This document shows positions 1-64,000 of a stretch of 64,000 nt of DNA, piece by piece. Position 1 is the first letter of the stretch. Every line of letters begins with the position of its first letter. The position numbers and the translations under genes were made by a program. Origin of the DNA: Levilactobacillus enshiensis. Lineage in GTDB: Bacteria > Bacillota > Bacilli > Lactobacillales > Lactobacillaceae. The notes beneath the pieces were generated by a model. It saw only the letters and a program-made list of their open reading frames with translations. It made no database searches and was not told the origin of the DNA. The stretch spans positions 152,199 through 216,198 of the forward strand of contig NZ_SULH01000005.1 of the NCBI RefSeq assembly GCF_007115095.1, written 5' to 3'.

Positions 1-760
1 AGCAGCCAGGTCCCTGCGCTTAACAAAAATAACCCTTCTGTCCGGTGGCGGCTTTTAAACTCAAGACTGTGTTAGGGCGTTATACTTGCTCTCGCCATTC
101 AATCCCTATCCTGGCGGCCTCCGAAACGTGTTCCGCAAGGCAGGTCCCTGCGCTTAACAAAAATACACCTTCTGTCCGGCGGCTTTCAAACTGAATATTG
201 TGTTAGGGCGTTACACTTGCTCTCGCCATTCAATCCCTATCCTGGCGGCCTCCGAAACGTGTTCCGCAAGGCAGGTCCCTGCGCTTAACAAAAATACACC
301 TTCTGTCCGGCGGCTTTCAAACTGAATATTGTGTTAGGGCGTTACACTTGCTCTCGCCATTCAATCCCTATCCTGGCGGCCTCCGAAACGTGTTCCGCAA
401 GGCAGGTCCCTGCGCTTAGTAAAAATAAGGACCCGTGTCCGGCATCGGCTTTTAAATTCAAGACTGTGTTAGGGCGTTACATTTGCTCTCGCCATTCAAT
501 CCCTATCCTGGCGACCTCCGAAACGTGTTCCAGCAGCCAGGTCCCTGCGCTTAACAAAAATAACCCTTCTGTCCGGCGGCTTTCAAACTGAATATTGTGT
601 TAGGGCGTTACACTTGCTCTCGCCATTCAATCCCTATCCTGGCGGCCTCCGAAACGTGTTCCGCAAGGCAGGTCCCTGCGCTTAGTAAAAATAAGGACCC
701 GTGTCCGGCATAGCCGAACACGGGTCCTTATTCTCACTAATGCTCAGGACCTAAGCGCCT
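1..760. repeat. Tandem array of 131-135 bp non-coding repeats
   Basis: The marker CAGGTCCCTGCGCTTA recurs at 7, 141, 272, 403, 538 and 669, giving unit lengths of 134, 131, 131, 135 and 131. The array starts inside a unit, so it continues left of the window. Each unit holds the palindrome GCAGG-TC-CCTGC and a GGGCG...CGCCATT segment. Units end in one of two variants: a 'CTTCTGTCCGGCGGC' type or a 'GGACCCGTGTCCGGC' type. Most unit lengths are not multiples of three, so no reading frame is kept along the array. Function is not recognised. Confidence 0.85.
690..732. terminator. Strong hairpin closing the repeat array
   Basis: A 15-bp inverted repeat (690-704 with 718-732) pairs AATAAGGACCCGTGT with ACACGGGTCCTTATT. 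On the minus strand it runs into TTATTTTTA, so it may end a leftward transcript. Half of this hairpin also occurs inside one repeat unit near 426-440. Confidence 0.55.
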
Positions 761-778
761 TGCTCCACACTCTTATAC

Positions 779-1090
779 AAAAAAGACCGAAGTAACCACT
801 CTCCGGCCTCACTAGCATCATTAGAGTAATTCAACATAATCACAGATTGTAGTCAGGAAAACGCTGTTCGCTCAGATTAGCTATTGAATCTCAATATGTA
901 GTATTGAGTTAAAACCAAAATACGTTTAGTTCTGGGAAAACTAATCGTATCATGAAGAAAACTCTAATTCGTTTAATTGAAGCTTTCTTCACAAAGTTGA
1001 GAACCTATCAAATACCGCTATTTGCTAACTTCTCAACCTGATTCATTGCTATTACAAGTCCTAGTATATCAGACAGTCATAGAATTGCAA
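779..1090 (-). ncRNA. Candidate structured small transcript
   Basis: On the minus strand, a promoter-like TTGCAA (1090-1085), 16-bp spacer and TATACT (1068-1063) is followed by a series of hairpins. These include GTTGAGAA paired with TTCTCAAC, GAAGAAA with TTTCTTC, and CTCAATA with TATTGAG. A terminator-like CCGGAG/CTTCGG stem then runs into TTTTTT at 779-806. The predicted product is about 280 nt. A competing reading is a 28-30 codon ORF (start near 849, stop near 754) overlapping the terminator, so coding content is not excluded. Confidence 0.3.
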
Positions 1091-1177
1091 GCGTTTTCAT
1101 CGAGTTAGCTTATCTGAATTATTACTCCTCAGTTAACGGTTCACCCTACGGACTTTGTGAATAGTCCAAGGCCCGGA

Positions 1178-2521
1178 CTATCCCGTTGGTAACGTGACAA
1201 TCAGCTGGCCCCAGTGAAGCTTGAGTTGTAGGGCCATGGTTGCCGACTGCGAGAGCGACTCCCTTAGTTTAGAAAAGTCGAGAACTTCCTGTTCGGTCGT
1301 CACACGCGTATGGCCGTCTAACTTCGCATCGAGTGGCACGGGAAAGGTCAGTGAGAAGCGTAATCGACCAGCGACCTCTCTTAGCTCCAAAGTCACCATT
1401 GCTGGCGTTAATTCACTCACTACTGGCAGGACGACTGGCAGGGTCTGGTCAATCACGTCACCCAGTTCCTTCAACGCCGTCACGGTTGCCGTTAAAGGCT
1501 CTGGTGTCTGAACGAAGAGTTGAACCTGATTTTGCTGCGCCAACAGATAATTATGGTACAACTGAAATTTTAAACTGGGACTGGCAACATTATCGAGATC
1601 TTCAATCGTCAATTCCGCAGCATTACTGGTGGCCCAACCGGACCGAATGTCAATGTAGAGTTGCCGAAAACCGGCGTAATCCTTATCTTCAAGATAGCCC
1701 CCTAGTCCCAGCAACATGTTTTGATAGTCATGACTAAACTTACGGACTGCCGCCATCTGGCGATTGAGTTCCGCTGTGTACTGCTCACGAAATTCGTGTT
1801 GTTGGGTTTGTAGCTGCGTATGCTCCTCTTGCAAATGCGTCTGCATTAAAATATACGTGCTTAACGTCAATCCTACTAATAAAACACCAGCGATTCCCGC
1901 CAAAAAGATCAGGTACTGTTCCGATTGTTGTAGCTTTTGGAGCGAATACTCAAACAGGATGTAAGCAAGCGCCAAGACCGACATAAAGCCCAAGAAAAGG
2001 TACTCCGTCGACCGCCCCATGATATCACCAATCAAGTTTTCCATAGGCGCCCGCGTTAGCCAAATCGCAATACCCAATATTGCATAAATAATATTGTCGA
2101 TTACAATTTCGATAAAGGTGCCCCAGAAACTGACCGCAAATGACATGCTGGTTAGCTGAATCGTTGCTGAGATGACCAGCATATCGATAAATTCCAATAG
2201 CACATAGGAAAGAATCGTGACATCAATAAACGCTGGCAAATACTTTAAGTGGTGATAGTAGCTCATGATGCCAACTTCAATTCCTAGAAAGAAGACGATG
2301 GGAATCGCACCCACCAAGGTACTAGCCGGCACAAATGAGACTGCTGTATTCAGCAATGCGAATCCCGCCGACAGTAACGCACAGTACAACAAGAAAAAAT
2401 GTTCCTTATGGAGAAACCGTTCGTTACGTAACCGCGGAAACCAATAGTATTGAAAGTAAACAAACCAAAAGCCCAACGAGAAATTCGCCAGCGTGTAGCT
2501 TAACCGACTTACCGTAATCAC
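1178..2521 (-). CDS. AgrC/HPK10-like histidine kinase with degenerate ATP-binding domain
   Basis: A 447-residue sensor with about six to seven membrane segments in residues 1-230, then a coiled linker and a cytoplasmic kinase-like part. The H-box is intact: FSHDYQNML, with the phospho-accepting His at residue 264 (codon 1732-1730). The region aligned with the N-box reads DVIDQTLPVV instead of the LLDNALEAG seen in the upstream kinase, and no GxGL glycine box follows. The protein should therefore accept phosphate but hardly bind ATP. GTG start; it overlaps the stop of the upstream kinase (GTGA), with GGGAGG before it. Last gene of the RR-kinase-kinase operon. Confidence 0.85.
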   Translation of the reverse strand: MITVSRLSYTLANFSLGFWFVYFQYYWFPRLRNERFLHKEHFFLLYCALLSAGFALLNTAVSFVPASTLVGAIPIVFFLGIEVGIMSYYHHLKYLPAFIDVTILSYVLLEFIDMLVISATIQLTSMSFAVSFWGTFIEIVIDNIIYAILGIAIWLTRAPMENLIGDIMGRSTEYLFLGFMSVLALAYILFEYSLQKLQQSEQYLIFLAGIAGVLLVGLTLSTYILMQTHLQEEHTQLQTQQHEFREQYTAELNRQMAAVRKFSHDYQNMLLGLGGYLEDKDYAGFRQLYIDIRSGWATSNAAELTIEDLDNVASPSLKFQLYHNYLLAQQNQVQLFVQTPEPLTATVTALKELGDVIDQTLPVVLPVVSELTPAMVTLELREVAGRLRFSLTFPVPLDAKLDGHTRVTTEQEVLDFSKLRESLSQSATMALQLKLHWGQLIVTLPTG

Positions 2522-3852
2522 TCTGAGGACCTCCCTGGTTTGGTTAAAATAATTGTAAAATACAGCATATCACGCTTCAATTCAATCTGTAGTGCCGCGT
2601 TACTGGTCTGCGCCACGATATCGTGAACCGTGTTCAATCCCAATCCGTGACTGCCACCCTTGGTCGTATACCCCGCAGTCATCAAGCGGTTGATTTTAGG
2701 CGGATTCTGCGGCGAGACGGGATTGGCAACCGACAACTCGACCGATCCCGGATAATCCAAAACCGCACAATGAATCTCCGAACGCGTCCCCACTGGACCG
2801 GCCTCCAAGGCATTATCCAGTAGAATTCCCATGATCCGCAAGAGTTGAATGCTGTTCATCGGGATTGCCCGAACCTTATCCGGAATCTCTAAGCGCAGAC
2901 TTCGCCCCTGATTTTGCGCGGCTAATATTTTTTGAAAGAGGAGGCTTTTTAATGGCGGATCAGCCAGTCGCTGGAGGCCTTCTTCTTCCAGCCCCGCCAA
3001 CTGACTAGTGGCGTGCCACCGATCATTTAACGTCCAATAGTATGCCTCCAAACCCGCGTAATCTTCCTTATCTAGATAAACCCCCAGTTGCAACATCTGC
3101 CGTTGATAAAGTTGTTTAAACTGCCGAATTGCCTTGACCTGATCAGACATCCGGCGATCATACCGCGTGCGAATCCGCGATTCCTGGTACAGCACCCGTA
3201 ACCGCTGCCGTTGGAAGAAACTCTGAAGGAAAATAAAAAGACTGGCACTGATCAGCAGGACCATGACCAACTCGATACTTAAAGCAAACGTCAACATGGC
3301 ATGCGTAATCTCTAGCTTATGGATCACGACCGTCGACAGCTGCGATAGAAAGCCCAGACTACCCATTAAAATGGTGACGATCCACTGTTCCTTCCGACTA
3401 AATGCTAATCGTTCGAGATTCCCAGGTTGAATCCGCATCCCCGATACAGCTAAAGAAATCAGCGAGTAGATTAGAATCTGAAATCCTAAGCGACTGACAA
3501 CCACCCAAGGCTGCTGACAAAAGGGCAGTCCCCACAATTCGATCATCACTTGATGGACTAAATCATTGATCAGAACCACGACCAGATAAATCACGATAGT
3601 CGCATTCACGAAGATCAATGACATCCTTGGCCGGTGATGAATCAAGTACAGCAACGCACTTAACGGTGGCAACAGCAATGCCCACGGTCGCGCAATGACT
3701 GACGGGATCAGCGCCCATCCCATCCATTTTAAGGGTAGCTTCCAGTTTTGCGGCCGAATCAAGCCGACCCACAATGTCAAAAACCACTGGACCACTATCG
3801 CGAGGACGAAAGTAATCCAAAAGTACTGATCGAAGAAATGCACCGTTGTCAC
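2518..3852 (-). CDS. AgrC/HPK10-like histidine kinase lacking the phospho-acceptor His
   Basis: A 444-residue membrane sensor; residues 1-220 are polytopic. The ATP-binding domain looks complete: N-box LLDNALEAG (Asn347) and glycine box GYTTKGGSHGLGL. The H-box is not: the stretch aligned with FSHDYQNML of the neighbour reads FKQLYQRQM, with Gln247 in place of His, and the Asp and Asn of HDYxN are also lost. It may therefore phosphorylate a partner but not itself. Starts four bases after the response regulator stop (GTG 3852; GTG 3843 is an alternative) and overlaps the next kinase gene, so the three genes are translationally coupled. Confidence 0.85.
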   Translation of the reverse strand: MTTVHFFDQYFWITFVLAIVVQWFLTLWVGLIRPQNWKLPLKWMGWALIPSVIARPWALLLPPLSALLYLIHHRPRMSLIFVNATIVIYLVVVLINDLVHQVMIELWGLPFCQQPWVVVSRLGFQILIYSLISLAVSGMRIQPGNLERLAFSRKEQWIVTILMGSLGFLSQLSTVVIHKLEITHAMLTFALSIELVMVLLISASLFIFLQSFFQRQRLRVLYQESRIRTRYDRRMSDQVKAIRQFKQLYQRQMLQLGVYLDKEDYAGLEAYYWTLNDRWHATSQLAGLEEEGLQRLADPPLKSLLFQKILAAQNQGRSLRLEIPDKVRAIPMNSIQLLRIMGILLDNALEAGPVGTRSEIHCAVLDYPGSVELSVANPVSPQNPPKINRLMTAGYTTKGGSHGLGLNTVHDIVAQTSNAALQIELKRDMLYFTIILTKPGRSSE

Positions 3853-3856
3853 CTTC

Positions 3857-4615
3857 TTACTTCTTTAGATGCTTTTGCACCAACGTTTTGACCTCATGAA
3901 AACGGCGAGTGGCGACGTCCGTTTCATCGCCATTAGGAAAAAGCAGTCGTCGATTGGCCGTATCAATGCCGCTCACATTGTCTAAGTTAACCAAAAAACT
4001 CTTATCTGTTCGGTACAATTCCGGGTATTGATCCGCAATGTCCTTCAAGAATCCCGGGAATTCGACCAACTGACTAGCCGCATGGACCGTCACTTTATGG
4101 GGCGTTTCGGCGGTAGCAACGAAGTACACATCCCCCATCGGCAAACTAAATTTCCGGCCACCGATCGTATAGCTAAAGAGATTTTCCGTGTTGCCTAAAT
4201 AATTGGTATAACGTTGATACCCATAATCCACATTTTCCCGCAGCTTCTCATCGATCTGCGCTCTGCCGAGATCCTTAACCACAAAGTCCATGGGCTCTAC
4301 CTTCCGCTCGAACGTCAGGAGCGCCATCTCCGAATGGGTCGTCACGAAAACAATCTCAGCAAATCCCAATTGCTGTCGAATGGCAATGGCCGTTTCCAGC
4401 CCCGTTGTCTCCTCATCGGGAAACTCAATGTCGAGAAAGAACAACGCGTACTCTGGCGGATTAGCCGTCAAATCAGCCAACAATGCGTGAGGACTAGGCG
4501 TTGCTAGTCGAACTTGCATGTCAAAATCATTGATCATAATGTAGCGCTTCACGGTATCCGTGTAGTGCTTGAGCTGCTCAGGATTATCTTCACAGAGATA
4601 AACGGCTAACACCAA
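3857..4615 (-). CDS. LytTR-family response regulator (AgrA/ComE type)
   Basis: A receiver domain (about residues 1-130; acidic CEDN near the start, phospho-acceptor Asp in FFLDIEF, and THSEMAL) is followed by a LytTR DNA-binding domain (about 150-250, with FLVNLDNVSGID and the RRFHEVK end). The longest frame opens with GTG at 4621, directly after AAAGGAG; TTG 4615 or GTG 4612 has better spacing, so 4615 is used. It should act on promoters with paired 9-bp direct repeats, such as the pair at 4709-4738 in its own promoter. Its kinases are the two genes downstream. No pheromone gene was recognised nearby. Confidence 0.85.
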   Translation of the reverse strand: MVLAVYLCEDNPEQLKHYTDTVKRYIMINDFDMQVRLATPSPHALLADLTANPPEYALFFLDIEFPDEETTGLETAIAIRQQLGFAEIVFVTTHSEMALLTFERKVEPMDFVVKDLGRAQIDEKLRENVDYGYQRYTNYLGNTENLFSYTIGGRKFSLPMGDVYFVATAETPHKVTVHAASQLVEFPGFLKDIADQYPELYRTDKSFLVNLDNVSGIDTANRRLLFPNGDETDVATRRFHEVKTLVQKHLKK

Positions 4616-4708
4616 GATCACACTCCTTTCAATCAGTCTTAGCTAGCTAATTAGTGCTGCCATAGCACTACCCTGTCGTTTTACCGACTGTATCCTAAAT
4701 ATAAATAC

Positions 4709-4738
4709 TATGTAACCCTATCACCCACTAATGTAACC
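4709..4738 (-). promoter_or_regulatory. LytTR direct repeats in the response-regulator promoter
   Basis: On the minus strand GGTTACATT (4738-4730) and GGTTACATA (4717-4709) are separated by exactly 12 bases. This is the 9-12-9 geometry of AgrA/PlnC/ComE-type regulators. An AT-rich -10 region follows toward the gene. It suggests autoregulation of the operon. Confidence 0.6.
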
Positions 4739-4852
4739 TGAAAATTCAATAGTTGCAATTCTTTTCGTCACGGAGCTTTCAAACTGAGCATAACTATTTC
4801 GCTATTTTACTAACCAGTCTATTTACTATTAAATTTAGGGCGACCGCTAGCC

Positions 4853-4884
4853 ATTAAAAAAGAACCACCCCATAGGTGATCCTT
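4853..4884 (-). terminator. Intrinsic terminator, leftward
   Basis: On the minus strand AAGGATCACC pairs with GGTGGTTCTT (two G-U pairs), followed by TTTTTA. It would end a leftward transcript from the decayed region 4890-5180. Confidence 0.6.
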
Positions 4885-5056
4885 CTTTAAGTGGATTATT
4901 TAATTGCCGGTGCTGGCTTTATTAGCACTCCCCCAAGTTCTAACGTCGCATAACCCCTAGGCATTCCAATAACCATCACTTACTCTTCAGCTCATTGCTG
5001 TAAAACTGCCGTTCGCCTAAGTTGTGTTTGACGTTCTATCAGGCCGCCCGTATTCA

Positions 5057-5178
5057 TTAGATAATCGTGGGATGCAAGGTCAGAATCAATCCGTTTGAAT
5101 CGCTCACACTTTGATCCATTGACCCGCAAAATCAGTTGCCGTAAAACTGACCCCTTCCAACTGTTACTACTTTAACAT
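5057..5178 (-). pseudogene. VOC (glyoxalase-like) C-terminal remnant
   Basis: Minus-strand fragments in adjacent frames read like the end of a VOC-superfamily protein: LEGVSFTATDFAGQWIKV, then SDSNGLILTLHPTII and a stop. A GTGTG duplication shifts the frame between the two parts, and stop codons lie just before LEG. The sequence between here and 4896 has only short frames; the last is a 26-codon frame at 4976-4896 (starts MVIGMPRGYATLEL) that ends just before the terminator at 4853-4884. Assignment rests on the shape of the C-terminal motif only. Confidence 0.35.
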
Positions 5179-5252
5179 GCTTTCTACCTAGCAAACGTTA
5201 AGCCGCACAAACGTCATTTTTTTAACGTTCAAGCGGAGTTTAACAGCACAAT

Positions 5253-5675
5253 TTAATTGTGCTTGAGTGAATAAGTGACAAAACCACCCAAAATAATGGG
5301 GGCCATGAAGGCCAGTGCGATGTCGATCAGTAACCGCCAGTACCAGGCCTGTTTCGACTTAGGCGCTGCCGTTAACCGTGGCGCACGTTCTGGCTTGGCC
5401 ATTTTTTCGTAGACCGACGCCGTTTCATCGGCTGCCTGTCTGCGTCGCCGTCGCCGCCGAAAGACCGGTGCTTGTAGCTCCCGGTCGTCCATCAAGATGA
5501 CCCACTTGGCAAATGGAAAACAAACCCAACTCAACAGAAAATACCAATCCGCACCCGTAAATCCGCCAATCAACTGACCCTTCGCGTAATTAAAGTGACC
5601 CAAAACGGCAATAATCAGGACAAAGATCAGGCCAATCCCCGCCTGCTTTAACCAAAAACGACCAAAAGCTTTCAT
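5253..5675 (-). CDS. Small membrane protein with poly-Arg loop
   Basis: A 140-residue protein, not recognised. Hydrophobic segments lie near residues 12-30, 43-60 and 112-134. A cytoplasmic-looking loop holds seven to eight consecutive arginines (about residues 73-80), followed by a charged, proline-containing stretch. GGGAG lies seven bases before the ATG. It diverges from the greA-like gene, with 73 bp between the two starts. A membrane-anchored regulator or wall-stress protein would be a guess; no family could be named. Confidence 0.6.
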   Translation of the reverse strand: MKAFGRFWLKQAGIGLIFVLIIAVLGHFNYAKGQLIGGFTGADWYFLLSWVCFPFAKWVILMDDRELQAPVFRRRRRRRQAADETASVYEKMAKPERAPRLTAAPKSKQAWYWRLLIDIALAFMAPIILGGFVTYSLKHN

Positions 5676-5748
5676 CTGACAACTCCCTTTTCTTTTTAAA
5701 ACTAACTATGTAGAATGGAGACAACTCTGAAATAAATGAGGTGTTTCA

Positions 5749-6234
5749 ATGGCAAATTCAGGTGACTTCAATCCCATCACAGCGGCCGGCTACCGCGACT
5801 TACAGCATAAAATTGCGGCGTTGGAGGCCGACCGACCGGAAAAAATCGCAATTTTAGCCGAAGCCCGGGCCCACGGCGACCTCTCAGAAAATGCCGAGTA
5901 CTCCGCCGCCAAGCGTGACCTGCGCCATTTGGAAAGTCAGTTACGTTTCTTCAACAAGCAGCTACAGTACGCCAAGGTGGTCGATCCCACCAATAGTGAC
6001 GTGGTCGAGCTGGGCAAATGGATCACCGTGGCCTTCATGGATGACAATGACCAGGAAACTTATCAACTCGTTGGCACCCAAGAAGCCGACCTCGATGCCG
6101 GTAAGATCACGCGGGTCTCGCCATTAGGCCGCGCGTTGTTAGGTCATCATCCAGGTGATACCGTCACGATTCAAGCGCCTAATGCCAATTATGATGTCCA
6201 CATTATCACGGTCAGCTTGACGGCACCAGCCTAA
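5749..6234 (+). CDS. GreA/GreB-family transcript cleavage factor
   Basis: 161 residues, normal length for GreA. The N-terminal coiled coil (about 10-80) carries the tip sequence DLSENAEYSAAK, whose acidic residues enter the RNA polymerase secondary channel and promote cleavage of backtracked RNA. The C-terminal FKBP-like domain (about 85-158) ends with ITRVSPLGRALLGHHPGD. The N-terminal 'SGDFNPITAAGYRDLQ' differs from housekeeping GreA, so this may be a second paralogue. Monocistronic: own promoter region upstream and a terminator at 6252-6297. Confidence 0.85.
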   Translation: MANSGDFNPITAAGYRDLQHKIAALEADRPEKIAILAEARAHGDLSENAEYSAAKRDLRHLESQLRFFNKQLQYAKVVDPTNSDVVELGKWITVAFMDDNDQETYQLVGTQEADLDAGKITRVSPLGRALLGHHPGDTVTIQAPNANYDVHIITVSLTAPA

Positions 6235-6251
6235 TATTAGTATACCATTAG

Positions 6252-6297
6252 AAAATACCGGTTAGACTTGCGCTCGCAAATCTCGCCGGTATTTTTT
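6252..6297 (+). terminator. Terminator of greA-like gene
   Basis: AAAATACCGG (6252-6261) pairs with CCGGTATTTT and runs into TTTTTT. Confidence 0.8.
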
Positions 6298-6461
6298 ACG
6301 TGTATTTCTAAAAGTTGCGCCTTCCAAAGTACGTTCCTTGCCTGTTCTAGTCACCACAGTGGGACTGAAACTAGGCACAATGGTGGTTGTGTCGCCTTAC
6401 TAGCTGGCAGATCGATGCGACTGAGACGAGGCAGGCAGCTCAACTTTCAGCCTTTAGACCT

Positions 6462-6508
6462 CAAAAGGAGCCCGCCCCCGACCACAACGGTCAGTAGCGT
6501 GCTCCTCA
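6462..6508 (-). terminator. Terminator of phosphoketolase gene
   Basis: On the minus strand AGGAGC (6506-6501) pairs with GCTCCT (6471-6466), with an inner GACC/GGTC stem, then TTTTG. It lies about 25 bp after the xpk stop. Confidence 0.6.
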
Positions 6509-6532
6509 TTTTTAAATCAAACTATTAATGGA

Positions 6533-8911
6533 CTACTTCAGTGGCTTCCATTGCCAAGCGTTAACTTCTGGCAAGTCGGTCCCAACCTCACGGATGTAAG
6601 CATTGTGCTTAGCAACCATGTCGTCCATCCGTTGTGCAAAGTAAGCACCCTTAACGGCGTACTCATCAATATCACTAACGGCTTCCTTAGCCAAGTGGTA
6701 ACGGTCCAAGTGGTTCAGGACACGCATGTCAAATGGCGTGGTGATATCACCGTTTTCACGGTAACCATGAACGTGTAAGTTGTGGTTGTGACGGTCGAAG
6801 AAGAGATCCTTAACCAGGTCTTCAAAGCCATGGAAGGCAAAGATAACTGGCTTATCCGTCGTAAACAGACGGTCGAATTCTTCGTCGGAAATCCCACGAG
6901 GGTCCAACTTAGGTGAACGCAACTTCAACAGGTCAACCACGTTGATGAAGCGCATCTTCATTTCAGGGAATTCGTCATGCAACAATGAAATTGCGGCTAA
7001 TGATTCCCAAGTTGGTTCAGTACCAGCTGCGGCGAAGACGATATCAGGTTCTTGACCTTGGTCAGTAGATGCCCAGTCGATGTAGCCCAACCCATTGTGA
7101 ACCAGGTTAGTGGCTTCATCAATGGAGAACCATTGTGGACGTGGGTGCTTAGACGTCACGATCAAGTTGATCTTTTCGCGGCTCCGGAATGCAACGTCAC
7201 CGACAGCTAACAAGGTGTTGGCATCGGCTGGCAAGTATTCACGGATAAAGGCTGGCTTCTTTTCAGCTAAGTGGGTCAACATCCCAGGATCTTGGTGGGT
7301 GTAACCGTTGTGGTCTTGCTGGAAGACAGTTGACGTGTCCACGAAGTTCAATGATGGATAGTCATGACGCCAGTCTTGTTCAGCAGCCTTACGCAACCAC
7401 TTGAAGTGTTGCGTCAACATGGAGTCCACAACACGACCAAATGATTCGTAAGTTGCGAAGTAACCATGACGACCAGTCAGAACGTAACCTTCCAACCAAC
7501 CTTCAGCTTGGTGTTCGGAAAGTTGTGAGTCAATGATCCGACCAGAGTGGGCCATGTTTTCATCGTTTGGTTCATGAATGTCTTCCATCCATTGACGCTT
7601 CCCATAGTCCAGTGCGTCATAAAGCCGGTTAGACTTGGTTTCGTCAGGGCCAAAGCCACGGAACGTGTCTGGGTTCAACTTCATAACATCAGCCAGGTAC
7701 TTGGACCAAACTAACATGTCTTGCGCAATCGTCTTGCCATGTTCAGTCGTGTCAACGGCGTACTTCTTGTAGTCAGGCAACTTCAATGGTTCTGGCTTGA
7801 TCCCACCATTAGTGATTGGGTTCATTGCCATCCGTTGATCACCCTTAGGCGTCATTGCACGGACGTCAGCCTTCAGTGAGCCATCTTCGTTGAACAATTC
7901 TTCTGGCTTGTAAGACTTCAACCAGTCAGTCAACATGTCAACGTGTTCCATGTCGCCAGCGTCAACAGGAATTGGCACTTGGTGCGCACGGAAGGAGCCT
8001 TCGATAGGGTTACCATCTAAGTCCTTCTTAGGACCAGTCCAGCCCTTAGGTGAACGCACAATGATCATTGGCCATACAGGTAATGAGTCATCGTTGTTGT
8101 CACGCGCATTCTTTTGAATGTTCTTGATTTCAGGGATGACTTCGTCCATGACCTTAGCCATGTCTTCGTGGGCCTTCATGTGGTCTGCGCCATCCGTTTC
8201 GACAAAGTGAGGATCCCAGCCCATGCCTTGGAAGTACTTCGTTAAGTCTTCGTCGGACATCCGTGACAGGATAGTTGGGTTAGAAATCTTGAACCCGTTC
8301 ATGTTGATGATTGGTAATACCGCACCATCTTTGATCGGGTTAATAAATTTGTCTGAGAACCATGAAGCGGCCAAAGGACCAGTTTCAGATTCCCCATCAC
8401 CGATTTCAACAGCGGCAATGACATCTGGGTTGTCTAAGATCGCACCAGTCCCATGAGAAAGGCTGTAACCCAGTTCCCCACCTTCGTGGATAGAACCTGG
8501 GGTTTCAGGTGCGGCATGAGAAGCAACCCCACCTGGGAAGGAGAATTGTTTGAATAAACGCTTCAAACCAGCTTCGTCTTGAGAGATGTTTGGATAAATT
8601 TCACTGTAACTACCATCAAGATATGAGTTAGAAACCATAACTTGACCACCGTGACCTGAACCTTCAATGTAGAACATGTTCAAGTTGTACTTTAAGATCG
8701 CCCGGTTTAAGTGAGCATAAATAAAGTTTTGAGAAACAATCGTTCCCCAGTGACCAATTGGCTTAATCTTTACATCATCAGAGGTTAAGTCACGCTTCAA
8801 TAATGGGTTGTCACGCAAGAATAACTGTCCGACTGACAGGTAGTTCGCTGCACGCCAGTACTTGTCAACGCCTTCCAAGTATGCCTTGGAGTCGAAGTCT
8901 GTATTTGCCAT
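6533..8911 (-). CDS. xpkA: Xylulose-5-phosphate/fructose-6-phosphate phosphoketolase
   Basis: 792 residues, the usual length. This thiamine-diphosphate enzyme splits xylulose 5-phosphate into acetyl-phosphate and glyceraldehyde 3-phosphate, the defining step of heterolactic fermentation. Visible family sequence includes EGSGHGGQ (about 83-90), the signature [14 protein letters not shown], the ThDP motif [16 protein letters not shown], and [28 protein letters not shown] precedes the ATG. Promoter TTGACT-16-TATGAT at 9043-9016, with a palindrome shared with the adjacent GntR gene directly upstream. Acetate kinase and AdhE elsewhere in the window handle its acetyl-phosphate product. Confidence 0.97.
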
Positions 8912-9015
8912 GTAATTAACACTCCTTCTTTGAATTCATAACTGCATAATCTAGTTGATAGAAAATGTGTAAAATTTATCTCGTAGTGAATACCGGGATG
9001 ACTTTTACAGCCTCT

Positions 9016-9043
9016 ATCATAGGCCGTTTTACAGAAAAGTCAA
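9016..9043 (-). promoter_or_regulatory. xpkA promoter
   Basis: Minus strand TTGACT (9043-9038), 16-bp spacer, TATGAT (9021-9016); the start codon is 105 bp further on. Confidence 0.6.
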
Positions 9044-9045
9044 CC

Positions 9046-9079
9046 TTTTTGTAAATTGGACCGTATCAATTTATAAAAA
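9046..9079. promoter_or_regulatory. Candidate GntR operator upstream of xpkA
   Basis: The palindrome TAAATTG-N8-CAATTTA (9052-9073) is extended by CTTTTT and AAAAAG outer arms. The half-site TAAATTGGACCG recurs upstream of the gntR gene at 10112-10101. It sits just upstream of the xpkA -35 box. Confidence 0.5.
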
Positions 9080-24632: not shown

Positions 24633-27251
24633 TTATTTTTCAACGTTCTTTCCGTCGTATTCATCTAACATAATCTGTTTCAATTCGGAAACTAAAGGTT
24701 CCTTAGGGTTAGCCGTCGTGCATTGGTCTTCGAAGGCCAATTCGGCTAAGTGGTCAACGACCTTGTCGAAGTGGGCCTTGTCGACACCGTTGGCCTTCAA
24801 GCTCAACGTCACGTCGACGGAGTGGGCCAAGTCAATAATCTTCTTGACGAGGGCTTCCTTCAACTCTTCCTTGGTCGTTCCTGGCAAGCCGAGGTACCGC
24901 GCGATTTGAGCGTAGTCTTCATCGGCTCTGAAGGATTCGTACTTCGGCCACATGGACAGCTTCGTTGGTTCCTTGAAGTTGTACCGGATAACGTGTGGCA
25001 AAGTGATGGCGATGGCCAAACCGTGTGGTAACCCGAATTCCCCACCCAGTTTGTGGGCGATAGAGTGGTCGACCCCGAGAAAGGCGTTGGCAAATGCCAT
25101 CCCAGCTAACGTTGAGGCGTTGTGCATCTCTTCGCGAGCGGTAATGTCACCATTGTAGGAGTTCGTCAGGTTGTCCATAACTAATTTAATCGCTTGTAAC
25201 GACCATGGCCGCGTGTAATCGGAAGCCATGTTGGACACGTAGGATTCGATGGCGTGGGTCAACACGTCCAGACCAGAGTAAGCAACCGTGCGCTTAGGCA
25301 CCGTTTCGATAAATTGTGAGTCCACGATGGCCACATCCGGCGTCAACGCGTAGTCGGCCAATGGGTACTTCACGTGGGTCTTGGAGTCCGTAATCACGGC
25401 AAATGGGGTGACTTCAGAACCGGTACCAGAAGTCGTTGGAATCGCAACGAATTGGGCCTTGTGCGGCTTATTGAACTTGTAAGCCCGCTTCCGAATGTCC
25501 AAGAACTTCTGCTTGGCACCAAAGAAGCTAGCTTCTGGATCTTCGTAGAATAACCACATGTTCTTGGCAGCATCCATCGCAGAACCCCCACCTAAAGCCA
25601 CAATCGTATCGGGCTTGAAGGTCCGCATTTGGGCAACTCCCCGGTTAACCGTATCGGTCGTTGGGTCCGGTTCAACGTCGGAGAATAATGAGTATTCAAT
25701 CCCGTTTGGTTGCCGCTTCAATTCGTTCAAGACGGTATCAATGTAACCTAACTCTACCATGGCTGGGTCGGTGACTAGGAAGACCCGCTTAACACCAGGC
25801 ATGTCGTCTAAGTAACGCACCGACGTCTTTTCAAAGTAAACTCGAGGTAATTTAATCCACTGCATGTTATTTCGCCGCTTTGCAATCGTTTTGATGTTCA
25901 ACAGGTCAAATGAGGAAACGTTGTGGGACACGGAGTTCTTACCCCATGAACCAGTTCCCAACGTTAATGATGGCACCATTTCGTTGTAGATATTCCCGAT
26001 CCCACCAACGGCGGAAGGGGTATTGACTAAGACCCGACTAGCCTTCATCTTGATGCCAAATTCGGTTGCCAAGTCATCATTCATGGTGTGGATGCCGGCC
26101 GTGTGTCCCAGACCGCCAAAGTGCAGCAAGTCGTCACAGAGCTTGAACGCGTCTGCTTGACTCTTGGCCTTGTATACGGACAGAACTGGTGACAACTTTT
26201 CACGAGAGAGTGGGTACTTTGGCCCCACACCAGTAATTTCGGCAGCCAAGACCTTAGTGGTTTCTGGTACCTTGATGCCGGCTAAGTCAGCGATCTTTCG
26301 TGCGGACATCCCAGCGATTGGGCCTTTGACCCCACCGTTTGGCACAAACATAGCATCAGCCAATGCCTTTTCATCGCTCTTCTTAATGAAGAAGACGCCA
26401 CGGGCTTCCATTTCCTTCTTCACATCAGCGTAGATCTCATGGTCAATAACGGCGCTGTTTTCTGAGGCACAGACCATCCCATTATCAAACGTCTTAGAAA
26501 GCACGATGTCGTAAACGGCCCGCTTGATGTTGGCCGTCTTTTCAATGTAGGCTGGGCCGTTACCAGGACCGACACCCAAGGCTGGCTTCCCAGTTGAGTA
26601 AGCGGCCTTGACCATGCCAGGACCACCGGTAGCCAAGACACTGGCAACCATCGGATGGTTCATCAGAGCGGTCGTGGCTTCCAAGCTAGGCTTTTCGATC
26701 CACTGGATCACCCCTTCAGGTGCACCGGCAGCAATCGCAGCATCCCGAACGACCTTTGCGGCCATGACGGATGACTTCTGTGCTTGTGGGTGGAAGGCGA
26801 AGATGATTGGGTTCCGCGTCTTCACAGCAATCAAGGACTTGAATAACGTAGTTGACGTTGGGTTAGTGACGGGGGTTACCCCGGCCAAAATCCCCAGTGG
26901 TTCAGCAACGGTGATCAGTTGCCGTTCGCGGTCGTCCTTAATGATGCCAACGGTCTTATCCTTCTTGATGGTATGCCAAATCTCTTCGGTCGCAAACATA
27001 TTCTTGATGGCTTTGTCTTCCATGACCCCCCGGCCAGTTTCTTCAAAGGCGGCCTTGGCTAATGCCATGTGTTGGTCCAATCCAGCAATGGCCATCTGGT
27101 GGACGATGTGATCAACTTTTTCTTGGTTAAAATCATCCATGGCGCACAGCGCGTCGTGGGCTTTAGCGGTTAACCGATCGATCATTTGGTCAACCGTTTC
27201 TGTCGTTTCTTTAGGTGTCGCTTTTGAATTTTCTTTCACGTTTTTTAACAT
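24633..27251 (-). CDS. adhE: Bifunctional acetaldehyde-CoA/alcohol dehydrogenase
   Basis: 872 residues from ATG 27251 (GGAGG seven bases before; the longer frame to 27305 overlaps the promoter). Reduces acetyl-CoA to acetaldehyde and then ethanol, regenerating NAD for phosphoketolase fermentation. The N-terminal half is a CoA-acylating aldehyde dehydrogenase with catalytic Cys in DNGMVCASE. The C-terminal half is an iron alcohol dehydrogenase with GGGSAMDAAK, PTTSGTGSEVTPFAV and metal ligands in GVDHSIAHKLGGEFGLPHG. Promoter TTGCAA-16-TAATAT (27331-27304), a cre at 27411 and a Rex-like half-site at 27351. Confidence 0.97.
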   Translation of the reverse strand: MLKNVKENSKATPKETTETVDQMIDRLTAKAHDALCAMDDFNQEKVDHIVHQMAIAGLDQHMALAKAAFEETGRGVMEDKAIKNMFATEEIWHTIKKDKTVGIIKDDRERQLITVAEPLGILAGVTPVTNPTSTTLFKSLIAVKTRNPIIFAFHPQAQKSSVMAAKVVRDAAIAAGAPEGVIQWIEKPSLEATTALMNHPMVASVLATGGPGMVKAAYSTGKPALGVGPGNGPAYIEKTANIKRAVYDIVLSKTFDNGMVCASENSAVIDHEIYADVKKEMEARGVFFIKKSDEKALADAMFVPNGGVKGPIAGMSARKIADLAGIKVPETTKVLAAEITGVGPKYPLSREKLSPVLSVYKAKSQADAFKLCDDLLHFGGLGHTAGIHTMNDDLATEFGIKMKASRVLVNTPSAVGGIGNIYNEMVPSLTLGTGSWGKNSVSHNVSSFDLLNIKTIAKRRNNMQWIKLPRVYFEKTSVRYLDDMPGVKRVFLVTDPAMVELGYIDTVLNELKRQPNGIEYSLFSDVEPDPTTDTVNRGVAQMRTFKPDTIVALGGGSAMDAAKNMWLFYEDPEASFFGAKQKFLDIRKRAYKFNKPHKAQFVAIPTTSGTGSEVTPFAVITDSKTHVKYPLADYALTPDVAIVDSQFIETVPKRTVAYSGLDVLTHAIESYVSNMASDYTRPWSLQAIKLVMDNLTNSYNGDITAREEMHNASTLAGMAFANAFLGVDHSIAHKLGGEFGLPHGLAIAITLPHVIRYNFKEPTKLSMWPKYESFRADEDYAQIARYLGLPGTTKEELKEALVKKIIDLAHSVDVTLSLKANGVDKAHFDKVVDHLAELAFEDQCTTANPKEPLVSELKQIMLDEYDGKNVEK

Positions 27252-27303
27252 GCTTATGCCTCCATTTTTTGAAAACATTCTTGTTAACTTCTTCACGAGT
27301 TTC

Positions 27304-27356
27304 ATATTATCATATTTGAAAAAGTTTGCAAGACGTAAATGTTAAAAATATCACAA
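27304..27356 (-). promoter_or_regulatory. adhE promoter with possible Rex site
   Basis: Minus strand TTGCAA (27331-27326), 16 bp, TAATAT (27309-27304). Just upstream, TTGTGATATTTTTAACA (27356-27340) has one perfect Rex half (TTGTGA) and a weak second half. Confidence 0.4.
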
Positions 27357-27410
27357 TTGGTTAATCCGGTAGTTAAACTCAACAGTATCAACGCTTACAG
27401 TCAGACAAGT

Positions 27411-27424
27411 TGTAAGCGCTAACA
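27411..27424. promoter_or_regulatory. cre (CcpA site) upstream of adhE
   Basis: TGTAAGCGCTAACA matches TGWAANCGNTNWCA at every position; about 80 bp upstream of the adhE -35 box and 240 bp before the divergent GDPD gene. Confidence 0.65.
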
Positions 27425-27663
27425 CAAAATTAAAAACTTTTTGGGATTATTTTTCGGTGTGAATACAATCACTAATGGGTGCTTTCATTTTCATAACCGG
27501 ACTGAGCTATTTTCAGGAAGTGAAATTTAGTGCAGTCACCCCTCCGCCACAAGTATTTTTCCAAATTTAAGCGCCAGATTATGCTAAAGTAAGGTATGGA
27601 TTTGCTAAGCGTTGTCATCCTTAATCTTACATAGCAACTTTACTTTGAGAGGAGTTGAGAACT

Positions 27664-29457
27664 GTGCAAACTTGGCAGTTCTGGCGGGAATCAACTCGCC
27701 ATTTTTTCCAGCACTGGGGAAGCTACGTCACCCTCGTCTTTGTGACCAACCTCGTCATTAGCTATCTCGCGGTCCCCGTCTTCACTTGGCTTACCGCTGA
27801 ACTCATGGCTTGGCAACACGTCCCTTATGTGTCCTACACCAATATCGGCAGTATCGTCATCAGCCATCCCCTGGCCATCGTTGGGCTACTCCTGATTCTA
27901 TTGGCCGTGGTCATCCTGATCTACTGGCAATTTGCCTATCTCCTATTAGGGATCACGAATATCAAACGGGGGCGGCCACAAACCTCCCGCGATGTCCTGA
28001 GCGACACGTTCCGGAGCATTGCCGGGGCCTCACCCAGTACCTTCCTTTTCTTCATTGGTTACTTCATTGTAATCATGCCGTTCGGAAGCATTCTGTTCAC
28101 AACACCGCTGCTCAATAAGGCCCGCATCCCATCATTTATCGTCAGTTATTTAACGGATAATAATCTGTTCGCCGTGTTGCTGGGACTCTTCTACGTCGGT
28201 GCAGCCTACTTAGGGATTCGGCTGATTGCCGTCCTCCCGCTGATGATGATCGACCACCTGCATAGTCGAGCGGCGATTCGATCCAGCTGGCAACGGACGC
28301 GGGGCCATTTCTGGCGCTACCTCAGTCGGATCCTGCTGACGCTGGTCATGGTCAGCATTACCATCGCTGTCATCTATGCCGCGTTATACCTCGGTCAACT
28401 TCTCTTTGATAAGACCGGGATTGCATTGGCGGCCGCGACCGTGAATCTGTTTCTCATGGAAGTTATCACGGAATTTATCGTTTGTTACTCCACCGTCATC
28501 TTCATGATGATCATTCTGAGTAGCCACGACACCCACCAGTTATCACCGTCCATGCTCTTTAGCTTCCGCGAACCGGCGAAGACGCGCTTACGAACACGAC
28601 TTTTAATTCTCAGCGGCCTGACCCTTATCAGTGCGGCACTTGTTGGATTCAACCTGATCTATCTAAATGGTCTTGCCATGAGTAAACCGCTTACCATCGC
28701 ACATCGCGGTGTGGACAATGGCAATGGTGTCCAAAACACCATCCCCGCAATGGTTAAAACGAGCAAGGAAAAACCAGACTACGTTGAAATGGATATCCGG
28801 ATGACCAAGGATCACCAATTTGTCGTGATGCACGATGCCACGCTAAAAACACTGGCGAACCTGAAACGAAGCGTCTCCAAGATGACCCTGGCTCAGTTGA
28901 CCAAGGTCACCGTCACGGAGAACGGCTATCAGGCCAAGATTCCGAGCTTCAATCACTATCTCAATACCGCCATCAGTCATCATCAAAAATTGCTGATTGA
29001 AATTAAAACCGGTGGGGCCGATACACCCGACCTTCCCGAACGTTTCTACCGGCAATTCGGCCAGCGCATCATTGCCAACCACGAGCAGGTCCACACACTG
29101 AGTTATGGCATCATGAATCGGCTGAAAAAGGAACACCCTGATCTATTTGTCAGCTACATCTTGCCCTACAACTTGACCTTCCCACATACGCGCGCCAATG
29201 CCTATACCATGGAGTCGACGACCCTCAACGATTCATTTATCGACCAAGCTGACCGCGAACACAAGAAGGTCTACGCTTGGGACATCGACGATATTACGAC
29301 CATGGATCAAATGATGTTCATGGGCGTCAATGGCGTCATCACGAATAATCTGCACCTGATTCAACAGGAAATCAAAGACAACACGGATCATCCCAGCTAC
29401 GCCAACTTGCTGCTGACGTTTATGAATGATTTGTCGTTGGAAACCCAGACACAATGA
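27664..29457 (+). CDS. Membrane-anchored glycerophosphodiester phosphodiesterase
   Basis: About 597 residues from GTG 27664 (nine bases after GGAG; TTG 27655 touches the RBS). The first half has about eight membrane segments, as in the GDPD membrane-domain family. From about residue 340 comes the phosphodiesterase: LTIAHRGVDNG, then YVEMDIRMTKDHQFVVMHD, holding the His and Glu/Asp metal and catalytic residues, and LLIEIKTG. It releases glycerol 3-phosphate from glycerophosphodiesters, perhaps outside the cell from lipids or teichoic acid. Monocistronic. Confidence 0.9.
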   Translation: MQTWQFWRESTRHFFQHWGSYVTLVFVTNLVISYLAVPVFTWLTAELMAWQHVPYVSYTNIGSIVISHPLAIVGLLLILLAVVILIYWQFAYLLLGITNIKRGRPQTSRDVLSDTFRSIAGASPSTFLFFIGYFIVIMPFGSILFTTPLLNKARIPSFIVSYLTDNNLFAVLLGLFYVGAAYLGIRLIAVLPLMMIDHLHSRAAIRSSWQRTRGHFWRYLSRILLTLVMVSITIAVIYAALYLGQLLFDKTGIALAAATVNLFLMEVITEFIVCYSTVIFMMIILSSHDTHQLSPSMLFSFREPAKTRLRTRLLILSGLTLISAALVGFNLIYLNGLAMSKPLTIAHRGVDNGNGVQNTIPAMVKTSKEKPDYVEMDIRMTKDHQFVVMHDATLKTLANLKRSVSKMTLAQLTKVTVTENGYQAKIPSFNHYLNTAISHHQKLLIEIKTGGADTPDLPERFYRQFGQRIIANHEQVHTLSYGIMNRLKKEHPDLFVSYILPYNLTFPHTRANAYTMESTTLNDSFIDQADREHKKVYAWDIDDITTMDQMMFMGVNGVITNNLHLIQQEIKDNTDHPSYANLLLTFMNDLSLETQTQ

Positions 29458-29532
29458 TCTTAGAAGCGAAAAAAAGGGAATCAGCCATCAGGCAAGCAGT
29501 TGCGCTTATAGCCCCCGCTTCGACACCATAAT

Positions 29533-29648
29533 GGCAAAATAAAATCGGCTTTTTCAGAATTAACAATGTACTAGTCCTTGTCAACTTGACAGGGACTAGT
29601 ACAAATTTCTGAAAAAGCCGATTTTGAGTTAAGTTAGTCTATTTTGCC
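29533..29648. repeat. Nested inverted-repeat element between convergent genes
   Basis: Three nested perfect arms: GGCAAAATA (29533-29541/29640-29648), a 19-bp arm AAAATCGGCTTTTTCAGAA (29541-29559/29607-29625), and GTACTAGTCC (29568-29577/29593-29602), closed by TGTCA-ACT-TGACA. It lies between the GDPD and DUF1836 stop codons. It may act as a two-way terminator or be a small mobile inverted-repeat element. Confidence 0.7.
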
Positions 29649-29668
29649 GTAGTTCTAAAACTTTAACG

Positions 29669-30193
29669 TTATTTCTTCTCGATTTTTCGGAGTGGTCGCT
29701 TGATCAAGTGCAGTAACTTCTCCGACTGTAGCCGAGCAACCACTGCATCGACGGCCACCTGCATCAACTTTTCGTTTAAGTCTTTCGCCGCTGGTTGAAC
29801 CTGTTCCTCGCCGAGGTGGTGAAGGCGATCCTCCAACTGACCAATAAAGTTGTCGTAGGCTTGCTTCGGATAATCACCAGCCGTGATCTGGTCGATCCCC
29901 GAACGGACCGTATCCGTTTGGAACATGGGCTTGAGGAGGCTGATCATCAAAATATCCGTCAATTGCATGGTCTGATACTTCTTCTTAACGGGTGCCAAAA
30001 TGACGTTGTGCTTCACGTAATTATTGATCATTGCCGGTGTAATCGTGTCGATTCCCAGCGGTCCCAGCACATCGTTGATCAGCGCCGTAACCTGGTCCAT
30101 GTAAAGGTCAAACTTCGGTAAGTCGTCCCAACGTGGGAGTCTGACGCCATGCATCTGATGTTCCCAGCGGGTGTATTGATTAAAATCAGCCAT
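29669..30193 (-). CDS. DUF1836-family protein
   Basis: 174 residues, cytoplasmic. Features resembling DUF1836 include RLPRWDDLPKFDLYMDQV, ITPAMINNYVKHNVILAPVKKKYQTMQLTDILMI (read in parts, about 50-85), which looks like a winged-helix DNA-binding segment of MerR kind. It ends in a basic tail. 112 bp after the CtpE-like ATPase on the same strand with no clear terminator between, so possibly co-transcribed. Likely a small regulator; target unknown. Confidence 0.75.
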   Translation of the reverse strand: MADFNQYTRWEHQMHGVRLPRWDDLPKFDLYMDQVTALINDVLGPLGIDTITPAMINNYVKHNVILAPVKKKYQTMQLTDILMISLLKPMFQTDTVRSGIDQITAGDYPKQAYDNFIGQLEDRLHHLGEEQVQPAAKDLNEKLMQVAVDAVVARLQSEKLLHLIKRPLRKIEKK

Positions 30194-30305
30194 GTTACTT
30201 CCCTACCCTTCCGTTTCTACCTCCGATTATAGCATAGAATCTAGTCCTAATGACTAGCTAAGAAATAAATCCGGGAATTCACCTAGTGAAAAGACCAGTA
30301 ACGGG

Positions 30306-32645
30306 TTAACGCCAGCGAATTCGGCTTAAGATTCGGCGACCCAGGATATCCTGAACCACGATAAAGACGGGAATGACGCTAGCCATGAGGGGCAGATACA
30401 ATAGTGCTAATTTCCAATTCAACAAATTGACCAGCGAGAAAATCGGCCCAAAGAATAGGAAAATCACAGCGAACAAGCCGGCCATGATGGCCACTAGCGC
30501 AATCTTAAAGCGATTCAGTGGGCGGGCAACCATCAATAACGCATTTAAACTGATCATTCCCGTCATCAGGACGCTTAAGGTCGAGGTCGTCGCAAAGCTC
30601 AAACCAAATTGCGTTCCCAACGCCATGATCACGAGAATATACCCGACCACGCAGATAGCGGCCGGTGCGGCAATCTCCATGACCTGCTGCATGAAACGTC
30701 CCGTGATGCGGGCATAGTTGGGCTGCAACGCCAAGAAGAACGTGGGAATGCCCACCATTAATGACGAAATGGGCGTCAGTTGAATCGGTTCAAACGGATA
30801 GCTCCGCGTCATGAAGATAAAGATCAGCGTTAGAACGACCGAATACATCGTTTTGATCAAGAATAGGGACGCGACCCGCTCGATGTTATTGATGACCCGG
30901 CGCCCCTCATTAAGGACGTTAATCATGGCATCGAAGTTCGAGTCGACCAGCACGAAATCGGCCAGACTCTTGGTCGCCTCGCTCCCAGACGCCATGGCGA
31001 TACTGCAGTCAGCCTGACGCAAAGCCAATAGGTCGTTGACACCATCCCCGGTCATCGCTACTGTGTGGCCGGCACGTTGATAGGCTTTAATCAGTTGTTC
31101 CTTTTGCTGGGGCGTGACCCGACCGAAGACATTATTCTCACTGACCAGTCGATCATAATCTGGTTCAGCGCCCACCTGACTCATGTCGACCAGCTGCTGG
31201 GCACCGGCAATTCCAGCACGCTCGGCAATACTTGCGACCGTAACGGGATTGTCCCCGGAAATGACCTTTAGGGCCACGTCTTGATTGGCAAAGAAGCCAA
31301 AGGTGTCCTTGGCCCGCGGCCGCAATTCATCCGTAATCAATAGGAGACCGATTGCCCGGGGGTTCAGCGGCCGTGGTGTAGTCAATTCATCAACTTCGGC
31401 CAACAACAACACGCGATAGCCCTGCGCTGCCAACGTTTGAATTCGCCGTTTGACGTCAGCCGGCACCGTTTCAAAGATAAACTCGGGGGCCCCCATGACG
31501 TAGGCGTGTTGATCAAAGGCCGCGCCACTCCATTTACGACCAGAAGAAAACGGCAAAATGGTATCGGCAGCAACCGTGGGCGTGCCCAGTGCCGTCTGAA
31601 CGGCCTGAGCCGTTTCGTTATCATCCCCCGTTGCAGCCACCAGTTCGGCCAAGATCGCATTGAGTTGCTCAGTCGATTGCTGGGTCAACGATTCAATGCG
31701 TTCCAACTGAAGGAGACCATTGGTGATGGTGCCCGTTTTATCCAGGCACAACACGTCTACTCGCGCGAGCGCCTCAATCGCCGGCAATTCACGGACGAGG
31801 ACGTGGCGCCGGCCCAACGTAAAGGCCCCCGCTGCCAGTGCCACGGACGTCAACAGGACTAACCCTTCTGGAATCATCCCGACCATGGAGGCTACGGTGC
31901 CCAAGATCGCGCGGTTTTGACTCTGACCGCGCATCATCGCTGAGATAAATAATGCGGCCCCCAAGGGAATGATGGCAAACGTGAGCACTTTAATAATTCG
32001 ATTGATAATCGTCAACAGTTGACTGGCCGTGCGCCGTTTCTGCTTAGCCGAATGCGCCAATTGCTTAACGAAACTCCCATTACCGACCGCCGTCGTCTGC
32101 ACGATGGCGTGCCCGCCGAGAATAACACTCCCGGAAACCAGGTCGTCTCCCGTCTGCTTGATAATGGGGGTCGACTCGCCAGTAATCTGGGATTCATCGA
32201 CCTCCATGCCCTGCGTGTCACGAATCAGACCGTCTACCGGTAACTGATCTCCCCGCCCGATTTCAAGGAGGTCGTCCATGACAATGGCATCTTGGTGGCG
32301 CGGTGCGACCTGACCCTCGCGAAGCACGTTAATGTTAGCTTCTGAAAGTAAAGCCAGCTTGTCGACCTGACGTTTGGAGCGAATTTCCTGGAAGATACCG
32401 ATCCCCGTGTTGACGACAACGACGCCCAAAAAGAGTAAGTTTTTGTAGCTCCCGGTGAACAAGACCAGTCCTCCCAGAAGTAAGTTGATTAAATTAAATA
32501 GGGTTAATAAATTATCCCGAAATATTTGTTTGACACTCCGAGTCAGCGGCGGTAACGGGTCATTCTGTTGGCCCGCAGCGATTCGCTCCTTGACTTCAGT
32601 GGCCGTCAATCCGCTAGTAATCGGTGGTAAATAACGGTCTGCCAT
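30306..32645 (-). CDS. CtpE-like cation-transporting P-type ATPase
   Basis: 779 residues from ATG 32645, eight bases after AAAGGAGG. Motifs in order: actuator SQITGESTPI (about 150), PEGL in the fourth membrane helix, phosphorylation site DKTGTITNG (about 300), hinge TGDGVNDLLALRQADCSIAM (about 535), and a C-terminal membrane bundle. The short KxxPxGLxxLTS helix and overall length resemble the CtpE subgroup, known as calcium transporters in mycobacteria. Ion not proven here. Confidence 0.85.
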   Translation of the reverse strand: MADRYLPPITSGLTATEVKERIAAGQQNDPLPPLTRSVKQIFRDNLLTLFNLINLLLGGLVLFTGSYKNLLFLGVVVVNTGIGIFQEIRSKRQVDKLALLSEANINVLREGQVAPRHQDAIVMDDLLEIGRGDQLPVDGLIRDTQGMEVDESQITGESTPIIKQTGDDLVSGSVILGGHAIVQTTAVGNGSFVKQLAHSAKQKRRTASQLLTIINRIIKVLTFAIIPLGAALFISAMMRGQSQNRAILGTVASMVGMIPEGLVLLTSVALAAGAFTLGRRHVLVRELPAIEALARVDVLCLDKTGTITNGLLQLERIESLTQQSTEQLNAILAELVAATGDDNETAQAVQTALGTPTVAADTILPFSSGRKWSGAAFDQHAYVMGAPEFIFETVPADVKRRIQTLAAQGYRVLLLAEVDELTTPRPLNPRAIGLLLITDELRPRAKDTFGFFANQDVALKVISGDNPVTVASIAERAGIAGAQQLVDMSQVGAEPDYDRLVSENNVFGRVTPQQKEQLIKAYQRAGHTVAMTGDGVNDLLALRQADCSIAMASGSEATKSLADFVLVDSNFDAMINVLNEGRRVINNIERVASLFLIKTMYSVVLTLIFIFMTRSYPFEPIQLTPISSLMVGIPTFFLALQPNYARITGRFMQQVMEIAAPAAICVVGYILVIMALGTQFGLSFATTSTLSVLMTGMISLNALLMVARPLNRFKIALVAIMAGLFAVIFLFFGPIFSLVNLLNWKLALLYLPLMASVIPVFIVVQDILGRRILSRIRWR

Positions 32646-32765
32646 CACACCAGCCTCCTTTACCGTTTCGTTACCCCCATTGTACTAGATATTTGGGATG
32701 CGCTCTCCTAATCCGTTCCAGTTTTCACCATCCTTAAGTGAATCGCTACCGATTTAACGGCCAGT

Positions 32766-32905
32766 CGTGAAACGGCTATACTAAAATTAAGAAGATTGTA
32801 GAACCCAGCTCACGTCCGCCTCGCGTAGGTGCGCTGATTTCTACAATCTGCCGGCCCGTCATCGGTCGAACCCCACTGATGAACTGGTCAACTTAATCCA
32901 CGGGA
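32766..32905 (+). ncRNA. Structured 5' leader of small membrane gene
   Basis: After a TATACT -10 (32776-32781), an 11-bp perfect stem (32793-32803 with 32839-32849: AGATTGTAGAA/TTCTACAATCT) encloses smaller stems (CAGC/GCTG, CCT/AGG). A second hairpin, TCATC...GATGA, follows near 32859-32881. The RBS GGGAGGA is at 32902. This could be a cis-regulatory leader; no known riboswitch consensus was recognised. Confidence 0.4.
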
Positions 32906-32914
32906 GGAATCATC

Positions 32915-33073
32915 ATGAATCATAAATCATCAGCTGTTATCCTATTTATCCTCTACTTAGTTCTGCTCGGATGTATGTTAGCCCATCAAGATATGCTGGC
33001 CATGTGGCTCATGACGTTTGGCATGCTGATCGAAGCTTCCATTAATCTTTATGACCAGTTTAAACGCCGGTAG
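32915..33073 (+). CDS. Small membrane protein (52 aa)
   Basis: 52 residues, starting MNHKSSAVILFILYLVLL. Two hydrophobic segments (about 6-22 and 26-42) are separated by a short HQD turn; the C-terminus is basic (KRR). GGGAGGA lies six bases before the ATG, and a structured leader and promoter stand upstream. No family recognised. It lies between the P-type ATPase (divergent) and the aldo/keto reductase. Confidence 0.6.
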   Translation: MNHKSSAVILFILYLVLLGCMLAHQDMLAMWLMTFGMLIEASINLYDQFKRR

Positions 33074-33153
33074 AAAGCGTTGTCATTTTAGTAAATTTAG
33101 CCTAAACTAGACTTATTATGCTGACGACATTTGCCGTCAAGGAGGAACACACG

Positions 33154-34002
33154 ATGACACCCACCAAGATTACGGATACGATTGAACTCGCCGACGGCAA
33201 CCGCATGCCCGTTATGGGTTTCGGCACCTATTTAATCGGCGACCAAGAAACCATGAACACGACGATTGACGCCGCCTGGAACGCCGGCTACCGGATGTTT
33301 GACACGGCCATGATGTACCGCAACGAAGACATTCTTGGGCCAACGCTACACCAGCTAGGCTTACCACGCGAAGGCCTCTTTTTGACCAGTAAGGTCGCCG
33401 AAATTGTCCAAGGCTATGACCGGACGATGAAGGCCGTTGAAGGGTCGCTGAAACGGCTTCAGACAGACTATTTGGACCTCTTGTTGGTTCACTGGCCAGT
33501 CCACGAATACTTCTTCGACACCTGGCGTGCCATGGAACAGCTGAAAGCGGACGGCAAGGTGAAGTCAATCGGCGTGTCTAATTACACCATGACCCACCTG
33601 GAGTTACTCGCCACCCAGGCCAAGGAAATGCCGGTCGTCAATCAGGTCGAATACCACCCCTACTTGAATCAACAGGCGTTACTCGACTTCGACCGGAAGC
33701 AAAAGATTGTCACGGAAGCCTGGAGTCCTTTAGGCCGGCGCGTCGTTTTGGACAACCCCATGCTGGCAAAAATTGCCAAACATCAAGGGAAGACGCCCGC
33801 CCAAGTTATTTTACGTTGGGAACTACAACATGGTCTATTACCAATCCCCAAGTCCACTCACGTCGAGCGAATTCAGGAAAACGCCGATATCTTTGACTTC
33901 ACCTTAGCCGAAGACGAGATGACCATGATCGACCTGTTGAATAAGAACGAACGAACCGGCAATGAACCGGAAATCGTTTATGAAACGGGAAAGCAATATT
34001 AA
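33154..34002 (+). CDS. Aldo/keto reductase
   Basis: 282 residues from ATG 33154, eight bases after AAGGAGG; a longer frame opens at 33118 without an RBS. The catalytic tetrad of the family is visible: Asp and Tyr in FDTAMMYRNED (about 45-55), Lys in LTSKVAE (about 76) and His in LLVHWPV (about 109). C-terminal PIPKSTHVERIQEN binds NADPH. Similar to 2,5-diketo-gluconate-reductase-like enzymes of lactobacilli; natural substrate not known. Ends with the terminator at 34006-34049. Confidence 0.92.
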   Translation: MTPTKITDTIELADGNRMPVMGFGTYLIGDQETMNTTIDAAWNAGYRMFDTAMMYRNEDILGPTLHQLGLPREGLFLTSKVAEIVQGYDRTMKAVEGSLKRLQTDYLDLLLVHWPVHEYFFDTWRAMEQLKADGKVKSIGVSNYTMTHLELLATQAKEMPVVNQVEYHPYLNQQALLDFDRKQKIVTEAWSPLGRRVVLDNPMLAKIAKHQGKTPAQVILRWELQHGLLPIPKSTHVERIQENADIFDFTLAEDEMTMIDLLNKNERTGNEPEIVYETGKQY

Positions 34003-34005
34003 CTT

Positions 34006-34049
34006 AAAAGTCGTGCGGCTATCCTATCTGGACAGTCACACGACTTTTT
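34006..34049 (+). terminator. Terminator of aldo/keto reductase
   Basis: AAAAGTCGTG pairs with CACGACTTTT, then TT. Confidence 0.75.
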
Positions 34050-34091
34050 ACTTCCTTATAGAAGTCACGAATGGTTTCGCCAGAACTGACC

Positions 34092-34131
34092 AAAAACGCC
34101 CACCCCAGAGCATCTCTAGGGTGAGCGTTTT
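34092..34131 (-). terminator. Terminator of hsp20
   Basis: On the minus strand AACGCTCACC pairs with GGGTGGGCGTT, then TTT. Confidence 0.75.
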
Positions 34132-34145
34132 GTTACTTGTAACGG

Positions 34146-34571
34146 TTAGTCAATGCTGATTTCATGATTATCGTCAACTTTGGTTTGTTTTGGCAAGGTC
34201 AGCGTCAGAATTCCAGCGTCATACTTGGCCTGAACGTTCTTCAAATCAATATCTGGGAGATAGAAGGAACGCGCAACATTTTGACTGCTCCGCTCTTGGC
34301 GAAGAATCCGACCATCATCGTTTTTTGCAGATTGGTTGACTTCAGTCTTGCCAGAAATACGTAACGTGTCATCGCGATAGTCGACGTGAATATCGTCTTT
34401 CTTAAAGCCTGGCAGTTCAGCCGTGACCACGTAGTCTTTGTCGTGTTCGACCACATCCGTCTTCATTGCGCCATCGCCACTAAACATGTCGCGACCCAAG
34501 TTACCCACTTCATTGAAGAAATTCATTGGATCAAAGAAATCAAAGTTCCGGTTCATAACATCGTTAGCCAT
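34146..34571 (-). CDS. Small heat shock protein Hsp20
   Basis: 141 residues. The alpha-crystallin domain (about 40-130) starts KTDVVEHDKDYVVTAELPGFKKDDIHVDYRDD (read in parts) and ends with the strand AKYDAGILTLTLPK. It is an ATP-independent holdase chaperone that forms oligomers. AAAGGGG precedes the ATG. A CIRCE element at 34640-34666 upstream points to HrcA repression and heat induction. Confidence 0.93.
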   Translation of the reverse strand: MANDVMNRNFDFFDPMNFFNEVGNLGRDMFSGDGAMKTDVVEHDKDYVVTAELPGFKKDDIHVDYRDDTLRISGKTEVNQSAKNDDGRILRQERSSQNVARSFYLPDIDLKNVQAKYDAGILTLTLPKQTKVDDNHEISID

Positions 34572-34639
34572 AATTCATAACCCCTTTCTGCTTGATTACA
34601 TTATCTATAATAGTCAGGAATGGTCAGGAATGCAAGTAA

Positions 34640-34666
34640 TTAGCACTCGCTGTCTAATAGTGCTAA
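34640..34666. promoter_or_regulatory. CIRCE element (HrcA operator)
   Basis: TTAGCACTC-N9-TAGTGCTAA, one mismatch from the consensus TTAGCACTC-N9-GAGTGCTAA, about 70 bp before the hsp20 start. Confidence 0.8.
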
Positions 34667-34863
34667 TCGCTTGATGTAATCCCTATCAGAATAGTATTTA
34701 TATCTATAGGTGTCCAATCCACATTAGATTTAAATCATATCTTTGCATTAAAGGTCAAATAAAATCAAAATATATCAAACTGGTAAAGGTTGTGTTCAGT
34801 CTTCGTAAAGGTGAACATTTGTTTGCCTTTTTATGCTAAACTTTGATTTGTCATCACGTTGCC

Positions 34864-34902
34864 GAAAAAAATGGTCGCTGCAGAAGTCATCTACAACGAC
34901 CA
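34864..34902 (-). terminator. Terminator of the glycosylation cluster
   Basis: On the minus strand TGGTCGTTGTAG pairs with CTGCAGCGACCA, then TTTTTT; just after the stop at 34911. The stretch 34667-34863 is AT-rich with no gene. Confidence 0.75.
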
Positions 34903-34910
34903 AACCAAAC

Positions 34911-36749
34911 TTAATTTTGACGTTTCAACCCGTCTCGTTCTACTTTGTATAATCCGGTCCGGACGCGCTGGTGGAAGACCTTTCGCACCATGACCGTAAA
35001 GGTATGATGGTACTCAGGAATCACCACGTATTGATAACGGAGAATGTTCTTCTTAAAGTCGGAATTGGACTCCATAAAATTCTCCTGACCGACCGCTTTA
35101 TCTGTGAAGTAGTAATAATTGGCTAGATACCCCGCATAATAACTATCCACATCTCCTGGATGCGGATCAACAATCAACATCTTCGTGTGACTCAGCTTCG
35201 TCCACGGCTTTGAGGTTCGATCGAGCTGAATTGGCAACGTCCCCCGATTATAAATATTGGTATACTTCGTCCCATTGATTTCTGAATACATCATAATGAT
35301 CGCAAAGAAAATCATCAGAAAGGTGCCCAATTGATACGCATTCTTCGTCACAATCGACTTGAACGCGCGCAGGTCCCGTTTGCTAAAGTTCTGCTCATAG
35401 AAGGTGCGGTCAATCGCACGGACTAGCACCATCGCGCCGATAAAGAGATTTAGAATCACCGTACTACTCATGTAACGTTCGAAGCCATCCAGCACAATCG
35501 CTTCAGCATATGGCATAGATAAGATATACATCCCAAACAGACTACCGTAGTAGAGGACAAAGACAACATCTAGCAAGATCAACATCCCCAGCAACTGATT
35601 ACGCTGGTGATTCCGGTACCGAATAACAAACCAAGCAACAAACAGAATGACATTAATCAAAATGATGCCCTGCGTCGACAATGAGTTGAAGCTCAAAATC
35701 TGATGCAAGAACTTCTCACCGATCTTAATAATGTGGGTCGTTCCCTCACCAGATAGCTGGTGAGAATACGCCTGGGCACTAATTTCATGTTTAGACTCGG
35801 TAAAAGTCGTCTTGACGTGCCACTCCCACCAGAGAAATGGCGCCAAAGCCACACCCACTGTCATCGCAAAACGAATAGGGATACTAAATATCTGCCAATA
35901 CCAATGGCCGTGTGCGTTCGTAATCAGCTCATACAAGAAATAAATGACTAGAACCGCCACAAAGAAAGCCGCTGAATTTTTGACCAACAAGAGGCTCGCG
36001 CTAAAGATCGCCACATGCACACTCAGATGCCACGGCTGGTTGCGATACACATAGATACCAACCAATCCAGCCACCGTGATAATCGGCAACACGTAATCCA
36101 CCAGTAAGTTATTCAGGCGAATATTAATGTTAAAGACGTATGAGACCGCAATCGTCAGGCACAGGATAAATGAGGTCAGTCCCCGCGTACGGTCACGTAA
36201 AACATTAAAAATAGCATATGAGGCAGCCCAAATGAGACCAAATTGTGCAACCAGCATGGCACCTTCACTGTATCCGGTCCAAGTCACCATCTGCGTGATC
36301 CATAAGGCAGTCGCCGGTGGGTACGACGTGAACGAGATAATGGCATCATGCGCACCAGGAAGCCGGCCAGTAAACGTTAGAAACTTAACGATTACCGCCC
36401 AGTGAGAAAAGTTGTCATAGTGGACCAACGGACTGTGATACAGCACATACGCCATCACTAATCCCAATCCGACCATCCAGAAGTCAAAGCTGTGAATACC
36501 TTCGAACTTTAACGCACCCTTACCAAAGTACCCCAGTATCAAGCGAACCACTAATAGGAGCACCCCGAAAAAGGTCACCAGTCGCAGACCCAAGTGCAGT
36601 AATCCCAACATTGCAAAGACATAATCTAGGAGAATCTGCACTAAGATACTCGTAATCCACGCGAGGTACGGACTCACACCCAGACGACGAATACTGCCGT
36701 TATACCCCATCATTGATAAAATAATTAGTAGTAAACCTAACCAGGACAA
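34911..36749 (-). CDS. GT-C-like polytopic membrane protein, paralogue 1
   Basis: 612 residues with about 12-14 membrane helices and no large soluble domain except a C-terminal part (about 500-612). It is co-linear with the next gene over its whole length and shares long identical runs such as LYHSPLVHYDNFSHWA and FTSYPPATAL. The acidic residue in HYDNFSHW, in the first outer loop, resembles the catalytic position of GT-C transferases that use lipid-linked sugars. TTG start after GGAGAGAG. Last gene of the cluster; likely adds sugars to a surface polymer. Confidence 0.65.
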   Translation of the reverse strand: MSWLGLLLIILSMMGYNGSIRRLGVSPYLAWITSILVQILLDYVFAMLGLLHLGLRLVTFFGVLLLVVRLILGYFGKGALKFEGIHSFDFWMVGLGLVMAYVLYHSPLVHYDNFSHWAVIVKFLTFTGRLPGAHDAIISFTSYPPATALWITQMVTWTGYSEGAMLVAQFGLIWAASYAIFNVLRDRTRGLTSFILCLTIAVSYVFNINIRLNNLLVDYVLPIITVAGLVGIYVYRNQPWHLSVHVAIFSASLLLVKNSAAFFVAVLVIYFLYELITNAHGHWYWQIFSIPIRFAMTVGVALAPFLWWEWHVKTTFTESKHEISAQAYSHQLSGEGTTHIIKIGEKFLHQILSFNSLSTQGIILINVILFVAWFVIRYRNHQRNQLLGMLILLDVVFVLYYGSLFGMYILSMPYAEAIVLDGFERYMSSTVILNLFIGAMVLVRAIDRTFYEQNFSKRDLRAFKSIVTKNAYQLGTFLMIFFAIIMMYSEINGTKYTNIYNRGTLPIQLDRTSKPWTKLSHTKMLIVDPHPGDVDSYYAGYLANYYYFTDKAVGQENFMESNSDFKKNILRYQYVVIPEYHHTFTVMVRKVFHQRVRTGLYKVERDGLKRQN

Positions 36750-36779
36750 GCTGGCACCTCTCTCCTAGCGATGACGCTT

Positions 36780-38618
36780 CTAATGCAGTTGCTGCAAATA
36801 ATGCTGATGGACCTTAAACAGTCCCGTTTTGAGTTTTTGATGGTAGACCCGTTTTGTCAGTTTCGTAAATGTTCGATGATACTCCGGAATGACCACGTAT
36901 TGGTAGCTTTGCACAGTCTGCTTAAAAACGGCTGGCGTGACCATAAAGTTTTCTTGGCCCACTGCCTTGTCCGTAAAGTAATAGTATCGCGCCGCATATC
37001 CCGCATAGTAATCGGCGACATCACCGGCATGCGGATCGACAACCAAAATCTTTCGATGATTCAAGTGTGTCCAGGGCTTCGAGTCCCGCTGCAGCTGCAA
37101 GGGCAACGTATTATGGTTCATTTCATTGGTAAACTTGGTCCCTGTAATTTCCGAGTACATCATGGTAATTGCAAAGAACCCGACGATCAACGTCCCTATC
37201 TGATAAGCATTTTTCGTCACGATTGTTGCAAATGATCGCGAATCTCGCTTCTGAAAATTCTGTTCATACATGGCCCCATCCATGGCACGTACCAGAAACA
37301 TCGCCCCAATATAAAGGTTTAAAATTACCGTGCTTCCCATGTACCGTTCAAATCCATCCAGTAAAATTGCCTCTGCATAAGGCATGGACAGAATGTACAT
37401 ACCAAACAAGCTCCCATAATACAGTAAGAAAATCACATCGAGCATGACCGCAACCCAAAGCAACGCATTTTTCTGCTGACTGCCAAAGCGAATTATGACC
37501 CAAGCTCCGATTAAGATGACGTTAATTAGCAGGATTCCCTGCGTTGATAACGACCCGAGACTCAGGATCTGACTAAGGAACTTGTGGAAAATTTTCATAA
37601 TCGTCTTGGCACTCTCACCCGACAACTGACTCGCATAGGCCTGCGAACTGATTTCATGCTTTGAAACGGTGAAGGTCGTCTTCACGTGCCAGTTCCAAAC
37701 CAGGAACGGCACCACCGCCAACCCCAACGTCAGCGCCGCCTGGATCGGTATTCGGAGGGTTGCCACGTACCAGTGTTCCCGATTGTTCTGAATCAGGGTA
37801 ACCACAAAGTAGATGCCAATGACCACGACGAAGAACGTTGCCGAGTTCTTGACGAGCAATAACACCGCCACAAACAGTGCCACATGGCCACTCAACACCC
37901 AAGGATGTTTGCGATAAGCCCAAATACCGGCAATCGCGGCCACTGCCAAGATTGGTAACACATAATCCACCAGCAAATTGTTCAAGCGAATGGCGATGTT
38001 GAAGACAAACGAGACCGCAATCGTCAGACACAAAAGCATTCCCATGAGCGCTCGTGAGCGATCCCGTAACACAGCAAAGATCGAATAAGCTGCAGCCCAG
38101 ATCAATGCGAATTGCGCCAGTAACATCGCGCCTTCGCTGAATCCCGTCCAATGTAAAACCTGTGTGATATACAATGCGGTCGCTGGGGGATAGGACGTAA
38201 ACGAAATTAGTTTATCTGCCGCCCCTGGTAATCGTCCACTGAAGAACATAAATTTGACCATGACAGCCCAGTGAGAAAAATTATCGTAATGGACTAGCGG
38301 ACTGTGATACAGCACCTGGCCCATAGCGAGGCCCAAGCCAATCATCCAGAAGTCAAACAAGTGAATCCCTTCAAATCGGAGTTGGGCTTTTCGCCAGAAA
38401 CTCAAGATTGTCCATAACACGAACTGCGCAACACCAATATAAGTGACCCACTGAATACCGGCATTCAAAACGCCAACCATGGCGCAACCATATAACACGA
38501 TGATCTGAAATAACATGGCCGTAATCCAAGAAAGATAGGGACTAACGCCTAACCGCCGACAGGTTCCCCCGTAGCCGATCAGCCCTAACACGTATATTCC
38601 TAATCCCAGCCATGACAC
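36780..38618 (-). CDS. GT-C-like polytopic membrane protein, paralogue 2
   Basis: 612 residues, same length and topology as the gene 30 bp downstream; a clear tandem duplication. Shared blocks include SWLGL at the start, EGIHLFDFWMIGLGLAMG, YHSPLVHYDNFSHWAV, SFTSYPPATAL, IRLNNLLVDYVLPI and WHVKTTFT.SKHEIS. GTG start, 28 bp after the GT2 stop. Similar roles to YfhO-type enzymes of CsbB/GtcA/YfhO glycosylation systems are inferred from the neighbouring GT2 and GtrA genes, not from sequence identity. Confidence 0.65.
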   Translation of the reverse strand: MSWLGLGIYVLGLIGYGGTCRRLGVSPYLSWITAMLFQIIVLYGCAMVGVLNAGIQWVTYIGVAQFVLWTILSFWRKAQLRFEGIHLFDFWMIGLGLAMGQVLYHSPLVHYDNFSHWAVMVKFMFFSGRLPGAADKLISFTSYPPATALYITQVLHWTGFSEGAMLLAQFALIWAAAYSIFAVLRDRSRALMGMLLCLTIAVSFVFNIAIRLNNLLVDYVLPILAVAAIAGIWAYRKHPWVLSGHVALFVAVLLLVKNSATFFVVVIGIYFVVTLIQNNREHWYVATLRIPIQAALTLGLAVVPFLVWNWHVKTTFTVSKHEISSQAYASQLSGESAKTIMKIFHKFLSQILSLGSLSTQGILLINVILIGAWVIIRFGSQQKNALLWVAVMLDVIFLLYYGSLFGMYILSMPYAEAILLDGFERYMGSTVILNLYIGAMFLVRAMDGAMYEQNFQKRDSRSFATIVTKNAYQIGTLIVGFFAITMMYSEITGTKFTNEMNHNTLPLQLQRDSKPWTHLNHRKILVVDPHAGDVADYYAGYAARYYYFTDKAVGQENFMVTPAVFKQTVQSYQYVVIPEYHRTFTKLTKRVYHQKLKTGLFKVHQHYLQQLH

Positions 38619-38645
38619 AGTCGACCACTCACTCTCTTTTCAAAT

Positions 38646-40631
38646 TTAGAACCGGTTGAAACGCCGGCTAAAGCTACGTTCGAATGCCTGCGCCCGCACG
38701 ATGAAGTTCATATAGAGCTCATCAAATGGGGTGATCCAGGTGTCCTGAACCCGCGGCAAGGTTTGGTTCGCCCCGTCGTAGATCAGCTGTAGATAATAAT
38801 CGCGATTGCGGTCCGGTTCAACGGAAACCATGGCACTGTAAATAGCTTGCTTCCCTCGGTGACTGATGCGCGCAATCTTACCGTGCAAGATGATTTTCTC
38901 GTGCCGGTATTCGAGCTGAAAGTCTGTCTCGTCGCCTTCCTTAAGCGCAATACCACTGTCTTCTGGCATCGTGAAGGCAATCCCACCCTCAGAAACATCT
39001 TCCGTGGTGAATGGATGCCACGTCTTGTCACGACGGACTTGACCGGAAATCCGGCGTGTGAACCGTTCATTCTTCCGGTAAACTCGACGCCCCATAGCAA
39101 TAAATAGGCACATACTCAAATTGATAAAGTGCATTAATAGCCAGAAGGTAATGACACTACCGACTAAGATTTCCGAACCATACTTGCCGTAATTGAACTT
39201 GATGATGGACACTAACGTAATGGCCCAGAGGAAAAAGTACGGCAAAATGTATAACCGATCTTTCAAAGAAATAGTCACGTTCTTCGCTGTCACTTTGAAC
39301 TTTTTAGCTTTGATTCCCAACGTTTCCAACAAGACTGGAATGAAGAGGTATGGGGCAAAGAAGGTCTCCTGCACCTCACTCCAACGTTCATTTCGGATTT
39401 TCCCATTCGTCTCGTGCATGCCCGAGGTATCCCCCATCACGTAGTGTAGGAGAAAGTAACCGGGTGCCCACACGACCATGAGTACCCAGAAGTTGGCGTT
39501 AACTACTTGAATCTTAAAAAGCGCATAGAGAATCGGCGCGGTAATGTAGACCATCCGCCGAAAGAATGCCCACCAGTAAAAATAGGTGTTGATCAAGATC
39601 AACCGGTTGATCCAGGAAAGATTAGGATTCGTAAAGATGTGTAGGTTCCGGCAACTTTGGATAACACCTCGTGCCCACCGGGTCCGCTGTTTAATGACCC
39701 CTTTTAAGTCAATTGGCGTAATCCCACTAGATTCAGGTACCTTTGTCGCCAGACTGATGTAGCCTGCCATGTTCAACATGGTTCCCAGTTCAAAGTCTTC
39801 CGTAATCGTGTCCGTTGGAAAGCCCCCGACCTCGTCAACTGCCTTCCGTAAGAAAACAGCGTTCGATCCCGTAAACAAGGCCCGCTTGTTGCCCCCGTTA
39901 AGCACGTTCACATCGCGAGAAAAGAAATCCTGTTCGTTAGGAATCACCTTTTCGGAAAATAAATTGAATTGAAAAATGTCCGCGTTGTAAAAACTTTGTG
40001 GTGTCTGCACGAATCCCAGTGGCTCCGTATTGTCCGGATCTTCTTCCAATTCCCGAAAATTCTTCTGAAATAACGGTACCGTAGCGTTTAAGAAGCCAGA
40101 GAATGGGATCATGTCCGTATCAAAGATCACAAATAGCGGTGAATCCAATTTGGCCATCGTGCTGTTGATATTCCCAGACTTGGCTTGCTTGTTGTCGACC
40201 ACTCCAGAGTAAGTGACGTGATAATGCTCAGCCAAGGCCTTAACCTCTGGTCGATTCCCATCATCCGAAATCACCACGTGGACCTTACTTTTATCAGGAT
40301 AATCAATAAAGGTCGCGGCATTCACCGTTTTACGCAGGAGTTCAACGTCTTCGTTGTGAGTCACAATAATTAAATCCACATCGGGAACTGTTTGCGCTGG
40401 ATCATAGTCCGGAATAGTAATGTCTTGCTTCTTCCGCGTCGCTAGCATCCGGAAGAAAATCAGGATGAATCCCGTAAAATTTGATAGGATTTCGCTAATC
40501 ACCAAGAGTAACGCAAAAATTAGCGTAAAAATATTAGCATGCCACGGGATGGTAAAGAACACCCGCCACAACAAATAGATCACCGATAAGACAATGGCTA
40601 AGATGTAAACTGCTCGACGTTTATTAGACAT
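38646..40631 (-). CDS. Cellulose-synthase-like GT2 with PilZ domain
   Basis: 661 residues. Two N-terminal membrane helices, then a GT2 domain with VTHNEDVELL, VISDDGN, the FDTDMIP metal site, the TEDFELG acceptor Asp and the QRTRWARG product-binding motif of processive beta-glycosyltransferases. Further helices follow, then a PilZ domain (about 520-625) with RKNER and DVSEGG, the arginine motif and D-x-S-x-x-G that bind cyclic di-GMP. Probably makes a beta-linked surface polysaccharide, or transfers to a lipid. The ATG overlaps the GtrA stop. Confidence 0.85.
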   Translation of the reverse strand: MSNKRRAVYILAIVLSVIYLLWRVFFTIPWHANIFTLIFALLLVISEILSNFTGFILIFFRMLATRKKQDITIPDYDPAQTVPDVDLIIVTHNEDVELLRKTVNAATFIDYPDKSKVHVVISDDGNRPEVKALAEHYHVTYSGVVDNKQAKSGNINSTMAKLDSPLFVIFDTDMIPFSGFLNATVPLFQKNFRELEEDPDNTEPLGFVQTPQSFYNADIFQFNLFSEKVIPNEQDFFSRDVNVLNGGNKRALFTGSNAVFLRKAVDEVGGFPTDTITEDFELGTMLNMAGYISLATKVPESSGITPIDLKGVIKQRTRWARGVIQSCRNLHIFTNPNLSWINRLILINTYFYWWAFFRRMVYITAPILYALFKIQVVNANFWVLMVVWAPGYFLLHYVMGDTSGMHETNGKIRNERWSEVQETFFAPYLFIPVLLETLGIKAKKFKVTAKNVTISLKDRLYILPYFFLWAITLVSIIKFNYGKYGSEILVGSVITFWLLMHFINLSMCLFIAMGRRVYRKNERFTRRISGQVRRDKTWHPFTTEDVSEGGIAFTMPEDSGIALKEGDETDFQLEYRHEKIILHGKIARISHRGKQAIYSAMVSVEPDRNRDYYLQLIYDGANQTLPRVQDTWITPFDELYMNFIVRAQAFERSFSRRFNRF

Positions 40632-40992
40632 GCTGTCCCTCTTTGAAAATCAGATTCTTTTGAATGTAGTAGCTAATCAGAAACAAACAGAAATCCCCCA
40701 ACATTTTGGCAACCGTTGGCGCCCAGTGTGCTGAACCAAAGGGCAACATCACGGTCAAGCCATGTGTCAGATAGCCCGATGCGACCGTCTGAACGGCCAG
40801 CAAGGCACCATACTTTAACAAAGTTTGCTCACCAGCATTACCAAACACCATGTGGCGATTCAACAGATAATTGACGATAGCAGACAACAACCGGGCAATA
40901 ATCGTGGCCACCATGATGGCCCGCAACGCGTGATTGCCAATGAGGCTCATTAGCAAAGTGAACAAACCAATGTCCACTAAAAACGAAACCAC
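40624..40992 (-). CDS. GtrA-family membrane protein (frame-shifted partner of GT2)
   Basis: 122 residues with four membrane helices, GtrA/GtcA family, which helps move undecaprenyl-linked sugars across the membrane. Its frame is +1 relative to the upstream GT2 and overlaps it by 155 bp; the GTG start gives MVSFLVDIGLF. Homologues are often fused to the GT2 domain, and the reading is continuous across the frames (FLKFS then VVSFLVDIGLF). So this is either a true split or overlapping gene, or a frameshifted fusion. Confidence 0.65.
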   Translation of the reverse strand: MVSFLVDIGLFTLLMSLIGNHALRAIMVATIIARLLSAIVNYLLNRHMVFGNAGEQTLLKYGALLAVQTVASGYLTHGLTVMLPFGSAHWAPTVAKMLGDFCLFLISYYIQKNLIFKEGQHV

Positions 40993-41692
40993 TCGCCGAG
41001 AATTTGAGAAAACGCGAGTAAATGGCGATAGAATCCCGAATCACCCGGAAATGAGAGGATGAATTACCATCGAGATAGATCGTCGGAATCGGTTGCTCGC
41101 TGATGGTCACGTGATACTTTTTTGCTTCGAGTAACATATCAAATTCAAATTCAAACCGTTCACCAGGGAAGCTAACCAACCGCTGAACGTAACTCATCGG
41201 AATGACCCGTAATCCAGTCTGGGTATCACTAATCGTTTGGTGCGTAATCAACCGCACTAACCCATCCGTCAACAGGTTACCAAACCGACTCCGAAATGGA
41301 ATGTCCTCCGTGAACTTGCGCGCACCAATGACCAGGTCGTCTGGACGCTGACCCGCTAAGGCCAAGCACTTTTCCAAGGCCGCCACCGTATGCTGACCAT
41401 CGGAATCCATGGTCGCAATCCCCGTCGCCGGTGTCGCTTGGTCGAGATAAAATTGAAAGCCCGTCTTTAAGGCCGCACCTTTCCCCCGATTATGGTCGTG
41501 GTGCAACACATGTAATCGGGGATCGGGCATCCTTTCAATCTGCTTAAAAATCAGTTGATGGGCCGCGTCACTGCCGTCATCAACGATTAGAATCGTTGAA
41601 ATTGGCCCATTGCTAACCAGTAACTGGCGCAATAGGTCGATTAATTTTTGATCCGGATTAAGTGCCGGAATGAGTACACCAAAGGTTTGCAT
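40838..41692 (-). CDS. GT2 glycosyltransferase, DPM1/CsbB-like
   Basis: ATG 41692 follows AGGGGAA (the longer frame to 41734 has no RBS), giving 284 residues. GT2 features: LIPALNPDQKL, VDDGSDA, MDSDGQHT (metal-binding DxD-like) and QTGLRVIP. The genuine domain ends near IYSRFLKFS, residue about 230; the last 50 residues are out-of-frame GtrA sequence. It would charge polyprenyl phosphate with a sugar for outward transfer. First gene of the cluster. Confidence 0.75.
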   Translation of the reverse strand: MQTFGVLIPALNPDQKLIDLLRQLLVSNGPISTILIVDDGSDAAHQLIFKQIERMPDPRLHVLHHDHNRGKGAALKTGFQFYLDQATPATGIATMDSDGQHTVAALEKCLALAGQRPDDLVIGARKFTEDIPFRSRFGNLLTDGLVRLITHQTISDTQTGLRVIPMSYVQRLVSFPGERFEFEFDMLLEAKKYHVTISEQPIPTIYLDGNSSSHFRVIRDSIAIYSRFLKFSASGFVFSGHWFVHFANEPHWQSRVAGHHGGHDYCPVVVCYRQLSVESPHGVW

Positions 41693-41734
41693 ATTTATTT
41701 CCCCTGAAAGCCGAGGCGTTATATAAACACTCAA

Positions 41735-42074
41735 CCTCGTTAATTAATTCCAAATAAAAATAGAATTGTTTTTCATATATAAGTCTACATATATGTTATA
41801 ACAAAACATGAAAAGCGCCTAACGTTTCGGGACACTCTCAGCAGACTGGGTAGGCAAGTAATTTTCCATAATTAATCGCGAATCATCAGTTAATTTGTAC
41901 GTTTTAATTTCGTTATTGGGGGTAACGGTTTCATGCACAAACCATGCTTAGTCCCAGGCCATCGTGTCGATTCATCATGCGCTGGGACCTAGCTCTAGCA
42001 GAATATCGTCTCAATTAAATCATATGTGGCGTTAATTATCGACTGGGTGCTTGTAATAATTACGTATAGAAAAC
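41735..42074. other. Upstream region of the glycosylation cluster
   Basis: No gene seen. An AT-rich inverted repeat CATATAT...ATATATG lies at about 41776-41796 near the probable promoter, and a GTCCCAG/CTGGGAC hairpin lies near 41950-41987. Confidence 0.35.
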
Positions 42075-42112
42075 AAAAAGTGAGCCCGAGATATTATCTC
42101 TGACTCACCTTT
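42075..42112 (-). terminator. Terminator of 42129 gene
   Basis: On the minus strand GTGAG...CTCAC with an inner AGAGATA/TATCTC, followed by TTTTTG. Confidence 0.7.
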
Positions 42113-42128
42113 ATTTCCAAGTAACAAA

Positions 42129-42491
42129 TTAGTAGGTTGTTTGTTGAACCTCGTTGTTCACAATCTTTTCACCTAGAGCGTCTGCCAGGTCGTGCAAAGC
42201 TGCGTCTCTAGTCTTAACGATATCCATGTTGAAGATAACGGAATCGATATCCCCACCATCAAAATCGAATTGTTCGAAGTAAACGTACGGGTCATGGTCA
42301 TCGTCGTCGTTTAAGAAATGCTTAGTTACAGCATCAGATAGCGCGGTTGCCCAGGCTAAATCTGCCATCTTTGGTAGGTCTTTTTTCGTCACATACCCCG
42401 GATCCAGAATCAACTTCGCTGCCTTTTCCACATCTTCTGCTGGAATGTCAACGGTTGGTGTTGCTGCTTTTTCCTTTGGTGTATCTGCCAT
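42129..42491 (-). CDS. Hypothetical acidic protein
   Basis: 120 residues from ATG 42491, eight bases after AAAGGAGA. Soluble, acidic, with a DDDDHD run about residue 68 and no signal peptide or membrane segment. The N-terminus (about 1-25) is Pro/Ala/Lys-rich and probably disordered. Not recognised. Monocistronic with its own terminator. Confidence 0.6.
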   Translation of the reverse strand: MADTPKEKAATPTVDIPAEDVEKAAKLILDPGYVTKKDLPKMADLAWATALSDAVTKHFLNDDDDHDPYVYFEQFDFDGGDIDSVIFNMDIVKTRDAALHDLADALGEKIVNNEVQQTTY

Positions 42492-42701
42492 AATCAAAAT
42501 CTCCTTTGATGTTACTAAAATTAAGTCTAGTCCTTTTTGGTCAAAACGTTAAGCAATCCATTCTTTCTCTGACTTTTTTCGTCTGTTCGGTTGCTAAGCG
42601 AACTTAGAAAGGGTAGAATTTGCTACAATTCACCCCCTGTGAAAAGGCGGTGAGACGCGCTATAATAAAGAGACAGAACGATATGAAATGAGGAATGATG
42701 T

Positions 42702-44078
42702 GTGGATAGCGGTCAGATAGTTGTGAATCTAATTATTATTTTAATTACCTTCTTTTTTGCAGCTTTCTTTGTTGCCTGCGAGTTTGCTTTGGTTCAGACG
42801 CGTCCAAGTGCTTTGGAAGAAAAGATTGCGGCATTGGACAAGCCATCGACTAAGCTTAATCGGGCCATGAAAATGGTCACCAATTTAAATGAATATTTAT
42901 CAACGACACAAGTGGGGGTTTCCCTCGCTGGAATCATCTTAGGGTGGATCGGGGAAACGTTCTTCGTTGACCTATTACTTGGCGGAATCGCCCCTGCCCA
43001 CCTGAACACCGCCACGGCGCACACAATCAGTGTTATCGTCGGGGTGCTGCTGTTAACTTACTTAGAAGTGGTCTTTACTGAAATCGTGCCTAAGAACATC
43101 TCCATCGACATGCCAATGAAGGTGTTGATGCTCATCGTCACGCCGTTACACTACTGCCACGTCTTGTTCTACCCGTTCGTCTGGTTACTCAACACCAGCG
43201 CTTCCGGGGTTGTCAAAATGATGGGCTTGAAGGTTGCCAATGAAAGTGACGAAGTCTTCTCCCAAGCTGAAATCCTAAACCTTTCGCGGAGTGCCGTGGA
43301 AGGTGGCGAGTTGGAAAAGAACGACTTGGTCTACATGCAACGGGCCTTCGAATTAAACGACAAGGTTGCTAAGGATATTATGATCGACCGGACGCAGCTG
43401 ATCGTCATCGACATCACGTCTAACGTTAAAGAAGCGTTGACGGTGTACCTGCAGGAACGGTTCAGTCGCTTGCCTGTGGTTGCTGACAATGATAAGGATA
43501 AGATCCTCGGTTACGTTTATAACTACGACCTCATTCGACAGCAACAAGTCGACTCCCACGTCCGCGTGGATAAGTTGATTCGTGACATCTCAACGACACC
43601 AGAAACAACGCCAATTACCCAAGTCCTTCAACAAATGATCAAGAAACGAACACCTATCGTGGTCGTTGTCGACGAATACGGTGGAACTTCCGGGATCATT
43701 ACCGATAAGGATATCTACGAAGAGTTGTTCGGAACTGTTCGTGATGAAATCGACGATGCGAATGATCAATACATCTTCAAGCAACCTAGCGGCACGTTCC
43801 AGGTCAACGGGAAAATGACAACTTACGATTTCGAACGATACTTCAACGTTGATATCAAAGAGTTTGAATCGACCGAAACTGTGACGATGGCCGGCTACAT
43901 CATCGATAATTACCCTGATGTGAAGGTCAACGATGTCATTCACTTGGAAAACTTCGACTTAAAGATTCTCGATTATGAAAATTCATTCATCAATTGGTTG
44001 GAAGTCACGGTCAATACGCCGCAAAAGCAGATTGAATTTCATGACACTGACGACAAAGATGACAAAAAAGATAACTAG
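42702..44078 (+). CDS. CNNM/CorC (HlyC) family membrane protein with CBS pair
   Basis: 458 residues, GTG start after GAGGAA. The CNNM transmembrane domain (about 1-190) includes FFAAFFVACEFALVQTRPS and STTQVGVSLAGIILGWIGE. Two CBS modules follow (about 215-340) with IDRTQLIVIDI and VDEYGGTSGIITDKDI, then a C-terminal CorC/HlyC domain (about 360-440). The family exports magnesium or cobalt or regulates their transport. Monocistronic with a terminator at 44086. Confidence 0.9.
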   Translation: MDSGQIVVNLIIILITFFFAAFFVACEFALVQTRPSALEEKIAALDKPSTKLNRAMKMVTNLNEYLSTTQVGVSLAGIILGWIGETFFVDLLLGGIAPAHLNTATAHTISVIVGVLLLTYLEVVFTEIVPKNISIDMPMKVLMLIVTPLHYCHVLFYPFVWLLNTSASGVVKMMGLKVANESDEVFSQAEILNLSRSAVEGGELEKNDLVYMQRAFELNDKVAKDIMIDRTQLIVIDITSNVKEALTVYLQERFSRLPVVADNDKDKILGYVYNYDLIRQQQVDSHVRVDKLIRDISTTPETTPITQVLQQMIKKRTPIVVVVDEYGGTSGIITDKDIYEELFGTVRDEIDDANDQYIFKQPSGTFQVNGKMTTYDFERYFNVDIKEFESTETVTMAGYIIDNYPDVKVNDVIHLENFDLKILDYENSFINWLEVTVNTPQKQIEFHDTDDKDDKKDN

Positions 44079-44085
44079 AACCATT

Positions 44086-44126
44086 AAAAACAGGCCAGGA
44101 CATGATTGTCCTAGCCTGTTTTTTTC
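44086..44126 (+). terminator. Terminator of CNNM gene
   Basis: AAAAACAGGCCAGGA pairs with TCCTAGCCTGTTTTT. Confidence 0.8.
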
Positions 44127-44153
44127 GGTCGATCTTAAATCGGGTCTCTCTGA

Positions 44154-44348
44154 TTAAGCCTTCGGTCTGTTCTTCTTGCCAAACAGCCCCGTAATCACAT
44201 AGTAAATCCCACCAGCAATCAACAAGAGCGATACCCACCAAAAGACACTGGTCAATCGTACTGGCAAGATATCCCATACCATCAGTGCCAAAATCAGCAC
44301 ACCACTCCAAAAATCAACGGACTTATAAAAATATTTATTAAACGTCAT
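44154..44348 (-). CDS. Small two-helix membrane protein, paralogue 1
   Basis: 64 residues from ATG 44348, with GGAG ten bases upstream; the longer frame to 44369 would deepen the overlap. It starts MTFNKYFYKSVDFWSGVLIL, has two hydrophobic segments and a basic tail, and is paralogous to the upstream gene (shared Y-x-SVDFW-x-G). It overlaps that gene by 11 bp. Function unknown. Confidence 0.6.
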   Translation of the reverse strand: MTFNKYFYKSVDFWSGVLILALMVWDILPVRLTSVFWWVSLLLIAGGIYYVITGLFGKKNRPKA

Positions 44349-44553
44349 GCTTTTTATGCTCCTTGTCATCCGTTGACTGATTACTGGTCAAGCCGCGAAA
44401 TAATTCGTAGATGCCCACCATCAGTAAGGCAACGGAAAATATCCAATAAAAAAAGTCAGCCCCAATCGGCGATAATCCCCCAAAGCCCACAATCAGTGCT
44501 ACCAACCCGGCCCAAAAATCAACGGATCGGTAAAATAAACGGTTAATGCGCAT
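44338..44553 (-). CDS. Small two-helix membrane protein, paralogue 2
   Basis: 71 residues: MRINRLFYRSVDFWAGLVAL, two membrane helices, then a charged C-tail (DDKEHKKHD). Same pattern as the next gene, so the pair is a tandem duplication. GGAGGA lies upstream of the ATG. Function unknown. Confidence 0.6.
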   Translation of the reverse strand: MRINRLFYRSVDFWAGLVALIVGFGGLSPIGADFFYWIFSVALLMVGIYELFRGLTSNQSTDDKEHKKHDV

Positions 44554-44928
44554 TTAACCTGTCCTCCTACCCCTATGAATCGGTGGCCCCTTACCATCCC
44601 TGTTCATTATATGACTAACTTCTCCCAAACAACAACCTGCCCAGAACTAATTCTGCCATTGATTGTTAATCACACACTTCGAATCGTCAAGTCAAGCCCC
44701 CACCCCAACTGCTGGCGGTGATGTTTCCTGGGTCCCGTCCCTAAAACCGTCGAGCAGCTGGGCAATTTTCTAACTATTGGCGTAATCATCACTGTTCGTT
44801 GCGGCGGACCACGGTTTGTCGTGAGCGTACGCTGGACCGTCTTCATTTATTTTCAAGCATTGACACGTTCATGAAAGCAGCGCCATAATAACCTTTGACT
44901 TGATCTTTTCAGAAGGAAGGCCCCCTAA
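44554..44928 (+). promoter_or_regulatory. Intergenic region with AEC promoter
   Basis: No gene seen in 375 bp. A promoter TTGACA (44860-44865), 18 bp, CATAAT (44884-44889) stands 40 bp before the AEC start. Confidence 0.45.
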
Positions 44929-45855
44929 ATGGATATGGGACAATTAACCAGCCAGATCACCTTGATGTTTCTTTTAATGGCCATTGGACTGCTGATTAAC
45001 AAGCTGGGATTCATGCACGGACAAACTGCCACCGATCTCACCAACATCTTACTCTACGTGGTATCCCCCTGCCTCATCGTGAATGCCTTTGAACAGCACT
45101 TTTCCGTAACTCGCCTCCAGGCTCTGTTCTGGGTAATGTTAGGGATTCTGCTCACGTATGGTGTCATGGTGATTGTCACCAACTTGGTTTTTAAACGCGT
45201 CACCGATGTCAATCTACAGCGCATTATGCGGTTTGGCGCTGTGTATTCCAACGCTGGTTTCATGGGCGTTCCCCTTGCCAGTGCGCTCTTTGGCAGCGCC
45301 GGTGTCTTTTTCGCTGTTGCTTCGCTCGCCGGCTTCAACATTTTTTGCTGGACGCACGGCATTGCCCTCTTTACGCCGCACAAGAATCAACGTCACATGA
45401 ACTGGCACCAGATACTCTTAAATCCCAATATCGTGGCCATTGCTATCGGCCTGCTCATTTTCATCAGTGGCATTAAGCTCCCCAATCTGTTGAATCAGAC
45501 CATCACCTACGTCAGCTCAATCAATACTCCACTGTCCATGATTGTGATTGGGAATAGCCTAGCCGCCGTCAAGCTAAATCGGCATACTCTGGACTATCGA
45601 CTTTGGGCGCCCCTGTTTCTGCGAAATTTGCTCTTTCCGATCATCATGCTCTTCATGTTAAGGCTATTCGGTGTTCAGGGTATCCCGCTCTACACTACGG
45701 TTTTGATGGCTGCTTGTCCGGTTGCCGGTAACGTCGTTCTCTTTACCTTGCAAGCTCATGGTGACACCAGTCCAGCCGTTACACTAATGAGTCTATCAAC
45801 GATTCTTTGTCTGATCACCATCCCAATCATTTTCGCGCTGAGCGATCTGCTCTGA
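44929..45855 (+). CDS. AEC-family transporter
   Basis: 308 residues with ten membrane helices in two halves, auxin-efflux-carrier superfamily. In lactic bacteria such proteins often carry malate or other organic acids. Family features include LLYVVSPCLIVNAF (about 40-53), RFGAVYSNAGFMGVPLA with the Asn of the crossover (about 103-119), and CPVAGNVVLFTLQA (about 265-278). AAGGAAGG precedes the ATG. No malolactic or decarboxylase gene is adjacent, so the substrate stays open. Confidence 0.85.
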   Translation: MDMGQLTSQITLMFLLMAIGLLINKLGFMHGQTATDLTNILLYVVSPCLIVNAFEQHFSVTRLQALFWVMLGILLTYGVMVIVTNLVFKRVTDVNLQRIMRFGAVYSNAGFMGVPLASALFGSAGVFFAVASLAGFNIFCWTHGIALFTPHKNQRHMNWHQILLNPNIVAIAIGLLIFISGIKLPNLLNQTITYVSSINTPLSMIVIGNSLAAVKLNRHTLDYRLWAPLFLRNLLFPIIMLFMLRLFGVQGIPLYTTVLMAACPVAGNVVLFTLQAHGDTSPAVTLMSLSTILCLITIPIIFALSDLL

Positions 45856-45982
45856 CTACGACTTCATCTTCAGTTTAAAACATAGCTTAGCCGTTATCAC
45901 TGCTAATCATCCGCAATAAGCCTGTCTTTATTTATAATTTAATCAGGTTATAAATGATGTAATAGCATCTTTTTTTACAGTA

Positions 45983-46010
45983 TTGTATAGTTGCTATTTA
46001 ACTGTATAAT
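45983..46010 (+). promoter_or_regulatory. Promoter of secreted-protein gene
   Basis: TTGTAT (45983-45988), 16 bp, TATAAT (46005-46010), 25 bp before the start codon. Confidence 0.6.
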
Positions 46011-46034
46011 TGTGCTAAAGGGGTGATTTACTTT

Positions 46035-46547
46035 ATGAAACTTAAGCTTAACCTACTATTCGCGTTCCTTACCGGACTACTCATCACTATCGGCGGATCA
46101 ACCGCCGTGGCCAAGCAAGCAGCGACGTCAACGCCAACCGCACTGCGCGGAACTTGGACACAGTACCATCCATCAGAGAAGAGCTACACTGTCGTTCAGA
46201 TTAAGCCCCACAGCATCAGCTACCATTTGGAAAAAAATGGTAAACGCGTGGGGGGTAAACCTGCTGTCTTTACTTTCAAATCTAAGGGTTACCACCAGCT
46301 TAACGTCAAACGTTTCAATCATCCAAACGCCCAACCAAGTTACCAGCTGAATACTGCCCATCACTACTATGAAAAACTGCCACAAATGTGGATCGGTCAC
46401 CAAACCATTAAGGGCCACCGTTACCGCGTCCTCAAAACCTATGAAAAGCGCGGTCACCGGGTTGGTGTCTTTACACCAAAGAAAATGACGGTCGATGCCA
46501 CTTACGACTACGGGACACAGAAACCTGCATCATTCCTTGGTCATTAA
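46035..46547 (+). CDS. Secreted protein of unknown function
   Basis: 170 residues from ATG 46035 (AAAGGGGTG upstream; an in-frame GTG at 46023 overlaps the RBS). A signal peptide (about 1-27, ending AVAK/QAAT) leads to a basic, His- and Tyr-rich domain starting LRGTWTQYHPSEKSYTVVQI. The beta-rich, lipocalin-like start resembles small secreted lactobacillar proteins, but no family was recognised. Confidence 0.65.
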   Translation: MKLKLNLLFAFLTGLLITIGGSTAVAKQAATSTPTALRGTWTQYHPSEKSYTVVQIKPHSISYHLEKNGKRVGGKPAVFTFKSKGYHQLNVKRFNHPNAQPSYQLNTAHHYYEKLPQMWIGHQTIKGHRYRVLKTYEKRGHRVGVFTPKKMTVDATYDYGTQKPASFLGH

Positions 46548-46596
46548 AACGTGCCCCCAACTCGATAACCTGTTTGAAAACGCTTATGATTCGTCT

Positions 46597-46648
46597 AAAA
46601 AAGACGGCATCACCAGTTCTCATTGAGAACCTGACGATACCGTCTTTT
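46597..46648. terminator. Bidirectional terminator between convergent genes
   Basis: AAAAAAGACGGCATC...AGTTCT pairs with AGAACCTGACGATACCGTCTTTT; it serves both the secreted-protein gene and the DHA2 exporter. Confidence 0.8.
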
Positions 46649-46681
46649 GTACACCCTTCATCGTTCGGGCGTAGCTATTAT

Positions 46682-48118
46682 TTATTTCGTTTCAGCCTTA
46701 GGTAACCGTAAAGCTAACAGGAAACCCACCAATGCCAACACAAAGGTAAAGTAGAACCCATAGTGAGTCCCATTGACAAACGCGCCAGCAGCATTGTTGG
46801 CACCATTAGCAATGTACGCCGCTTGACCAATCCCTAACAGACTGGTAGCAATCGCCGTCGCAATGGCGCCGACGATTTGTTGCAACGTATTCATAATGGC
46901 ACTACCGTCAGCAGCGATTGGGCCCGTCAACGCGTTTAACCCGTGCGTTTGTGAAGGTGACATCGCAAGTGGTGCCCCAATCATCAAGATCACGTGGGCC
47001 AAAATAATGTACCAAACAGCCGTTGCGGTTGACGTTAAGGCCAACATCAAGGCCCCAACCATCGAAATGATAAACCCAATTCGGGCGGGCATCTGTGCGC
47101 CCACTTGGTCATATAAGCGACCAGCAACCGCAGAAACTACGGCGTTCATCACACCACCAGGGAACATGATGACCCCGGTCAACGCAACCGGTACCAACAG
47201 TCCCTTTTGGATGTACATTGGTAACAGATACATAGCGGACAAAATAATACCGAAGTTGATCATGACCAGCACGGCCCCCATCCGGAATCCCGGAATCGCA
47301 AAGGCCCGCAGGTTCAAGATTGGCTTTTCCATCGTCAATTGACGGTGGGTATACCAAGCCAGAACTAAGATACCAACAACCAAGGCACCAATGACAACGG
47401 CGGAACCCCAGCCCCGGTCACTCGCCATGCTCACACCGATCACCAAGCTCCCAAAACCAATCGTGGAGAGGATAATGGACAAGAAATCGACCTTTGGCCG
47501 TGTCACTTCAGCAATGTTCTTTAGCGATGTAACGGCAAACGCAAGGGCGATCACCAAGAATGGCACGAATAACCAGAAAATCCACCGCCAGGAAGCAACT
47601 CCCAAGACGATTCCGGCTAACGTTGGCCCCACGGCTGGCGCGAACATGATGACCAAACCAACCATCCCCATGGCAGCCCCCAACTTGTAAGGTGGGAAAA
47701 TCTGCATAGCGACCGTAAACATCAGCGGCAAAATCAAGCCGGTCGCAATTCCTTGAATCATTCGACCAAAAAGAAGTATGCCGAAACCTGGTGCAGATGC
47801 CGAAATAATCGCACCGACCGTAAAGTCAATCAATGCGAACAGGATCACCTGCCGCGTCGTAAACCATTTCGTTAAAATACTGGATAGCGGGAGAACGATC
47901 CCCACCATTAACATATATCCGGTGACTAACCACTGAACCGTGGCCGTTGACACGTTTAATTGTGCCATTAATTGTGGTAACGCAATGTTCAGGGACGTCT
48001 CAGAAAACATCCCGACAAATCCCCCGATAAGCATCCCCATCATGGCAAGCATGGGGTGAGCAACTTGTACCCGTGCTTTTTTTGCCATTTCAGGTTGGCT
48101 ACTTTGTACTGAATCCAT
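46682..48118 (-). CDS. MFS drug exporter, DHA2 family (second copy)
   Basis: 478 residues, about 14 helices. Helix 1 SETSLNIALPQLMAQL and GLVIMFAPAVGPTLAG (motif C) closely follow the exporter at 13521-14924, so the two are paralogues. Proton-driven efflux of hydrophobic compounds; substrate unknown. A weak cre-like AGTAAACGTTTTCT lies at about 48211, but two consensus positions fail. Confidence 0.88.
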   Translation of the reverse strand: MDSVQSSQPEMAKKARVQVAHPMLAMMGMLIGGFVGMFSETSLNIALPQLMAQLNVSTATVQWLVTGYMLMVGIVLPLSSILTKWFTTRQVILFALIDFTVGAIISASAPGFGILLFGRMIQGIATGLILPLMFTVAMQIFPPYKLGAAMGMVGLVIMFAPAVGPTLAGIVLGVASWRWIFWLFVPFLVIALAFAVTSLKNIAEVTRPKVDFLSIILSTIGFGSLVIGVSMASDRGWGSAVVIGALVVGILVLAWYTHRQLTMEKPILNLRAFAIPGFRMGAVLVMINFGIILSAMYLLPMYIQKGLLVPVALTGVIMFPGGVMNAVVSAVAGRLYDQVGAQMPARIGFIISMVGALMLALTSTATAVWYIILAHVILMIGAPLAMSPSQTHGLNALTGPIAADGSAIMNTLQQIVGAIATAIATSLLGIGQAAYIANGANNAAGAFVNGTHYGFYFTFVLALVGFLLALRLPKAETK

Positions 48119-48248
48119 TCGTTTTCACACTCACTTTCATTTCAAAACACAATGGATTACTCTAACAGAAAAAAATTCTTTTCGTAAGTACAAATTTAGA
48201 AAAACTTAAAAGTAAACGTTTTCTTGTGAAATTTCTATCCAAAACCCT

Positions 48249-49766
48249 CTATTTTGACGATTTGATAGCCGCAATCTGTTCACGAAGTTCCTTTAAACGT
48301 TGCGTATCCAATTCTGGTGCCATCATCGCTTGATCATACTCAAATTGTAATCGTGGCAAGTCCGTTGCTGGTGTCCCCACCGCTGTTCGTGCCGGGTCCG
48401 TCAACTGATGATCAGCAAGGGTCAACGTCCGCGTTGCCACGTGTTGCCGGAAGGTCTGGTCATGGGCCACAAAGAGCACGGTGCCCGGGTAGCCCTGCAG
48501 AAAGTCTTCCAACGCCCGTAAAGCCGGCAAATCCAAATAATTCGTGGGTTCGTCTAGAATCAATAGGTTGCTGGCACTGACCAAAATCGTCAGCAATTGC
48601 AGTTTGACCTGTTCACCGCCGCTGAGGTCCCCCACCAGCCGGTCGTAGAACTTAGCTGTTAATCCAAACGCTCCCATGATTTGGCGTGTCCGGTTCTGAT
48701 CCAGGGCCGTGGCCGTCCGAATCACCTGCCAGACCGTCTTGTCCAATGGCAACTCCGTCATGTCTTGATGGAAGTAACCGACCCGCGCACTCGGTGCCAA
48801 CCGGGTCTGCGCAGCATGGGCTAAAATGGCGTCGATCAAAGTCGACTTACCACTACCGTTCGGTCCGGCTAAAGCCACCCGTTCACCCGGCTTGATTCGC
48901 AACTTCACGTGTTGCAACAGATCATGCTTTCCACGAGTTAAATGTAAGTCGTCCACCGTGATCAAATATTTCCCGGTCACTGGTGGTAAGTCCGTTGCAA
49001 CCAACTTCAAAGCGGCCGTCTCATGGGGCTTCACCGTTGTCGTCTGGCGATTGGCACGTTCTTGTAATGCCTTCGCACCACGTTCCATTTTACCCGCGTT
49101 TTGTTCCCGGACGGATTTACTGTTGGCCCGCTCCATGGCACTCATGCGCTTACTACCCTTGCGAACGCGAGCCGCCTTTTCGTGCCGGGCCTGCACGGCT
49201 TGCTGTAATTCACGCCGCTCCCGTTGCTCATGCTGGTACTGTGATAACGTATTTTGCCGGCGCTGTGCCCGATAAGCCTCAAAGTTAGCGAAGCTTCCGT
49301 TGTACTGCGTGTAGGTGTGCTCTTCCAGCGACCAAATTTGGGTCGCCACGTGGGCCAACAGGTCTCGGTCATGCGAAATCATGATCAGTAAGCCGTTGAA
49401 ATGGTTCAGCTGTTCCGTCAACCAACGTTGGTGATCATCATCGAGGTTAGCTGAGGGTTCATCTAAAATTAAAATTTCTGGTCGTTGCGCTAAGGCGACC
49501 CGAATCCGGTCCAGCATACTCTGACCACCGGAGCGGCCCGCAGTTGGCGCAATCTGTGGCACCAAGGTCACCGGGGCCGTCACGTTGCGTTGCCCGGCAA
49601 AATCCGTATCTTGACCACTGATAATCCGTGCTAAGGTGGTCTTTCCAGTTCCATTAGCGCCAATAATGCCAACGCGGTCACCCGTTTGGGCGGTTAAATG
49701 GTCAACGGTAAATAATGTGACTCCCGCGACCGTTTTCGTTAAATTCGTTAGTGTTAGTTGTGTCAA
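48249..49766 (-). CDS. ABC-F ribosomal protection-type ATPase
   Basis: 505 residues from TTG 49766, nine bases after GGGGG; the longer frame to 49814 has no RBS. Two ATPase domains and no membrane segments. Domain 1: GANGTGKTT, signature GRSGGQSML (Ser-Gly-Gly-Gln, unlike LSGGE), EPSANLD. Domain 2: GPNGSGKST, LSGGEQVKLQ, LDEPTNYLD. The basic linker (about 180-260, RRELQQAVQARHEKAARVRKG in part) is long, as in antibiotic-resistance ABC-F proteins that eject drugs from the ribosome. The attenuator at 49825-49917 supports antibiotic induction. Confidence 0.85.
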   Translation of the reverse strand: MTQLTLTNLTKTVAGVTLFTVDHLTAQTGDRVGIIGANGTGKTTLARIISGQDTDFAGQRNVTAPVTLVPQIAPTAGRSGGQSMLDRIRVALAQRPEILILDEPSANLDDDHQRWLTEQLNHFNGLLIMISHDRDLLAHVATQIWSLEEHTYTQYNGSFANFEAYRAQRRQNTLSQYQHEQRERRELQQAVQARHEKAARVRKGSKRMSAMERANSKSVREQNAGKMERGAKALQERANRQTTTVKPHETAALKLVATDLPPVTGKYLITVDDLHLTRGKHDLLQHVKLRIKPGERVALAGPNGSGKSTLIDAILAHAAQTRLAPSARVGYFHQDMTELPLDKTVWQVIRTATALDQNRTRQIMGAFGLTAKFYDRLVGDLSGGEQVKLQLLTILVSASNLLILDEPTNYLDLPALRALEDFLQGYPGTVLFVAHDQTFRQHVATRTLTLADHQLTDPARTAVGTPATDLPRLQFEYDQAMMAPELDTQRLKELREQIAAIKSSK

Positions 49767-49824
49767 AAAGTCGTCCCCCTTTTGTAAGCAGGGATTGTGG
49801 GTCCAACCGACCAATTTTCAGGTA

Positions 49825-49864
49825 CAAAAAAGTGGCCGCTTTCCGTTCGGAAATGGCGCCCACT
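49825..49864 (-). terminator. Attenuator terminator in the ABC-F leader
   Basis: On the minus strand AGTGGGCGCCATTTCCG pairs with CGGAAAGCGGCCACT, then TTTTTTG. It stands 14 bases after the leader peptide stop and about 60 bases before the ABC-F start. Confidence 0.65.
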
Positions 49865-49878
49865 GGTTGCTTGGCAAC

Positions 49879-49917
49879 TCAGTCGGCGTAACCCATCAAT
49901 CCCAATTGCAGGCCCAC
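49879..49917 (-). CDS. Leader peptide of the ABC-F gene
   Basis: A 12-codon frame from GTG (49917): M-G-L-Q-L-G-L-M-G-Y-A-D, then TGA. AAGGGGTGG lies just upstream. A GTTG/CAAC stem follows the stop, before the terminator. A ribosome stalled here by an antibiotic could prevent terminator folding, as known for other ABC-F and erm genes. The arrangement is visible; the mechanism is inferred. Confidence 0.45.
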   Translation of the reverse strand: MGLQLGLMGYAD

Positions 49918-50010
49918 TCCACCCCTTAACGGTGATGAAGCTGACTAACATTTGTGGATTGAATTAGTTACGCATCGGCTGAATACCTCGTTCTTTCTTA
50001 AAGTAGCTAC

Positions 50011-50039
50011 AGAATAGCATATCGTTTAAAAATTGACAA
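50011..50039 (-). promoter_or_regulatory. ABC-F promoter
   Basis: Minus strand TTGTCA (50039-50034), 17 bp, TATTCT (50016-50011). Confidence 0.6.
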
Positions 50040-50147
50040 GTCCCGACTTATCTAGCTGATATCACCCCGCCTAAAATCTTAAGAGCATTCCTGCCCAAAT
50101 CCGTGTACACTAGGACTAAAGAATTTGGTGAAAACGGAGGAACAAAC

Positions 50148-50618
50148 ATGCAACCTTTACGACTATTATTCATCTCAATTGAGGGCAATACCCGGAGCTT
50201 CGTTGAACACCTGACCGCCTATGCCGCTAAGCAACACGCTGCTGATGCCAGTCTTCCTGAAATCGAATCTAAGGAAATCAGCGAAGCCAGCGACTTTGAG
50301 GACGAGACACAACCTTACTTTTGCTTCGTCCCGACCTACCTCGACGGCGGCAACGGCATCGACAACGGCGTGAAGGAGCTGATGACCAACGTTATGGGCG
50401 AATACATCGCTTACGCTGACAACGCCCACCAGTTACTCGGCGTAGTCGGCAGTGGCAACCGTAATTTCAATGAACAATACTGCTTAACTGCTAAACGTTA
50501 CGCTCAGCAATTCAACGTCCCATTCGTTGCCAATTATGAATTACGCGGTGTTCCCCGCGACGAGACTCGGGTCTACGATGCCCTGGTCGCCCGTGCCAAG
50601 GAGGTGGCCCAAGCTTGA
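50148..50618 (+). CDS. nrdI: NrdI-like flavodoxin
   Basis: 156 residues from ATG 50148 (CGGAGG upstream). The flavin-binding start LLFISIEGNTRSFVEHL and GVVGSGNRNFNEQYCLTAKRYAQQF match NrdI, which activates the manganese cofactor of class Ib ribonucleotide reductase. No nrdEF is adjacent, so it is a detached copy. Its end overlaps the nitroreductase start by four bases. Confidence 0.85.
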   Translation: MQPLRLLFISIEGNTRSFVEHLTAYAAKQHAADASLPEIESKEISEASDFEDETQPYFCFVPTYLDGGNGIDNGVKELMTNVMGEYIAYADNAHQLLGVVGSGNRNFNEQYCLTAKRYAQQFNVPFVANYELRGVPRDETRVYDALVARAKEVAQA

Positions 50619-51361
50619 ATCCAACATTAACCACCCTCATGGCGCACCGCAGCATTCGCCAATTTACCGACCAACCGTTGACGGCAACAGAAGTCGACAC
50701 GCTTATCACTGCTGCGCAGCACGCGCCAACCAGCACCTTTTCTCAACAATACAGCATCATCAGTGTGACCGATCCGAAAAAACTGGCCGTCTTAAGTGAC
50801 ATCACTGGCCATCATTGGTTGAAACGTGCTGGCCACTACTTTATCATGGTCGCTGATCAATACCGCAACCAACAGTTGGTACCGGCAACTGCCACGACCC
50901 AGGCTAACCTCCACAGTCTTGATAAACTGCTGGCCGCTATCTTCGATGCCACTATCGCGACAGAAGCTATGGTCACGGCCGGTGAGAGCATGGGGCTCGG
51001 CAGTACCATTATGGGCAGTATTCTGAACGATGCCCAACGCGTCATCGACCTGCTGGACCTGCCACCACTGACGTTTCCCATTCTCGGTCTCGCCATGGGT
51101 CACCCCGCCGAACAACCGGAACAAAAACCACGGTTGCCGCAATCACTCATGCACTTCACTGACGGTTACCAACGATTGGCAGCCAATGATCCAACGCTGA
51201 TGGCTTACGATCACCTCATCACGGATTACTACCATCAACGCGGCAGTCACCAGCGCGATGAGACCTTTACGCACCACATCATTAGCGAAATGAATCGTGA
51301 CCCGCAAAACCGGGCTACTATCTTAACTGCTTTACAACATCAAGGATTTTTAACTCATTAA
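50615..51361 (+). CDS. Nitroreductase-family FMN oxidoreductase (NfsA type)
   Basis: 248 residues, TTG start after AAGGAGG; overlaps the nrdI stop. MAHRSIRQFTDQPLT at the N-terminus binds FMN phosphate; APTSTFSQQYSIISV and GESMGLGSTIMGSI complete the FMN pocket. Reduces nitro compounds or quinones with NAD(P)H; physiological substrate unknown. A composite structured element follows at 51441. Confidence 0.88.
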   Translation: MNPTLTTLMAHRSIRQFTDQPLTATEVDTLITAAQHAPTSTFSQQYSIISVTDPKKLAVLSDITGHHWLKRAGHYFIMVADQYRNQQLVPATATTQANLHSLDKLLAAIFDATIATEAMVTAGESMGLGSTIMGSILNDAQRVIDLLDLPPLTFPILGLAMGHPAEQPEQKPRLPQSLMHFTDGYQRLAANDPTLMAYDHLITDYYHQRGSHQRDETFTHHIISEMNRDPQNRATILTALQHQGFLTH

Positions 51362-51440
51362 CTAGTTGAAAGATAAAATCCAGGTCTCATCTCAGTATGG
51401 GTAAGCTGTCACACCGTTAAATTAGCCTAAATTGAGCGCA

Positions 51441-51884
51441 CTCCGGCTGCCAGGGATTCCGCCTGCTGTGGGGACGCTTCAGCCTGGCAGAACACCAGTC
51501 TTCTCGCTCGATTTGAAGCCACGAAAACCACGTGTCTCCAAAGTCGCCCGTGCTGTAAGCTGGCTCACCAGCTAACACCACTTTCACGGCCGGCTCCATC
51601 CCTGACCTCCTCCGACGCTGACGGCGTTTTATCAAGACAACGACAGCTACCTGGCATTTTTTGAATTCGCTTAATAACGACCATTATGGTTATTCTCAGA
51701 GTCGTCTGAGAACACAATGTAAGCCGAGAGGTCGGCAGATATGAGCTCAGGCGCGTCGTTCTACTTAGTCAGTAAGTGACTTTCTTACTGGCTTAGTAGA
51801 AAACCAAGCTTGTAGACTCGGACCCTTCGAGGCTTCAAGTTGTGTTCGCACCGTTCCAGCTCATATCTGCCGACCGGTAAGGCG
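51441..51884 (+). ncRNA. Composite structured element, copy A
   Basis: Part 1 (51441-51620) shares with copy B the islands GGCTGCCAG, TGTGGGGAC, TTTGAAGCC, TCTCCAAA, GCTGTAAGC and GCTAACACC. Between them the stems differ but still pair: CACG/CGTG (51520-51534) and AGCTGG/CCAGCT (51558-51573). Part 2 (51730-51875) is an 18-bp outer stem GGTCGGCAGATATGAGCT (51730-51747/51858-51875) around two inner hairpins (51761-51799, 51809-51839), followed directly by GGTAAGGCG. It lies after the nitroreductase on the same strand. Confidence 0.65.
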
Positions 51885-51965
51885 ACTAGCCCACCAAGTT
51901 GCCTACTTTTAGGGCTACTGTTGTTGGTAGAAACCGCACTTTGGAGCTTTATTAACAGGCGTGCG

Positions 51966-53159
51966 TCAGCCCCGAAATGGACTGATCGACGCCTTTTTAT
52001 TTTGCAATAAATGGGGATTCAACGCCACCTGCAAGCCAGCTACATCAATGGGGCGCGCCAATGGCATCTCTGTGACCGTCGTCAGCGGGAGTAATTGACT
52101 CTCACCCCGATAGTTTTTTTCGGCCAAATAGATCTGATCCGGACTCAGCGTTTCCTCAATCAGGAGGGGCTGGTTCGTGACTAGGATCAGTTGGCTCCGA
52201 TTGGCTGCCGAGTTCAATAATTCCAATAAGGCTTCGACCACGATGGGTTGGACGGCCAGCGCGAATTCATCGGCTAACACAGTTTGGGGATACGGTGCCC
52301 GTTGCGCGGCAATCATGGTCAGCCCCAATGTTACCAGTTCCTGAATCCCTAATGAGGCTTGCTGGAGCGGGAGTTCATCCGTTCCAACGACTTCGCCCTC
52401 TTCATTGTATTTTTCATAGATGAGGTATAGATCAGGTCGGGTAAAGGCCGAGCCATCCAAAAACTGCACGGCCACTTGGTGTTGTTCGATTCCTGCGACC
52501 TCACTATCCACAGCCTGGAGGTACTGCATCAGCTGATTCGTAACCCAGTCGTCAATGACTAAGCCAGAATTGGGGCGCTTTTCGAGCACCAACAAATCCT
52601 CATTAAACCAGCGAAAAGCTGCAATGGCTGGCCCATAATTCCAGTTTTGCAACGTGTACAGTAGGAGCATGTTGGGCCGGGTGTTGGCCACCGCAACAGC
52701 CTGATCGGCGGGAAACTGAGTCACCTCGCCATTTTCACGAACAAAGAGCACCTCATAGTCCTCACCAGTCGTCTGGGCCAGGGATTCATTGATCACGTGG
52801 GTCGCGTCATAGCTGAGCACGTAGCGGTAACGCCGGTCGCCACGGGTAAAGTTCACGACGAAATCAGTCTGCCCGTTCTTAGACCCTTCATCGAAGCGAA
52901 ACGGATCGAAGGGCAGGTCATCGGCAATCTGTTCGGTCGGCGTCACGACTAAGCGTTGGAGCATCGCCAACCCCGCTAACAACGTACTCTTGCCGGCCCC
53001 CGCAGCGCCAAAAACGGCCGCACATTTCAACAGGCTTAATTGGTTATCTACGGTGAGCGTCTTTTGCGGCCGCTGTAACGTCCCACCCGTCGCCACCAAC
53101 GATAGCGTCGCGGCATCCTTGAACGAACGAAAATTAGTCAACGTAAAATCAATTAGCAC
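51966..53159 (-). CDS. AAA family ATPase (COG1106-like)
   Basis: 397 residues from GTG 53159, after GGGAGG; the longer frame to 53225 has no RBS. It starts MLIDFTLTNFRSFKD, the usual opening of SMC/RecF-like AAA_15/21 proteins. Walker A is FGAAGAGKST (about 51-60); ETVLADEFALAV-like Walker B appears as TVLADEFALAVQP (about 310), and ILVTNQPLLIEE is the switch region. Relatives include abortive-infection and OLD-type proteins; no toxin partner or nuclease domain is visible, so a defence role is only a possibility. Confidence 0.7.
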   Translation of the reverse strand: MLIDFTLTNFRSFKDAATLSLVATGGTLQRPQKTLTVDNQLSLLKCAAVFGAAGAGKSTLLAGLAMLQRLVVTPTEQIADDLPFDPFRFDEGSKNGQTDFVVNFTRGDRRYRYVLSYDATHVINESLAQTTGEDYEVLFVRENGEVTQFPADQAVAVANTRPNMLLLYTLQNWNYGPAIAAFRWFNEDLLVLEKRPNSGLVIDDWVTNQLMQYLQAVDSEVAGIEQHQVAVQFLDGSAFTRPDLYLIYEKYNEEGEVVGTDELPLQQASLGIQELVTLGLTMIAAQRAPYPQTVLADEFALAVQPIVVEALLELLNSAANRSQLILVTNQPLLIEETLSPDQIYLAEKNYRGESQLLPLTTVTEMPLARPIDVAGLQVALNPHLLQNKKASISPFRG

Positions 53160-53334
53160 GATGAAAACCTCCCTTATGTACTTGTGAATGTTACGCCAGT
53201 TATACTGATTCACAACTACTTGCATTCGATTCAGGGAAATCGGCTATAACAGCTTTAATAATCAGTCCATATTTGACTTTAGAACCCGTCACCTCCGGAA
53301 ATATCACTACTTTCTTTGGGTTGCTGGTTGTTGT

Positions 53335-53363
53335 AAAAAGGCCGCCTTCACCAGAAGACGACC
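53335..53363 (-). terminator. Terminator of MFS gene
   Basis: On the minus strand GGTCGTCTTC pairs with GAAGGCGGCC, then TTTTT. Confidence 0.75.
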
Positions 53364-53369
53364 CCATTA

Positions 53370-54536
53370 TCACTTATTTAATTTAGCTATATTCAAGCGA
53401 TTCCGCACCATCACTGCTGCTAATGCCAACAGCATGAACGCTGTGACCGACCAGAACAATGACTGGTAATTGCCATATTCAATGATCAGACCACCATATA
53501 GGGGCCCAACTGCCCGGCCAAAGGAAATTGCCATATTATAGATTCCTTGGAACTTCCCCTTATCATTGTCGCCTGCCAGTGAATCGATCCACGCGGGGAT
53601 TCCCGGGAAACCGGTCATTTCACCCACCGTCAGGATAATCATCGTGATCACAAACATCGCATAGCTCTTGGCGAACACCAACAACAAAAAGGACAGAATA
53701 AAAATCAACGACCCCACCGCAATCTGTGAACTCATCTTAAAGTACGTCCCAATTCGATTAGCCAGTGGTTGGCCGAACACGATCAATAGCCCGTTCAGCG
53801 TCCAAAGCAGACTGTAATGTTCAAACGAAATGCCCAGATTAGTCATGTGGACCGAGATCACACTTTCCCACAGTGAGTAACTGAGGTACATGCAGAACAC
53901 CAAGAGGGCGATCAACCAGATCAAGTTTAGTTGCGCTGGCTTGGCTGGTCCCTTTTTAAGGTGCTTGGTCTCCTGCACAATCTCCATGCGGAAGTCCGCA
54001 ATAAAGATGATCAAGAGAGCGGCATAGCACACGCTGGCCGTAATGAAGACCAGTTGCACCCCATGATCCATTAAATAGCCGACCATCAAGGTTCCCAGCA
54101 CGACCCCTAAGTTCATGCCGATGTAGAGCCAGTTAAAGACCCGGCGACTGCTAATTTGGGTCACGTTCGCCGCAAATGAGTTCACCACGGTCATGACGAT
54201 CCCGTCACCTAACCCGATAAAGAGCAGCATAATCCCAAAGATTGGCCAACCGTGGAAGAAAATCAATAAGACCATTGGGATCAGGGAGCACAGGGTGCCC
54301 ACCACGCCCGAGAGAAACGGTGACCACTTATCAAATAACACGCCACCGAGCCAATTGCCTAAAATCATGCAGAGCGACATGCCCAACAGGGCCACTCCGG
54401 CTAATGCCAACGTTTGGTGAAGCTGATTATGCATATAAACAGTCGTTAACGGCCACATGCACGCGGCAGCGGCGTTAAGTAGCAACGTTGCCGAGAGAAT
54501 CCCCGCTAAACTGACTTCCTTTCTGGTCTTCCACAT
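53370..54536 (-). CDS. MFS transporter, DHA1-like
   Basis: 388 residues from ATG 54536, eight bases after GTGAGGG; a longer frame to 54566 exists. Twelve helices. Loop 2-3 motif GNWLGGVLFDKWSP (about 60-73) is a motif A variant. GEMTGFPGIPAWIDSLAGDNDKGKFQGI lies in the second half (read in parts). Drug or multi-substrate efflux is typical; substrate not predictable. Confidence 0.82.
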   Translation of the reverse strand: MWKTRKEVSLAGILSATLLLNAAAACMWPLTTVYMHNQLHQTLALAGVALLGMSLCMILGNWLGGVLFDKWSPFLSGVVGTLCSLIPMVLLIFFHGWPIFGIMLLFIGLGDGIVMTVVNSFAANVTQISSRRVFNWLYIGMNLGVVLGTLMVGYLMDHGVQLVFITASVCYAALLIIFIADFRMEIVQETKHLKKGPAKPAQLNLIWLIALLVFCMYLSYSLWESVISVHMTNLGISFEHYSLLWTLNGLLIVFGQPLANRIGTYFKMSSQIAVGSLIFILSFLLLVFAKSYAMFVITMIILTVGEMTGFPGIPAWIDSLAGDNDKGKFQGIYNMAISFGRAVGPLYGGLIIEYGNYQSLFWSVTAFMLLALAAVMVRNRLNIAKLNK

Positions 54537-54687
54537 TTCATGTCCCTCACTTCTTCTAGATTCCACCCCTCATTGTCGCATACTCTAGAAAAATCCGAAA
54601 CGGTTAGGTGACTAAAAAGGTTGTTAAGTCGGCATTTATGGGCAACTTCTCATAATTATTTCAATAAAAAGGAAAAAACTTTGCCCG

Positions 54688-54731
54688 ACTTGATTTGAGT
54701 CAAGTTCTTTTCGACCCGTGCCCCGTATACT
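54688..54731 (+). promoter_or_regulatory. Metal-type operator and promoter, HMA-dps operon
   Basis: Perfect inverted repeat ACTTGA-N6-TCAAGT (54688-54705), then 20 bases, then -10 TATACT (54726-54731). The same repeat at the same distance stands before the P1B ATPase (62201-62245). Confidence 0.6.
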
Positions 54732-54776
54732 AGGTCTTGTAATCAAGACAAACGAAAACCTGAGGAGGTTTTAATT

Positions 54777-55004
54777 ATGAGTAAAGTAACCATGAAGTTA
54801 GACGATCTGACCTGCCCATCTTGCATGACCAAGATTGAAGGTGCGCTCAGCAAAAAAGACGGCGTCAAGGACGTTAAGGTCCTGTTCAACGCTAGCAAGA
54901 TCAAGGCCGAATTCGATGATGCGACTGTCACCGCTGAAAGCTTAGCCGACACAGTCACCGACCTCGGCTACACCGTTAAGAGTTCTAAAGTTAAAGCCCT
55001 CTAA
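54777..55004 (+). CDS. Heavy-metal-associated (HMA) domain metallochaperone
   Basis: 75 residues, one HMA ferredoxin-like fold. The metal site is DLTCPSCMTKIE (Cys-x-x-Cys about 13-16). It binds Cu(I) or a similar soft metal and may hand it to an ATPase; the P1B ATPase at 62312, which lacks an N-terminal HMA domain, shares its operator. First gene of an operon with dps, 31 bp apart. GAGGAGG precedes the ATG. Confidence 0.88.
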   Translation: MSKVTMKLDDLTCPSCMTKIEGALSKKDGVKDVKVLFNASKIKAEFDDATVTAESLADTVTDLGYTVKSSKVKAL

Positions 55005-55035
55005 GCCAGTTAAAATCTGAAAGGAAGTTCATCCA

Positions 55036-55599
55036 ATGACTACAACTACCATGACTATCGAAGACCGTTACGCTGCCGAACAAGCCCAAACTGAGCACGA
55101 CCACCACGTCCCAACGGCCGGCGCCATGACCAACCACATTCTGGCTAACCTGCACATCTCAATTGTGAAATTCCACCAAGTACGCTGGTCCGTCAAAGGC
55201 CCATTAGCCTTGAGCGTGCGGCACCTACTCAGTGACTACATCGCTACCTACCGCGACCAATTCGACGCCTTAGGTGAACTTCTCTTAGACGAGGGCGAAA
55301 CGGTCTCCACAACGACCAAGGAATTCCACGACTACAACATGCTCCAAGAAGGCGGCGACAAGAAGTACCTCAGTGCCGAAGACCAAGTCAGTGAGCTGGT
55401 TCGCGACGCGGATACCCACAACCTCTTTATCGACCGGGCCATCAAGCTTGCCGAAAAGGAAGAACGCCCAGCCTTAGCTAGTTTCTTAGTCAATCTGCGG
55501 GGAACGAACAACCACATCATCCGTGAACTGCAAGCCGTTCTAGGCAACGATGCCCGTGACGGTCTGGACGAAGAAGACGATGACGATGATGAAGACTAA
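55036..55599 (+). CDS. dps: Dps-family ferritin-like protein
   Basis: 187 residues. The ferroxidase-site residues typical of Dps are visible: HQVRWSVKGP (His-x-x-x-W) near residue 48 and YRDQFDALGELLLDEG with conserved Asp/Glu near 74-90. Forms dodecamers that oxidise and store iron and protect DNA from oxidants. It ends in an acidic tail (LDEEDDDDDED), unusual for Dps, whose DNA-binding tails are basic, so a DNA-binding role is doubtful. Co-transcribed with the HMA protein. Confidence 0.9.
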   Translation: MTTTTMTIEDRYAAEQAQTEHDHHVPTAGAMTNHILANLHISIVKFHQVRWSVKGPLALSVRHLLSDYIATYRDQFDALGELLLDEGETVSTTTKEFHDYNMLQEGGDKKYLSAEDQVSELVRDADTHNLFIDRAIKLAEKEERPALASFLVNLRGTNNHIIRELQAVLGNDARDGLDEEDDDDDED

Positions 55600-55612
55600 T
55601 CTTTAACTTTGA

Positions 55613-55653
55613 GGGAACGTCAACACACTGCGAGGTGCTGGCGTTTCCTTTTT
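55613..55653 (+). terminator. Terminator of HMA-dps operon
   Basis: GGAACGTCAACAC pairs with GTGCTGGCGTTTCC, then TTTTT. Confidence 0.75.
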
Positions 55654-55686
55654 ACATCCCCTATACTAGAGGTAGGGGTGATTTCA

Positions 55687-55866
55687 TTGCATACATATCT
55701 TCGCCGAATCGGCATCGGCTGTCTCTTTATCTTTTCACTGTTGATGGCCACCGTGGCCACACATCTGCTGCCCGCGTATACGCTTTTACTTTATATTTTG
55801 GCTGGTATTTTCTTGATCAGCGCCATCGTTTTGATTTTTAATCGACGCGCACCGGATGACAAGTGA
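55687..55866 (+). CDS. Small membrane protein (59 aa)
   Basis: 59 residues from TTG 55687, after AGGGGTG; GTG 55678 is an alternative. The longer frame to 55609 runs through the dps terminator and is not likely. Two hydrophobic helices (about 9-28, 32-50) and a charged tail. Not recognised. Confidence 0.5.
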   Translation: MHTYLRRIGIGCLFIFSLLMATVATHLLPAYTLLLYILAGIFLISAIVLIFNRRAPDDK

Positions 55867-55971
55867 ATCGGTATTGATTCTTATTTGCCGTTTGCTTAGT
55901 TTAACATACAAAAGCAAACAAACGTTCGAAGAGAGTGAACCTGTACTTACTCTTTACAATCTTTACACAGC

Positions 55972-56003
55972 AAAGGACCGCGGCAGACTTGTCGCGGTCC
56001 TTT
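55972..56003. terminator. Bidirectional terminator
   Basis: AAAGGACCGCG pairs with CGCGGTCCTTT; shared by the small membrane gene and the convergent lacI-type gene. Confidence 0.8.
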
Positions 56004-56028
56004 CTCTAGTTTTAGCTAAAACACAAGG

Positions 56029-57003
56029 TTAGCCCACACGTTTGACACTTCCACGTTCCACCAGTTTGACCGGGACGAACGTCGCCGCCGCTTCGCCCAG
56101 CACTCGATCGACGCTCTGGGCACCAATCTGATAAAAATCCTGCGTCAAGCTGGTCAATGCCGGCGTGGTGATCCGGCAAATATCGGTCCCGTCAATGCTG
56201 ACCAGCGACAACTGCTCTGGCACTGCGATACCCGCTTCCTGGGCCGCATTCAATAACCCCGCCGCGACCATGTCACTAGCCGCAATGATGGCCGTGACCT
56301 TCAGTGGGAGGAATTCCGCCAACAACTGCCGCCCCGATTCGTAACTGTAATCGCCGTATTTAATCGTCGTTTCCTGAATATCACGTGCCGCTAACGCCCG
56401 CCGGTAGCCAGCAATTCGCTGACTCCCCGTGTGGTAGGTGTCAACGCCGGCGAGACCAATGTGCGTGTGACCGTGATCCAGAAGATAGTCCGTTGCGGTT
56501 GCCGCCAACTTTTCATTATCTGAACTGACTGCTAAGACTTTGTCGGTACCCAAATAGACCGAGACAAAGCAGAACGGCACGTGGGATTCCTTTAGCAGCG
56601 TCAGATCCTCTGCATCCGGCTCAATCGCCGCCAGTAAAATACCTGACACCGCGCGTTCCAGCGCCGTCACGATTGCTTGATGCTGCAACTCGGCGTTCCG
56701 GTTGCCCGCGTATAAAATAATCACGCCCTGCCCCAATTCGCCGGCCCGGCGTTGAATCCCGTCGATAATTTGCGTGGAAAAGTTGGTTGGCGTGGCGTTA
56801 ATGATCAACGCAATAATCGCTGCCTTTTTCTTGACCAACTCCACGGCGGTTGAATTTTTTCGATAGCCTAACCGCTTGGCTACGGCCAAAATTTTAGCCT
56901 GTGTTTTCTCACTATACGTTCCCGTTTTATGGCTCAGCACTCGTGAAACGGTGGCAATCGACACGCCCGATTCGGCGGCGATATCCTTAATCGTTGGTTT
57001 CAT
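56029..57003 (-). CDS. LacI-family repressor of the alpha-glucoside locus
   Basis: 324 residues. Helix-turn-helix IKDIAAESGVSIATVSRVLS (about 4-23) with hinge, then a periplasmic-binding-like effector domain (about 60-320). Divergent from the MFS and GH31 genes, with two GTAAACGTTTAC palindromes between them. Probably represses them until an alpha-glucoside is present. Confidence 0.9.
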   Translation of the reverse strand: MKPTIKDIAAESGVSIATVSRVLSHKTGTYSEKTQAKILAVAKRLGYRKNSTAVELVKKKAAIIALIINATPTNFSTQIIDGIQRRAGELGQGVIILYAGNRNAELQHQAIVTALERAVSGILLAAIEPDAEDLTLLKESHVPFCFVSVYLGTDKVLAVSSDNEKLAATATDYLLDHGHTHIGLAGVDTYHTGSQRIAGYRRALAARDIQETTIKYGDYSYESGRQLLAEFLPLKVTAIIAASDMVAAGLLNAAQEAGIAVPEQLSLVSIDGTDICRITTPALTSLTQDFYQIGAQSVDRVLGEAAATFVPVKLVERGSVKRVG

Positions 57004-57071
57004 CCGTCCCCCACCTCACTTTAAGATACTCCCATTATAGCCTTAAACCGGCCGTTTTCCTAGTTAAAAGA

Positions 57072-57115
57072 GTAAACGTTTACATTCCTTCCGAATAGGC
57101 ATTGTAAACGTTTAC
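57072..57115. promoter_or_regulatory. Twin LacI operators
   Basis: Two identical palindromes GTAAACGTTTAC at 57072-57083 and 57104-57115, 32 bp centre to centre (about three helical turns). The -10 TATGAT is at 57128-57133. They could permit DNA looping or side-by-side binding; the motif also resembles a cre. Confidence 0.75.
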
Positions 57116-57183
57116 GTAACGTGCTAGTATGATGGTGTTGAAAGAAGTAGCCATTATTTAAAACTCAAGGAGATGCCATTACC

Positions 57184-58608
57184 ATGAATCAACCAGCAAC
57201 TAACTCGCTGGGAAATCACAAAGTCACCACGGCTGCCCCATCTAAGACCAAGCGACTCGCGAACTCCCTGCCTAATTTACCGTTAAAAACACTATTTGCC
57301 ATCACGTTCGGCTTCTGTGGGGTCAACATGGCCTTTTCCCTGCAATCCTCACAGATGAGCCGCATCTTCCAGACCATCGGTGCTAACCCGACTAACCTGG
57401 GACTGTTCTTCATTCTGCCCCCGCTGGCTGGCTTAATCGTGCAACCCTTAGTCGGCAAATATTCCGACCGAACCTGGAACCGTTTCGGTCGGCGGATGCC
57501 CTACCTGTTGTTCAGTGCCCCCGTTGCCGCTTTAGTGATGATCTTACTGCCTAACGCCGGCTCGTTTGGCTTCGGCTACGCGTCCATGGCGGCTCTGATC
57601 TTCGGTGCCGTTGCCATTCTGTTCATGGACCTGTCCAGCAATATCTGTATGCAACCCTTCCGAATGATCATTGGGGACATGGTCAACGAAAAGCAAAAGG
57701 ATAAAGCTTGGTCTTGGCAACAAGCCTTCAGTAACCTCGGTGGTGTCCTTGCCACACTGTTACCGTTCATTCTGACCTTCTTCGGTGTCGCCAACACTGC
57801 TAAAAAGGGTGTCGTTCCATTATCCGTTCGTTTGGCCTTCTACATTGGTGCCGCCATCCTGTTAGGCATCTCTGCTTACACCATCCACACGGTCAAGGAA
57901 TACGACCCCGACACTTACGCACTCTATCACCACATTGACCCGCAAGCACACAAGAACACGAAGCCCCTTTGGAAGTTGATCAAAGACGCGCCTAAAGCGC
58001 TCTGGGAAGTTGCCGTCGTTCAAATGTTTGCTTGGATCGGAATTCAATACATGTGGACCTACACGACTGGTGCTATCGCCCAAAACGTTTGGCACACCGC
58101 CAATGCCGCTTCTGCTGGCTATCAGGCCGCCGGTAACTGGTACGGGATCTTAACCTTCATCCAGTCCATGGCCGCCGTGCTCTATGGCTTCTTAGTCTTG
58201 TCACACACCAATCCACTCAAGCGGAAATTCTGGTACCGTTTCGGTATTGCCTGCTTCGCCGTTGGCTTGATCTGGGTCTTCTTCATTCACAATCAATACC
58301 TCTTGATCCTGCCATTCTGCCTGATCGGCATCGGCTTCTTCACGGTTCACGTGGAACCCTTTAACATCTTCACGTCGTCTCTGGACGGATCTAACGAAGG
58401 GTCTTACATCGGTATCTTCAACGGAACCATCTGCTTGCCACAAATCATCGCCTCAGTTGCCAGCTTCCTGGTCTTCCGGATGGTCGGCAAGTCCATGCCC
58501 GGCATGATGTTGGTTGCCGGCATTTCCATGTTGATCGCCGTTGTTGCCATCAGCATTATCAAATCAGACAAGCCGCAAAAGGATCTGTCCGATAAAGCTG
58601 CTGCTTAA
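57184..58608 (+). CDS. MFS sugar transporter, SLC45/maltose type
   Basis: 474 residues, 12 helices with a hydrophilic N-terminal extension of about 35 residues. The motif RFGRRMPYLL (about 100-109) and FCGVNMAFSLQSSQMSRIFQ in helix 1 match the family that moves sucrose, maltose and other alpha-glucosides with cations. It sits between a LacI repressor and a GH31 alpha-glucosidase. AAGGAG lies 11 bases upstream. Confidence 0.87.
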   Translation: MNQPATNSLGNHKVTTAAPSKTKRLANSLPNLPLKTLFAITFGFCGVNMAFSLQSSQMSRIFQTIGANPTNLGLFFILPPLAGLIVQPLVGKYSDRTWNRFGRRMPYLLFSAPVAALVMILLPNAGSFGFGYASMAALIFGAVAILFMDLSSNICMQPFRMIIGDMVNEKQKDKAWSWQQAFSNLGGVLATLLPFILTFFGVANTAKKGVVPLSVRLAFYIGAAILLGISAYTIHTVKEYDPDTYALYHHIDPQAHKNTKPLWKLIKDAPKALWEVAVVQMFAWIGIQYMWTYTTGAIAQNVWHTANAASAGYQAAGNWYGILTFIQSMAAVLYGFLVLSHTNPLKRKFWYRFGIACFAVGLIWVFFIHNQYLLILPFCLIGIGFFTVHVEPFNIFTSSLDGSNEGSYIGIFNGTICLPQIIASVASFLVFRMVGKSMPGMMLVAGISMLIAVVAISIIKSDKPQKDLSDKAAA

Positions 58609-58613
58609 TACTT

Positions 58614-59050
58614 CCACCTGCGGCTGCCAGATATTTCGGCGTCTGTGGGGACCACCTGCGGCCTGAGAAACGGTCCTCCGGTTCGGTTTGAAGCCTGTCA
58701 AAACCCGACAGTCTCCAAACACGTCCCACGCTGTAAGCCGAGTCAGAACCTCGGCTAACACCGTCGTCACAGCTACCTTCATCTCTGTCCGCCTCCGGTT
58801 ACACTATTCATTACGACGAGGTGAACATCGTCGAAATAGCAATATATTACCACCGTAATTAAAAGCTGCCGACGTAGCCGTGAGTGCGTTAAATTTGGAC
58901 CCAGCCGTGGGATTTTTCAAGCGACCTACTTGAAAAATGGCGACTTTGAGACAGTGTTTTGCTGGCTCAAAGCGAGGTCAAAGACCGCTCCTCAGGCTTT
59001 GACCGTCCTGCCCACCGCGTTCCGGTCCAAATTTGGCGCACGGTAAGGCG
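58614..59050 (+). ncRNA. Composite structured element, copy B
   Basis: Second copy of the element at 51441, same strand and order. Part 1 stems: CTGTC/GACAG (58695-58711) and AGCCGAG/CTCGGCT (58736-58756), at the positions of different pairs in copy A. Part 2: 18-bp outer stem (58884-58901/59024-59041, two G-U pairs) around three hairpins (58912-58938, 58944-58972, 58976-59004), followed directly by GGTAAGGCG. It separates the MFS gene from the GH31 gene, where it may influence expression. Confidence 0.65.
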
Positions 59051-59130
59051 GCAATTAACCACCACCCCGTGCGCTTCAACCTGTAAGTCCTATAATTGAG
59101 AAGAGTAAGAGAAAAAGGAGATACCTTGTT

Positions 59131-61434
59131 ATGACTGCTTTACCAACTTATCAACAAAAAGATCAAACCGTTACGTTTCACTATCCCGACCACGATCTCC
59201 AACTGACCGTGTTGACGCCAGCCATCGTCCGCGTGTTCGAATACCGGGGTAACGATGGGGCTTCCTACGCCATCGAGGGCAACAAACAGACCGCGACTGA
59301 TTTCAAATTGACCGATGCCGGCGATCACTACGAACTGACCACCAGTGCCTTGACCATCAAACTCGATGCTGACCGGCACGTCGACGTTTACGACGCCAAT
59401 GGCAACGCCCTGGTCACCGATTATCGTGGCGAACGGACCCTGCTCGACAAGGGTGTCGACAAGGTTCACGAACGTTTAGTCGAAGCGGAAGGCCACAGCG
59501 TCACCAAGTCCACCGTCAAGGCCAACTCCAGCTACTATGAAGTCGTCAAGACGTTGGCGCCAGATGAACACCTCTACGGCTTGGGTGACAAGACCGGCTA
59601 CCTCGACAAACGGGGCTTCGAGTACGACAACTGGAACGTGGACAACCCCTCTCCTCAGTTGGAAATTTTACCCAACATTTACAAGTCCATCCCCGTCATG
59701 CTGGGCTTAAAGAATGGTCATCCTTATGGCTTATTCTTCGACAACACCTACAAGAGTCACTTCGACATGGGCAAGGAAAGTGACCACTACTACTTCTACT
59801 CCGCCGTTGACGGCAACCTTGACTACTACATCATTGGCGGTCAAACGTTGAAGGATGTTGTGACCAACTACACCTACCTGACCGGCCGCACGCCATTACC
59901 GCAGAAATGGACGTTGGGGTACCAACAATCTCGTTGGGGCTACAGTGCCAGCGAGGATGAAGTCCAAGAGATCGCCGATAACATGAAGAAAAACGACCTC
60001 CCGTGCGATGCCATTCACTTTGACGTCGACTACATGCGCGGCTACCGAGTCTTCACCTGGGACAAGGCCAAGTATGCCGATCCTAAGAAGTTTGTCAGCA
60101 GCTTAAAGGGCCAAGGTATCAAGGTCATCCCCATCATCGACCCCGGTGTTAAGCAAGATCCCGACTACGACAAGTACGCCGAGGGCATTAAGAACAACTA
60201 CTTTGTCAAAACGCCCGCTGGTAAGGTCTACATCAACAAGGTTTGGCCTGGCGACTCTGCCTTTCCTGACTTCGGTCGGCCCGATGTCCGCAAGTGGTGG
60301 GCCAATAACAACAAATTTTTGACCGACATGGGCGTCGGTGGTGTCTGGATCGACATGAACGAACCCGCCACGTTTGAGGGTGAAATTCCAGACGATGTGG
60401 TCTTCCACGACCAAGATACCCCGTCGACCCACAAGAAGATGCACAACGTCTACGGTCACAACATGGCTAAGGCCACCTATGCTGGCTTGAAGGCCCAGCA
60501 AGGCAAACGGCCCTACGTCATCACCCGGGCAGCCTACGCCGGCACGCAGAAATACTCGACCGTTTGGACCGGTGACAACCGCAGTATGTGGCCACACATC
60601 CAAATGATGATTCCCCAACTGTGTAACCTTGGTCTGAGTGGTTTTAGCTTCGTCGGCACCGATATTGGTGGGTTTGCCTCCGATACCTCAGCCGAACTCC
60701 TGACCCGGTGGATCGAAGCCGCCATCTTCAGTCCCCTGTTACGGAACCACGCGGCCATGGGCACGCGACACCAGGAGCCATGGAGCTTCGGTGAACCGAC
60801 CTTGTCCATTTACCGCAAGTACCTGAAGCTACGCTACCGCTTCATTCCGTACCTCTATGACCTGTTCGCTCAAGAATCAACGAACGGCCTGCCAATCATG
60901 CGGCCACTGGTCTTGAATTACCCAGAAGACGCCCGGGTACGGGACCTCGATGACGAATTCATGGTCGGCGACAACGTCTTAGTTGCCCCCATCGTGCAAA
61001 AGTCCAAGGTCAACCGGACCGTTTACCTGCCGGCTGGCGACTGGATCGACTTCTGGAACAACCGCGAATACCCTGGTAACCAAGACATCCTGGTCGACGC
61101 ACCACTGGATAAATTACCGCTGTTCATCAAGAAGGATACCCTGTTGCCATGGGGCCAAGAAGTCAGCCACGTTGCCGAAACGCCCGACACGACCATGACC
61201 TTCAAGGCATTCGGTCAAAACGCCAGCTACGACCACTACCAAGATAACGGTAGCGACTTCAACTACGAAGATGGTGAATTTAACCGTTACTTGATCACGG
61301 TCAAAGATGGTGACGTTAACGTCACGTTGACCCACAGCGGTTTCAAGCCGGTCTACCGGACGATTACGGTCGACCTGCCAGCCAAGTCCGTCACGTTGAC
61401 TTATGACGCGGCTAGTCAGAGTTATCACATTTAG
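59131..61434 (+). CDS. GH31 alpha-glucosidase
   Basis: 767 residues, cytoplasmic (no signal peptide). N-terminal beta-sandwich, then the catalytic barrel. The nucleophile motif GVWIDMNEPATF (about 409-420) carries the catalytic Asp; HFDVDYMRGYRVFTWD and the acid/base region TRAAYAGTQKYSTVWTGDNRS (in parts) fit GH31. It hydrolyses maltose- or isomaltose-like oligosaccharides taken up by the upstream MFS protein. AAGGAG before the ATG; terminator at 61470. Confidence 0.93.
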   Translation: MTALPTYQQKDQTVTFHYPDHDLQLTVLTPAIVRVFEYRGNDGASYAIEGNKQTATDFKLTDAGDHYELTTSALTIKLDADRHVDVYDANGNALVTDYRGERTLLDKGVDKVHERLVEAEGHSVTKSTVKANSSYYEVVKTLAPDEHLYGLGDKTGYLDKRGFEYDNWNVDNPSPQLEILPNIYKSIPVMLGLKNGHPYGLFFDNTYKSHFDMGKESDHYYFYSAVDGNLDYYIIGGQTLKDVVTNYTYLTGRTPLPQKWTLGYQQSRWGYSASEDEVQEIADNMKKNDLPCDAIHFDVDYMRGYRVFTWDKAKYADPKKFVSSLKGQGIKVIPIIDPGVKQDPDYDKYAEGIKNNYFVKTPAGKVYINKVWPGDSAFPDFGRPDVRKWWANNNKFLTDMGVGGVWIDMNEPATFEGEIPDDVVFHDQDTPSTHKKMHNVYGHNMAKATYAGLKAQQGKRPYVITRAAYAGTQKYSTVWTGDNRSMWPHIQMMIPQLCNLGLSGFSFVGTDIGGFASDTSAELLTRWIEAAIFSPLLRNHAAMGTRHQEPWSFGEPTLSIYRKYLKLRYRFIPYLYDLFAQESTNGLPIMRPLVLNYPEDARVRDLDDEFMVGDNVLVAPIVQKSKVNRTVYLPAGDWIDFWNNREYPGNQDILVDAPLDKLPLFIKKDTLLPWGQEVSHVAETPDTTMTFKAFGQNASYDHYQDNGSDFNYEDGEFNRYLITVKDGDVNVTLTHSGFKPVYRTITVDLPAKSVTLTYDAASQSYHI

Positions 61435-61469
61435 TTATGACGTTGTTTAACAAGTTAACCAGCCACTAG

Positions 61470-61518
61470 AAAATCCCGTAAAGGCAGTGAAAATTAACGC
61501 TGTCTTTACGGGATTTTT
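61470..61518 (+). terminator. Terminator of GH31 gene
   Basis: AAATCCCGTAAAGGCAG pairs with CTGTCTTTACGGGATTT. Confidence 0.8.
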
Positions 61519-61571
61519 ACATCCGTTTGCTATGCTATTTAAAATAACCGTCTAAAAAGAGGTGGCTTACC

Positions 61572-61643
61572 ATGCCGACACCAGATTACCAACTTCTCCA
61601 GGATTACCTGCCAGCCTCCTCGGCAACACCAGCTCGCAAGTGA
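61572..61643 (+). other. Possible 23-codon frame
   Basis: ATG preceded by AAGAGGTGG opens 23 codons (MPTPDYQLLQDYLPASS...RK) before TGA. It is the only sign of coding in 61519-61729. It could be a small peptide or the start of a decayed gene. Confidence 0.25.
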
Positions 61644-61729
61644 CCATTTGACCCTCAGAGGCGACGTGCATTAGCAAATCGGGGACTTCATTTTTTTCAT
61701 TGAAAAATATAAATACCGCGTTACAGCGC

Positions 61730-61960
61730 CTAGCCTTTATTCTTCTTAACCCATACGAAATATTTTATAATCCGATAAATACTTTCACCAACCAACGACA
61801 AAAACCACAATGTAAAATAAATGCCACTAATCATTGACGCAACCAACGTAAACATATTGCGCCCAACTGCTACTAATTCTAACAAAGCGAATGGTAAAAA
61901 CAGCGCATTTAAGGTACGGAACCATTTTGAATAAGTCTCAAAAACATTAAACGGCCGCAT
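61730..61960 (-). CDS. Small membrane protein (76 aa)
   Basis: 76 residues from ATG 61960, after AAAGGGTGGG. Two hydrophobic stretches (about 18-36 and 40-62) and a basic end (WVKKNKG). Not recognised. It lies alone between the GH31 and P1B ATPase genes; the 350 bp upstream hold no gene. Confidence 0.55.
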   Translation of the reverse strand: MRPFNVFETYSKWFRTLNALFLPFALLELVAVGRNMFTLVASMISGIYFTLWFLSLVGESIYRIIKYFVWVKKNKG

Positions 61961-62200
61961 ACGTCCCACCCTTTCCGAAATCGGATTGTCTGCTGACGGC
62001 TACTAACCTATAGACATTTACCCTCTCAATCAAGGAGCATAGTCCCTAATCTCTTTTCTGGCGAGCGATTCGCAAAAAAGGCCCCTCCGTAAGTTCAGTT
62101 TTCTTCTCAATCCCCATTGCCGAACTGACAACCGAAGATGACCAGCTTTCCTTTTGACACTTGCTCGGCTTGACTTCAAGAAATACGCATTTCTTTCGCC

Positions 62201-62245
62201 AACTTGATTCGCATCAAGTTAATGTTTCATCGTTCAAGGCATAAT
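62201..62245 (+). promoter_or_regulatory. Metal-type operator and promoter, P1B ATPase
   Basis: AACTTGA-N6-TCAAGTT (62201-62220), then 19 bases to CATAAT (62240-62245): the same repeat and spacing as at 54688-54731. An extra AGAAAT/ATTTCT repeat lies upstream at 62180-62195. Confidence 0.6.
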
Positions 62246-62311
62246 GAGTACATAAACAAGGACATCAGAACTCATAGCCAAAGAACAAGCATAGAAAGGA
62301 ACGTAATTCAT

Positions 62312-64000
62312 ATGGCATTTCAACGTTATATCTACTCACACACTAACCCCATCACTTTCTGGTCTGCCGGCCTCATCATCGTCGGCTTTCTCAACAACTG
62401 GTTCACGCACATCGCTTACGTGACCGACGTGGCCTGGATCATCGCTTCCGTTATCGCCGCTACCCCCATCATCCTCCGGGCCATCAGCGCGCTTAAAGCC
62501 AAAGTCTTCAGTATTGAATTGTTAGTCGGCATCGCCGTTATCGGGGCGTTTGCCATCGGGGAATTTGAAGAATCTGCCATTGTGACTTTCCTCTTTCTCT
62601 TCGGGTCTTACCTCGAACAAAAGACACTGGCCAAGACGCGGGGCGCCATCCAATCCCTAACTGAAATGGCCCCAACGACCGCCCTCCTCGTCGGTGACGA
62701 CGGGACGACCGAAGAAGTCGACGTGGACGATCTGGAAGAAGGCAACGTGGTCTTAGTCAAGGCCGGTGGTCAAGTTCCTGTCGACGGCAAAGTCATCGAC
62801 GGTACTGGTTACGTCAACGAAGCCTCCATCACTGGTGAATCGCGGCCCGTCAACAAGGCCAATGGCGATGGCGTCTTCTCCGGTGCCATGGTCGAAAGCG
62901 GCACCTTACAGATTGAAGCCACCCAAGTTGGGGACGAAACGACCTTCTCCAAGATTATCGAACTGGTCGAAGAAGCCCAAGATACCAAGTCGCCTGCCGA
63001 AAAGTTTATTGATAAATTTGCCCAATACTACACCCCAGCCGTCCTGATCATCGCCATTCTGGTCTTTATCTTCTCCCGTGACCTGAAGCTGGCCATCACC
63101 GTGCTGGTTCTGGGTTGCCCTGGGGCCCTGGTCATTGGTGCACCCGTCTCTAACGTTGCTGGTATCGGTAACGGCGCCAAGAACGGCATCCTGATCAAGG
63201 GTGGCGACGTGGTTGAAAGTCTTGCCAAAGTCGACACCATCGTCTTCGATAAGACCGGGACCTTGACCACGGGTAAGATGACCGTCGCTGACATGGAATC
63301 TTACACCGATGACCAAACGTTATTAGCCGGGGTTGCCCAGATTGAGAAGACCTCTGATCACCCGTTAGCCCAAGCCATCACCACGAACCTCGCCGCGCAC
63401 ATCAAAGATGACGCTACGACGATTGAAACGGAAACCATCAAAGGCCGCGGCATGGTCGGTAAGTGGGCCGGTCATGACCTCTACGTCGGCAACGCTGCCT
63501 TACTGAAAGATAACGGCATCAAGTTGACTGCCGAACAACTGACCGATTTACACCACATGCAAGACGAGGGGCAATCCACCGTCTTAGTCGGCTACCAAGG
63601 CGCCTTAGCCTTTATCCTAGGTGTCGCCGATACGGTGCGCCCAGAGGTTCCGGGTGCGCTAGCCGCTTTGAAACGCCAAGGTATCAAGCACCTCGTGATG
63701 TTAACGGGGGACAACCAAGCGACCGCCCAAGCCGTTGCTGAATCATTGGGTATCGACGAAGTGCACGCCGACTTACTGCCAGCTGACAAGGTCACCTTCG
63801 TTAAGAAATTCCAAGACATGGGCCGCAACGTTGCCTTCGTTGGTGATGGTATCAACGACAGTCCTTCCCTCGCTACAGCTAGTGTCGGTATCGCCATGGG
63901 TGGTGGGACCGACGTCGCTATCGAAACGGCTGACGTGGTCCTGATGCAATCCAGCTTTACTGCTCTGAATCATGCGGTTGGTCTGGCCAAGAAGACCTCT
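62312..64000 (+). CDS. P1B-type heavy-metal ATPase, 3' truncated by window
   Basis: 563 codons from ATG 62312 (AAAGGA upstream) to the window end; the C-terminus is outside. No N-terminal metal-binding domain. Motifs in order: actuator EASITGESRPV, membrane metal site GCPGALVIGAP (where most P1B pumps have CPC, so one Cys is Gly), phosphorylation DKTGTLTTG, SDHPLAQAI with the P1B His-Pro, and GDGINDSPSL. Exports a heavy metal; which one is uncertain because of the CPG site. It shares its operator with the HMA-dps operon. Confidence 0.92.
   Translation, partial: MAFQRYIYSHTNPITFWSAGLIIVGFLNNWFTHIAYVTDVAWIIASVIAATPIILRAISALKAKVFSIELLVGIAVIGAFAIGEFEESAIVTFLFLFGSYLEQKTLAKTRGAIQSLTEMAPTTALLVGDDGTTEEVDVDDLEEGNVVLVKAGGQVPVDGKVIDGTGYVNEASITGESRPVNKANGDGVFSGAMVESGTLQIEATQVGDETTFSKIIELVEEAQDTKSPAEKFIDKFAQYYTPAVLIIAILVFIFSRDLKLAITVLVLGCPGALVIGAPVSNVAGIGNGAKNGILIKGGDVVESLAKVDTIVFDKTGTLTTGKMTVADMESYTDDQTLLAGVAQIEKTSDHPLAQAITTNLAAHIKDDATTIETETIKGRGMVGKWAGHDLYVGNAALLKDNGIKLTAEQLTDLHHMQDEGQSTVLVGYQGALAFILGVADTVRPEVPGALAALKRQGIKHLVMLTGDNQATAQAVAESLGIDEVHADLLPADKVTFVKKFQDMGRNVAFVGDGINDSPSLATASVGIAMGGGTDVAIETADVVLMQSSFTALNHAVGLAKKTS

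Follow-up and report, generated by a model that had tools for sequence, protein, structure and literature searches.

A sensor kinase of the AgrC type that is probably divided between two paralogous membrane proteins in Levilactobacillus

A gene cluster of Levilactobacillus enshiensis encodes two adjacent membrane sensor kinases that have lost different parts of the active site, and we regard it as probable that they form an AgrC-type two-component system in which two full-length paralogues share the functions of one kinase and phosphorylation proceeds in trans. The cluster lies in a stretch of 64,000 nucleotides (NCBI RefSeq assembly GCF_007115095.1, contig NZ_SULH01000005.1, positions 152,199 to 216,198), referred to as the window, from a genome of 3.07 Mb. 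On the minus strand, an AgrA/LytTR-type response regulator (RR) is followed by the first kinase, K1, and the second kinase, K2 (Table 1). The RR gene ends before K1 begins, with a gap of 4 nt, and K1 and K2 overlap by four bases (2518-2521); in all 34 loci compared, the two kinase genes overlap or are at most 4 nt apart. Genes for AgrB or AgrD were not recognised by eye among the open reading frames around the locus in the window (at least 50 aa), to its left (at least 30 aa) and of four relatives (at least 100 aa), lengths at which a short agrD could escape.

Table 1. Features of the RR-K1-K2 cluster; positions refer to the window.
Feature	Position	Strand	Remarks
AgrA/LytTR-type response regulator (RR)	3857..4621	-	Pfam LytTR 3.2e-13, Response_reg 1.7e-7
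K1: membrane sensor and putative ATP-binding subunit, without phospho-accepting His	2518..3852	-	444 aa
K2: membrane sensor and putative phospho-acceptor (DHp) subunit, degenerate ATP domain	1178..2521	-	447 aa
Promoter-like stretch TTGCAA-17-TACATT, upstream of RR	4729..4759	-	conserved in upstream alignment, 33 loci
K1 codon 247 (Gln) at His column	3112..3114	-	Q 24, R 5, H 5 of 34
K1 N-box Asn347	2812..2814	-	34/34 orthologues
K1 G-box GYTTKGGSHGLGL	2635..2673	-	HGxGL 34/34; first Gly 32/34
K2 H-D-Y-Q-N motif (His264, Asp265, Asn268)	1718..1732	-	HDYQN in 41/41 K2/K2b
Residues 332-447 of K2: pseudo-ATP domain with a predicted GHKL-like fold, without N-box and G-box	1181..1528	-	

K1 has kept the ATP site and lost the phospho-acceptor motif. 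It matched the Pfam family HATPase_c_5 (8.2e-10); its N-box reads LLDNALEA and its G-box GYTTKGGSHGLGL. Every one of the 34 K1 proteins has the N-box Asn and the glycines of HGxGL, the first glycine of the G-box being replaced by D in two of them. Judged by these motifs, K1 should bind ATP. The H-box region of K1 reads FKQLYQ, where most relatives show F-K/R-H-D-Y/F-Q, and the motif H-D/E-x-x-T/N was absent from all 34 proteins, none of which has HDxxN either. The residue directly behind the His column was T, L, N, I, Q or R and never D or E, and the fourth residue behind it was K, D, R, Q or G and never N or T. A conserved substitute His was not found in the DHp helix of K1: columns in which at least 80% of the proteins share a His are 73, 178 and 184 in the membrane part and 402 in the G-box. 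Five K1 proteins (L034, L049, L054, L055 and L057) do carry a His at the acceptor column, each time without the acidic neighbour. Parsimony on a K1 tree that was built without the motif columns gave Gln as the root state and two gains of His, several deep branches being weak, and these five are therefore unlikely to be remnants of a complete kinase. They are nevertheless the strongest result against a strict split, since a His without the acid might still take phosphate.

K2 was compared as 41 proteins, comprising 34 first copies and 7 second copies (K2b). Its acceptor segment reads FSHDYQNML, and neither an N-box nor a G-box was present in any of the 41 proteins. No Pfam family matched K2 at E<=1. 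Judged from its sequence, K2 is of the AgrC type by descent and not a complete kinase, and it would not bind ATP. The preliminary description of this DNA had placed a regulator upstream of two kinase genes that overlap by four bases, had given the first kinase an N-box, a glycine box and Gln247 instead of the His, and had given the second one SHDYQNML with His264 but neither the N-box Asn nor the glycine box; coordinates, strand and residues agree with our data, and the relatives share the kept and lost ATP boxes without exception (34/34 K1, 41/41 K2/K2b).

The pair is spread across the genus. K1 and K2 were found side by side in all 34 searched Levilactobacillus genomes that are at least 90% complete, and a match to K2 was present in 34 of 35 genomes, the 35th being 72% complete; an 81-aa piece of K2 from L037 was left out of the comparison. 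A K2 profile at a threshold of 1e-40 hit 25 of 397 genomes of the family, all of them Levilactobacillus. A pattern scan of contigs, from which the best 80 of 125 loci were used (30 from Levilactobacillus), gave as the nearest K2 proteins of named records among these 80 those of Levilactobacillus koreensis, andaensis and fujinensis, with 81-82% identity. Seven species encode a third kinase in the order RR-K1-K2-K2b, that is, one K1 and two K2. Whether the losses are always complementary had been raised as a question for related genomes; in all 34 they are, and they lie the same way round. A partner that carries every box, which would speak against the pair, was found in none of them, the only departure in that direction being the five K1 proteins that have regained the His and lack the acid. 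The FLDIE phospho-acceptor region was kept in 33 of 33 regulators, two of which were present as a piece only (the second pieces of the split regulators from L036 and L049 are not part of this set).

On one side, the cluster has as neighbours a GreA-like gene and a gene for a membrane protein of 140 aa; on the other side lie genes that resemble those of a pseudouridine synthase and of UspA. All of these names are assumed from resemblance. Gene order around the cluster was compared in the window and four relatives. Of the 34 loci, some of which stop at contig ends, 32, 29, 26 and 25 contained homologues of the four genes in the order given, and the shared neighbours point to vertical descent of the cluster.

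Some loci carry insertions or frame changes. In L049 a transposase gene of insertion-sequence type (8089-9264) lies inside the regulator, and in L062 two insertion-sequence-type genes (4877-6707) lie between RR and K1. K2 is found in two frames in L037, as is the regulator in L036. These damaged copies are single cases on a conserved background, and assembly errors are possible.

Both kinases are under purifying selection. By the method of Nei and Gojobori, median omega over 24 species pairs was 0.037 for K1 and 0.037 for K2, and it amounted to 0.046 for K2 from residue 291 to the end and 0.065 for K2b (4 pairs); in each region of K1 and K2, the dead ATP domain of K2 included, the median was 0.02-0.05. 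All of these values are rough, since dS approaches or exceeds 1 and the species pairs are not independent of one another. The two proteins differ in where they are conserved: mean identity over 561 non-independent pairs was 0.72 for K1 and 0.80 for K2 in the DHp region, 0.69 versus 0.54 in the ATP part and 0.68 versus 0.37 in the N-box helix. This opposite pattern is the one that a split kinase predicts.

Both proteins resemble AgrC in sequence and in predicted fold. The structure 6e52 (AgrC) was matched by the K1 profile with 1.3e-34 and by the K2 profile with 2e-9, and the NCBIfam model of staphylococcal AgrC (NF046015) gave 116.4 bits with K1 and 45.9 bits with K2, both far under its cut-off of 500, and neither protein is assigned to staphylococcal AgrC. 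In the model of K1 (mean pLDDT 64.6, below 50 over residues 215-286, hence of low confidence in the DHp region) the ATP domain aligned to 4bxi, the ATP domain of AgrC, with a TM score of 0.84 by target length. The K2 model (mean pLDDT 75.7) matched 4bxi with a Z score of 15.8 and an rmsd of 2.7 over 138 aligned residues with 14% identity, and K2 is thus predicted to keep the GHKL fold despite its lost ATP boxes.

Outside the genus, relatives are as a rule complete. After removal of duplicates, 81 distinct kinases from other organisms were compared, and 78 of them contain the full set of His, D/E, N and both glycines; the remaining three comprise two L158 genes and a truncated copy from L215. 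Most of these kinases come from a scan that favours His-bearing types because its patterns include the His box, but 22 relatives fetched with the K1 profile, which has no such bias, all have H-D and both ATP boxes as well. The closest relative by K1 outside the genus (L100/L220, 6.9e-53) is one complete kinase beside one regulator. In the tandem kinases of L212 every box is present in both proteins, so a tandem arrangement alone does not bring losses. A quick tree of 135 rows, calculated from 130 columns around the DHp region after removal of duplicates and of outgroup rows shorter than 350 aa, supported a K1 group (99) and a group of K2 and K2b (99). These groups join two outgroup rows with a support of 90. 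It is likely that K1 and K2 arose by tandem duplication within the lineage, although this falls short of proof because long branches meet at that node.

A second complementary arrangement, the sole case among the outgroup loci, was seen in L158 (5953-8434 of WRBB01000010.1, a Lachnospiraceae metagenome bin). The first kinase of this locus shows FEQDYQT and contains an N-box; its G-box lies in a different frame, behind 13 consecutive C, which are possibly a sequencing error or a phase-variable run. The second kinase shows FKHDYQN and stops short of an ATP domain, and a LytTR-like regulator is present. The case comes from one metagenome bin; a search for further such loci in a phylum sample of 398 genomes gave two matches at 1e-22. 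If complementary loss is what it appears to be, the L158 pair would be of independent origin.

The DNA around the operon contains several non-coding elements. We take the stretch at 4729-4759 for a promoter, with 17 bases between its -35 and -10 elements, and not for a LytTR repeat. A search of the own genome with the conserved stretch upstream of RR revealed one exact copy and nine other sites, each with three mismatches (10 sites in all versus 4 for the reversed pattern), and hence no regulon. Further upstream, at 4820-5060 on the minus strand, a conserved non-coding stretch contains GAGTAAG, then CTTGGGGGAGTG and then a terminator-like hairpin with a T run; its core was found in 33 of 34 genus loci and occurs once in the genome. 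No Rfam family matched there in a search of window positions 1-6300, and apart from the hairpin at the end and one small stem, little structure is backed by the alignment; the stretch is a candidate small RNA or leader. Downstream of K2, positions 1-711 contain a tandem array of about five copies of a 131-base unit. A hit to Rfam mir-2058 at 679-743 scored 33.6 against a gathering score of 90 and was taken as chance.

In the mechanism that we propose, K1 would bind ATP and lack an acceptor motif of its own, and K2 would offer HDxxN and be unable to bind ATP. K1 and K2 would pair via their DHp helices at the membrane, and the ATP domain of K1 would phosphorylate His264 of K2, a reaction that would take place in trans because ATP site and acceptor sit on different proteins. 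K2 would then pass the phosphate on to the Asp of the LytTR regulator and would probably also remove it from there as a phosphatase, since K2 alone keeps the Asn of H-D/E-x-x-T/N. AgrC-type kinases generally work in trans. Counting against the proposal, some histidine kinases act in cis, as is described for MtrB from complementation and competition tests with mutants (PMC5956149). HisKA kinases are described as depending on an acidic residue for their kinase activity and on Thr/Asn for their phosphatase activity (PMC3510030), roles that by analogy may hold for the AgrC type. The earlier suggestion that one subunit phosphorylates the other is thus supported as far as a split kinase is concerned, by the complementary losses, the purifying selection and the tight operon; we infer that heterodimer formation by K1 and K2 would be obligate, the alternative being contact between two homodimers, and that their two membrane halves would read two signals. 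The pseudo-ATP domain of K2 is under constraint though a simple split needs none, and it may hold the DHp helices, keep K1 in check or contribute to docking of the regulator.

Of the other explanations, the one that survives best, though we consider it unlikely, is that the regulator receives its phosphate from acetyl phosphate or from a kinase that is not of the AgrC type, with K2 serving as phosphatase or phosphate sink only and K1 as a nucleotide-dependent modulator of K2. K2 does lack the motifs to make its own phosphate and keeps the Asn that serves phosphatase activity in HisKA kinases (PMC3510030), but its His and Asp are kept in 41 of 41 proteins as well, an acidic residue is required there for kinase and not for phosphatase activity (PMC3510030), and K1 retains a whole ATP site.

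We regard it as improbable that K1 is a RetS-like inhibitory partner that blocks or gates K2 while another kinase phosphorylates K2. Heterodimers of RetS and GacS are known (PMC12189002), and structure 7n0e is listed for RetS/GacS; an inhibitor, however, need not keep all residues of the ATP site, as K1 does in 34 of 34 genomes, and no second kinase of the HDYxN type was found among the inspected frames of the own genome. Nine matches to HATPase_c_5 were found there at E<=1, one of which is K1, and the six others that were inspected (L242 and L245 were left out) have other kinds of H-box. In the genus, the HDYxN box was absent from six extra matches at 1e-5 with frames of 326-464 aa, the set to which inspection beyond the own genome extended, most extra matches being frames of 540-575 aa outside it. 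With no further HDYxN-type kinase among the inspected frames, a replacement for either partner was not seen. Two genus genomes (L246 and L250) encode GHKL-type kinases with a HEIKKDY box, which is unlike the HDYxN type.

Similarly improbable is that the phosphoryl group passes by contact between a K1-K1 and a K2-K2 homodimer, for which the DHp helices conserved in both proteins (mean identities 0.72 and 0.80) could be adduced; the ancestral reaction of AgrC-type kinases takes place inside a single DHp dimer. Finally, decay, in which drift would have removed different parts from two kinases on their way out, deserves next to no credit and is rejected for the genus, for although damaged copies exist in single genomes (L036, L037 and L049), the pair is retained genus-wide with an omega of 0.037 for both genes (0.02-0.05 per region) and with the same orientation of the losses in all 34 genomes.

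If the kinase is indeed divided between K1 and K2, the pair could, as a more tentative proposal that we would not put above a fair guess, act as a logic element in which only the K1-K2 heterodimer is a kinase, K2-K2 a dedicated phosphatase and K1-K1 silent, and in which the output follows sensor ratio and ligand state. Such an output could be switch-like, by analogy to what has been modelled for CheA3/CheA4, and in the seven species with RR-K1-K2-K2b one ATP subunit would serve two acceptors, giving three inputs.

Earlier cases of mutant kinases that complement each other exist. Such complementation is described as a laboratory test of trans versus cis phosphorylation, for instance with MtrB (PMC5956149); here, evolution appears to have fixed a complementing pair of peptide-sensor-type membrane kinases throughout a genus. 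The pair would offer a tractable system in a food bacterium for the questions of how heterodimeric kinases arise and which role a dead ATP domain under strong selection has, and it lets one ask whether splitting kinase and phosphatase yields switch-like signalling.

The locus itself has most likely been counted before. A census from 2011 lists three LytR/HPK10 genes for L. brevis ATCC 367 and a single cluster, in which an RR is accompanied by two HKs, and its section 5 makes no mention of motif losses (PMC3040137); that cluster is most likely the RR-K1-K2 locus. A published split kinase of the AgrC type was not found in a library of open-licence papers. By sequence and fold, the nearest solved structures to K1 and K2 are those of AgrC from Staphylococcus aureus (6e52 and 4bxi), and a LytTR regulator is shared with AgrC/AgrA. 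AgrC, however, is one kinase with all boxes.

Since split kinases are known, a split AgrC-type pair is a variant on an established theme. In Synechocystis, Hik36/Hik43 (PilL-N/PilL-C) are likewise a split kinase with one regulator (PMC7656254). There, in contrast to K1 and K2, a CheA homologue is split into two genes. Rv0600c and Rv0601c of Mycobacterium tuberculosis are not of the AgrC type, and one of them carries the ATP domain, the other the His. Like K1 and K2, they are a pair of kinase genes with a single regulator, TcrA, with which they are described as cooperating (PMC9274095). In Rhodobacter sphaeroides, CheA4 contributes the ATP domain and CheA3 the phospho-acceptor; neither autophosphorylates alone, CheA3 is phosphorylated when mixed with CheA4, and free CheA3 is described as the main phosphatase (PMC3591291). 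The likeness to K1 and K2 is that ATP site and acceptor lie on different proteins, here as judged by motifs alone; the difference is that CheA3/CheA4 is a chemotaxis kinase from which whole domains were lost, whereas K1 and K2 are AgrC-type membrane sensors that have lost motifs.
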